Part shown: in pieces, positions 1 to 40,379 of the stretch
How positions within the stretch are numbered: position 1 is the stretch's first letter
Layout of the letters: each line of letters begins with the position of its first letter
Assembly (NCBI GenBank): GCA_003142035.1
Contig: PLOF01000087.1
Location: 1 to 40,379 of the forward strand
Source of the DNA: Candidatus Dormiibacterota bacterium
GTDB taxonomy: Bacteria > Chloroflexota > Dormibacteria > Aeolococcales > Aeolococcaceae
Direction: 5' to 3'
DNA: 40,379 bases
The notes under the pieces: generated by a model
Databases searched by the model: none
What the model saw: the letters and a program-made list of their open reading frames with translations, nothing else
What the model was told of the DNA's origin: nothing
Position numbers and translations under genes: made by a program

Positions 1-489
1 CGCCACGTCGAGGACGATCCGGCCGAACATGCTGATGAAGCGGCGGTAGGCGTCCCAGCCGAAGCGCTCGTTGCCGGTGGAGGCGATGAGGCCATGAAGC
101 GTGATCTCGTTGAGGCCGAGGTTGAGGACGGTGTCCATCATGCCCGGCATCGAGAACTTGGCGCCGGAGCGGACCGAAACGAGGAGCGGGTTCTTGGGAT
201 CGCCCAGGCCCTTGCCGGTCTCGCCCTCGACGACCTTGACGGCGGCCAGGACGTCGTCCCACAGTCCGGCCGGGAGCTTCTTGCCGGCGGCGAAGTAGTC
301 GTTGCAGGCTTCGGTCGTGATGGTGAAGCCGGGGGGAGTGGGCAGACCCGCATTGGTCATCTCCGCCAGGCCGGCGCCCTTGCCGCCCAGCAGATCCTTC
401 ATCCCGCCGTTGCCCTCGGCCTTGCCGCCGCCCCAGGCGTAGATGTAGCGCTTGGCGGCCTTGTAGGTCCTTGTGCCAGAGTCGGCCAT
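1..489 (-). CDS. ppdK: Pyruvate, phosphate dikinase, N-terminal part (cut by window edge)
   Basis: Interconverts pyruvate + ATP + Pi with PEP + AMP + PPi in the cytoplasm. Only the first ~163 residues are present because the gene runs off the left edge. The N-terminus shows the typical YIYAWGGG opening, the glycine-rich LLGGKGAGLAEM stretch, LPTPPGFTITTEAC, and the ATP-grasp entry VSVRSGAKFSMPGMMDTVLN, all characteristic of PPDK rather than PEP synthase. The ATG at 489 matches the usual family start. It is the last visible gene of a minus-strand run (transaldolase, mmsA, SDR, MBL hydrolase, ppdK) and begins 50 nt after the hydrolase stop. In this setting it probably turns pyruvate made by the pathway into PEP for gluconeogenesis (inference). 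The identity is secure; whether the rest is intact cannot be seen. Confidence 0.95.
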   Translation of the reverse strand, partial: MADSGTRTYKAAKRYIYAWGGGKAEGNGGMKDLLGGKGAGLAEMTNAGLPTPPGFTITTEACNDYFAAGKKLPAGLWDDVLAAVKVVEGETGKGLGDPKNPLLVSVRSGAKFSMPGMMDTVLNLGLNEITLHGLIASTGNERFGWDAYRRFISMFGRIVLDVA

Positions 490-539
490 GGGGGTGTCAC
501 TCTCCTTGGATGCGGGAACTGTCGCGCCGCGGACGGCGT

Positions 540-1436
540 TCAGCGCGCCGACGCAGCCGGGACGGCGGTCAGCTTGTCCCACAGCGATCCGGCGTTCAGC
601 GTCTGGATGTAATTCATCATGTAGCCCTGGCCGATGTCGACGGGGCAGCGGTCGGCGAAGTTGACCCGGGCCACCGTCTCCTCGCGAGACCATCCCTTGG
701 CCACAGCCAGCGCCACCGCCGTCTTCCACTCCATGAGCGTCGCCCGCTGCGTATCCACGTAGGCCTTCGTGGTGATCGGGCCGTGCCCGGGGACGACGCG
801 ATCGACGTCGAGGGCGCGGATGCGGTCCAGGGATGCGATCCACTGGTCCACGTTCGACGTCATGAGCCAGGTCTGGCACTCGGAGAAGATCGTGTCGCCG
901 GTGAAGACCGTGCGCTCCTCCGGGACGTGGACCGCAAGCTGGCCGGGGGTGTGGCCCGGCGTGTGGAGGCAATGGAACGTGTGGTCGCCGACGTGGAGCG
1001 TGAGGTCTCCGGTGAACACGACCGTGCCCTTGTTCGGGTCGGCGTAGTACTCGTCCCGGTCCGGCCAGAGCGCCACGCCCGTGGGATCATCGAGATCCGT
1101 GCCCTTGCCGGCCGGCGTGGGAAGGGCCTCGTAGGCATAGGCGAAGGGGTCCAGCTCGGGGTAGACGACCATGAAGTTGTCGTAGACGCCCTGGTGGTTG
1201 ACGACCGTGCCCGCGCCCTTGAAGTAGTAGTTGCCGAAGATGTGGTCGACGTGATGCTCGGTGTTGATGATGTAGCGGATCGGGCCGTGGGACTCCGCCT
1301 CCCTGCGCATCGCAACGGCTTTCGTTGGGAGCTGGGGAGTGTCGATCACGACGACGCCTTCGGACGTCGTGACGAAGCTCGGGTTGCAGCCGCGCAGCCT
1401 GGTTTCCGTGAAGATGTTGGGCGTCAACTGCTCCAT
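540..1436 (-). CDS. MBL-fold metallo-hydrolase with an E-x-H-x-D-H zinc motif
   Basis: Zinc-dependent hydrolase of the metallo-beta-lactamase fold, 298 aa, no signal peptide, so probably cytoplasmic. The usual HxHxDH motif reads E60-H-H62-V-D64-H65, with Glu in place of the first His. The other ligands are present: H162 in HTPGHTPGQL, D181 in FTGDTIF and H218 in VVPGHGP. Glu at that position is known in some class B3-like variants, so activity is plausible. It lies 19 nt after the SDR stop and 50 nt before ppdK, inside the minus-strand catabolic operon, so a thioester, lactone or phosphoester intermediate is a more likely substrate than a beta-lactam (inference). The substrate cannot be named from the sequence. 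Confidence 0.9.
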   Translation of the reverse strand: MEQLTPNIFTETRLRGCNPSFVTTSEGVVVIDTPQLPTKAVAMRREAESHGPIRYIINTEHHVDHIFGNYYFKGAGTVVNHQGVYDNFMVVYPELDPFAYAYEALPTPAGKGTDLDDPTGVALWPDRDEYYADPNKGTVVFTGDLTLHVGDHTFHCLHTPGHTPGQLAVHVPEERTVFTGDTIFSECQTWLMTSNVDQWIASLDRIRALDVDRVVPGHGPITTKAYVDTQRATLMEWKTAVALAVAKGWSREETVARVNFADRCPVDIGQGYMMNYIQTLNAGSLWDKLTAVPAASAR

Positions 1437-1455
1437 CTGGATACTCCCGTGCCGG

Positions 1456-2241
1456 CTACTGGGTCGCCGTGAGGCCGCCGTCGATGGTCAGGATCTGACC
1501 AGTGACGAACGCCGAGGCGGCGGAGGCGAAGAAGAGGACAGGCCCAACGAGATCGCTCGTATCCCCGACTCGGCCGAGCGGGACCCGGCTGACGAGGCTC
1601 GCCTTGAAGGCCGGGTCGTCGAGCAGCATCGCCACCTGAGGCGTGTCGACGAAGGTCGGGGCGATGGCGTTGACGTTGATGCCGTGTTTGGCCCACTCCG
1701 TGGCCCACTGGCGAGTCAGCGAGCTGACCGCCCCCTTGGCGGCCACGTAGGCGGAGTAGCCGGCGTTGATCCCGAGCTGCGCCCGGACCGAGCTGATGTT
1801 GACGACCCGCCCGCCGCGGCCGCCCTGGATCATCGCCCGAACCGCGGCCTGGGTCGCCACCAGGGTACTCCGCAGGTTGATCTCCATGATCCAATCCCAG
1901 GCGTCGCGGGGATACTCCTGGGCGTCGAACAGGGCCTTGCCCGCGCCGCCGCCAACCGCGTTGACGATGATGTCCAGCCGTCCGAACCGCTCCACGATGG
2001 CGGCAACCACCCGTTTGGCATCCGTCTCACGGGTGATGTCCGCCGCCAGCGCGATGCACTCGGCACCGGCAGCGCGGACCCTGTCGGCAGCGGCATCAAC
2101 ACGGGCCTGATCGATGTCCGCGACGGCCACCCTGGCGCCTGCGCCGCCCAGCGCGACGGCCAGGGCCGAGCCGATCGCGCCGCCACCGCCCGAGACGAAG
2201 GCCACGCGGTCGTCGAGTCTGAAGGAATCAACCGTGCTCAT
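1456..2241 (-). CDS. SDR-family NAD(P)-dependent oxidoreductase
   Basis: Classical short-chain dehydrogenase, 261 aa, the normal family length. It has the nucleotide-binding glycine motif SGGGGAIGS (residues 18-25), NAVGG (94-98, the NNAG position), a catalytic Ser around 150-151, and Y165-x3-K169 in the stretch GYSAYVAAKG. The C-terminus GQILTIDGGLTATQ is typical of 3-oxoacyl-ACP reductase or gluconate 5-dehydrogenase-like SDRs. It sits between mmsA (44 nt away) and the MBL hydrolase (19 nt away) in the same minus-strand operon. A role in oxidising a hydroxyl group of the sugar or polyol that feeds the transaldolase is likely but not proven. ATG at 2241 is the chosen start. Confidence 0.92.
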   Translation of the reverse strand: MSTVDSFRLDDRVAFVSGGGGAIGSALAVALGGAGARVAVADIDQARVDAAADRVRAAGAECIALAADITRETDAKRVVAAIVERFGRLDIIVNAVGGGAGKALFDAQEYPRDAWDWIMEINLRSTLVATQAAVRAMIQGGRGGRVVNISSVRAQLGINAGYSAYVAAKGAVSSLTRQWATEWAKHGINVNAIAPTFVDTPQVAMLLDDPAFKASLVSRVPLGRVGDTSDLVGPVLFFASAASAFVTGQILTIDGGLTATQ

Positions 2242-2285
2242 GTGGGCTCCTTTCGTTGCGGCCGACGGCCGGGAATGGGGCTGAT

Positions 2286-3821
2286 CTAGCGATTGCCGGG
2301 GAAGACCAGGCTAAGGGCCTCTCGGCGCCCGGGTTCTGGCCAGCGGACGGTGACCATCTTCTGCTGGGTGAAGAAGCGGACGCCGTCCTCGCCGCGCATC
2401 TTGAGATCGCCGAAGGCCGACCCGCGCGTCCCGCCGAAGGAGAGATAGCCGGCCGGCACGGGGATCGGCACGTTAATGCCGATCATCGGCACGTCAACCT
2501 CGAGCTCGAAGCGGCGGGCAGCCCCGCCGTCCGTGGTGAAGATCGCGGTGCCGTTGCCGTACTGGTGGCCATTGATCATCGACAGCGCCTCGTCGAAGGT
2601 CGTGGCGCGGACGATGCCGAGCACCGGCCCGAAGATCTCCTCGCGGTAGATCTCCATCTCGGGCTTCACGTGGTCGAAGAGGGTGACGCCCAGGAAGTAG
2701 CCGTCCGGATGCCCGGCCACGTGGAACGGCCGGCCGTCGTGGACCAGCTCCGCGCCCTCGGCGACGCCCTTGTCGATCCAGTCGATGATCGAGGCGCGGT
2801 GCTCGGCCGAGTAGATCGGGCCCATGTCGACGTCCGGATCCATGCCCGGCCCGATCTTGAGCCTGCCGATCCGCTGCTCCATGAGCGGCAGCAGCCGCTC
2901 GGCGGCGTCGCCGACGGCGATGACCAGGGTCTGGGCCATGCAGCGCTCGCCGGCGGAGCCATAGCCCGCCGCCACGGCCGAGTCCGCGGCCAGCTCCATG
3001 TCGGCGTCCGGCAGGACGATCATGGCGTTCTTGGCGGCCGTGTAGGCGCCGACCCGCTTTCCGTGCCTGGTGCCGGTTTCGAACACGTGCCGCCCGACCG
3101 GTGTCGAGCCGACGAACTGGATGGCATCGATGCCGGGATGCTCGAGGATGGCGTTGACGGCCTCGCGGCCGCCGTACACGACGTTGAAGACGCCGTCTGG
3201 CAGCCCGGCCTCCTTCCACAGCTCCGCCTGGAGCTGCGTCGCGCCCGGCGTGTGGCTGGAAGGCTTCCAGACGAACGTGTTCCCGCACGCGAGCGCGATC
3301 GGGTAGATCCACATCGGGACCATCACCGGGAAGTTGAACGGCGTGATCCCCGCGGCCACGCCCAAAGGCTGGCGGAGCGTGTGCGCATCTACCTTGGTCG
3401 AGACGTTCGGCGTGTTCAGGCCCGCCAGGTGGACGGGCAGCCCGCAGGCGAACTCGACCGTCTCGAGGCCGCGCATGACCTCGCCGAGCGCGTCGGGGGA
3501 CGTCTTGCCGTGATCCCGAGTGATGAGCGCCGCGAGCTCCTCGCGATGGCGATACACGAGCTCTCGAAAGGCGAAGAAGATCTGGCTGCGAGCCATAAGG
3601 GGCGTGTCGCGCCAGCCCGGGAATGCCCGCCGGGCGGCGGTGACAGCCGCGTCGACCTCGGCCGCCCCCCCGCGCGGAACCCTGGCGATCACGGCACCGG
3701 TCGAAGGGTCGTGGACGGGCCCCGTGTGCTCGGGAAGAACTTCGACCGGGTGGCCGTCGATCCAGTGGCTCAGGATCGGGACGTCCGTGCGCTCGCCCGA
3801 GTCGGGTACCTGCGTTGTCAC
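2286..3821 (-). CDS. mmsA: CoA-acylating methylmalonate-semialdehyde dehydrogenase family protein, copy 1
   Basis: Aldehyde dehydrogenase of the MmsA/IolA group, which oxidises malonate or methylmalonate semialdehyde with NAD+ and CoA to acetyl- or propionyl-CoA. It is 511 aa, full length. Visible motifs are GITPFNFPVMVPMW (NAD-binding loop), FVGSTPVGRHV, NAMIVLPDAD and the nucleophile Cys294 in GSAGERCMAQ. Glu of the general-base motif found in ordinary ALDHs is absent at the usual place, as in MmsA. The start is GTG at 3821 with GGAGG 8 nt upstream. It follows the transaldolase gene by 34 nt. A closely related second copy lies at 21457-22989, also beside a transaldolase. The true substrate may be another C3/C4 semialdehyde, such as a sulfonated or hydroxylated one (inference). 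Confidence 0.93.
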   Translation of the reverse strand: MTTQVPDSGERTDVPILSHWIDGHPVEVLPEHTGPVHDPSTGAVIARVPRGGAAEVDAAVTAARRAFPGWRDTPLMARSQIFFAFRELVYRHREELAALITRDHGKTSPDALGEVMRGLETVEFACGLPVHLAGLNTPNVSTKVDAHTLRQPLGVAAGITPFNFPVMVPMWIYPIALACGNTFVWKPSSHTPGATQLQAELWKEAGLPDGVFNVVYGGREAVNAILEHPGIDAIQFVGSTPVGRHVFETGTRHGKRVGAYTAAKNAMIVLPDADMELAADSAVAAGYGSAGERCMAQTLVIAVGDAAERLLPLMEQRIGRLKIGPGMDPDVDMGPIYSAEHRASIIDWIDKGVAEGAELVHDGRPFHVAGHPDGYFLGVTLFDHVKPEMEIYREEIFGPVLGIVRATTFDEALSMINGHQYGNGTAIFTTDGGAARRFELEVDVPMIGINVPIPVPAGYLSFGGTRGSAFGDLKMRGEDGVRFFTQQKMVTVRWPEPGRREALSLVFPGNR

Positions 3822-3855
3822 GATGGTTGCCTCCGTGGCTGTTGTTTCGGCGGGC

Positions 3856-4950
3856 TCAGACGGTCCGCACGTCGGGATTCGGAAGGACGATGTCGCGGAT
3901 CGCGGCCTGCACGTCGTGGTAGGCCTTGATGAAGCCGCGCAGTGTTCGAACGGTTGCGCCGTAAGTATCGAACTCGGCCGGTGTCAGCCCGTCGGGCTCG
4001 AAGGCGCGCCGGAAATCGGGAAGCTTCGCGCAGAGCTCGGCAAGAATCGCCGGGTCGACTGGTTCGTCGATGCGCGAGACGGGATCGATTCCGCTTGCGT
4101 TGAAGCGGACCTGCCAGGCGTACGGGATCGTCAGGCTGACGTCTCCGCCGACGAGCTCGGTCCAGTGGAGGTGGTGGCGGAAGGCCGCGGCCAGCATGTG
4201 GCTGCGGTACCCACGTTCCTTGAAGATACCGTATGTGCGCTTGAAGGCGGCGATCCCGGCCCAGTCCAGCGCGGCCGGGTTCACGGACAGGCCGTCGCGT
4301 TCGACGACGACCTTCAGCCAATCGTCGAGGCGGCCGATCATGATGGTCACGATCGGGACCAGCTTCCCCGGATCGCCCCCGGCAGCCGCCAGCCGGTTCA
4401 GCCCACGCTCCACCGCCTCGGCCGCCGCGAGGGCCTGCGGGACGGTAAACGAGACCGTCGCGTTGATGCTGACGCCGCGGGCCGTGGCGTCTTCGATGGC
4501 GACCATGCCGGCCGCGGTCGCCGGGAGCTTGACGTGGAGGTTGGGGGCCAGGCCGGCGATGCGGATGGCCTGCTCGACCATTCGCGCCGGGTCGCGGTAG
4601 TTGGCCGGGTTCGCCTGGACCGACAGCCGGCCCTTGCAGCCGGACGTCTGGGCATGGATGGGCGCGAGCAGCGATGCTCCCCGGACGGCCATCTCTTCAA
4701 TGATCGCCCAGGTCAGCTCCACCTCGGACCAGGTCGGGTTCTCTGCGGCCAGCTGGTGGACGCGCGGGACCCAGTGGGCCTTCTCCTTGCCGAGCACTTC
4801 CAGGACGATCGGCGGGTTCGAGGTGGCGCCGGTGGCGCCGCGCTCGATGGCGTACGCCAGCTCCTCGACCGCGCACGAGTCGTTCCAGTAATCGGTTGGG
4901 CCTAGCCGTGCCGTGCGCAGCAGCGGACAGTCGACCGACGTCACGGTCAT
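3856..4950 (-). CDS. Transaldolase-family protein, copy 1
   Basis: Transaldolase-type aldolase (class I, Schiff base), 364 aa. It shows the family signatures GATSNPPIV (residues 41-49), a Schiff-base Lys141 in HVKLPATAAG, and SINATVSFTVPQ. The C-terminal part differs from the classical TalB/TalA enzymes and contains extra segments (MHWSE-like helix, ...GATVRTLRGFI). It is therefore a divergent subfamily and may transfer or cleave something other than fructose 6-phosphate. It is the first gene of the minus-strand operon. ATG at 4950 is preceded by a good GGAGG. Copy 2 is at 23078-24184, again adjacent to an mmsA, so the two proteins very likely act in successive steps. Confidence 0.9.
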   Translation of the reverse strand: MTVTSVDCPLLRTARLGPTDYWNDSCAVEELAYAIERGATGATSNPPIVLEVLGKEKAHWVPRVHQLAAENPTWSEVELTWAIIEEMAVRGASLLAPIHAQTSGCKGRLSVQANPANYRDPARMVEQAIRIAGLAPNLHVKLPATAAGMVAIEDATARGVSINATVSFTVPQALAAAEAVERGLNRLAAAGGDPGKLVPIVTIMIGRLDDWLKVVVERDGLSVNPAALDWAGIAAFKRTYGIFKERGYRSHMLAAAFRHHLHWTELVGGDVSLTIPYAWQVRFNASGIDPVSRIDEPVDPAILAELCAKLPDFRRAFEPDGLTPAEFDTYGATVRTLRGFIKAYHDVQAAIRDIVLPNPDVRTV

Positions 4951-4992
4951 GCCTCCAGCCTCCGGTTCATGGATACCCCTAGAGCATCAATA

Positions 4993-5026
4993 ATCGATGA
5001 TCGATGAAAAGTGCCGAACGGCACTT
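4993..5026. promoter_or_regulatory. Divergent control region with two palindromes
   Basis: Between the transaldolase operon (minus) and the DUF1097 gene (plus) lie two adjacent dyads: ATCGATGATCGAT at 4993-5005, a perfect 13-bp palindrome, and AAGTGCCGAACGGCACTT at 5009-5026, a perfect 8+2+8 palindrome. The second could also form a short hairpin in RNA. Position and symmetry point to repressor or activator binding sites serving one or both divergent units. The GntR/FCD protein at 8017-8748 is a nearby candidate, but nothing in the sequence proves the pairing. I could not assign convincing -35/-10 boxes. Confidence 0.6.
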
Positions 5027-5149
5027 GATTGTCCGGAACTCGGGCTGGATTGTTCGACCCCGGCAGGAGGTCTTCGTCGAGCGCTTGACGGCACCCGCTG
5101 CTCCATCGCGGCGGAGCGGGCGTTGCGCCCCGACCGGGTCGACCTGCCT

Positions 5150-5223
5150 GAGCGTTGCTGGCTGACCAGCCGCTTGGCTGGACAGGAGCACGAGCGTTGC
5201 TGGCTGACCAGCCGCTTGGCTGG
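5150..5223 (+). repeat. Tandem 32-nt direct repeat with alternative hairpins in the DUF1097 leader
   Basis: Two identical 32-nt copies (5150-5181 and 5192-5223) are separated by 10 nt and end just before the GGAGG of the DUF1097 gene. Each copy contains two overlapping, mutually exclusive stems: GCTGG-ctga-CCAGC and CCAGCC-gctt-GGCTGG. An AGGAG follows each copy. The arrangement could modulate access to the ribosome-binding site. It does not match the two ACGR-loop hairpins of guanidine-II riboswitches. Confidence 0.75.
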
Positions 5224-5242
5224 CAGGAGATGGAGGTTCAGT

Positions 5243-5854
5243 GTGGCGACAGAAACTGAAACCAAGAACACGATCCCGCTATGGTTGGCCATCGCGATCA
5301 CGGTCGTGGTGAGCCTGCCGTTCGGGATCTGGCTCAGCAACCTAAACCTGCCGCTGTGGGCAGCGTTCATCGTGTGGGCCGAGTACTTCACCCTCGGCGC
5401 ACAGCCGTCGGCACTGAAGATCATGGTGCCCGCGTTCATTCTCGGCGTCGTCGGCGGCGCGCTGATCTGCGAGCTCTACCAGGTCCTTGCACAGATCTTC
5501 GGCAACGGCAACGTTGTCAACTTCGGCCTGCAGACCCTGACGTATAACAACACGGCCCTCTACATTGCATTCTTCGTCGGCTTCTGCATCCTCATCTATG
5601 CCATGAAGTGGATGCCCGTGGTGAATGGCGCCGGGACACTCCCGTTCTTCAACGGCGTCTCCGTGTTCCTCGGCGTGTACTTCACCGGCACTTACCTCGG
5701 ATGGTTCAACACGCTCAACATCACTGCGAACCTGCAGTATTGGGTCGTGGTCTTCTGCGCCATCAGCGCCATCCTGGGCGGCATCCTCGGCGCCTTCCTC
5801 GGCTGGTTCAACGTCGTGATCCTGTTCCCGCGCCAGGTGAAGAAGGCCGCATAG
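5243..5854 (+). CDS. DUF1097 family inner-membrane protein
   Basis: Membrane protein of 203 aa with about six hydrophobic segments: LWLAIAITVVVSLPFGIWL near the N-terminus, then segments around residues 30-45, 50-75, 100-120, 125-150 and 165-190. The pattern and motifs (WAEYFTLGA near the front, a C-terminal GGILGAFLGW) match DUF1097 proteins such as YcdZ. The family's function is not established; a transport or channel role is often assumed. GTG at 5243 is chosen because GGAGG lies at 5232-5236 and hydrophobicity begins directly after it, while the in-frame sequence upstream is the repetitive leader and not protein-like. It stands alone, 337 nt before the PEP-utiliser gene. It may move a substrate or product of the neighbouring catabolic units (inference). 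Confidence 0.85.
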   Translation: MATETETKNTIPLWLAIAITVVVSLPFGIWLSNLNLPLWAAFIVWAEYFTLGAQPSALKIMVPAFILGVVGGALICELYQVLAQIFGNGNVVNFGLQTLTYNNTALYIAFFVGFCILIYAMKWMPVVNGAGTLPFFNGVSVFLGVYFTGTYLGWFNTLNITANLQYWVVVFCAISAILGGILGAFLGWFNVVILFPRQVKKAA

Positions 5855-5966
5855 CCGGATCGGCGGCAGTGCCGCAATCCTTGATGTCCCGCCTCCTTTG
5901 CCGCTGATAGGCCTCATTTGGCGGGCTCGTCTGGGCCCGAAGCGCCATTCACCGCCAGCAAGGGAC

Positions 5967-5989
5967 TCTCGCCGCCCGTCACGGCGAGA
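5967..5989 (+). terminator. Stem-loop after the DUF1097 gene
   Basis: TCTCGCCG at 5967-5974 pairs perfectly with CGGCGAGA at 5982-5989 around a 7-nt loop. No T-run follows, so it is at best a non-canonical terminator or a transcript 3' end structure. The rest of the 337-nt gap (5855-6191) shows no gene. Confidence 0.4.
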
Positions 5990-6123
5990 AGGTCCTCGGG
6001 GCCACGGTCAAAGCCCGGGCAACGGCTTGCTAAGCGAGGTCACCGGTGCTTCGGACCGCGCGCGGTGATCGCCGACAAGCAGCGGCGTCCAATTCGCGAA
6101 CACCTGCCACCCGCGGCGGGCTA

Positions 6124-6141
6124 ACGCGATCTAGAGCGCGT
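6124..6141. promoter_or_regulatory. 18-bp palindrome before the PEP-utiliser operon
   Basis: ACGCGATCTAGAGCGCGT has 8 of 9 symmetric base pairs and lies 50 nt upstream of the start at 6192. It is the most likely operator for the following operon, whose second gene is a GntR-type regulator. That link is inferred from position only. Confidence 0.5.
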
Positions 6142-6191
6142 CGCATTAACAGTGGCGACGCCAAGTGCATCTGCATCTGGAGGCAACGGCA

Positions 6192-8006
6192 ATGGCGGAA
6201 GCCAAGAAACTGACCACCAAGTTGGTCGGCCCGGGCGAAGAAGTGCTCGGGCAATTCCTGGGGGACAAGAGCTTCCCGGTCAAGTGGGAGTCGGAGGCCG
6301 AGAAGGAACTCTTCTGGGTCTATGACGACCTGCACTGCCCCCACCCGCTGAGCCCGATGTACGAGGACATCGGCGGCTGGTGGATGAGCTGCGATCACAT
6401 GTTCCGGCGCTTCGGCACGCCGTTCGCGACCGACTGGATCTACAAGAACGTCAACGGCTATTGCTACACCGCCGCCATCCCGGCCCAGGCCGGGCTGAGC
6501 CCGACGGTTAGCTCGCAGGAGTACGGGTCGACGTACCACGTTCGCGTGCCGCTCGATCCCGAGTACGCGGCCAAGATCGGCACGTACCTCGGTGCTGTCC
6601 TGCCCACGTACGGCCTCGAGTTCGCGACGTGGTGGACTGAGCGCTACGTCCCCGAGATGAAGCACAACTTCGTCTACCTCGAGGGCAAGCTCGACCAGCA
6701 GGGCGAGATGACCCTCATGGAGCTCGCCTGCCTGCTCGAGGATGCGATCGACATCCATGACCGGCACTGGAAGATCCACTGGATGCTCAACTTCGGGCAG
6801 CTCTCCGCGACGCTCAGCCTGCGGGCCGTCATGGAGAAGACGCGCGGCAAGATCGACGAGGCGCTCCTGGGCCGGCTCCAGAACTCGGCCAAGGACCGCA
6901 ACTGGGACTCGATCGAAGCCCTGTGGAAGATGAAGGAAGAGGCCAAGGCCGACTCCACGCTGGCTGTCGCGTTCAAGTACGAGACCGCCGGAGAGATCAT
7001 CGCCGCGTTGAAGGGCACGGAGCGGGGTCGGAAGTTCATCGAGGAACGAGTCGTCCCCTACCAGAAGGAATTCGGCTGGCACGCGGTCTGGAGCCACGAG
7101 TTCATCTTCCCGACCGTGTATGAGCACATGGAGCCGGTGATCGAGCTGGTCCGCGGCTACATCGAGACCAACTACGACTACCCGAAGACGATCAAGGTTC
7201 TGGCCGATGACATCGCGTCGGCTGCCAAGGAGATCCTGGAGGGCCTCAAGGGTGAGGCGCTCGAGGAGATGCGGGTAGCCAACGACATCAACCTCAAGAT
7301 GGCCCCGCTCACTCCGGACCATCACTTCTACATCGACCAGGGTGCCAATGCGCACGTGCGTTTGGTGCTCATCGCGATCGGCAAGAAGCTCGTCGCCCAG
7401 GGCGTTCTGGATGCCCCCGATGACGTCGTCTTCCTGCACTACAACGAGTTGCGGCAGTTCATGGGCGATCCCAAGGCCATGGACGCCCGTGCCCTCGTGG
7501 CCAAGGCCAAGGCGGCCCGGGAGCAGGCGTACACGATCCGGCCCAAGGACTGGATCGGTACCGTCACCCAGTCCCAGCTCGACTTCCCCTACCTGAACCT
7601 GTGGGGCTTCCCCGACAAGTTCTACCGGAAGGCGGACACCGTCGCCGGCCAGTTCACCGGCTTGGGTGGCTCGCCGGGCGTGGTTGAAGGCGTGGCTCGG
7701 GTGGTCCTCCGCGAGGACCAGTTCGATGAGGTCCGCGCCGGCGATATCCTTGTCTGCCAGATGACCAACCCGGCCTGGGTCGTGCTCTTCACCAAGATCG
7801 TCGGTCTGGTGACCGATGCGGGCGGCACCGTCTCGCACCCGGCCGTGCTCTCGCGCGAGTTCGGGATTCCCGCCGTGGTCGGGACGTCCGTGGCAACCCA
7901 GATGGTCAGCAACGGGGACCGGATCCGGCTCAACGGCACCACCGGTGTCGTCGAGATCCTGGAGAAGGCCGCCAAGCCCGCCAAGAGCGACCTCTTCGGG
8001 CTCTGA
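6192..8006 (+). CDS. PEP-synthase-like phosphohistidine (swivelling) domain protein without ATP-grasp domain
   Basis: A 604-aa protein. Its last ~95 residues are the PEP-utilisers mobile domain, with the phosphorylatable His549 in GGTVSHPAVLSREFGIPAVVG, preceded by GGSPGVVEGVARVV and NPAWVVLFTK. The N-terminal ~500 residues start with a HCPHPLSPMYEDIGG segment typical of the central part of rifampin phosphotransferase or phenylphosphate synthase subunit 1, and no ATP-grasp domain is visible. Size (about 68 kDa) and layout resemble phenylphosphate synthase subunit 1, which needs a separate ATP-grasp partner. None is adjacent. ATG at 6192 is chosen for GGAGG at 6179-6183. The GntR gene follows after 10 nt. 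The substrate is unknown; it may phosphorylate a small molecule. Confidence 0.85.
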   Translation: MAEAKKLTTKLVGPGEEVLGQFLGDKSFPVKWESEAEKELFWVYDDLHCPHPLSPMYEDIGGWWMSCDHMFRRFGTPFATDWIYKNVNGYCYTAAIPAQAGLSPTVSSQEYGSTYHVRVPLDPEYAAKIGTYLGAVLPTYGLEFATWWTERYVPEMKHNFVYLEGKLDQQGEMTLMELACLLEDAIDIHDRHWKIHWMLNFGQLSATLSLRAVMEKTRGKIDEALLGRLQNSAKDRNWDSIEALWKMKEEAKADSTLAVAFKYETAGEIIAALKGTERGRKFIEERVVPYQKEFGWHAVWSHEFIFPTVYEHMEPVIELVRGYIETNYDYPKTIKVLADDIASAAKEILEGLKGEALEEMRVANDINLKMAPLTPDHHFYIDQGANAHVRLVLIAIGKKLVAQGVLDAPDDVVFLHYNELRQFMGDPKAMDARALVAKAKAAREQAYTIRPKDWIGTVTQSQLDFPYLNLWGFPDKFYRKADTVAGQFTGLGGSPGVVEGVARVVLREDQFDEVRAGDILVCQMTNPAWVVLFTKIVGLVTDAGGTVSHPAVLSREFGIPAVVGTSVATQMVSNGDRIRLNGTTGVVEILEKAAKPAKSDLFGL

Positions 8007-8016
8007 GGCTAAGTCG

Positions 8017-8748
8017 ATGCGCCGAGCGCCGATGATCATTCGCAATGTTCTGAGCGATCAGGTCAAGGATTACCTCGTCACGGCGATCCTTGCCGGTGAG
8101 TTTCCCCCTGGGTCTCGGATCATCGAGACCCGGGTGGCGCGGCACCTTGGCGTGAGCCAGGGCCCCGTGAGAGAGGCATTGCGGGACCTTGAGGCGCTCG
8201 GCCTGATCGACAGCACCCCGTACCTGGGAGCACGCGTCCGGCAGCCGCACAAGGCGGAGCTGCTCGAGGCCTACGACGTTCGAGCCGTGCTCGAGTCGTT
8301 TGGAGCTCGACTGGCGATGCCGCGGCTGTCGGACGCCGACCTCCTTGATCTGGAGGGTTACGTCACCGCCATGCAGCAGGCCGCCCGAAACGGCGACGAG
8401 AACGAGCAGGCGCGAATCGACGTGGTCTTCCACAGCCGGATGGTCGCGATTTCGGGAAACGAGGTGCTCCAACGCCTCTGGCGCTACCTGGAGCCGGTTT
8501 CCCGGACTCACATCACCTACATCCTTCCCGGCGTTGACGCGGAGATGATCTCCGGCCTCCACCTGCCCATCCTCACGGCTCTCCGCGACCGGGATGCGGC
8601 ATCCGCCGATCAGGCCATCCACGATCACTTCCGGATCGCCGGTTCGATGTTCGATTCCCTGTTCGTGGAGCGGCCGGCTTCCGAGGCCGCCCCACCGCGG
8701 AGCGGGCAGGGCCTCCACGGGGCGACACCGCGTGAGGCCCTTTCGTGA
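8017..8748 (+). CDS. GntR family transcriptional regulator, FCD type
   Basis: DNA-binding regulator of 243 aa. Residues ~8-75 form the winged helix-turn-helix with the family signature PPGSRIIETRVARHLGVSQG followed by PVREALRDLEALGLI. Residues ~85-215 form the all-helical FCD ligand-binding domain, which usually senses a carboxylic or sugar acid through a metal held by Asp/His residues (family knowledge; VVFHSRMV and the HDHF region supply candidates). ATG at 8017 is 10 nt after the PEP-utiliser stop. The stop overlaps the next start (GTGA at 8745-8748), so it is co-transcribed with the molybdenum hydroxylase. It most likely controls its own operon, possibly through the palindrome at 6124-6141. 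Confidence 0.93.
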   Translation: MRRAPMIIRNVLSDQVKDYLVTAILAGEFPPGSRIIETRVARHLGVSQGPVREALRDLEALGLIDSTPYLGARVRQPHKAELLEAYDVRAVLESFGARLAMPRLSDADLLDLEGYVTAMQQAARNGDENEQARIDVVFHSRMVAISGNEVLQRLWRYLEPVSRTHITYILPGVDAEMISGLHLPILTALRDRDAASADQAIHDHFRIAGSMFDSLFVERPASEAAPPRSGQGLHGATPREALS

Positions 8749-9227
8749 TCGACCAGGCCGGCGCCGTTCGCATCGAGCTCACGGTCAACGGGCGCCAGCG
8801 CCCCCTCGAAGCATCGCCGCATCAGTCACTGCTCAGTCTGCTTCGTGATGACCTGGGGCTGACCGGTACCAAGGCGTGCTGTCTGGTCGGTGAGTGCGGA
8901 GCGTGCACGGTGAGCCTGAACGGCCGGATCGTGGATTCGTGCCTCATCCTGGCCGTCGAAGCCGACGGCGCCGAGCTCACCACCATCGAGGGACTGGCCG
9001 CGGACGGTCCCCTGACCTCGCTGCAGCGGGCCTTCCTGGAGGAGGGCGCCGCCCAGTGCGGCTACTGCACCCCCGGCCAGGTGATGGCCGCCCGCGACCT
9101 GCTGGGGCGGATACCCCATCCCACCAAGGCCGAGGTCCAGGAGGGGATGGGCGGCAACCTCTGCCGCTGCGGCTGCTACTACCAGATCACCGAGGCGGTG
9201 CTCGGGGCCGCTGCGGCTGCCGATTGA
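8745..9227 (+). CDS. 2Fe-2S small subunit of a xanthine dehydrogenase-family hydroxylase
   Basis: Electron-transfer subunit, 160 aa, the usual size for CoxS-type proteins. The plant-type [2Fe-2S] cluster ligands are C46, C51, C54 and C66 (TKACCLVGECGACTV...DSC). The second, helical [2Fe-2S] domain has C105, C108, C140 and C142 (QCGYCTPGQ, GNLCRCGCYYQ). The first cluster motif has Cys-Cys where Gly-Cys is usual, a small variation. The GTG start overlaps the GntR stop, and its own TGA overlaps the ATG of the large subunit at 9227. No FAD-binding medium subunit is encoded nearby, so electrons probably pass directly to an external acceptor, as in isoquinoline- or nicotinate-type enzymes (inference). 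Confidence 0.95.
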   Translation: MIDQAGAVRIELTVNGRQRPLEASPHQSLLSLLRDDLGLTGTKACCLVGECGACTVSLNGRIVDSCLILAVEADGAELTTIEGLAADGPLTSLQRAFLEEGAAQCGYCTPGQVMAARDLLGRIPHPTKAEVQEGMGGNLCRCGCYYQITEAVLGAAAAAD

Positions 9228-11512
9228 TGAGCGGGCAGATCGGGGTTTCGGCAGAGCGGGTCGGCGGGCCTGCGCGCGTCACCGGTGCCTACCAGTACGT
9301 GGGCGACATTCGCCTGGCGGATGTCCTTCATGTGAAGCTCGTCACCCTCCCCTGCGCCCACGCCCGAATCCGCAGCATCGACGTCAGCGCCGCCGAGCGC
9401 CTTCCCGGTGTCCGGTTGGTGATGACGGCCGCGAGCCTACCCCAGCCGGTGCCACGATTCGGCCCCCAGTTCCAGGACCGGCCGGTGCTGGCCGTCGACG
9501 AGACCAAATACCACGGCGAGCCGGTGGCGGCGGTTGCCGCCGATACCGAGGATGCCGCCGAGGCGGGTGCCCGCCTGGTTCGGATCGACTACCTGGAGCT
9601 GCCGCCCATCCTCAGCGTGGCCGCGGCCCTGGCTCCCGGCGCTCCGCTGGTGCAGGACCCGGAGCTCCGCCCCGGGGACCCGCTCGCGGAAACCAACGTC
9701 CTGCGTGAGCACCCGGTCAGTTGGGGGGACGTGGCCGGGGCTGTCAGCGACCTCGTCGTCGAGGGCACCTACACGTTCCCCATGGTGACCCAGTTCGCCA
9801 TCGAGCCCCACGGCTTCATGGCCGCCCCGGACGGCGACGGTGTCCTGATCTGGAGCTCGATCCAGCATCCCTACTGGCTGCAGAAGATCATCGCCGAGAT
9901 CCTTGGACTGCCGCTCGCGAAGGTCAGGGTTCTGGCTCCCGATCCGGGTGGAGCTTTCGGTGGCAAGCAGCACACCAAATTCGAGCCGCTCGTCGCCTTC
10001 ATAGCGCTGCGGACCGGCCGGCCCGCTCGCCTCATCCTCACCCTGGAGGAGACGTTCCAGGCAGTGCGGCGGATGTCGGCCGAGGTCCGTGTCCGGACCG
10101 GATTCCTCTCGGACGGCACCATCACCTTTCGGGAGGTGGAAGCGGACTATCTGCTGGGAGCGTACGCGGACATCGCCGATCGGGCGGCCAGCAAGGGCAG
10201 CCATATCTCCTGCGGCCCCTATCGCGTCCCGGCGGCGCGCATCGTGGCGAGGAGCATCCTCTCGCACACCCCACCGGCGACCGCCTTCCGTGGCTTCGGA
10301 GCGCCCCAGCCGAACTGGGCGGTCGAGTCGAACATGGATGATGCGGCGCGAGCGCTTGGGCTCGACCCCGTGGAGCTGCGCCTTCGCAACCTGGCTCGCA
10401 GGGGAGAGGAGTTCATACCGCACGACACCACCGTCGACGGCGACTGGGAGCAGACGATCCGCCGGGCCGCGGAGCTGATCGGATGGGGAACGCCGTTGCC
10501 GGCGGGTCGCGGACGCGGCGTCGCCCTCGGCGTCAAGTCCGGGCCCACGACCGGCCTCTCGTACGCCACCGTGCGGCTCCTGGCCGATGGCAGCGTCATC
10601 CTCTACTCGGGCACGTCGGACATGGGCCAGGGATCGCGCACGCTCTTCGCCCAGATCGCGGCCGAGGAGCTGGGCGTCCCGATCGATCGGATCACAGTGG
10701 TGATGGGCGATACGGCCGTGGTCCCCTACGACCAGCAGACATCGGCGAGCCGCTCGACGGTGCTGATGGGGAACGCCGTCCTCCAGGCGTGCAGGGAGAT
10801 CCAGGCCAAGGTGAGGGCCATGGCGGCCCGCCTCCATGGGATCAGCGAGACGGCCATCGTCGTCGAGCGCGGCATCGTCCGGCTGCCCGACGGCCCGGTG
10901 ACGATCGTTGAGATCCTGAAGCCTGGGCTGGGGAGCCTCGGCGGGGAGGTGATCGGCAACGGCGAGAGCCGAAAGGAGGCCGAGCCCGGCCATCCACTGA
11001 GTGGAAGTGCCGCCTTCTACGAGTTCAACTGCACCGCCGTCGAGGCTGAGGTCGACGAGGATACCGGCAACGTCGCCATCGTGCGCCACGTCACCGTGTC
11101 GGACGTGGGCAAGGCGATCAACCCGCTCCAGGTCCGCGGCCAGGATGAGGGTGCCGCGATCCAGGGTCTCGGCCACACCTTCATGGAGCATTACATCTTC
11201 GACGAGTCCGGGCGAATCCGAAACCTGGGGGCGATCGATTACCGGATCCCGACCAGCATGGACCTGCCCGTTGAGCTGCAGAGCGACATCGTCGAGAACG
11301 CCGATGGCCCCGGTCCCTACGGCGCCAAGGGGATGAGCGAAGGCGCGCTGATCTGCACCGCGGCAGCGGTGGCGGCAGCGATCCGCGATGCCACCGGAGT
11401 CGTGATCCGTGACCTGCCCCTCACCCCGGAGCGGGTCTGGAAAGCACTCTCGGAACGACCACTAGCCACTGCCGCGGCCCACGAAGTCGCCCAGAGGAGG
11501 GTTCCAGGATGA
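9227..11512 (+). CDS. Molybdenum hydroxylase large subunit (xanthine dehydrogenase/aldehyde oxidase family)
   Basis: Catalytic molybdopterin subunit, 761 aa. The N-terminal a/b hammerhead starts with VGGPARVTGAYQYVGDI. The molybdopterin-binding regions show GGAFGGKQ (about residue 241) and GTSDMGQGSRTLFAQIA. Near the C-terminus GPYGAKGMSEGA (~residue 695-706) carries the catalytic Glu in the position of the family motif GAKGxGE, with an unusual Met-Ser before it. Such enzymes hydroxylate purines, N-heterocycles or aldehydes with water as the oxygen source. It overlaps its small subunit and the downstream cyclase gene (ATGA at 11509), so the three form one translationally coupled unit. The substrate is not readable from the sequence. 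Cofactor would come from the mod/moa/moe genes at 31.5-39.3 kb. Confidence 0.94.
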   Translation: MSGQIGVSAERVGGPARVTGAYQYVGDIRLADVLHVKLVTLPCAHARIRSIDVSAAERLPGVRLVMTAASLPQPVPRFGPQFQDRPVLAVDETKYHGEPVAAVAADTEDAAEAGARLVRIDYLELPPILSVAAALAPGAPLVQDPELRPGDPLAETNVLREHPVSWGDVAGAVSDLVVEGTYTFPMVTQFAIEPHGFMAAPDGDGVLIWSSIQHPYWLQKIIAEILGLPLAKVRVLAPDPGGAFGGKQHTKFEPLVAFIALRTGRPARLILTLEETFQAVRRMSAEVRVRTGFLSDGTITFREVEADYLLGAYADIADRAASKGSHISCGPYRVPAARIVARSILSHTPPATAFRGFGAPQPNWAVESNMDDAARALGLDPVELRLRNLARRGEEFIPHDTTVDGDWEQTIRRAAELIGWGTPLPAGRGRGVALGVKSGPTTGLSYATVRLLADGSVILYSGTSDMGQGSRTLFAQIAAEELGVPIDRITVVMGDTAVVPYDQQTSASRSTVLMGNAVLQACREIQAKVRAMAARLHGISETAIVVERGIVRLPDGPVTIVEILKPGLGSLGGEVIGNGESRKEAEPGHPLSGSAAFYEFNCTAVEAEVDEDTGNVAIVRHVTVSDVGKAINPLQVRGQDEGAAIQGLGHTFMEHYIFDESGRIRNLGAIDYRIPTSMDLPVELQSDIVENADGPGPYGAKGMSEGALICTAAAVAAAIRDATGVVIRDLPLTPERVWKALSERPLATAAAHEVAQRRVPG

Positions 11513-12420
11513 CCACCCCACCGGATTCTGACCCCGCGCACACGGAGGTCGGTCCGATCGCGCGACTGCCCAGGGAGCGCCTTGTCGAGGCGGCCCGCCT
11601 GGTGCGTGAAGGTCACACCTACTCTCTGGCCGCGACCCGGTACCCGGGCATGCCGCTCTTCCCCGGTCACCCGCCCTTCCAGGTCCTGAATGCCAGGACC
11701 CCTCGCGGCATTCGCGTCGCCGGCGCGCAACCCTGGGGGCCGGTCAACGACGCCGGGCTCGGCTACATGGCTGAGTACGTGATGGCAACCTCGCACTCCG
11801 GCGCTCACATGGACGCGCTCGCTCACATGACCGTCGGCGACGATTCCCACTGGTATGGAGGCGGCAGTGCCGACGCCCATCTGACCGACGCCGGTCCGGT
11901 CTTCGGCGACGCCTCGAAGCTGCCGCCGTTCTTCACCCGGGGTGTGCTCGTCGACGCGCCCCGCCACCGTGGCGTCGACTGCCTGCCCAAGGGGTCGGCG
12001 ATCGACGCCGCCGAGATGGAGGCGATCTGCGCGGCGGAGGGCGTCACGGTCCAGCCCTGGGACGTCGTCCTCATCCGGACCGGCTATATGGGTCTCTGGC
12101 CGGACGTCGAGAAGATGGCGGCCCACAAGACCCCGGGCCCGGACATCTCCGCCGCCCACTGGCTCCTCGAACGCGGCGTGGTGGCGACGGGCACCGACAC
12201 GGAGACCTATGAGGTGCAGCCGGCGCCCGTTCTGGGAGTTCCGGCGAACCCGCAACCGGTGCACACCCTGCTGCTCATCGAAAACGGTATCTACATAATG
12301 GAGAGCCTGGATCTCGAGGCGCTCGCCAGGGACCAGGTCTACGAGTTTCTGTTCGTTGCCCTACCCGTGAAGATCCGCGGTGCCACCGGCTCCATGGTGG
12401 ATCCTCTGGCGGTCGTGTAG
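11509..12420 (+). CDS. Cyclase-family metal-dependent hydrolase
   Basis: A 303-aa member of PF04199, the family of bacterial kynurenine formamidase and isatin hydrolase. The metal-binding signature appears as H96-S-G-A-H100-M-D102 with H106 after it (family pattern HxGTHxDxxxH; here Ala replaces Thr). Later motifs include ILIRTGY-like VVLIRTGYM and a C-terminal EFLFVALPVKIRGATGS, also typical. Its ATG overlaps the stop of the hydroxylase large subunit, so its substrate is probably the hydroxylated product: opening of a lactam or amide ring after hydroxylation is a natural sequence of steps (inference). Single gene copy, no signal peptide. Confidence 0.9.
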   Translation: MTTPPDSDPAHTEVGPIARLPRERLVEAARLVREGHTYSLAATRYPGMPLFPGHPPFQVLNARTPRGIRVAGAQPWGPVNDAGLGYMAEYVMATSHSGAHMDALAHMTVGDDSHWYGGGSADAHLTDAGPVFGDASKLPPFFTRGVLVDAPRHRGVDCLPKGSAIDAAEMEAICAAEGVTVQPWDVVLIRTGYMGLWPDVEKMAAHKTPGPDISAAHWLLERGVVATGTDTETYEVQPAPVLGVPANPQPVHTLLLIENGIYIMESLDLEALARDQVYEFLFVALPVKIRGATGSMVDPLAVV

Positions 12421-12470
12421 TGGACCAGTCACGTCCATAGGCTCGACAGTGCCCTCGCCCACCACTCATG

Positions 12471-12479
12471 TGTTATACG
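12471..12479 (+). promoter_or_regulatory. Possible extended -10 promoter for the zinc alcohol dehydrogenase
   Basis: TGTTATACG fits an extended -10 (TG, one base, TATACG) in a short AT-rich patch of the 99-nt gap. No good -35 is visible. A degenerate GTCCAT-AGG-CTCGAC lies at 12433-12447 and resembles the palindromes at 13791 and 21334, but one arm is poor. Confidence 0.3.
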
Positions 12480-12519
12480 TTTTGTTTCCTGCTGATCTGA
12501 GCCCTCGAGGAGATTGATA

Positions 12520-13626
12520 GTGTCCCTGTCCCCCACCAGCACAGCTTCCGCCGCGGCCTCGCCCGACGTTCCCGCCACCATGCAGGCGCTCGTCGTGCAA
12601 GAGCCCAACCATTTCCAGATCCAGGAGGTGCCGGTGCCGGTGCCCGGCCCCAACCAGGTGCTGGCGCGGGTGCGGGCGGTCTCGATCTGCGGCACCGACG
12701 TCCATCTGGTCCGCGGCGACTACCCTGGCTTCTGGCCGCCGGCCTTCCCCTTCATCCCGGGCCACGAGTGGGCCGGTGACATCGTGGCCATGGGGCCGGG
12801 GGCGGCGGAATTCGGTTGGAAGCTCGGGGACCGTGTGGCCGGCACCTCGCATGACGCCTGCGGCGTCTGCCAGAAATGCGTCGAGGGTCGCTACAACCTC
12901 TGCGAGAACTACGGCGTCCTGAGTCTCCACAAGCAGTACGGGCACAACGTCCAAGGGGCGGACGCGACCTACGTGGTCCACGGCGTGAAGGCGATCTTCC
13001 ACCTGCCCGACGGCCTCTCGTACGCCGAGGGAGCGGTCATCGATCCGGCCTCGATCGCCCTGCATGTCGCCAACCGGGGCGGCGTGCGTCCGGGGGACCG
13101 GGTGGCGATCACCGGGGCCGGGGCGATCGGGTTGCTCGCCGGCGATGCGGCGCTGGTCCGCGGCGCCAGCCGGGTGATCATTGTCGAGAACAACAAGACC
13201 CGGCTCGCCAAGGCTGCCGAGTTCGGCTTCGAGACTGTCGACAGCGGTGGGCCCGACCCGGTCGCCGAGGTCCGGGCGGCCACCGACGGGCAGGGTGTCG
13301 ACGTGGTGCTGGAGTGCGCCGGGGTCCCGGCCACCGTCCAGCTGGCGCTGGGGATGCTCCGCAAGGGAGGCCGATGCGCTGCCGTGGGCATCCCGACCAA
13401 GGGCGTGGAGATCCCTATGCAGCGGCTGGTCCTCGACGAGCTGGAGCTGGTCGGCTGCCGGGCCACCGCCGGCGAGATGCGCCACGTCATGCCCCTCGTC
13501 GAGCAGGGTCGGATGCGGGTGCGTGAGGTCACCACCCACCACTTCGCGCTGGCCGACTACGGTCAGGCGCTGGCGACCTTCAACGATCCGGCCAGCGGGG
13601 CGATCAAGATCATCATCGAGCCCTAG
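12520..13626 (+). CDS. Zinc-dependent medium-chain alcohol dehydrogenase
   Basis: MDR dehydrogenase, 368 aa, of the threonine/sorbitol/butanediol dehydrogenase type. Catalytic zinc ligands include the Cys in SICGTDVHLV and the GHEWAGDIV motif. The structural zinc loop is intact: CGVCQKCVEGRYNLC. The Rossmann motif is GAGAIGLLAGD. GTG at 12520 is preferred because AGGAG lies 7 nt upstream at 12508-12512; a TTG at 12514 is too close to it. It is 99 nt after the cyclase gene and is followed by a strong hairpin, so it may be a single-gene unit or the end of the operon. It could oxidise a polyol or hydroxy acid to a 2-oxo compound for the E1-E2-E3 complex next door (inference). Confidence 0.92.
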   Translation: MSLSPTSTASAAASPDVPATMQALVVQEPNHFQIQEVPVPVPGPNQVLARVRAVSICGTDVHLVRGDYPGFWPPAFPFIPGHEWAGDIVAMGPGAAEFGWKLGDRVAGTSHDACGVCQKCVEGRYNLCENYGVLSLHKQYGHNVQGADATYVVHGVKAIFHLPDGLSYAEGAVIDPASIALHVANRGGVRPGDRVAITGAGAIGLLAGDAALVRGASRVIIVENNKTRLAKAAEFGFETVDSGGPDPVAEVRAATDGQGVDVVLECAGVPATVQLALGMLRKGGRCAAVGIPTKGVEIPMQRLVLDELELVGCRATAGEMRHVMPLVEQGRMRVREVTTHHFALADYGQALATFNDPASGAIKIIIEP

Positions 13627-13659
13627 CCGGCCTCACGCGCCGTGCGGTGCCGCCGCACA

Positions 13660-13690
13660 GCCTCGCGCCCGGTTTGCCCGGGCGCGAGGC
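13660..13690 (+). terminator. Strong hairpin after the alcohol dehydrogenase
   Basis: A 13-bp perfect stem (13660-13672 with 13678-13690) and a 5-nt TTTGC loop, almost all G/C in the stem. A smaller 6-bp hairpin lies just before it at 13642-13658 (GTGCGG/CCGCAC). No T-run follows, as is common in GC-rich genomes. It probably ends the alcohol dehydrogenase transcript. Confidence 0.7.
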
Positions 13691-13701
13691 GCGGTCGGAC
13701 G

Positions 13702-13788
13702 TCCGCACCCGTTGAGGCGTCCGAGCTGGGCAACACCGTCATGGCGTGGGCCTTGGGAATGGTGAAGAGGAGGCCGCACGCTTCGGTA
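13702..13788 (+). pseudogene. Remnant resembling the 5' end of the downstream E2 gene
   Basis: 13711-13740 matches 14004-14033, in the E2 start region, at 26 of 30 bases. In frame it reads VEASELGNTV against VEMPKLGNTV of the lipoyl domain, then diverges and runs to a TAG at about 13786. It has no start codon with a ribosome-binding site and no lipoyl lysine region. It looks like a partial duplication left by recombination. A chance match is less likely but not excluded. Confidence 0.5.
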
Positions 13789-13790
13789 TA

Positions 13791-13849
13791 GTCCATATAA
13801 TGGACGGCAAGTCTGCCAACTGGACAAATCGATGGTCCCCGCGTAACAT
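13791..13849 (+). promoter_or_regulatory. Promoter of the E2-E3-E1 unit with tandem operator
   Basis: GTCCATATAATGGAC (13791-13805) is a perfect inverted repeat (6+3+6). A weaker related element, GTCTGCCAACTGGAC (13811-13825), starts exactly 20 bp later and overlaps the -35. The promoter is TGGACA (13821-13826), a 17-bp spacer and TAACAT (13844-13849). The same architecture with the same distances is found at 21334-21392. The palindrome style is that of IclR-family sites, and an IclR gene is at 24193. The site centre lies about 58 bp before the expected start of transcription, which suits activation. Confidence 0.8.
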
Positions 13850-13870
13850 GCGGCCCAAGGAGGCTGCACC

Positions 13871-14008
13871 GTGAATGCTTGGCACGACCGCTCCGATCAA
13901 GATTCGTCATCGGCCCCTGGCCGGTGCGCTTGCGCCGCGGTACCGTCGCGACCCTCTTCTGTCCCTGTCGTCGGGCGCGAGGTGAGGTTGAATGGCTACG
14001 CGCGTTGA
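13871..14008 (+). CDS. Small open reading frame in the E2 leader (possible leader peptide)
   Basis: A 45-codon frame begins at GTG 13871 with an ideal AAGGAGG at 13857-13863, 7 nt upstream, right where the transcript from the promoter at 13821-13849 should begin. It ends with TGA at 14006-14008, overlapping the first codons of the E2 gene (ATG at 13992) in another frame. The peptide (MNAWHDRSDQDSSSAPG at its start) matches no family I know. It could be a leader peptide that couples translation of E2, or an untranslated coincidence. Confidence 0.45.
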   Translation: MNAWHDRSDQDSSSAPGRCACAAVPSRPSSVPVVGREVRLNGYAR

Positions 14009-15314
14009 GATGCCCAAGCTGGGCAACACCGTCGAGGAGTGCCTGCTCACCGCGTGGCGCAAGACGAAGGGGGACCCCGTCCAAGAGGGCGAGGTGCTCG
14101 CCGATATCGAGACCGACAAGACCACCTTCGAGCTGACCGCGCCGGCGGGCGGGGTCCTGCTCGAGACCTTCTTCGAGGCGGGCGCCCTCATCCCTGTGTT
14201 CAGCACGGTGTGCGTGATCGGGGCGGCGGGGGAAAGCGTCGAGGCGTTCCGGACCGCGACGAGCGGGTCGCCGCCCGATGATGGAGCCGTGCCCGGGGCC
14301 GCGCCGGTCCCGGACGCCAGGGGAGCAGCCGCCGCAGCACAACCGGCGGGTGCGGGGGCGGCCGGCGCCAACCCGCCGCGCGACACCTCGAGCTCGGTGG
14401 CGGAATCGGGACCGCTCAGCCCGCGGGCCCGGCGGTTCCGCCGTGAGCACGAGTTTCACTCCGCGGCGGTCGTGGGGAGCGGTCCGGGCGGGAGGGTCGT
14501 GGAGGCCGACCTGCGCGCCCTCCTGCAGGTGTCGCGGCAAGCGCCTGGCGCCGCACCCGAGGCCGGCCCTCGGACGCCGGTCGATAACGCTGGGGTGAGC
14601 GGCGATGCGCACCAACCCTCGGGAGGGCCGCCGTCCAGTACCCGCCTCTCGCTGGTGCGACGGACCATCGCCCGGCGCCTTCGCGAATCGCTCGGTTCCA
14701 CGGCCCAGTACACGCTGCACGGATCGGCCAACGCCGGCCCCCTGCTGCTGCTCCGCCGCCGGTTCAAGGCCGCGCCCGAGACCGCCGGGATCAGCATCGG
14801 TGACCTGGTCGTCTTCTGCGCCATCCAGGCCCTGCTCGAGGTTCCCGACCTGAACGCCGAGCTCATCGATGACACCCTCCACCGGCATCAGGACGTCCAC
14901 ATGGCCTTCGCCTGTGACACGCCGCGGGGGCTGGTCGTCCCGGTGATCCGGAGCAGCCAGAGCCTCTCGCTCCCCGCGCTCTCGGGGCGGATCAAGGAGC
15001 TGGCCGCCCAGGCGGTGGCGGGCACCATCGCCCCCGACGACCTGAGTGGGGGGACGTTCACGGTCACCAACCTGGGGAGCTTGGGGGTCGAGTCCTTCAC
15101 CCCGGTGATCAACCCGCCCCAGGTGGCCGTCCTCGGCGTCGACGCCATCCAGGTCAAGCCGGTCCGCAAACCGGACGGCAACATCGAGTTCATCGACGCC
15201 ATCGGCCTCTCCCTCACTGTTGACCACCAGTGGGTCGACGGGGCTCCGGGGGCGAGGTTCCTCGGCACGGTGCGGGAGAAGATCGAGAAGGTGGAGACGT
15301 TGTGCACGATCTGA
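13992..15314 (+). CDS. 2-oxo acid dehydrogenase complex, E2 (dihydrolipoamide acyltransferase)
   Basis: Core acyltransferase, 440 aa. Residues 1-78 are the lipoyl domain, with the lipoylated Lys43 in ADIETDKTTFEL. A long Ala/Pro/Gly-rich linker follows. The E3-binding domain lies at about 137-178 (SPRARRFRREHEF...GPGGRVVEADL). The catalytic domain is ~215-440, with the active-site pair H412 and D416 in DHQWVDGAPGARFL (family DHRxxDG; the Arg is Gln here). Which acyl group it carries (acetyl, branched-chain or other) cannot be decided. It is the first large gene of unit A, 13 nt overlapping E3. The start ATG has GAGGTGAGG just upstream. A small leader frame overlaps its beginning. Confidence 0.93.
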   Translation: MATRVEMPKLGNTVEECLLTAWRKTKGDPVQEGEVLADIETDKTTFELTAPAGGVLLETFFEAGALIPVFSTVCVIGAAGESVEAFRTATSGSPPDDGAVPGAAPVPDARGAAAAAQPAGAGAAGANPPRDTSSSVAESGPLSPRARRFRREHEFHSAAVVGSGPGGRVVEADLRALLQVSRQAPGAAPEAGPRTPVDNAGVSGDAHQPSGGPPSSTRLSLVRRTIARRLRESLGSTAQYTLHGSANAGPLLLLRRRFKAAPETAGISIGDLVVFCAIQALLEVPDLNAELIDDTLHRHQDVHMAFACDTPRGLVVPVIRSSQSLSLPALSGRIKELAAQAVAGTIAPDDLSGGTFTVTNLGSLGVESFTPVINPPQVAVLGVDAIQVKPVRKPDGNIEFIDAIGLSLTVDHQWVDGAPGARFLGTVREKIEKVETLCTI

Positions 15315-16645
15315 TCGTGATCGGGGGTGGGCCGGGTGGCTACGAGGCGGCCGCTCACGCCGGTGAGCTGGGCAAGCGGGTGCTCCTGGTCGAGGCGGGT
15401 AGCCTCGGTGGAGCCTGCCTCAACGTCGGGTGCATTCCCGCCAAGGTGTTTCTGCGCTCCTCCCGCCTCTACCGCGAGTGCAAGGAGGCAGGGCCGTTCG
15501 GGGTGCGGGTCGAGGGGGTGAGCTTCGACGCGCCGGTCGTGGTGGAGCGCAAGAACCGGATCGTGGCGGCGCTCGGCCGGGGGGTGGCCGCCAAGCTCAA
15601 GGGCGCCGGCGTGGAGGTGGTCGCCGGCCGGGCCCGCCTGGCCGGGCGTCATCTGGTCCAGGTGGGCGACGAGCAGCTGGAGGCCGAGAACGTGCTGGTC
15701 GCCACCGGGTCGCGGCCCACGGTCCCGCCCATCCCGGGGATCGGCGCCGAGCACGTCCTCAATTCGGACCGCGTCTTCGACCTCCCCGAGGTGCCCCAGA
15801 GCATCGCCATCATCGGCGGCGGCTACATCGGGCTCGAGCTGGCCACCTACTTCCGCGAGGCCGGCGCCGAGGTGGCGGTCTTCGAGATGCTCCCCCAGAT
15901 CGCAGCCAACTGTGACAGCGATGTGTCGGTTCGGCTCCTCCAGGCGCTCAAGCGAAGCGGGATCGACTTCCACCTCTCCTGCCGGGTGCTGGCTGTCGAG
16001 GCAGGAGCGCTTCGCTACGACGATGGTTCCGGGGCTCCGAAGACACATGTCGCGGAGCGCATCCTCAACGCCACCGGACGGGCCCCGGTGGTCGCTGGAC
16101 TGGGCCTGGAGGAGGTCGGCGTCGACTTCAGCCCGGCGGGCATCCGGATCAGCGAGCAGGGCCAGACCAGCCTTCCCGGGGTGTGGGCGTGCGGCGACGT
16201 GACCGGTCAGTACATGCTGGCCCACGCCGCGACCCGCGAGGGCATCGTCGCCGTCAACTCGATGTTCGGCATCCCGGATCGGATCCGGTACGAGGCCATC
16301 CCCGCGGTCATCTACACCCACCCCGAGGTGGCCATGGCGGGTCGCACCGAGGCGGAACTGACCCGGGCGGGGATCCCGTTCCGCAAGGCGACCGTGCCCA
16401 TGGGGGTCGCCGGGCGGTTCCTGATCGAGAACGAGCAGGGCAACGGTTTCGTCAAGGTGCTGGTCGGGGCGAAAGCTGGAGAGATCCTGGGCGTCCATGC
16501 GGTCGGGGACTCCTCCAGCGAGTTCATCGTGGCCGCCTCCGCTCTGATCGAAACAGCGCTCACCGCCCGGCAGGCTGCGGAGGTCGTCTTCCCGCATCCG
16601 ACGGTGTCCGAGGCGCTCCGCGAAGCCATCCTCAAGGTCCGTTAG
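15302..16645 (+). CDS. lpdA: 2-oxo acid dehydrogenase complex, E3 (dihydrolipoamide dehydrogenase)
   Basis: FAD-dependent disulfide oxidoreductase, 447 aa, that reoxidises the lipoyl arm of E2 with NAD+. FAD motif GGGPGGYEAA begins at residue 8; the redox pair is Cys39/Cys44 in GGACLNVGCIPAK; the NAD motif is IIGGGYIGLELA; the interface His-Glu pair is in HPTVSEAL (H432). GTG at 15302 is chosen because the protein then begins directly with the first beta strand (VHDLIVIGGG), and GGTGGAG lies upstream inside the E2 gene. The overlap with E2 implies translational coupling. E1 follows after 12 nt. A dedicated E3 within a catabolic operon suggests a specialised complex rather than the housekeeping pyruvate dehydrogenase. 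Confidence 0.95.
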   Translation: MHDLIVIGGGPGGYEAAAHAGELGKRVLLVEAGSLGGACLNVGCIPAKVFLRSSRLYRECKEAGPFGVRVEGVSFDAPVVVERKNRIVAALGRGVAAKLKGAGVEVVAGRARLAGRHLVQVGDEQLEAENVLVATGSRPTVPPIPGIGAEHVLNSDRVFDLPEVPQSIAIIGGGYIGLELATYFREAGAEVAVFEMLPQIAANCDSDVSVRLLQALKRSGIDFHLSCRVLAVEAGALRYDDGSGAPKTHVAERILNATGRAPVVAGLGLEEVGVDFSPAGIRISEQGQTSLPGVWACGDVTGQYMLAHAATREGIVAVNSMFGIPDRIRYEAIPAVIYTHPEVAMAGRTEAELTRAGIPFRKATVPMGVAGRFLIENEQGNGFVKVLVGAKAGEILGVHAVGDSSSEFIVAASALIETALTARQAAEVVFPHPTVSEALREAILKVR

Positions 16646-16657
16646 GAGAACTCGGCT

Positions 16658-19117
16658 GTGACCAAGCTGCTTACGATCGAACCGGAGGAAGCACTCTCTC
16701 AGGATGTCCTCCGCTTCGGCGACATCCCGGTCAACGCATACCAGCGAACGGTGAAAGAGGAGCGTTCCCGGTATTCGACCGAAGACTTTCTGGACATATG
16801 GCGGGACATGTGCGCCATCCGGGAATTCGAGACGGTCATCCAGGAGCTCAAGCTCAAGGGAGCGTATCGAGGGGTCACGTACAACCACGCCGGCCCTGCT
16901 CACCTCTCCATCGGGCAGGAGGCGGCGGCGGTGGGCATGGCCTTCTCGCTGACCCCCGACGACCACATCTTCGGATCCCACCGCAGCCATGGGGAGATCC
17001 TGGCCAAGGGCTTTTCCGCGATCCGCCAGCTGAGCGAGGAGCAGCTCCTCGAGATCATGCGCAGCTACCGGGACGGGGCGGTGCTCGGTCCGGTGGAGAA
17101 GGGGTTCCAGGGATCGGTGCGCGAACTGGCGATCCGCTTCTTCGTGTACGGCGCGTACAGCGAGATCTTCGCTCGTGAAACCGGCTTCAACCGCGGGCTG
17201 GGCGGGTCGATGCACGCCTTCTTTGCGCCCTTCGGGATCTACCCCAACAACGCCATCGTGGGAGGTTCCGGATCGGTGGCTCCCGGAGCCGCCCTCTTCA
17301 AGCGGGTCAACCGGCGGCCGGGCATCGTGGTGGCCAACCTCGGCGATGCCTCGTTCGGCTGTGGCCCGGTGTGGGAGGGGATCACCTTCGCGAGCATGGA
17401 CCAGTATCGCAAGCTCTGGGACCAGGCTCTGGGCGGGGGTCTTCCGATCATCTTCAACTGCATGGACAACTTCTACGGGATGGGTGGCCAGCCCAACGGG
17501 GAGACCATGGCCTGCGAGTTCATCGCCCGGATCGGTGCGGGGGTGAACCCGGAGGCGATGCACGCCGAACGGGTCAACGGCTACGACCCGATGGCGGTGA
17601 TCGACGCCTTCCAGCGCAAGAAGGAGTTGCTGCTGCAGGGGAGGGGCCCAGTCCTCCTCGACACCATCACCTACCGCTTCAGCGGCCACTCGCCGTCCGA
17701 TGCCTCGAGTTACCGGTCCAAGGAGGAGCTCGAGCGCTGGGAGGCGGTCGATTCGATCAGCTCCTTCCGGCTGCGCCTCGAGGAGGCCGGCGCCGTGAGC
17801 GCCGACGCCCTCGACCAAGCGCGGCGCGAAATCCAGGAGACGGTGTTCGCGATGTTCCAGCTGGCCGCCGACCTGGAAGCGTCTCCGCGCCTGCAGCTCG
17901 ACTCGGAGCTGATCGGCGAGGTGATGTTCTCCAACCGGCACGTCGAGAGCTTCGATGCTCGCCCCCCCGAGCTGCTGCAGGACCTCGCCGACAACCCCCG
18001 GGTCAAGCAGATCCAAGGCAAGGTGCGCACCGGCTTCCAGGACGGCAAGCCGGTGCCCAAGATGAAGGTGTTCAACATCCGCGATGCCATCTTCGAGGCC
18101 ATGCTCCATCGCTTTGCCATCGACCCCACGATGGTCGCCTTCGGTGAGGAGAACCGGGATTGGGGCGGCGCCTTCGCGGTCTACCGCGGCCTCACCGAGG
18201 CCCTGCCCTACCACCGGCTCTTCAACTCGCCGATTTCGGAGGCGGGCATCGTCGGGGCGGCGGTGGGCTATGGCATGGAGGGAGGCCGGGCGGTCGCGGA
18301 GCTGATGTACGCCGACTTCATGGGTCGGGCCGGCGACGAGCTCTTCAACCAGCTGTCGAAGTGGCAGGCGATGTCCGCCGGGTTGCTGACCCTGCCGGTG
18401 GTGGTGCGCATCTCCGTCGGCGCCAAGTACGGAGCCCAGCATTCGCAGGACTTCACCGCGCTCACCAACCACATCCCCGGCCTCAAGGTGGTCTACCCGG
18501 TCACCCCCTATGACGCCAAGGGGATGATGAACGCCGCCCTCGCCGGGACCGATCCGGTGCTCTTCTTCGAGAGCCAGAAGCTCTATGACATCGGCGAGAT
18601 GTTCCAGACTGCCGGCGTTCCCGAGGGCTATTACGAGATCGAGCTCGGACTGCCCTCCGTCAAGCGCACCGGCGCGGACCTGACCATGATCACCCTCGGG
18701 CCGGCCCTGTACACGGCGATCGCCGCCGCCGACCAGCTCCTCGAGCGCTTCGACATCTCCACCGAGGTCATTGACCTCCGCTCAGCCAATCCCCTGGATT
18801 ACGGCCCCCTGGTGGAGTCGGTGCGCAAGACCGGCAAGGTCCTGCTCGTCTCGGAGGCGGTGGAGCGGGGCGGCGTGATGCAGACGGTTGCCTCCACCTT
18901 GACCCAGCTCTGCTTCGATGATCTCGACGGACCGCCGGTTGTGGTGGGTTCCAGGAACTGGATCACGCCCGCCCCCGAGCTGGAAGAGATGTTCTTCCCG
19001 CAGCCGGCCTGGCTGCTGGATGCCGTCCACGAGCAGATCCTTCCGCTTCGGGGATACCGTCCGACCGGTAACCGCACTCGAGGCGAGCTGCTCCGGCGGG
19101 CTCGCCATGGCGTGTAG
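16658..19117 (+). CDS. 2-oxo acid dehydrogenase complex, E1 alpha-beta fusion
   Basis: Thiamine-diphosphate-dependent decarboxylase of the complex, 819 aa. E1 alpha occupies about residues 35-400: [25 protein letters not shown], and the ThDP/Mg motif from G229 ([13 protein letters not shown]...). E1 beta occupies about 470-810: [38 protein letters not shown], and a C-terminal transketolase domain. Alpha and beta are usually separate in acetoin, branched-chain and Gram-positive pyruvate complexes; fused forms are known but less common. The alpha half also has a longer segment after the HG motif than usual. GTG at 16658 starts 12 nt after E3. Gene order E2-E3-E1 is the reverse of the usual one. 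The substrate 2-oxo acid is unknown. Confidence 0.92.
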
Positions 19118-19150
19118 CGTCAGCCCTCGCTCGCCGCGAGGTGGCGACGC

Positions 19151-20530
19151 ATGAGCAAGCCAACCATCGTCTGCACGGGCATGTGCAACACCAAGGGGAC
19201 CGAGGTCCGGTTCCTCGCCGAGATGGTGGCCGCCCACGGGGGGAGGCCCCTGATCATGGATCTCAGTCTGGGCGGCGCCGTCGATTGGGCCGACGTCTCC
19301 CTCCAAGAGGTTCTGGCCTGCACCGATGTCAAGCTCCAGGACGTGCTCGCGGCTCCCCGGGCCGAGGCCAGCGATCTGGTCGGTCGCGCCGGTGCCGCCA
19401 AGATCCTGGAGCTGTACTCGCGCGGTGAGTGCGACGGGGTGCTGTCCTGGGCGGGATCGGTGGGGACGTCGACGGCGACGCGGGTGATGCGTGCCCTGCC
19501 CTTCGGGGTGCCCAAGATCATGCTCACCGATATGACCTCGGGCGACATCGGCACCTGGGTCGGCAACAAGGACATCTACATCGTCAATCCCACCCTTGAA
19601 CAGGGCATCAACGTGGTCACCCGCCGGGTGGTGGCCAACGCGGCCGCCGGAATCGTGGCCATGGCCCAGGTGGGACCGATTGCAGCCGGCTCTCGGCCTC
19701 TTTGCGCCATCACCTCGTACGGGACGACGACCCCGACGGTGCTGCGCTGCAAGACCTTCATGGAGGATCGCGGTTGGGATACGGCGGTCTTCCACGCCGT
19801 TGGAGTGGGGGCCACCATGGAGGACCTCGTGCGGTCCGGCCTGATCACCGCGGTGCTCGACATCACCCCCGCTGAGCTCATCAACGGTCTATGCCAGAGC
19901 CCGTTCCGGGTTCCCGCGAGCTGGGACGGCGAGCGTCTGTCGGCAGCCGGCGAGATGGGGATTCCACAGGTGGTCGTACCCGGCGGATTGGACCAGGTCG
20001 CCTATGGCGCGCTGGACTCGATCCCGGCTGTCTATCGTGACGACCTCAAAGCTGGAAGGCGACCCTCCCATCGTGGCACCGGGCTGCCCTACCGGCACAA
20101 CGAGGGGGTCACCATCATGGTCCCCACTCTCGACGAGGTGGCCGCGGTCGCTCGGTACATGGCCGGCAAGCTGAATCGAACCAAGGGGCCCACCACGGTC
20201 GTGGTACCGATGCGCGGCTGGTCCGCCTACGACCAGACCGAGGCGGTTGCCACGCGCGAGCGGGGTTGGGCCGAAGGCAACGGTGACGGGCCCACCTGGG
20301 AGCCGGATCCCGCGCGGCTGGACCGGTCCGCCCGGGCAGCTGTGATGCTGAAGGTGCTGGGCGAGAATCTGGACCCGAGCAACGACAGCCTCGACCTGAT
20401 GGCGGTCGACATGCACATCCTCGATCCGGAGCTGGCAGATCTGCTCAACCGGCTGATCGGCGACATGCTGGATGGCACCTGGAAGAAAGGCGCGTACGCA
20501 GAGCTGGATATTCGGAAGGGGGTCGGCTGA
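19151..20530 (+). CDS. Tm-1-like ATP-binding domain protein (UPF0261), copy 1
   Basis: A 459-aa UPF0261 protein, homologous to the N-terminal half of tomato Tm-1. Visible features are the N-terminal TGMCNTKGTEVRFLAEMV (family: DTKGxE), the glycine-rich GSVGTSTATRVMRALPFGVPK, and LTDMTSGDIGTWVGNKDIY. The family's biochemical role is not established, although ATP binding is assumed from the fold. It is about 55 residues longer than copy 2 (26571-27779), mainly in the C-terminal third, and diverges strongly from it. It lies 33 nt after E1 and 47 nt before a ComB-like gene. The UPF0261/ComB pairing occurs twice in the window, which suggests the two proteins work together. Confidence 0.88.
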   Translation: MSKPTIVCTGMCNTKGTEVRFLAEMVAAHGGRPLIMDLSLGGAVDWADVSLQEVLACTDVKLQDVLAAPRAEASDLVGRAGAAKILELYSRGECDGVLSWAGSVGTSTATRVMRALPFGVPKIMLTDMTSGDIGTWVGNKDIYIVNPTLEQGINVVTRRVVANAAAGIVAMAQVGPIAAGSRPLCAITSYGTTTPTVLRCKTFMEDRGWDTAVFHAVGVGATMEDLVRSGLITAVLDITPAELINGLCQSPFRVPASWDGERLSAAGEMGIPQVVVPGGLDQVAYGALDSIPAVYRDDLKAGRRPSHRGTGLPYRHNEGVTIMVPTLDEVAAVARYMAGKLNRTKGPTTVVVPMRGWSAYDQTEAVATRERGWAEGNGDGPTWEPDPARLDRSARAAVMLKVLGENLDPSNDSLDLMAVDMHILDPELADLLNRLIGDMLDGTWKKGAYAELDIRKGVG

Positions 20531-20577
20531 CCGATGAGACGTTCCGCGCTGTACGCCACGTTCGTGGAGACCAGGTG

Positions 20578-21330
20578 ATGCGCGCGCCGTTGGACCTTGA
20601 CGTGGCCCTGGTCCCGGAGCAGGCGCTGGCGTGGCCGCCCACCGTGTGCGTGGTGATCGACCAGTTGCGCGCCAGCTCCACGCTCACCGTCGCGCTCGAT
20701 CTCGGTTGCCCTGAGGTGGTCGTCACCGGCAGCCTGGAGGAGGCGCGCCGGCTTGCCCGCGAGCGCGGCAGTCTCCTCGCCGGCGAGCGCGGTGGGCGCA
20801 TCGCCCCCGGTTTCGATGTCAACAACTCGCCTGCCGAGTTGCGAGCCATCGGGGTGGGAGGCCGCGGGTTGGTCCTCTCCACCAGCAATGGCACCAAGGT
20901 GCTCAGCCGCCTGCAGACCATGCCCGCCGTGCTCATCGGCTGCTTCAGGAACGCGCGAGCCTGTGCGGAAGCCGCGGTCCAGGAAGCCGGGGCCCGGCAT
21001 CTGGGGATCGGGATCGTCTGCGCCGGGCGCCGGGGGCGGTTTGCGCTCGACGATGCGCTGGCGGCCGGCCTGATCGTCAGCCGCGTGACCGATGCGGCTG
21101 AGGCCCGAGGGCACTCCTGCCAGCTGACCGATGCGGCGCGGGCCGCGGTGCGCCTGCGTTCCGCCTATCCGGACGGCATCGCCGCGCTCCGGGAGTCCTC
21201 CAGCGGGCAGGTCCTCATCAGCCTGGATGCCGAGGCGGACATTGAGATCTGCGCCAGTGTCGACAGCAGCGCCACCGTCCCGGTGCTACGCGGTGGGCGG
21301 CCCCTCAGGGTCGAGACCTGGCGGCCCTGA
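20578..21330 (+). CDS. ComB-like 2-phosphosulfolactate phosphatase family protein, copy 1
   Basis: A 250-aa member of PF04029. ComB removes phosphate from 2-phosphosulfolactate in coenzyme M synthesis, but most bacterial members sit in organisms without that pathway. Family signatures are present: VVIDQLRASST, LLAGERGGRIAPGFDVNNSP (GNSP becomes NNSP) and LSTSNGTKVL. ATG at 20578 has GGAG 8 nt upstream; GTG at 20575 is an alternative. It ends unit A, and the palindrome of the next promoter begins 4 nt after its stop. The second copy at 28842-29588 shares the NNSP change. A phosphatase for another 2-phospho-3-carbon acid is likely (inference). Confidence 0.88.
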   Translation: MRAPLDLDVALVPEQALAWPPTVCVVIDQLRASSTLTVALDLGCPEVVVTGSLEEARRLARERGSLLAGERGGRIAPGFDVNNSPAELRAIGVGGRGLVLSTSNGTKVLSRLQTMPAVLIGCFRNARACAEAAVQEAGARHLGIGIVCAGRRGRFALDDALAAGLIVSRVTDAAEARGHSCQLTDAARAAVRLRSAYPDGIAALRESSSGQVLISLDAEADIEICASVDSSATVPVLRGGRPLRVETWRP

Positions 21331-21333
21331 CAA

Positions 21334-21392
21334 GTCCATATAGTGGACTCGCCGTCTGCCATCTGGACAAATAGATCGACACAGCGTAAGAT
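21334..21392 (+). promoter_or_regulatory. Promoter of the mmsA2-transaldolase2-IclR unit with tandem operator
   Basis: GTCCATATAGTGGAC (21334-21348) is an inverted repeat with one mismatch. GTCTGCCATCTGGAC (21354-21368) follows 20 bp later, then TGGACA (21364-21369), 17 bp, and TAAGAT (21387-21392). Every distance equals that in the promoter at 13791-13849, and 34 of the first 40 bases or so are the same. The IclR gene in this unit is the natural candidate to bind it, giving autoregulation. Confidence 0.8.
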
Positions 21393-21456
21393 CCTCATCA
21401 AAGGTCGGCGGTCCGCGATGCGGCTGGCCGGCAGCCGGCTTGCGGAGGTATCCACC

Positions 21457-22989
21457 ATGGCAACCACGCCAGTAGCAGTCGCTGAAAGCACTGTTCCCGT
21501 CCTCAGTCACTGGATCGATGGGCGCTCCGTCGAGGTCCCGCCGGAAAAGACGGCTCCGGTCTTCGATCCCTCGACCGGGGCGGTCATCGCCCGCGTCCCG
21601 CGCGGCGGTGCGGCAGAGGTCGACCTCGCGGTGACCTCCGCCCGGCGGGCCTTCCCCGCATGGCGCGACATGCCGCTCATTGCCCGCAGCCATATCTTCT
21701 TCGCGTATCGCGAGCTCGTCTACCGCCACCGCGAGGATCTGGCCCGGCTCATCAGCCGTGATCATGGCAAGACCTTCCCGGATGCGCTCGGCGAGGTCAT
21801 GCGCGGCATCGAGACGATCGAGTTCGCGTGCGGGCTGCCTGTGCATCTCGCTGGGATCAACACGCCGGGGGTCTCGACGAACGTCGACACCCACACCCTC
21901 CGGCAGCCGCTCGGCGTCGCCGTCGGGATCACCCCCTTCAACTTCCCGGCCATGGTGCCGATGTGGATCTACCCGATCGCTCTCGCCTGTGGCAACACCT
22001 TCGTCTGGAAGCCCTCCAGCCACACCCCGGGTGCGACCCAGCTCCAGGCGGAGCTGTGGAAGGAAGCGGGCCTTCCCGATGGCGTCTTCAACGTCGTGTA
22101 CGGCGGGCGTGAGGCGGTCTCGGCCCTGCTGGTGCACCCCGGTGTCGACGCGATCCAGTTTGTCGGCTCGACGCCGGTCGGTAAGCACGTCTACGAGGTC
22201 GGCACTGCCCACGGCAAGCGCGTCGGGGCCTACACGGCCGCCAAGAATGCGATGGTCGTCCTGCCCGACGCCGACATGGAGTTCACCGCCGACGCGGCGG
22301 TCGCCTCCGGCTACGGCTCGGCTGGCGAGCGCTGCATGGCCCAGACGCTGGTGATCGGCGTTGGCGATGCCGCCGACCGTTTGCGCCCGCTCATGGAAGA
22401 GCGGATCCAGCGGCTCAAGATCGGCCCCGGTCTCGACCCCGATATGGACATGGGCCCGATCTACTCGGCCGAGCACCGTGCCGCGATCGTGGAATGGATC
22501 GACAAGGGCGTTGCTGAAGGCGCCGAGCTCATCGCCGACGGGCGGCGATTCTCTCGTCCGGACCACCCGGATGGCTTCTTCCTTGGGGCCACTCTTTTCG
22601 ACCACGTCACGCCCTCGATGGAGATCTACCAGGAGGAGATCTTCGGGCCGGTCCTGGGTATCGTCCGGGTGGCGACATACGACGAGGCGCTCGCGCTCGT
22701 CAACGGCCACCAGTACGGCAATGGGACGGCGATTTTCACCACCGACGGCGGTGCCGGCCGGCGGTTCGAGCTCGAGGCGGACGTGCCGATGATCGGCATC
22801 AACATCCCGATCCCGGTGCCCGCAGGCTATCTCAGCTTCGGAGGCACCCGCGGTTCCGCCTTCGGCGACCTGAAGATGCGCGGGGAGGACGGCATTCGCT
22901 TCTTCACGCAGCAGAAGATGGTTACCGTGCGCTGGCCAGACCCGGGCCTGCGCGAGAAGCTCAGCCTCGTCTTCCCGGGCAACAGCTGA
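21457..22989 (+). CDS. mmsA: CoA-acylating methylmalonate-semialdehyde dehydrogenase family protein, copy 2
   Basis: A 510-aa aldehyde dehydrogenase, strikingly similar along its whole length to copy 1 at 2286-3821 (shared long runs such as QLQAELWKEAGLPDGVFNVV). The nucleophile is Cys293 in GSAGERCMAQ; the NAD loop is GITPFNFPAMVPMW. It is expected to convert a semialdehyde to an acyl-CoA with NAD+ and CoA. ATG at 21457 is chosen because GGAGG lies at 21444-21448 and the N-terminus then aligns with copy 1; in-frame starts upstream (GTG 21343, ATG 21418) overlap the promoter or lack a site. It is the first gene of unit B, followed by an 88-nt gap with a long hairpin and then transaldolase 2. 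Confidence 0.94.
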   Translation: MATTPVAVAESTVPVLSHWIDGRSVEVPPEKTAPVFDPSTGAVIARVPRGGAAEVDLAVTSARRAFPAWRDMPLIARSHIFFAYRELVYRHREDLARLISRDHGKTFPDALGEVMRGIETIEFACGLPVHLAGINTPGVSTNVDTHTLRQPLGVAVGITPFNFPAMVPMWIYPIALACGNTFVWKPSSHTPGATQLQAELWKEAGLPDGVFNVVYGGREAVSALLVHPGVDAIQFVGSTPVGKHVYEVGTAHGKRVGAYTAAKNAMVVLPDADMEFTADAAVASGYGSAGERCMAQTLVIGVGDAADRLRPLMEERIQRLKIGPGLDPDMDMGPIYSAEHRAAIVEWIDKGVAEGAELIADGRRFSRPDHPDGFFLGATLFDHVTPSMEIYQEEIFGPVLGIVRVATYDEALALVNGHQYGNGTAIFTTDGGAGRRFELEADVPMIGINIPIPVPAGYLSFGGTRGSAFGDLKMRGEDGIRFFTQQKMVTVRWPDPGLREKLSLVFPGNS

Positions 22990-23010
22990 GCGATCGTCGT
23001 CGAAACTTCC

Positions 23011-23052
23011 CCTGGGTGGGACGCTGCCCGTTCCGGCGCGCTCCCACCCAGG
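23011..23052 (+). promoter_or_regulatory. Intercistronic hairpin between mmsA2 and transaldolase 2
   Basis: CCTGGGTGGGA (23011-23021) and TCCCACCCAGG (23042-23052) form a perfect 11-bp stem around a 20-nt loop that can partly pair. It sits 25 nt before the transaldolase start. Without a T-run it is more likely to set the ratio of the two proteins through transcript processing or partial termination than to end the transcript. Confidence 0.6.
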
Positions 23053-23077
23053 AATACGATGTGATGAGGATATTGAG

Positions 23078-24184
23078 ATGCTCGCGCAGATGACGGATAA
23101 CCCGACGCGGCGAGGATACAAGAGCCCGCTTCACTGCATGACGCAGACCACGCCAACACGCCTGTGGAACGACTCCGCAGACGTTGACGAGCTCGCCTAC
23201 TCCATCGAGAACGGCGCGGTCGGAGCCACCTGCAACCCGGTGATCGTTCTCGGGATGCTCAAGAAGGACATGGCGAAGTCGCGGGCACGCATCGAAGAGC
23301 TGATGGCGGAGCTGCCGGCGGCCACCGAGGATCAGATCGGCTGGAAGCTGGTCGAAGAGCTGTCCATCAGAGCCGCCAAGCTCCTCGAGCCGGCTTTCGA
23401 GACGACTCACGGACGCGACGGGCGGCTCTCCATACAGATCGATCCCCGGCTGTATCGGAACACCGAGGCGATGGTCGAGAACGCGGTCGCCTTCGCCGCA
23501 CTGGCACCCAACATGATCGTGAAGATCCCGGCCACCACCGCGGGCGTTACGGCCATGGAGGAGGCGACCTATCGAGGCGTGAGCATCAACGCGACCGTCT
23601 GCTTCTCGCTTCCGCAGTGCATCGCCGTTGCGGAGAGTGTCGAGCGAGGACTTCGCCGTCGTGAGGCGGAGGGCAAGGAGATCGCGTCGATCAGCCCGAT
23701 GTGCACCATCATGGTCGGCCGTCTCGACGACTGGCTCAAGGTGGTGATGGACAAGCAGGGCATCAGCGTCGATCCCGGGTGCTTGGAGTGGGCGGGGGTC
23801 GCCGTGTTCAAGAAGGCGTATCGGATCTTCCGCGAGCGGGGCTACCGGCTCCGGCTCCTTTCGGCGGCTTTTCGCAATCACATGCACTGGAGTGAGTTCA
23901 TCGGCGCGGATGCCGTGATCTCCCCGCCGTGCCCCTGGCAGAAGCGCTTCAATGCCAGTGATGTCGAGGTCCGCCCACGCATCGACGAGCCGGTGGATCC
24001 GCGTCTGATGGACCCGCTGCTCACCCATTTCGGCGACTTTCGCCGCGCCTACGCGGAGGACGGAATCGCGATCGAGGACTTTGACCGGTTCGGCCCGACC
24101 GTTCGCACCCTGCGTCAGTTCATGGCCGCCGTCGGCGGGGTGGACGCCCTGGTCCGTGATGTGATGCTTCCCGATCTGGGTTGA
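23078..24184 (+). CDS. Transaldolase-family protein, copy 2
   Basis: A 368-aa class I aldolase of the same divergent subfamily as the gene at 3856-4950. It shows GATCNPVIVLG (residues 49-59), the Schiff-base Lys149 in MIVKIPATTAG, and SINATVCFSLPQ. Overall it is clearly less similar to copy 1 than the two MmsA copies are to each other. ATG at 23078 is chosen because GAGGA lies 7 nt upstream and the resulting N-terminus (...KSPLHCMTQTTPTRLWNDS) aligns with that of copy 1. Second gene of unit B; IclR follows directly. Expected to release or transfer a three-carbon unit whose aldehyde product MmsA could oxidise (inference). Confidence 0.9.
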   Translation: MLAQMTDNPTRRGYKSPLHCMTQTTPTRLWNDSADVDELAYSIENGAVGATCNPVIVLGMLKKDMAKSRARIEELMAELPAATEDQIGWKLVEELSIRAAKLLEPAFETTHGRDGRLSIQIDPRLYRNTEAMVENAVAFAALAPNMIVKIPATTAGVTAMEEATYRGVSINATVCFSLPQCIAVAESVERGLRRREAEGKEIASISPMCTIMVGRLDDWLKVVMDKQGISVDPGCLEWAGVAVFKKAYRIFRERGYRLRLLSAAFRNHMHWSEFIGADAVISPPCPWQKRFNASDVEVRPRIDEPVDPRLMDPLLTHFGDFRRAYAEDGIAIEDFDRFGPTVRTLRQFMAAVGGVDALVRDVMLPDLG

Positions 24185-24192
24185 GGCCGAGC

Positions 24193-24972
24193 GTGCAGAC
24201 CGCCCCGGGAGACCAAGCCCCGAACGTGATCGCCAAGGCGGGAAGGGTGCTTGCTGAGTTGGGCGAGAGATCAGATCTGACCGTCCGAGAGCTCTCCCTG
24301 AGCCTCGGAGAGCCCCGCCCCACCGTGCACCGGATTCTCAAGAACCTCGCCGCGCTCGGATACGTCGAGGCGGGTCCCAAGCGCGGGACCTATCGGCTCG
24401 GCCTGGAGCTGTTCCGACTCGGGTCCTTGGTCGCCTTGCGGGTCGACGTGCGCGAGGCGGCCGCCGCGGTGATGCAGGACGTCCACCGGGCTCTGGAGGA
24501 GACCGTTTACCTCGTGATCCGGCGGGATCGTGAGGCCGTGTGCATCGACCGGATCGAAGGACTGCACATCCGATCCATGTTCCTCACCCTTGGAGGTTCG
24601 TTGCCCCTGCATCTCGGGGCAGGGCCGCGCGCGCTGCTCGCCCACCTGCCCCGTGCCTATTGGGACGAGTACCTCACGGCGGCGGAGCTAGCCCCCCTCA
24701 CCCCAGCGTCCCCGACCACGAGGCCTCAGGTCCTCGAGCTTCTCGAGGAGACCGTGCGGAGAGGCTACGCGGTCAGCGATCAAGATGTCGTCGTCGGCAT
24801 CGCGTCGGTCGGTGCGCCGATCTTCGACGGTACCGGACAGGTGACGGCCGCGATCTCCATCGGCGGTCTGGCCGCCCTGGTGGTGGGCAATCCACGCGGC
24901 AATCTGGTCATCGACCTTGTGACCGATGGCGCTCGCCGAATCTCCGAAGCCATGGGCTATCGTCCATCCTGA
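24193..24972 (+). CDS. IclR family transcriptional regulator
   Basis: A 259-aa regulator. The N-terminal winged helix (about residues 10-70) reads VIAKAGRVLAELGERSDLTV...PRPTVHRILKNLAALGYVE, and the C-terminal IclR effector domain (~85-255) contains the typical LPLHLGAGPRALLAHLP and GYAVSDQDVVVGIASVGAPIF. GTG at 24193 is preferred, with GAGG 6 nt upstream; TTG at 24181, overlapping the transaldolase stop, is an alternative that adds four residues. IclR proteins bind short palindromes and sense small acids. Three such palindromes (13791, 21334 and 26221) precede the three central units, so this protein is probably the regulator of all three (inference). Confidence 0.93.
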   Translation: MQTAPGDQAPNVIAKAGRVLAELGERSDLTVRELSLSLGEPRPTVHRILKNLAALGYVEAGPKRGTYRLGLELFRLGSLVALRVDVREAAAAVMQDVHRALEETVYLVIRRDREAVCIDRIEGLHIRSMFLTLGGSLPLHLGAGPRALLAHLPRAYWDEYLTAAELAPLTPASPTTRPQVLELLEETVRRGYAVSDQDVVVGIASVGAPIFDGTGQVTAAISIGGLAALVVGNPRGNLVIDLVTDGARRISEAMGYRPS

Positions 24973-25045
24973 TCGTGGCTGCGTGACGTCGACGCGGCGC
25001 GGATCGCTCTGAGCACTTTAGAGGAGCAGTCACACGTCCGCAGCA

Positions 25046-25837
25046 GTGGGTGAGAGCCAGGGGATCTCGTCTGCGCCCAACCTTCGCGACATCGGGGGAT
25101 ACCTCACGCGCGATGGCCATCGGGTCCGGACGGGCATCGTCTATCGGTCGAGTGCCCTACACCACCTGGCAGGTGATGATGCCGCAGCGTTTGACCGGCT
25201 TGGCATCCGGACCGTGTACGACCTGCGCAGCGATCCTGAGCGGCAGGCGCAAGCGGAGCAGCTGCCCCACGGCACGAAGTACGTCGTCGCCGACGTGATC
25301 GGTGGGACTGTCCGCGGGGGCTTCGCCCAACTGACGGAGATGCTGTCCAATCCCGAGCTGGCTTGGGATCTTCTGGGAGACGGCCGGGGCATCTCCATGT
25401 GGACCGACCTGTACCGTGACTTCGTCCGGCTCGACTGCGCCCGTGGCGCTTACGGACGGCTGTTCACGGGGATCGCCGGCGAGGTCAACCGGCCGGCCCT
25501 CTACCACTGCTCGACGGGAAAGGACCGCACGGGCTGGGCGACGGCTGCCTTGCTCCTGCTTCTCGATGTCCCGTACGAGCTCGTGATGGAGGATTTCCTC
25601 CGCAGTGCGCTCTACCTGCGGCCGCTGGTCGAACCCATGGCCGATGCCTTCGCAGCCCGGGGTGGCGACCCTGAGCTCCTGCAGCCGTTCCTGGGAATCG
25701 TTCCTGGCTACCTGGATGCCGCTCGCGACGAGGTCTCCCGTTGCTTTGGGACCATCGAGGCCTACTTCACGGTGGGTCTGAACGTCGATGCGACGATGCA
25801 GCAGGCCCTGCGCGAGGCGCTCCTGGTCCGCGACTGA
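25046..25837 (+). CDS. Tyrosine/dual-specificity-type protein phosphatase
   Basis: A 263-aa cysteine phosphatase of the bacterial Y_phosphatase3 group. NLRDIGGY (12-19) and the active-site loop HCSTGKDRTG with nucleophile Cys155 and Arg161 (C-x5-R) are intact. GTG at 25046 is the only usable start after the in-frame TAG at 25019; the GAGGAG at 25021-25026 is rather far away, so initiation may be weak. It is 73 nt after the IclR gene, probably in unit B. Such enzymes can remove phosphate from proteins, phosphoinositides or small sugar phosphates. In a catabolic operon a sugar-phosphate substrate is attractive but unproven. No signal peptide. Confidence 0.88.
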   Translation: MGESQGISSAPNLRDIGGYLTRDGHRVRTGIVYRSSALHHLAGDDAAAFDRLGIRTVYDLRSDPERQAQAEQLPHGTKYVVADVIGGTVRGGFAQLTEMLSNPELAWDLLGDGRGISMWTDLYRDFVRLDCARGAYGRLFTGIAGEVNRPALYHCSTGKDRTGWATAALLLLLDVPYELVMEDFLRSALYLRPLVEPMADAFAARGGDPELLQPFLGIVPGYLDAARDEVSRCFGTIEAYFTVGLNVDATMQQALREALLVRD

Positions 25838-25860
25838 GAAGTGAGAGGTCGGAACCATAC

Positions 25861-25881
25861 GGGCGGCCGCCTGAGCCGCCC
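25861..25881 (+). terminator. Terminator-like hairpin after the phosphatase gene
   Basis: GGGCGGC (25861-25867) pairs with GCCGCCC (25875-25881) around a 7-nt loop, followed by TTCTGCCTT. The position, 23 nt after the stop at 25837, fits the end of unit B. Confidence 0.6.
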
Positions 25882-25942
25882 TTCTGCCTTCGCTGAACTC
25901 ACGTCAGGCTGAAGGGGGGCGAACCGGGGTGTTCGCGCCTGC

Positions 25943-26200
25943 CTGGTCATGCTGCCTCGCTCGGTGCATGGCGGGGGGGAACGTCACGGCTTCATCCCTC
26001 AGCTCATCGCCATGGCCCGGACCAAGGGCGTCTCCGGATACATCGGCGACGGAGCCAGCCGGTGGCCCGTCGTCCACCTGATGGACGCCGTCCGTCTCTA
26101 CCGGCCGGCTGTCGAGCAGGCTCTCGCCAGTGCGGTGCTCAACGCTGTCGGTGACGAAGCCGTGCCCGTCCAACCTCAGCCATTACGCCGAAGCCAATGA
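25943..26200 (+). pseudogene. C-terminal remnant of an NAD(P)-dependent SDR/epimerase-like protein
   Basis: The frame reads VMLPRSVHGGGERHGFIP then IAMARTKGVSGYIGDG, RWPVVHLMDAVRLYR and VLNAVGDEAVP. These are the conserved C-terminal blocks of extended SDRs of the type 'VVRLPxSVHGxGDHGF ... VGDGxNRWPAVHxxDAxxLFR'. The Rossmann domain that should precede them is missing, and the end is replaced by unrelated sequence with a stop at 26200. About 85 of some 290 residues survive, so this is a decayed gene. It sits in the gap between units B and C and marks a past deletion or rearrangement. Confidence 0.7.
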
Positions 26201-26220
26201 AAGAAGGGCCAAGCGGGCGT

Positions 26221-26235
26221 GTCCAACAGATGGAC
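26221..26235. promoter_or_regulatory. IclR-type palindrome in the gap before unit C
   Basis: GTCCAACAGATGGAC differs from the perfect inverted repeat at 13791 in only one arm base (plus the 3-nt centre). It lies 336 bp upstream of the UPF0261 copy 2 start. The TGGACA -35 element found 30 bp downstream in the other two promoters is not present here, so its use is uncertain. The rest of the gap, 26236-26570, has visibly lower GC, a small dyad at 26259-26278 (GTGCCG/CGGCAC) and no gene that I can support. Confidence 0.5.
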
Positions 26236-26570
26236 CGCGAGGCGTGAGTTACGAGGAGGTGCCGGCAAACAGCGGCACGCAGGGATCGGCGACCGACTCT
26301 CGAACTGCGTGTCTAGCAGCCCAATTTTACCCTGGTGGAGGCCCGCAAACAAGGGGCGCAAGGCCCCGTCAAGTGGGCGACAACCCTCACTGGCGGAGAG
26401 AGGGCGCGAAAGGTATTGAATGGATGAGATCAAGGGGATGATGACCAGAACACCTTGCCTCGACAGACATTTTCGCGCTCGGACATCCCCAGGCGACGGG
26501 TAGCTTTGCAGATTTCCGCGGACACCGGCCGACGGCCGAGTCGTGATCGCCAGCAAAGGAGAAGCCACTG

Positions 26571-27779
26571 ATGCCAAAGACAGTCGTGCTCGTGGGTGCC
26601 CTCGACACGAAGGGCAAGGATTTCGAATACGTGAAGGACCTGATCGAGAAGCGAGGGCTGAAGACCTTGGTCGTCGACTTCGGGACCATGGGCGCTCCCG
26701 CCTTCGCCCCCGACGTGCCCCGTGCCGACGTGGCCGCGGCCGGCGGCGGCGACCTCGCGCGGCTCAGCACGGGCGAGCACAAGGACGAGGCGATGCAGGC
26801 CATGGCCCAGGGGCTGGCCGTCATCGTCCGGGGCCTGCATGAGGACGGCAAGCTCGACGGGATCATCGGCATGGGCGGGACCGGCGGCACGTCGATCGCC
26901 ACCACCGCGATGCGGACCCTCCCCGTCGGCGTGCCCAAGCTCATGGTCTCGACGGTGGGCGGAGGCGACGTCAGTCCGTTCGCGGGATCGAAGGACATCA
27001 CCTTCATGCCGTCGGTCGTCGATGTGGCCGGGTTCAACCGCATCAGCCGGCGGATCTACAGCAACGCGGCGGGCGCGATCGCGGGCATGGTTGAGGCTGA
27101 GCTTCCGGCTGCGACCGAGGAGAAGCCACTCATCGCGGCTTCCATGTTCGGCAACACCACGGTCGCGGTCGATCACGCCCGTGAGATCCTGGAAGGCAAG
27201 GGCTATGAGGTCCTGGTCTTCCACGCGACCGGCTCCGGGGGCCGGACCATGGAGGCGCTGATCACCGACGGATACATCACGGCGCTGCTCGACATGACCA
27301 CCACCGAGCTCGCTGACGAGGTGTGCGGTGGCATTCTCAGCGCCGGGCCCGAACGGTGCATGGCCGCATGCAAGGCGGGGATTCCGGTCGTCCTGGTCCC
27401 GGGCTGCGTGGACATGGCCAACTTCGGCCGCATCGCCACGCTTCCCGAGAAGTACCGCAGTCGCCTCATCTACCAGTGGAACCCAGACACCACGCTGCTG
27501 CGCACCAATGTCGAGGAGAACCGGCGCATGGGCGAGATGCTGGCCGCCGCGGCCAACGCGGCAACCGGGCCTGTCAAGTTCCTGTTCCCGCTGGGCGGCG
27601 TTTCCATGCTCGACTCCGAGGGGCACGAGTTCTGGGATCCCGAAGCCGATCAGGCCTGCTTCGACACCATCGAGGCCAACCTGCGGTCGGGCATCCCGGT
27701 GATCAAGATGACCGAGAACATCAACGACCCGGCGTTCTCCGAGCGCGCCGTCGAAACGCTGCTCGGCATGCTGCGGTAG
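26571..27779 (+). CDS. Tm-1-like ATP-binding domain protein (UPF0261), copy 2
   Basis: A 402-aa protein, the standard UPF0261 length. It begins with [20 protein letters not shown] (the DTKG signature), has [29 protein letters not shown] and [20 protein letters not shown] in the first domain and [20 protein letters not shown] in the second. In plants this domain is fused to a TIM barrel in Tm-1; here the TIM-barrel gene follows separately at 27842. ATG at 26571 has AAAGGAGAA upstream. First gene of unit C. The pair is widespread in soil bacteria near catabolic genes, and its reaction is not established. Confidence 0.9.
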
Positions 27780-27841
27780 TCGCCGCAGGCAGAGTTGATC
27801 CAACCCGTGAGCGAGCTTACGGGGACAAGGAGGTAAGGACA

Positions 27842-28690
27842 ATGGCATTCACACGAGAAGAGATCCTGGGGCGCCTGCGTGCGCAGGGTGCGGCGGGCAA
27901 GCCCATTGTCGGCTGCGGTGCGGGCACAGGAATCTCGGCCAAGATGGCCGAGGCGGGCGGTGCCGACCTGATCATCATCTACAACTCGGGACGCTACCGG
28001 ATGGCGGGGCGCGGTTCGCTGGCCGGCCTGATGGCCTACGGCGACGCCAACGCGATCGTGGTGGAGATGGGTTCGGAGGTGCTGCCGGTCGCGACCAAGA
28101 CGCCCGTGCTTGCGGGCATCAACGGCACCGACCCGTTCCGCCTGATGCCCGTCTTCCTCAAGCACCTGAAGGAGATTGGCTTCTCGGGTGTGCAGAACTT
28201 CCCCACCGTGGGGTTGATCGACGGCGGGTTCCGCGCCAACCTCGAAGCCACCGGCATGGGCTACGACAAAGAGGTCGAGGCCATCCATGTGGCCCATGAG
28301 ATCGATCTCTTCACCTCGCCGTATGTCTTCGATGCGGACCAGGCCAAGGCGATGGCCAAGGCAGGCGCTGACATTCTGGTTGCCCATGTGGGCCTGACCA
28401 CGGCTGGGTCGATCGGAGCCGGCGTCGCCCTCACCCTTGACGAGGCCATCGAGCGGGTCATGACGATTGCCGAGGCGGGGCGCAGCGTGCGCAAGGACAT
28501 GCTGGTGATCTGCCACGGAGGCCCCTTCGACGAGCCCGAGAACGTTGGTGTGGCTCTTGCCAAGATGCCTGGGATCGCGGGCTTCTTCGGTGCCTCCAGC
28601 ATCGAGCGGCTCCCCACGGAGCGGGCGATCAAGGGGCAGGTCCTGGAATTCAAGCGGCTCAAGGTGGCGGCACCAGCGCACACAAAGTGA
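27842..28690 (+). CDS. PF09370 TIM-barrel protein ('phosphoenolpyruvate hydrolase-like')
   Basis: A 282-aa TIM-barrel protein, homologous to the C-terminal half of tomato Tm-1 and to proteins annotated as PEP hydrolase-like. It contains [55 protein letters not shown] and [16 protein letters not shown], with an ending [16 protein letters not shown] typical of the family. The fold is related to the PEP mutase/isocitrate lyase superfamily, so a phospho- or carboxy-enol substrate is likely. ATG at 27842 has AAGGAGG at 27827-27833, an excellent site. Second gene of unit C, 62 nt after UPF0261 copy 2. The functional annotation should be treated as family-based only. Confidence 0.9.
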
Positions 28691-28841
28691 TGCAGGGTGC
28701 GTAGCTGGAACTGATTGATGAGGGCGGCAGGTGTCGGGTTCGCCGGCGCCTGTCGCGCCTCCTTTCGTGAGAGACAATGCAGGTCAGGCATGTGGCGCTG
28801 CTCCTCCCATCCCTGGGCAAGGGTGCGGCGCCGTGCGAACC

Positions 28842-29588
28842 ATGAACATCGATGTCGCCTTCGTGCCGGCTGAGGCACGGCGCTGGCCGCCCATCGTCTG
28901 CGTCGTGATCGACGAGTTGCGGGCCAGCTCAACGATCACCACGCTGCTCGACCTCGGCTGCACCGACATCTCGCTGACGGCGAGCCTGCGGGAGGCGCGC
29001 CTCCTGGGAAAAGCGCACGGGAGCCTGCTTGCCGGTGAGCGTGACGGCCGCGTACCGCGGGGCTTCGACACCAACAACTCACCGGCCGAGCTGGCCAGGA
29101 CGGCGGTGCAGGGACGGAGCGTGGTGCTCTGCACCACCAATGGCACGGGGGTGATCAGCCGGCTGCGGCGGATGACGCCGCTGCTGGTGGGGTGTCTCCT
29201 CAACGCTCGTGCCTGCGCCGAGGAGACGCTGCGGCAAGCCCTCTCGCTTGGCACCGACGTGGGCATCGTGTGCGCTGGGGAGCACGGCCGCTTCACCCTG
29301 GAGGATGCGCTGACTGCAGGCGTGCTCCTGGACCGGCTTCTCGAGCTGTCCGCGGCCCAGCGAGTGCCCTGCCGGTTGAGTGACTCGGCGGAGGTCGCCA
29401 TTCGACTGCGGTGGACCTACCCCGACCTGGTGGCGGCTTTCCGCGGGTCGTCCGTCGGTCAGCTGCTGCGGGACATCGATGCCGAGGAGGACGTTGAGGT
29501 GTGCTGCCAGGTCGACAGCAGCCGCACCGTTCCTGTCGTCCACGTCGGTTCGCGGCTCCAGGTCAGGCGGGTCGCTCCGCTTCCGTGA
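28842..29588 (+). CDS. ComB-like 2-phosphosulfolactate phosphatase family protein, copy 2
   Basis: A 248-aa PF04029 protein, paralogous to 20578-21330 (shared WPPxVCVVIDxLRASST, LLAGERxGR, GFDxNNSPAEL and TNGT motifs). The active site region therefore looks intact. ATG at 28842 is chosen; GTG at 28833 is possible and neither has a strong ribosome-binding site. It follows the TIM-barrel gene by 151 nt, still on the same strand, and no terminator hairpin is obvious in between. Its repeated association with UPF0261 proteins argues for a step on the same phosphorylated three-carbon acid. A true coenzyme M role is unlikely, because no other Com genes are seen. Confidence 0.86.
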   Translation: MNIDVAFVPAEARRWPPIVCVVIDELRASSTITTLLDLGCTDISLTASLREARLLGKAHGSLLAGERDGRVPRGFDTNNSPAELARTAVQGRSVVLCTTNGTGVISRLRRMTPLLVGCLLNARACAEETLRQALSLGTDVGIVCAGEHGRFTLEDALTAGVLLDRLLELSAAQRVPCRLSDSAEVAIRLRWTYPDLVAAFRGSSVGQLLRDIDAEEDVEVCCQVDSSRTVPVVHVGSRLQVRRVAPLP

Positions 29589-29728
29589 TGGCTAGCGCAG
29601 GCGGGCTGAAATAGCTTTCGGTATGGCCTTGGCGAGAATCTCGTCCCTCGCCCTCGTCGGCGCGACCTCACCTCGGGACGCCTGACAGCGCCGCGGCGAT
29701 CAGGCTGGATACCCGTGGCCTCCAGGCG

Positions 29729-30388
29729 TTATTGGCCCTCCATCATCCTGGTCAGCCCATCTATGACCAGGTCAAGGCCGAATTCGAACTCGTCGTCGTG
29801 GCCCGGTTGACCGTGCTGTTCGATGTGCAGGGCCAGGTCGGGGTACTGGTCGCTCGGGAGTTCCTCGACGAAGTTGGCCGCCACGCTGACGTCCCCCTCC
29901 GATGCGAACTGGTGGCCTATCTGCCAGAGCGTGAAGCCCAGGACGTGGCTGTCCAGCACGTGGTAAGCGCGATAGGTCAGATCGGGCGTTAACCCGGCCC
30001 GGCGGAGGCTGGCCAAGAGGGCGTCCATATAACGCGTGCGCGCCGCTCGGGCGGCGCGCCCGATGGGCACCATCATCATCAGGCTGCACGCCCAGGGGTG
30101 GCGCAGGAGAGCCTCGTGAGCCGATATGGCAGACCGTCGGACGGCTTGGCCCCAGGGCTCGGTCGCCGCCGGCAGTTCGATCTCGGTCATGACGAGGCCG
30201 ACCATTCCGTCAAGGATGTCGTCCTTATTCGCCACGTGCCTGTAGAGGGACATGGCTTCGACCCCGAGGATGTGGCCGAGCTTGCGCATGCTCAGCGACT
30301 CGATCCCGGCATCGTCCGCCAGAGAGACAGCGGCGCGCAGGACCCGCGTTCGGTTCAACGGTTCCCGAACCTCGCCGGTTGCGTTCAC
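29729..30388 (-). CDS. TetR family regulator (TetR_C_1 type)
   Basis: A 219-aa repressor. The N-terminal HTH (about residues 11-58) reads LNRTRVLRAAVSLADDAGIE followed by SLSMRKLGHILGVEAMSLYRHVANKDDILDG, and the C-terminal half matches the TetR_C_1 ligand-binding domain (LLASLRRAGLTPDLTYRAYHVLDSHV...EFEFGLDLVIDGL). GTG at 30388 is the only start that keeps the HTH; the AAGGAGG on this strand lies 17 nt upstream, further than ideal. It is divergent from the dehydrogenase at 30480, with two dyads in between, so it very probably represses that gene and itself. Confidence 0.92.
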   Translation of the reverse strand: MNATGEVREPLNRTRVLRAAVSLADDAGIESLSMRKLGHILGVEAMSLYRHVANKDDILDGMVGLVMTEIELPAATEPWGQAVRRSAISAHEALLRHPWACSLMMMVPIGRAARAARTRYMDALLASLRRAGLTPDLTYRAYHVLDSHVLGFTLWQIGHQFASEGDVSVAANFVEELPSDQYPDLALHIEQHGQPGHDDEFEFGLDLVIDGLTRMMEGQ

Positions 30389-30410
30389 CCGAGTTGTCGC
30401 GGTCGCCTCC

Positions 30411-30453
30411 TTGACAGGCTTACAGTGTATGGCTTATGGTTTACGGCGTAAGC
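30411..30453 (+). promoter_or_regulatory. Promoter and paired TetR operators of the MDR gene
   Basis: The -35 is TTGACA (30411-30416) and the -10 is TATGGT (30435-30440, 18-bp spacer) or TTATGG (30434-30439, 17 bp). Two dyads flank the -10: CTTACAGTGTATG (30419-30431) and GTTTACGGCGTAAGC (30439-30453), centres 21 bp apart, about two helical turns. Both contain TTAC...GTA half-sites, the style of TetR_C_1 operators. Confidence 0.7.
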
Positions 30454-30479
30454 TTAGTTCATTGTTCCAAGGAGAGTCA

Positions 30480-31446
30480 ATGAAGGCCATCGTAAGTAGC
30501 AAGTACGGGCCACCAGAGGTCCTGCGGCTGCAGGAGGTCGACATGCCGGTGATGAGCGCCGACGGCGTCCTCGTGCGGGTCCTCGCCGCGTCTGTCAACC
30601 CCCTGGACTGGCTGTCCATGAGAGGGGAGCCCCTCCTCATGCGCCCGATGACGGGGTTCCCCCGACCCAAGAGGACCGTTCCCGGCGTGGACGTAGCCGG
30701 CGTGGTGGAGCGGGTCGGGGCCAACGTGACCGGCATGCAGCCCGGCGACGAGGTGTTCGGATGGTGCTGGGGGACGTTCGCCGAGTACGTCTGCGGCGGC
30801 GAGAAGGATTTGGTGCCCAAGCCGGAGGGCCTCAGCTTCACTGAAGCAGCCGCGGTCCCTCTTGCCGGCCAGACGGCCCTTCAGGCGCTGCGCGACCACG
30901 GGAAGCTGCAGCCAGGCCAGCGCGTGCTGGTGAACGGTGCTGCCGGAGGCGTGGGCACCTTCGCGGTGCAGGTGGCCAAGGCGCTGGGCGCTCACGTGGT
31001 CGGCGTGTGCAGCACGAGGAACGTGGAGATGGTCCGGTCGATAGGCGCCGACGAGGTTGTCGACTACACGGCGGAGGACTTCACGCACAAGAAGGAGGGA
31101 TACGACCTGGTCTTGGACACGGTCGGGAACCGTTCCCTCTCCCGCATGAGGCGCGCCCTGGCACCGCATGGCACCCTCTTGGTTGTCGGGGCGGGAGGGG
31201 GCCGGCTGCTAGGGCCAGTGAGCCAGATGCTTCGGGCGACAACTGCTCTCCCCCTTTGTCGGCCAGAGCCTGGTCCCGTTCATGGCCAGGCAGAGCAGGG
31301 AAGACCTCCTCACCCTCCGGCAGATGATCGAAGAGGGCAAGGTCAAGCCTGTCGTCGAGCGGACGTACTCACTTGCCGAAGCGGCAGAGGCCGTCCGCCA
31401 CGTCGGGGCACATCATGCACGCGGCAAGGTTGTACTCAGCCTCTGA
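30480..31446 (+). pseudogene. NAD(P)-dependent medium-chain dehydrogenase/quinone oxidoreductase, frameshifted
   Basis: A zinc-less MDR protein: MKAIVSSKYGPPEVLRLQEV, VPGVDVAGVVERVGANV and the nucleotide motif VNGAAGGVGTFAVQVAKALGA are intact up to about codon 254 (MLRATT). The reading frame then breaks near 31240-31246. The expected ending (LLSPFVGQSLVPFMARQ ... EEGKVKPVVERTYSLAEAAEAVRHV) continues one base later in the next frame and stops at 31446. One extra base in the CAACT stretch explains it, either a genuine inactivating insertion or a sequencing error. Without it the protein would be 321 aa, the normal size. ATG at 30480 has AAGGAGAG upstream. Its promoter and TetR control look well preserved, which suggests the lesion is recent or artefactual. 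Confidence 0.85.
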
Positions 31447-31571
31447 TGGAGCTCCGCACCTTCAAGGTGTTCGTTCCGGCGAAGGCACCCGGGCTGCCCG
31501 CTCCTGCACGAGCTCCTCACCTTCGAGATTCTGGCCAGGGCCACACGGAAAGGTGTTTCAGCCGGGCTGCA

Positions 31572-32549
31572 CTAGCCGGCGCTCAGGGCAGTTCCCGGCT
31601 CCTCGGCGGTGGCGAATACCGGGGCTCCGGGGGCAGCGAACCACATCAGCTCGCCGATGGTCGCCGACCGGTCGGACCGGCAGCGAAAGCGGCCTCGCCA
31701 GCGCCCCTCCGCCTCGAGCTCGAGCTCCATCCTCGCTCCCTGGGGGACCACCTGGACCACTCGTGCCGAGATCTCCCCGCCAGCCTCGGCGCCGACCGGA
31801 TACACCCGGTCGGGGTGCAGGGCCATGGTCTGGGAGCCGGAGCTGAGCCAGCCCCGGTAGCCGACCAGCTCGGCCACCTCGCGGGTGGCGGGACGGAGCA
31901 CGAGCTCGTGGGGGTCGCCCACCTGGAGGATCTGGCCGCGATGGAGAACGGCCAGGCGGTGGGCGAAGGCCTGGGCCTCCTCCAGCTGGTGGGTGACCAG
32001 GATGGCGGCGGTGGCGGAATCCTCCAGCTCGCGGCGCAGCAGGTCGAGCAGCTCCAGGCTGAGGGGACGGTCCAGGGAGTTGAAGGGCTCGTCCAAGCAG
32101 AGCAGATCCACCTTGGTCTGGAGTGCCCGCGCCAAGGACACGCGCTGGGCCTCGCCGCCCGAGAGACCCCGGGGCCGGGCTCCCAGGAGAGCTCCCAGCC
32201 CCAGCCTCTCGCCGGCAACCCGGGCTGCGGCCGGGGTGACGCCCGGCGCGTAACCGATGTTCTGCAGCACGGTGAGGTGCGGGAAGAGCCCCGGGTTCTG
32301 ACGGAGCAGCCCGACGCCCCGCCGCCCGGGGCGCAGGTCGGCGGCGGGGAAGCCGGCCGAGCTGAGCCGTCGCTCCCCGAGCCGGATCTCCCCTCGGGTC
32401 AGCCGGAGCAGTCCCGCAAGCGCCTCCACCGTAGTCGTCTTGCCCGCTCCAGAGCGGCCCAGCAGGGCCACCCGCTCTCCGGCCGGCACGTGCAGATCGA
32501 CGCGGACACTGAACTCCCGCCTGGCTACCTCAAAGTCGGCGACGAGCAT
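31572..32549 (-). CDS. modC: Molybdate/tungstate ABC transporter, ATP-binding protein
   Basis: ATPase subunit of 325 aa. Walker A is LLGRSGAGKTTT, the signature is LSGGEAQRVSLARAL, Walker B is LLCLDEP, and the switch His is in LVTHQLEEA. After about residue 235 a C-terminal TOBE-like region follows (MALHPDRVYPVG...VVQVVPQGARMELELEAEG), as in ModC/WtpC. ATG at 32549 is chosen because GGAG lies 5 nt upstream; ATG at 32570 is possible. It overlaps modB by 20 nt, implying translational coupling in the order modA-modB-modC. Beside molybdopterin genes, molybdate or tungstate is the likely cargo; sulfate is less likely. Confidence 0.9.
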   Translation of the reverse strand: MLVADFEVARREFSVRVDLHVPAGERVALLGRSGAGKTTTVEALAGLLRLTRGEIRLGERRLSSAGFPAADLRPGRRGVGLLRQNPGLFPHLTVLQNIGYAPGVTPAAARVAGERLGLGALLGARPRGLSGGEAQRVSLARALQTKVDLLCLDEPFNSLDRPLSLELLDLLRRELEDSATAAILVTHQLEEAQAFAHRLAVLHRGQILQVGDPHELVLRPATREVAELVGYRGWLSSGSQTMALHPDRVYPVGAEAGGEISARVVQVVPQGARMELELEAEGRWRGRFRCRSDRSATIGELMWFAAPGAPVFATAEEPGTALSAG

Positions 32550-33348
32550 GGGCACTCCAGAGATAGGCACCGACGGGCAGGGGCAGGGCCACCACCAGGA
32601 GCACCAGCGCGTAGGGCAGCGCTGATCTGAGCCCGGTCTCCTGTAGCGTGACCCAGATCTGCATGGGGAGGCCGAACGGGTGGTAGGCGATGATGAGGAC
32701 CGCGCCGAAGGCGCCCATGGCTCGGGCCCAGGTCACCGCCAGCGCGTTGGCCAGCCCGGGGGCGGCCAGCGGCGCGGTCACCCGCCTCCAGGTGCGCCAG
32801 CGGCCGTCCCCGAGGAGTGCCGCGGCCTGCTCCAGCGCCGGATCGACGGTGGCGAAGGCGGCCATGGCGCCCAGCACGTAGAAGGGCACGGATTCGTAGA
32901 TCTCCGCCACGACCAGGGCGAAGAAGGTGTCCGAGGCGGTCAGGTTGAGGTGACTGAGGGCGGCCCCGATGGGGGTGGCCGGCCCGACCATGAAGATCAA
33001 CAGCAGGCCGATCACGAGCGGCGGGGTGAGCAGTGGGAGGAGTACTCCGGCCTCCCAGATCCGGGGAAAGGGCAGCCGGCCCCGGGCCATCAGGTAGGCG
33101 AGCGGGGTGCCCAGCAGCAGGATCACCGCCAGAGCCACCAGCGAGGCCGTCACCGAGGTGAGCAGCGGTTGGAATGCGCCCGGCTGGCTCAGGGCGCTCA
33201 CCACGGAAGCCGGGGTGAGGTGGGCCAGCAGGGTGATCAACGGCCCCAGCAGAGCCACCCAGACGATCAGCGCTCCGACCACTGCGGCGCCGGTGCTCAC
33301 CCTCACACCGGCACCGTGCATCGTCATCGAAGCTGGCGGGTTGTTCAA
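32530..33348 (-). CDS. modB: Molybdate/tungstate ABC transporter, permease
   Basis: A 272-aa integral membrane protein with about six hydrophobic helices, the first around residues 20-42 (VVGALIVWVALLGPLITLLA). The EAA loop that docks the ATPase is recognisable: LEQAAALLGDGRWRTWRRVT then APLAAPGLANALAVTWARAMGAFGAVL, close to ModB/WtpB. The TTG at 33348 overlaps the modA stop (TTGA), a coupling arrangement, though an ATG seven codons downstream is also possible. Neither has a strong ribosome-binding site. Middle gene of modABC. Confidence 0.88.
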   Translation of the reverse strand: MNNPPASMTMHGAGVRVSTGAAVVGALIVWVALLGPLITLLAHLTPASVVSALSQPGAFQPLLTSVTASLVALAVILLLGTPLAYLMARGRLPFPRIWEAGVLLPLLTPPLVIGLLLIFMVGPATPIGAALSHLNLTASDTFFALVVAEIYESVPFYVLGAMAAFATVDPALEQAAALLGDGRWRTWRRVTAPLAAPGLANALAVTWARAMGAFGAVLIIAYHPFGLPMQIWVTLQETGLRSALPYALVLLVVALPLPVGAYLWSAHARRRL

Positions 33349-34364
33349 CTGCTTGTGGCGAGACTCCGTATCCCCTGAGGAGCGGCCGATGCCTGACCCA
33401 GCAGGGTGGGCGTCAGCAGCGTGTAACCCTCTTTCTTGAGGATGGCGCGGGCGCCGGGGCTGAGCAGGAATTCCACGAAGGCCGTCGCGGCCGGAGTGGC
33501 CGGGTTGCTGGCGGTGCTCAGCACCGAGGCCTCGAGATCGAGCAGCGAGCCGGTCACCACCTTCCCGGTGGAGAGCGTCATGGAGGCCGATTCATAGATC
33601 GAGGCGTCGCCGGGATCACCGAAGTTGATCTGGTTCGGCAGTGCGACGTAGGGAAGGCCGAGCTGCACCGCCTGGGGGAGATAGGCGCTGGCGGCGTCCA
33701 GCTCTCCCGCCTGCAGGATGGGCTCGAGCGCCGTCTCCGAGAAGATCTGCGAGCTGTCGTTGCTCTCCCCCAGGACGGCGCTCGCAGTGGCCGCGCTGAC
33801 GCCGAGGTACTTCTCGGCCAGACCGACCATCTCGACGAAGCCCTGGCCCTGAGAGTCCGTCGCCGGGTCGGTGCGGCCGAGCTTGAAGCCGGGGGTCGCC
33901 ATCAGGGTGAAGAGGTCGGTGATGGGCAGCTTGCCATCGGAGATCTTCTTCAGCTCGGACGCGTAGGGACCCTGAGGGTAGTAGGCGACCACCAGCGGGC
34001 TGGCGGCGAACTGCACCGCCCAGGTGGTGAACGCCGGTTCGACCAGGGCCATGGGGGCCGCGCCGATCGGTACGAACACGTTGGGGGTGAGCTCGCCCGC
34101 CGCGATCTCCTGGGCGAGCCCGATGCTGCCGGCCGATTGGTTCTGGTACTCGTCGCCGGTCTGCGCGATGAAGGGCGGTCCCATGTACTTGTCCATCAAC
34201 AGCTGGAGCGATCCGGCGCTCGCCACGTTGGCAAGGGTGGGAGTCCCGTTGGTGGGTGACGCCGCGGGGCTGGATGAGACGGCGCTGCTGGTCCCGCAGC
34301 CCACCGCGACCAGGACCATCATCGCGGTGACGGCGACAGCAATTATCGACCGAGAGACACGCAC
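33345..34364 (-). CDS. modA: Molybdate/tungstate-type substrate-binding lipoprotein
   Basis: Extracytoplasmic binding protein of 339 aa. Residues 1-22 are a signal peptide (MRVSRSIIAVAVTAMMVLVA) with a lipobox VAVGC, so the mature protein starts at Cys23 and is lipid-anchored. A Ser/Thr/Pro-rich spacer follows, then a periplasmic-binding-protein fold (NVFVPIGAAPMALVEP, ASPLVVAYYPQGP, FVEFLLSPGARAILKKEGY) with similarity to ModA/WtpA. GTG at 34364 has GGAGG 8 nt upstream. First gene of the transporter operon. The anion bound is inferred from neighbours; WtpA-like proteins may prefer tungstate. Confidence 0.88.
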   Translation of the reverse strand: MRVSRSIIAVAVTAMMVLVAVGCGTSSAVSSSPAASPTNGTPTLANVASAGSLQLLMDKYMGPPFIAQTGDEYQNQSAGSIGLAQEIAAGELTPNVFVPIGAAPMALVEPAFTTWAVQFAASPLVVAYYPQGPYASELKKISDGKLPITDLFTLMATPGFKLGRTDPATDSQGQGFVEMVGLAEKYLGVSAATASAVLGESNDSSQIFSETALEPILQAGELDAASAYLPQAVQLGLPYVALPNQINFGDPGDASIYESASMTLSTGKVVTGSLLDLEASVLSTASNPATPAATAFVEFLLSPGARAILKKEGYTLLTPTLLGQASAAPQGIRSLATSS

Positions 34365-34377
34365 GACCTACACCTCC

Positions 34378-34435
34378 GCTCGGCCATGATCGACGGCCGG
34401 GAAATCACTTCTCGTGCATAAGCCTAGCATAGGCT
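34378..34435. promoter_or_regulatory. Control elements upstream of modA
   Basis: AGCCTAGCATAGGCT (34421-34435) is a perfect 6+3+6 inverted repeat, 57 nt before the modA start, and spans a possible -10 (TATGCT on the minus strand). GCTCGGCCATGATCGA (34378-34393) recurs with one change at 35127-35142 upstream of moaA. Either could be a site for the TOBE-domain regulator at 34652-35056. No good -35 is visible. Confidence 0.5.
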
Positions 34436-34482
34436 ACGGGTTCCTCTCCCCCAGGAAGAGCTGTGTCTTTGCCTATGCGCGG

Positions 34483-34497
34483 GTCCACATAGCGGAC
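34483..34497. promoter_or_regulatory. Weak IclR-type dyad upstream of modA
   Basis: GTCCACATAGCGGAC matches GTCCATATAATGGAC in 12 of 15 positions and is itself almost symmetric. It lacks the associated promoter boxes. In a GC-rich sequence a GTCC/GGAC pair at this spacing can arise by chance, so this is only a candidate site. Confidence 0.25.
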
Positions 34498-34651
34498 AAG
34501 GACGTGGAGGGCTCGCCGCGCCGATCCACAGGACGGACGGGGACATCGAGGAAGCGCGCGGGCGCGCCTCCAGAATCGAGATCCCCTGTCCTTCCGTGAA
34601 CGCGTGGGCCGCCCGGAATGGCGGATTCACGTCGCCTATGCCGAAGCGCCG

Positions 34652-35056
34652 TCAGCTCTTCTCGATCATCATCGAGGTCGCTTTCACCAGGGCCACAACC
34701 TCGTCCCCCTCGCGAAGCCCGAGGTCCTCGACGGAGTCACGGGTTATCGCCGCAGTGAGCAGGAAGGGACCGGCTTCGATCTCCACCAGCGCCATCACCC
34801 CGTCGACCTCGATCGAGAGCACGCGGCCCAGCATGCGGTTGCGAGCGGAGAGATGCGCTCCCGTCCGGTGGCGTTCCGGAACTGCCCTGAGGCGCTGAAT
34901 CTCCGCCGCGGACACCAGGCGCCGATTCTCCGCGTCGCGATGGGTGCGCAACTTCCCGGCGCGATCCCAGCGACGCAGAGTGTCCACGCTGACCCCGATC
35001 GCCCGCGCCGCCTCGCCCAGAGTGAGATCCTTCTCCCCGGTCACGGGCGCAGTCAT
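34652..35056 (-). CDS. Molybdenum-binding regulator: MerR/excisionase-type HTH plus TOBE (Mop) domain
   Basis: A 134-aa two-domain protein. Residues ~10-57 form a MerR/excisionase-like HTH (LTLGEAARAIGVSVDTLRRW, DRAGKLRTHRD). Residues ~70-134 form a TOBE/Mop molybdate-binding domain (ARNRMLGRVLSIEVDGVMAL, VALVKATSMMIEKS). This architecture is known in regulators of molybdate uptake and cofactor genes that lack the ModE fold. ATG at 35056 is chosen; ATG at 35068 adds four residues. No ribosome-binding site is obvious, so translation may be leaderless. Divergent from moaA (123 nt apart) and upstream of modABC on the same strand, it most likely represses modABC and perhaps moaA when molybdate is plentiful (inference). 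Confidence 0.9.
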   Translation of the reverse strand: MTAPVTGEKDLTLGEAARAIGVSVDTLRRWDRAGKLRTHRDAENRRLVSAAEIQRLRAVPERHRTGAHLSARNRMLGRVLSIEVDGVMALVEIEAGPFLLTAAITRDSVEDLGLREGDEVVALVKATSMMIEKS

Positions 35057-35179
35057 AGCACACGCCATAGGACCGTGGGTGGTGGAACCGGTGTCCCGAG
35101 CGGGGATCTGACGGCGCTCCGGGACGGCTCGGCTATGATCGATTCTCGGAGTTGAGCCGCTACCTGGGGTGAGCCCACG

Positions 35180-36259
35180 ATGAGGACTGCGACCGCGGCT
35201 CGTCGCGCCCTGACCGGCGGAGACGGCGCGTTGCCGCGGGACGGTGAAGGTCGTCCTGCACCTCTCCACGATTCTCTGGATCGCCCGCTGCGCGACCTGC
35301 GCATCTCGGTCACCGATCGCTGCAACTTCCGCTGCCCCTACTGCATGCCCCGGGACCACTATGGTCCGGGCCACCGATTCCTTCCCGCCGGTGAGCAGCT
35401 CAGCGCCGGCGAGATCGTTCGGCTGGCCGGCATCTTCGTCTCCCTGGGTGTGACCAAGATCCGCCTCACCGGGGGAGAGCCGCTGCTCCGTCCCGACCTC
35501 GTCGAGATCGTGCGCCGGCTGCACGGGCTCGGCATCCCGGACTTGGCCCTGACCACCAACGGAGCCTTGCTCCGTCGCCTGGCCGGTCCCCTTGCAAGCG
35601 CTGGGCTTCGCCGCCTCACCGTCAGCCTCGACTCCCTCGACCCGAAGATCTTCGCCGCGATGAGCGATTCACGGATTGATCTGGCCGAGGTGCTGGCGGG
35701 GATCTCCGCCGCCCAGGAGGCCGGCCTCCATCCCATCAAGCTCAACTGCATGGTCCGGCGAGGAGTGAACGAGGGCAGCATCCTCGACCTGGTTGATTTC
35801 GCCCGCTCCGCCGGGCTGACCCTCCGGTTCATCGAGTACATGGACGTGGGGTCGTCGAACGGCTGGCGGCGCGAGGAAGTGGTCACGGCTCAGGAGATCC
35901 TGGACGTGGTGAGCCGCAGGCACCCGCTGCTGGAGGAGGCTCGCCAGCCGAGTGCCGTCGCCCGGGGTTACCGGTTTGCCGACGGACCCGGGGAGGTGGG
36001 TGTCATCGCCTCGGTGAGCCGGCCTTTCTGCGGCGACTGCACCCGAGCCCGGCTCGGCTCGGACGGGCACCTTTACACCTGCCTCTTCGCGGTCTCCGGG
36101 CTGGATCTTCGTGGGGCGCTCCGGGGCGGCGCCGGCGACGGTGAGCTGCGTCAGCTGGTGAGCTCCTGCTGGCAACGGCGCGCTGACCGCTACTCCGAAG
36201 TGAGAGCGTCCCTCACCCCGTCGTTACGACGGATCGAGATGTCCTACATCGGGGGGTGA
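35180..36259 (+). CDS. moaA: GTP 3',8-cyclase (MoaA)
   Basis: Radical-SAM enzyme for the first step of molybdenum cofactor synthesis, 359 aa. The SAM cluster motif is C48-x3-C52-x2-C55 in TDRCNFRCPYC. The C-terminal substrate cluster is present in FCGDCTRARLGSDGHLYTC. The chain ends in the conserved SYIGG, whose GG tail is needed in MoaA. The N-terminal ~30 residues are a non-conserved extension, so a start further in is possible, but DSLDRPLRDLRISVTDRC contains no good alternative. Its 3' end overlaps that of mogA (convergent) by 36 nt. Confidence 0.95.
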   Translation: MRTATAARRALTGGDGALPRDGEGRPAPLHDSLDRPLRDLRISVTDRCNFRCPYCMPRDHYGPGHRFLPAGEQLSAGEIVRLAGIFVSLGVTKIRLTGGEPLLRPDLVEIVRRLHGLGIPDLALTTNGALLRRLAGPLASAGLRRLTVSLDSLDPKIFAAMSDSRIDLAEVLAGISAAQEAGLHPIKLNCMVRRGVNEGSILDLVDFARSAGLTLRFIEYMDVGSSNGWRREEVVTAQEILDVVSRRHPLLEEARQPSAVARGYRFADGPGEVGVIASVSRPFCGDCTRARLGSDGHLYTCLFAVSGLDLRGALRGGAGDGELRQLVSSCWQRRADRYSEVRASLTPSLRRIEMSYIGG

Positions 36260-36748
36260 CGTCCCGCCGTGAGCGGTGTCGCCGGCGAGCAGCCTCAGAG
36301 CGTGGGGCAGCGCCTTCCAGACTGTCCTGAGCCCTTGGTCGACGGCTGCGGGGCTGCCCGGGAGCGCGACCACGAGCCGGCCCTGGCTGACCCCCACCAC
36401 CTGTCGGGACAGCATGGCGTGGGGTGTGTTGCGAAGACCCTCCCGGCGCATCGCTTCGGCCATGCCCGGGACCTCGTAGTCGAGAAGGGGTGAGATCGCC
36501 TGTGGCGTCACGTCGCGGGGCCCGAGGCCGGTGCCGCCGCTGAGCACGACCAGGTGCGCCCGCGCCAAGACGGCCCCCAGCGCTGCCCGGATGGCCTCGA
36601 CCTCGTCCGGCACCAGCCGGCGGTCGGTGATGTCGGCAGGCAGTTCCGCGAGCCGGGCGACGATCAGGTCACCGCTCGGATCGTGCGTGGTCTCGCCCCG
36701 TCCCCGGCTGTCGCTCACGGTGATGACCGCGGCTCGCCAGCTCATCAT
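36224..36748 (-). CDS. mogA: Molybdopterin adenylyltransferase (MogA/MoaB family)
   Basis: A 174-aa enzyme that adenylylates molybdopterin before metal insertion. It begins VITVSDSRGRGETTHDPSG and has the nucleotide-binding LSGGTGLGPRDVTPQA motif and the ALPGSPAAVDQGLRTVW ending. ATG at 36748 overlaps the stop of the MoaD-E-C fusion gene (ATGA). Last gene of the minus-strand operon moeA, moaDEC, mogA. MogA and MoaB cannot be told apart reliably by eye. Confidence 0.9.
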   Translation of the reverse strand: MMSWRAAVITVSDSRGRGETTHDPSGDLIVARLAELPADITDRRLVPDEVEAIRAALGAVLARAHLVVLSGGTGLGPRDVTPQAISPLLDYEVPGMAEAMRREGLRNTPHAMLSRQVVGVSQGRLVVALPGSPAAVDQGLRTVWKALPHALRLLAGDTAHGGTSPPDVGHLDPS

Positions 36749-38031
36749 GGGCGGTGGAGGCTGCCACTGCGGCCACCGTTCTTGCTGAGCAGTCGCACCG
36801 ACTCGACGGTCATCCAAGGATCCGCGGACTTCAGCATGTCGATGACGGTGAGGCCGGCCACCGTGGCGGCGGTCAGAGCCTCCATCTCCACACCGGTCGA
36901 TCCAGCGCAGCGAGCAGAGCTCACGATATGGACCCCGGGTGGGGACTCCTCCACGGTGATCTGCACATCCAGGTGGGTCAGGGGAAGCGGATGGCAGAGG
37001 GGAATCAGTTCGGGGGTGTGCTTGGCGCCCATGATCCCGGCGAGGCGGGCGGCGGCGAGCACGTCGCCCTTCGGTGAGCCGTGGCGCAGGACGGCCAGCG
37101 TGGCCGGGTCGCTGAAGCGCACCACCGCCTCGGCCAGGGCGGCGCGGAGCGTGGGCGGCCGGTCACTGACGTCCACCATGAGGAAGGCGCCGGATGGGTC
37201 CAGGTGGGAGAGGAGGGGGGGAGCAGGCGCAGGCATGGGGTCGTGACCGAGAGGGGCCGTATCCGCCGCCCCCTCCCCGCGGGGATCGCCGGATCCGGCA
37301 AGAAGAGCGAGCCCGCCCTGCGACGGTGCGCCATTGAGGTCGCCGGCGCCCACCCAGCGTGTCCCATCCGGGTGATGCTCGCGCTTCCACATCGGCAGAT
37401 CGCGCTTGAGAGCTTCCACCGCCTCCGAACAGGCCAGCAGGGCGGCCCGCCGATGCGGCGCCGCCGCGACCACGGCCACGCTGACCTCACCCACCAGCAG
37501 CGAACCGACACGGTGGACCAGGGCCATGCCACTCAGGCCATGCCGCTCCGCCACATCCGCGGCGATGCGGCGCAGCTCTCGGTCCGCCATCGGCTGGTAG
37601 GTCTCGTAGTCGAGCCCCCGCACCGGGCGGCCCTCACTCGTGTTGCGCACCGCACCGACGAAGGCCGCGATCGCGCCGGCGCCGTCGCCTCGCACCTCCG
37701 CCACGAGACGGCTGACGTCGATGGGGTCGGGCACCAGCGCCACGCGCAGTCGGGGCCCCGCCTCCTCGTCCACGGACCCGCCGGCAACGGGAGGCATGAA
37801 CGCCACCTCGTCGCCGGGCTCGACCGGCGTCTGCCAGTCGCAGTACGCAAAGTTGCGGGCCGGCCTGACCCGCCCCTGCGGATCCCGAAAGTCCGGATGG
37901 TCGTGGGTCACCAGCGACCAGAGGTCGAGGACCGTCGTGACCTTTTCCCGGACCACGATCTCCCTCCCGAGGCGCTCTCGCAGGGCACCGAAGCAGAGGA
38001 CGCGCACCGCATCCGGCGGGCTCCCGCTCAT
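36745..38031 (-). CDS. MoaD-MoaE-MoaC triple fusion protein
   Basis: A single 428-aa protein with three molybdopterin-synthesis domains. Residues 7-85 are MoaD (VRVLCFGALRERLG...FMPPVAGG), whose Gly84-Gly85 tail is internal. Residues ~95-232 are MoaE, with Lys209/Lys216 in KRDLPMWKREHHPDG and TRWVG. A Pro/Gly/Ala-rich linker follows, and ~273-425 are MoaC (LSHLDPSGAFLMVDVSDRP, LIPLCHPLPLTHLDV, VEMEALTAATVAGLTVIDML, KSAD). MoaD needs a free C-terminal GG to carry sulfur, so cleavage after Gly85 is expected; the MoaD-MoaE fusion MoaX of mycobacteria is known to be processed this way. The addition of MoaC is unusual. ATG at 38031 starts 4 nt after moeA. No frameshift is visible. MoeB is not in the window. 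Confidence 0.93.
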   Translation of the reverse strand: MSGSPPDAVRVLCFGALRERLGREIVVREKVTTVLDLWSLVTHDHPDFRDPQGRVRPARNFAYCDWQTPVEPGDEVAFMPPVAGGSVDEEAGPRLRVALVPDPIDVSRLVAEVRGDGAGAIAAFVGAVRNTSEGRPVRGLDYETYQPMADRELRRIAADVAERHGLSGMALVHRVGSLLVGEVSVAVVAAAPHRRAALLACSEAVEALKRDLPMWKREHHPDGTRWVGAGDLNGAPSQGGLALLAGSGDPRGEGAADTAPLGHDPMPAPAPPLLSHLDPSGAFLMVDVSDRPPTLRAALAEAVVRFSDPATLAVLRHGSPKGDVLAAARLAGIMGAKHTPELIPLCHPLPLTHLDVQITVEESPPGVHIVSSARCAGSTGVEMEALTAATVAGLTVIDMLKSADPWMTVESVRLLSKNGGRSGSLHRP

Positions 38032-38035
38032 CGGA

Positions 38036-39271
38036 TCACCCGAGTTCCAGACCGGTGAGCAGGGTCCCGGCTGGAGCCCGCGACATCCCGACGGGCACGA
38101 TGAGCAGGGCCTCGGCGTCGGTGAGCGAGCGCAGCATGGATGACCTCTGGCCACCACTCAGGGTGGCGATCGGAATGCCGTCGCCGGCGTCGGTGAGGCG
38201 CACGCGCAGGTACGTCTCCAGGTCCGCGGGGGTGTCCAGGTCCTCCCCGGCTCGCAGCGCGACGTGGCGGCGATGGACCTGGGAGGCCCCCTGGAGCGCG
38301 AGCAGCGCGGGCCTCCCGAAAAGTTCAAAGGTCACCGCGGCGCTGACCGGGTTCCCCGGCAGCCCGAGCATGGGCGTGTCGCCGATCCGGCCGATGAGGA
38401 GCGGCTTGCCGGGACGCATGGCGATGCGCCATGCCTCGATCGATCCCAGTTCACCGACCACCTGCCTCACGTAGTCGTACCGGCCAACGCTGACACCCCC
38501 GCTGGTGATGATCAGATCACACCCGCTGGCACCATCCAGCCGCTCGCGCAGAAGGTCGGGAGAGTCCCCGACAATGCCGAGGGCGATCACCTCGCCACCC
38601 GCTTCTGAGACGGCGGCGGCCAGCATCGCCGCATTGCTGTCCGTGACCTGGTGGGGCGCCGGCATCGCTCCCACGGGCACCAGCTCATCGCCTCCCGACA
38701 GGACCGCGACCCGAGGACGGCGCCAGACCCAGACGGAGGAGCCTCCCACGGCAGCGCAGGCCGCGATGTCCACCGGACGCAGCCGGCGACCCGGGGGGAG
38801 CATGACCTTCCCCGATTCGAGGTCTTCCCCTGCATGCCGCACATGTTGTCCTGGTCGTGGCGCGACGAGAAGGAGAACGCTGCCCGGCCCATCCGGACGG
38901 GTGTCCTCGATCGGCACGACAGCGTCGGCGCCGAGGGGCACCGCCGCCCCGGTGGCGATGGCGGCCACGGTGCCGCGAGCGAGCGTTCCGATGGCCGCCC
39001 CCGCCCGGGCGTCACCGGCCACGGGGAGCCGCGCCAGGGTCGCGGGCGAGGCGGTGGCGCACTCATCCGCGCGGACCGCAAAGCCGTCCATCTCCGAGTT
39101 GTCACAGCCGGGGAGCGCCCATCCGGCGATCACCGGACGTGACAGGACCCGACCCCGCGCCCGGTCGAGGGGCACGAGCTCCTCAGCCGTGGTGCGTGAT
39201 GCAACCAGGCCGAGCAGTCGCTCCTGGGCCAGGGTCACCGGCATCAGCTGACCCACAGGGTTCCCCGGCAT
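38036..39271 (-). CDS. moeA: Molybdopterin molybdotransferase (MoeA)
   Basis: A 411-aa enzyme that inserts molybdate into adenylylated molybdopterin. Signature regions: NSEMDGFAVRA, GAAVPLGADAVVPIED, AVLSGGDELVP, DSNAAMLAAAV, IITSGGVSVGRYDYV and LPGNPVSAAVTFELF. ATG at 39271 is used; ATG at 39244 gives 402 aa and is equally plausible, neither having a strong ribosome-binding site. First gene of moeA-moaDEC-mogA. The 175 nt before it, up to the nitrilase gene at 39447, show no gene or clear promoter. Confidence 0.94.
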   Translation of the reverse strand: MPGNPVGQLMPVTLAQERLLGLVASRTTAEELVPLDRARGRVLSRPVIAGWALPGCDNSEMDGFAVRADECATASPATLARLPVAGDARAGAAIGTLARGTVAAIATGAAVPLGADAVVPIEDTRPDGPGSVLLLVAPRPGQHVRHAGEDLESGKVMLPPGRRLRPVDIAACAAVGGSSVWVWRRPRVAVLSGGDELVPVGAMPAPHQVTDSNAAMLAAAVSEAGGEVIALGIVGDSPDLLRERLDGASGCDLIITSGGVSVGRYDYVRQVVGELGSIEAWRIAMRPGKPLLIGRIGDTPMLGLPGNPVSAAVTFELFGRPALLALQGASQVHRRHVALRAGEDLDTPADLETYLRVRLTDAGDGIPIATLSGGQRSSMLRSLTDAEALLIVPVGMSRAPAGTLLTGLELG

Positions 39272-39446
39272 GTGCTCGGCCGGCCAGCCTGACGTTCTCT
39301 CGGTTTCGGCCCCATGCTTATCGGCTTCATGGTAGAGCTCCCACCGCCCGCGGTGGCTCTCCGACCTCCGTCGACGCCGCGGCACGTCTCCCCGCGGATA
39401 GGATCGTCGTGGTGCTCGCCTACCACACCTTCACCATCTTGGCGAC

Positions 39447-40355
39447 GTGACCGAATCCGCGAGCCGGACGGTCCGCATCGCCGTCGCCCAGTACGAGCCG
39501 CACATCGGCGACCTGAACGGGAACCGCGCCGCCGCGGTCGCTCAGGTCGAGGCCGCGGCGGCGCAGGGCGCCCAGCTGGTCGTCCTCCCGGAGCTGGCGT
39601 CCTCGGGCTATGTCTTCTCCGGGGAGGAGGAGGCCGGCCGCCTAGCCGAGGACGCGGACAGCGGGGAGAGCGTGGCGGTGCTGGTCGGCGCCTGCCGCCG
39701 CCTCGGCGTGTACGTGGTCGGGGGCCTGGCCGAGATCGGGAATGGCTGCCGTCACAACAGCGCCGTCGTCCTCGGTCCCGAGGGCCGGCTGGCGACCTAT
39801 CGCAAGGTCCACCTCTTCTATGACGAGCAGTCGTGGTTCCAGCCGGGGAGTGGGCTGGTGGTCGTCGACCTTCCCTTCGCCCGGGTGGGGCTCGCCATCT
39901 GCTACGACCTCTGGTTCCCCGAGGTCGCCCGCACCCTCGCCCTCCGCGGCGCCGAGCTGATCGCCGTTCCGACCAACTGGGTCGCATCCTTCCGGCGCCG
40001 CCTCCACGACGAGCACGGGTACTGCCAGGGGGACATCATGGCCATGGCCGCCGCTGCCGCCAACGGCACCGCGGTCGCCTGCGCCGATCGGGTGGGGGAG
40101 GAGCGGGGCGTCAGGTTCCTCGGTGCCTCGATCATCGTGGGGCCCGACGGCTGGCCCCTCGCCGGGCCGGCCAGCCCCGATCGTGACCAGCTGCTCATCG
40201 CCGACGTCGACCTGACCGCGGTCGAGAGGGCCCGGTGGCGCACACCGCGCAACCACCTCCTCCGCGACCGCCGGCCCGCCCTCTATGCGAGCGAGCCCCC
40301 GCCCGAGGTGTCGGGCCGCCCCTCCACCGTGGCCGGCGACCCCATCGCTAGTTAG
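39447..40355 (+). CDS. Carbon-nitrogen hydrolase (nitrilase superfamily)
   Basis: A 302-aa amidase-type enzyme with the catalytic triad Glu49 (VVLPELASSGY), Lys120 (YRKVHLFY) and Cys152 (GLAICYDLWFPE). Length and motifs fit the aliphatic amidase, N-carbamoylase or omega-amidase branches. The loop NWVASFRRRLHDEHGY is unusual and gives no clear substrate. GTG at 39447 is the chosen start, since the protein reaches the first beta strand (VRIAVAQYEP) within nine residues. Divergent from moeA with 175 nt between; the only other gene here. After the TAG at 40353-40355 only 24 nt remain. Confidence 0.92.
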   Translation: MTESASRTVRIAVAQYEPHIGDLNGNRAAAVAQVEAAAAQGAQLVVLPELASSGYVFSGEEEAGRLAEDADSGESVAVLVGACRRLGVYVVGGLAEIGNGCRHNSAVVLGPEGRLATYRKVHLFYDEQSWFQPGSGLVVVDLPFARVGLAICYDLWFPEVARTLALRGAELIAVPTNWVASFRRRLHDEHGYCQGDIMAMAAAAANGTAVACADRVGEERGVRFLGASIIVGPDGWPLAGPASPDRDQLLIADVDLTAVERARWRTPRNHLLRDRRPALYASEPPPEVSGRPSTVAGDPIAS

Positions 40356-40379
40356 CTCACTCCCCGACGATCTGCACCC

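Follow-up and report, generated by a model that had tools for sequence, protein, structure and literature searches.

In a soil bacterium of the Dormibacterota, the molybdenum cofactor proteins MoaD, MoaE and MoaC are encoded as one long protein, the product of a gene that we call moaDEC (Table 1). It lies in a window of 40,379 nucleotides, the whole stretch of DNA that was analysed. We put at roughly two in three the probability that MoaDEC is a precursor, that a JAMM protease cuts it after Gly85, that the MoaD thus released is thiocarboxylated and MoaE-MoaC is kept as a two-step enzyme, and that the gene descends from a moaDE gene and a neighbouring moaC.

An earlier note on this DNA, made from the sequence alone, had read MoaD, MoaE and MoaC with their key motifs in a single frame, and the domain analysis bears this out. 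Pfam matches exceed their curated cut-offs for all three domains (ThiS/MoaD, 2.6e-11 at residues 11-85; MoaE, 5.4e-34 at residues 101-210; MoaC, 4.5e-47 at residues 285-420) and are far beyond chance. The MoaC part also passes two NCBIfam equivalog cut-offs (TIGR00581, 162.2 versus 141.5; NF006870, 182.6 versus 162). In the alignment to 1ekr its Lys321, Asp398 and Lys401 correspond to Lys51, Asp128 and Lys131 of E. coli MoaC, and a fold search returned the E. coli MoaC mutants K51A and D128A among its PDB matches. MoaC is a hexamer, assembled as a trimer of dimers. Within the MoaE domain, Arg129, His193, Arg194, Lys209 and Lys216 occupy conserved positions in PDB alignments. Lys209 and Lys216, which sit in ALKRDLPMWKRE and align across relatives and PDB chains, we take to be the two active-site lysines of MoaE, Lys119 and Lys126 in E. 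coli. The MoaD domain can be aligned over its full length with E. coli MoaD, and Gly84-Gly85 meets the C-terminal Gly-Gly of that protein (residue 81) and of human MOCS2A; weak MoaD-domain matches to HIV Nef and to globin chains (E above 0.05) were dismissed as chance. This Gly-Gly, buried in the chain as the earlier note had pointed out, is directly followed by Ser86 and then the MoaE domain.

Table 1. Position of moaDEC, its parts and the neighbouring cofactor genes in the window.
Feature	Position	Strand	Basis
moaDEC, MoaD-MoaE-MoaC fusion	36745..38031	-	428 aa, ATG start, single open frame without stop
MoaD (ThiS, beta-grasp) domain, residues 1-85, ending in Gly84-Gly85	37777..38031	-	Pfam PF02597
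Predicted cleavage site Gly85/Ser86	37774..37779	-	MoaX-type Gly-Ser junction; low pLDDT; separate moaD ends here in L006 and L042
MoaE domain, residues 93-232	37336..37755	-	Pfam PF02391; PDB alignments
MoaE-MoaC linker, residues 233-271	37219..37335	-	predicted disordered; frame kept
MoaC domain, residues 272-428	36748..37218	-	Pfam PF01967; alignment to 1ekr
moeA (molybdenum insertion)	38036..39385	-	MoeA_N, MoCF_biosynth, MoeA_C; directly upstream, same operon
mogA/moaB-like gene	36224..36817	-	MoCF_biosynth 5.7e-30; downstream of moaDEC
moaA (GTP 3',8-cyclase)	35180..36259	+	TIGR02666 1.5e-109, above cut-off; tail to tail with mogA-like gene

The boundaries of moaDEC fit a tight operon, since a few bases separate its ATG from the stop codon of moeA upstream and its own stop codon overlaps the ATG that is the likely start of the mogA-like gene (CCCATGATGAGC). 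The product of moaA makes the substrate of MoaC. A gene joining a MerR-type HTH to a TOBE domain of the molybdate-binding type (34652-35524, -) and a ModA/ModB/ModC-like transporter come next in the window; the MerR-TOBE protein is likely a regulator that responds to molybdate and differs from the ModE type. The same window holds a molybdenum enzyme at 8.7-11.5 kb, a [2Fe-2S] protein and a MoCoBD large subunit of the xanthine dehydrogenase/CO dehydrogenase type (8745-11512, +), beside a GntR/FCD regulator. Elsewhere, one 819-aa chain (16658-19117, +) combines E1 dehydrogenase and transketolase domains next to E2 and E3 genes and apparently unites the alpha and beta subunits of a 2-oxoacid dehydrogenase E1. 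One frame of the zinc alcohol dehydrogenase/quinone reductase family (30252-32630, +) matches that family only up to position ~243 of 325; the expected C-terminus resumes in another frame after a break near 31.2 kb, so this gene is frameshifted, by assembly error or as a pseudogene, and the 792-aa frame past the break runs antisense to the modB/modC-like genes.

Twelve related loci came from a genome collection, and the ones nearest the query lie mostly in Dormibacterota MAGs. Intact triple fusions occur in three other MAGs besides the window's own, with 91% (L002, G001), 80% (L008, G003) and, in another genus, 64% identity (L003, G018), and are confined to genera g1 and g13 among 110 genomes of the class. 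A sample of 400 genomes from the phylum contained the triple in the window's own genome only; elsewhere in that sample, among the matches listed, MoaD-MoaE and MoaC were hit as separate stretches. The 398 genomes from the phylum of L010 gave no strong fused match at 1e-52 in a search that had no positive control and scored few candidates per genome, so that this negative carries little weight. Among plasmid records no place covered 80% of the query, the best being from Acinetobacter with separate genes for D, E and MoaC-MoaB. Apparent breaks in L004 and L005 are stretches of N in the assembled sequence and were rejected as evidence of separate genes, as was a 651-aa MoeA-MoaD frame in L005, the product of an NN join. 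The broken copy in L006 is a real rearrangement, in which moaD is split off and MoaE-MoaC are still joined. The MAG with this copy (G002) holds two versions of the locus, L005 (contig C163, 89-90% identical to the window) and L006 (contig C252, 70%), either because the locus is present twice or because the bin is mixed.

Taken together, the relatives display four states of one gene order: a MoaD-MoaE fusion followed by moaC, which is the commonest (L007, L022-L029), three separate genes (L042), moaD followed by MoaE-MoaC (L006), and the triple. In L007 moaC begins at an ATG that overlaps the stop codon of moaDE. The locus with three genes (L042, G028:C72) comes from the same genus as L021, which has a MoaD-MoaE fusion. 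When MoaE and MoaC were concatenated for a tree, every locus that carries the E-C join fell into one group (support 89/93), with L006 inside it; this suggests, with moderate support, that the join arose once and that MoaD was later split off in L006. The moaDE and moaC pair of other Dormibacterota, with the same gene order and orthologous domains and with MoaC as a separate gene, is likely the precursor state; the triple would have arisen from such an ancestral pair by loss of the stop and start between the genes. All MoaD domains examined in the family retain Gly-Gly, whether or not they are fused. The separate moaD genes of L006 and L042 both have their stop directly after Gly-Gly (GGC GGC TAG and GGA GGA TAG), which marks the working C-terminus of MoaD and hence the cut site expected in the fused forms.

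Cleavage has precedents among MoaD-MoaE fusions. In M. tuberculosis MoaX the cut falls between Gly82 and Ser83; activity requires this cut, and the cut requires Gly81 (PMC4326299). Like MoaX (Rv3323c), MoaDEC carries MoaD and then MoaE in one chain with Gly-Gly followed by Ser at the junction, so the earlier comparison with MoaX-type fusions was apt. In Deinococcus radiodurans, where the only MoaD-MoaE pair of the genome is fused, the JAMM protease DR0402 cuts the fusion DR2607 (PMC8832034). By analogy with these systems, and given the two relatives that end moaD at Gly-Gly, cleavage after MoaD is most likely needed for function. The view that the protein must be cut thus draws strong support from homology; the alternative offered beside it, that sulfur transfer works differently, found none.

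In the working that we propose, a JAMM/MPN+ metalloprotease would cut the chain at Gly85/Ser86, and the freed MoaD would be adenylated and thiocarboxylated at Gly85 by a MoeB-rhodanese protein before handing its sulfur to the MoaE domain. MoaE and MoaC would stay joined through a disordered linker of ~40 residues and perform two successive steps, MoaC making cPMP and MoaE, with MoaD-COSH, turning cPMP into molybdopterin. The single product foreseen earlier therefore probably holds for the precursor, the mature forms probably being MoaD plus MoaE-MoaC. E. coli did not support MoaX activity (PMC3227635), and the fusion would accordingly probably fail to replace moaD and moaE there unless the processing protease is supplied.

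The window's genome is a MAG of 144 contigs that is 89.9% complete. Besides moaDEC, no second MoaE or MoaC was detected in it, so the MoaE and MoaC domains of the fusion are probably the working ones. A single Prok-JAB protein was detected (L049:3946-4482, 5.9e-23). Its JAMM motif, Glu plus H-x-H-x(7-10)-S-x-x-D, is intact (Glu59, H119-x-H121, HSHPDHPARPSQFD at 119), and it is desampylase-like at a score below the cut-off of that family. L050:3552-4730 encodes a MoeB that begins with a rhodanese domain and scores over the NF006444 cut-off. The only other ThiS-type protein detected is a stand-alone SAMP1-like protein, above cut-off and ending in VAGG (L051:2237-2509). JAMM, rhodanese-MoeB E1 and SAMP1-like protein together correspond to the components of a small-modifier system of archaeal type, here spread over three loci. 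As in D. radiodurans, then, the genome encodes a JAMM protein, its link to moaDEC being a prediction. The JAMM gene is not adjacent to moaDEC, and it could serve the SAMP1-like protein instead. Moreover, JAMM is found in 56 of 61 genomes of the clade, some of them without any match to the fusion. Co-occurrence was for this reason set aside as an uninformative test; such near-universal presence is weak evidence for moaDEC as the substrate and makes the protease assignment the weakest link of the model. One genome (G038) has a MoaD-MoaE match and no JAMM match, and there a different protease may be present, or the MAG may be incomplete.

How the chain is organized between its domains bears on what follows the first cut. 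The AF2 model of MoaDEC has three confident domains whose relative placement is undefined (pTM 0.44), and a fold search with this model matched MoaC and MoaE chains separately. The core of the MoaD domain has pLDDT mostly of 81-96 and residues 83-85 fall below 50, by which the cut site is probably exposed. Most of residues 232-274 also lie below 50, and this disordered stretch makes the linker of about 40 residues probably a flexible tether. Comparison of intact copies shows purifying selection on all three domains (Ka/Ks 0.15-0.19 for MoaD, 0.26-0.30 for MoaE, 0.18-0.23 for MoaC). The linker evolves fast (Ka/Ks 0.56-1.6), and its indels preserve the frame. Constrained domains around a fast linker kept in frame are the pattern of a genuine fusion whose tether is free of constraint.

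The same linker could also be cut. If both junctions were processed, after Gly85 and within residues 233-271, ordinary separate MoaD, MoaE and MoaC would result and the fusion would only couple their synthesis. With a linker predicted to be disordered and evolving at or near neutrality, its loss could be harmless, and MoaC is separately encoded in relatives. We nevertheless consider a double cut unlikely, for the linker has no conserved motif that would suggest a protease site, and six loci preserve the E-C frame through all indels, even L006 where D is split off. In the reading that we prefer, with MoaE-MoaC left joined, MoaE dimers and MoaC hexamers held in one chain might pass the unstable cPMP on directly, with the cut acting as a switch for sulfur transfer and setting equal amounts of the parts; this extension is tentative, and we judge it rather unlikely.

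Less probable still, by far, is that the fused MoaD is no sulfur carrier at all and that the SAMP1-like protein, present in the genome and ending in Gly-Gly, supplies MoaE in trans to an uncut chain. Against this speak the purifying selection on the fused MoaD with its Gly-Gly kept, its end-to-end alignment with E. coli MoaD, and the inactivity of uncleaved M. tuberculosis MoaX (PMC4326299). Equally improbable in our judgement is a free MoaC translated beside the fusion from an internal start at Met266: an in-frame ATG does stand at this codon, shortly before the usual MoaC start region, but no Shine-Dalgarno-like stretch precedes it (CCCCTCTCGGTCACGACCCC), and L003 and L006 have no Met at this position. 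Finally, an assembly error joining adjacent genes, which the earlier note had named as what would refute its reading, or a binning artefact can practically be discarded, because, although all copies come from draft MAGs and the nearby alcohol dehydrogenase looks frameshifted, the same open fusion is unbroken in the three other MAGs, giving four assemblies (91-64% identity) with linker indels in frame.

Fusions of these enzymes have evolved in several combinations. Of 33,957 bacterial genomes, 775 are reported to carry a MoaD-MoaE fusion, as do some archaea, and there are several instances of MoaC fused with MoaE or with MoaB (PMC11237513). MoaDEC resembles the MoaX type in having a MoaD domain that ends in Gly-Gly and stands N-terminal to MoaE, but MoaD and MoaE are not alone in its chain; the extra MoaC domain (285-420) makes it a MoaX variant and not a plain MoaX. 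Both MoaX and D. radiodurans DR2607 lack MoaC. M. tuberculosis encodes moaD and moaE separately as well as fused, whereas in the window's genome no MoaE or MoaC was detected outside the fusion. The MoaC-MoaE fusions of archaea and bacteria (cluster 625.2, PMC11237513) likewise join MoaC to the enzyme of the next step, but as described they have no MoaD in the chain. In the bifunctional MoaC-MoaB protein (NF002947; a 307-aa frame in the Acinetobacter locus L056) MoaC is again fused to a cofactor enzyme, the partner being MoaB, with MoaD and MoaE separate. In the open-access papers searched we found no report of MoaD, MoaE and MoaC in one chain; the two-part fusions MoaD-MoaE and MoaC-MoaE have each been published.

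MoaDEC leaves the known steps of the pathway unchanged and joins, in one gene, the last step of cPMP formation with the step of sulfur insertion. A ubiquitin-like domain here heads a polyprotein, much as in the ubiquitin precursors that are cut by deubiquitinases. Close relatives offer a natural series of fusion and fission (D/E/C, DE+C, D+EC and DEC), and this series, together with the two separate moaD genes that end exactly at Gly-Gly, makes cleavage-dependent activation and a possible channelling of cPMP testable with natural proteins.
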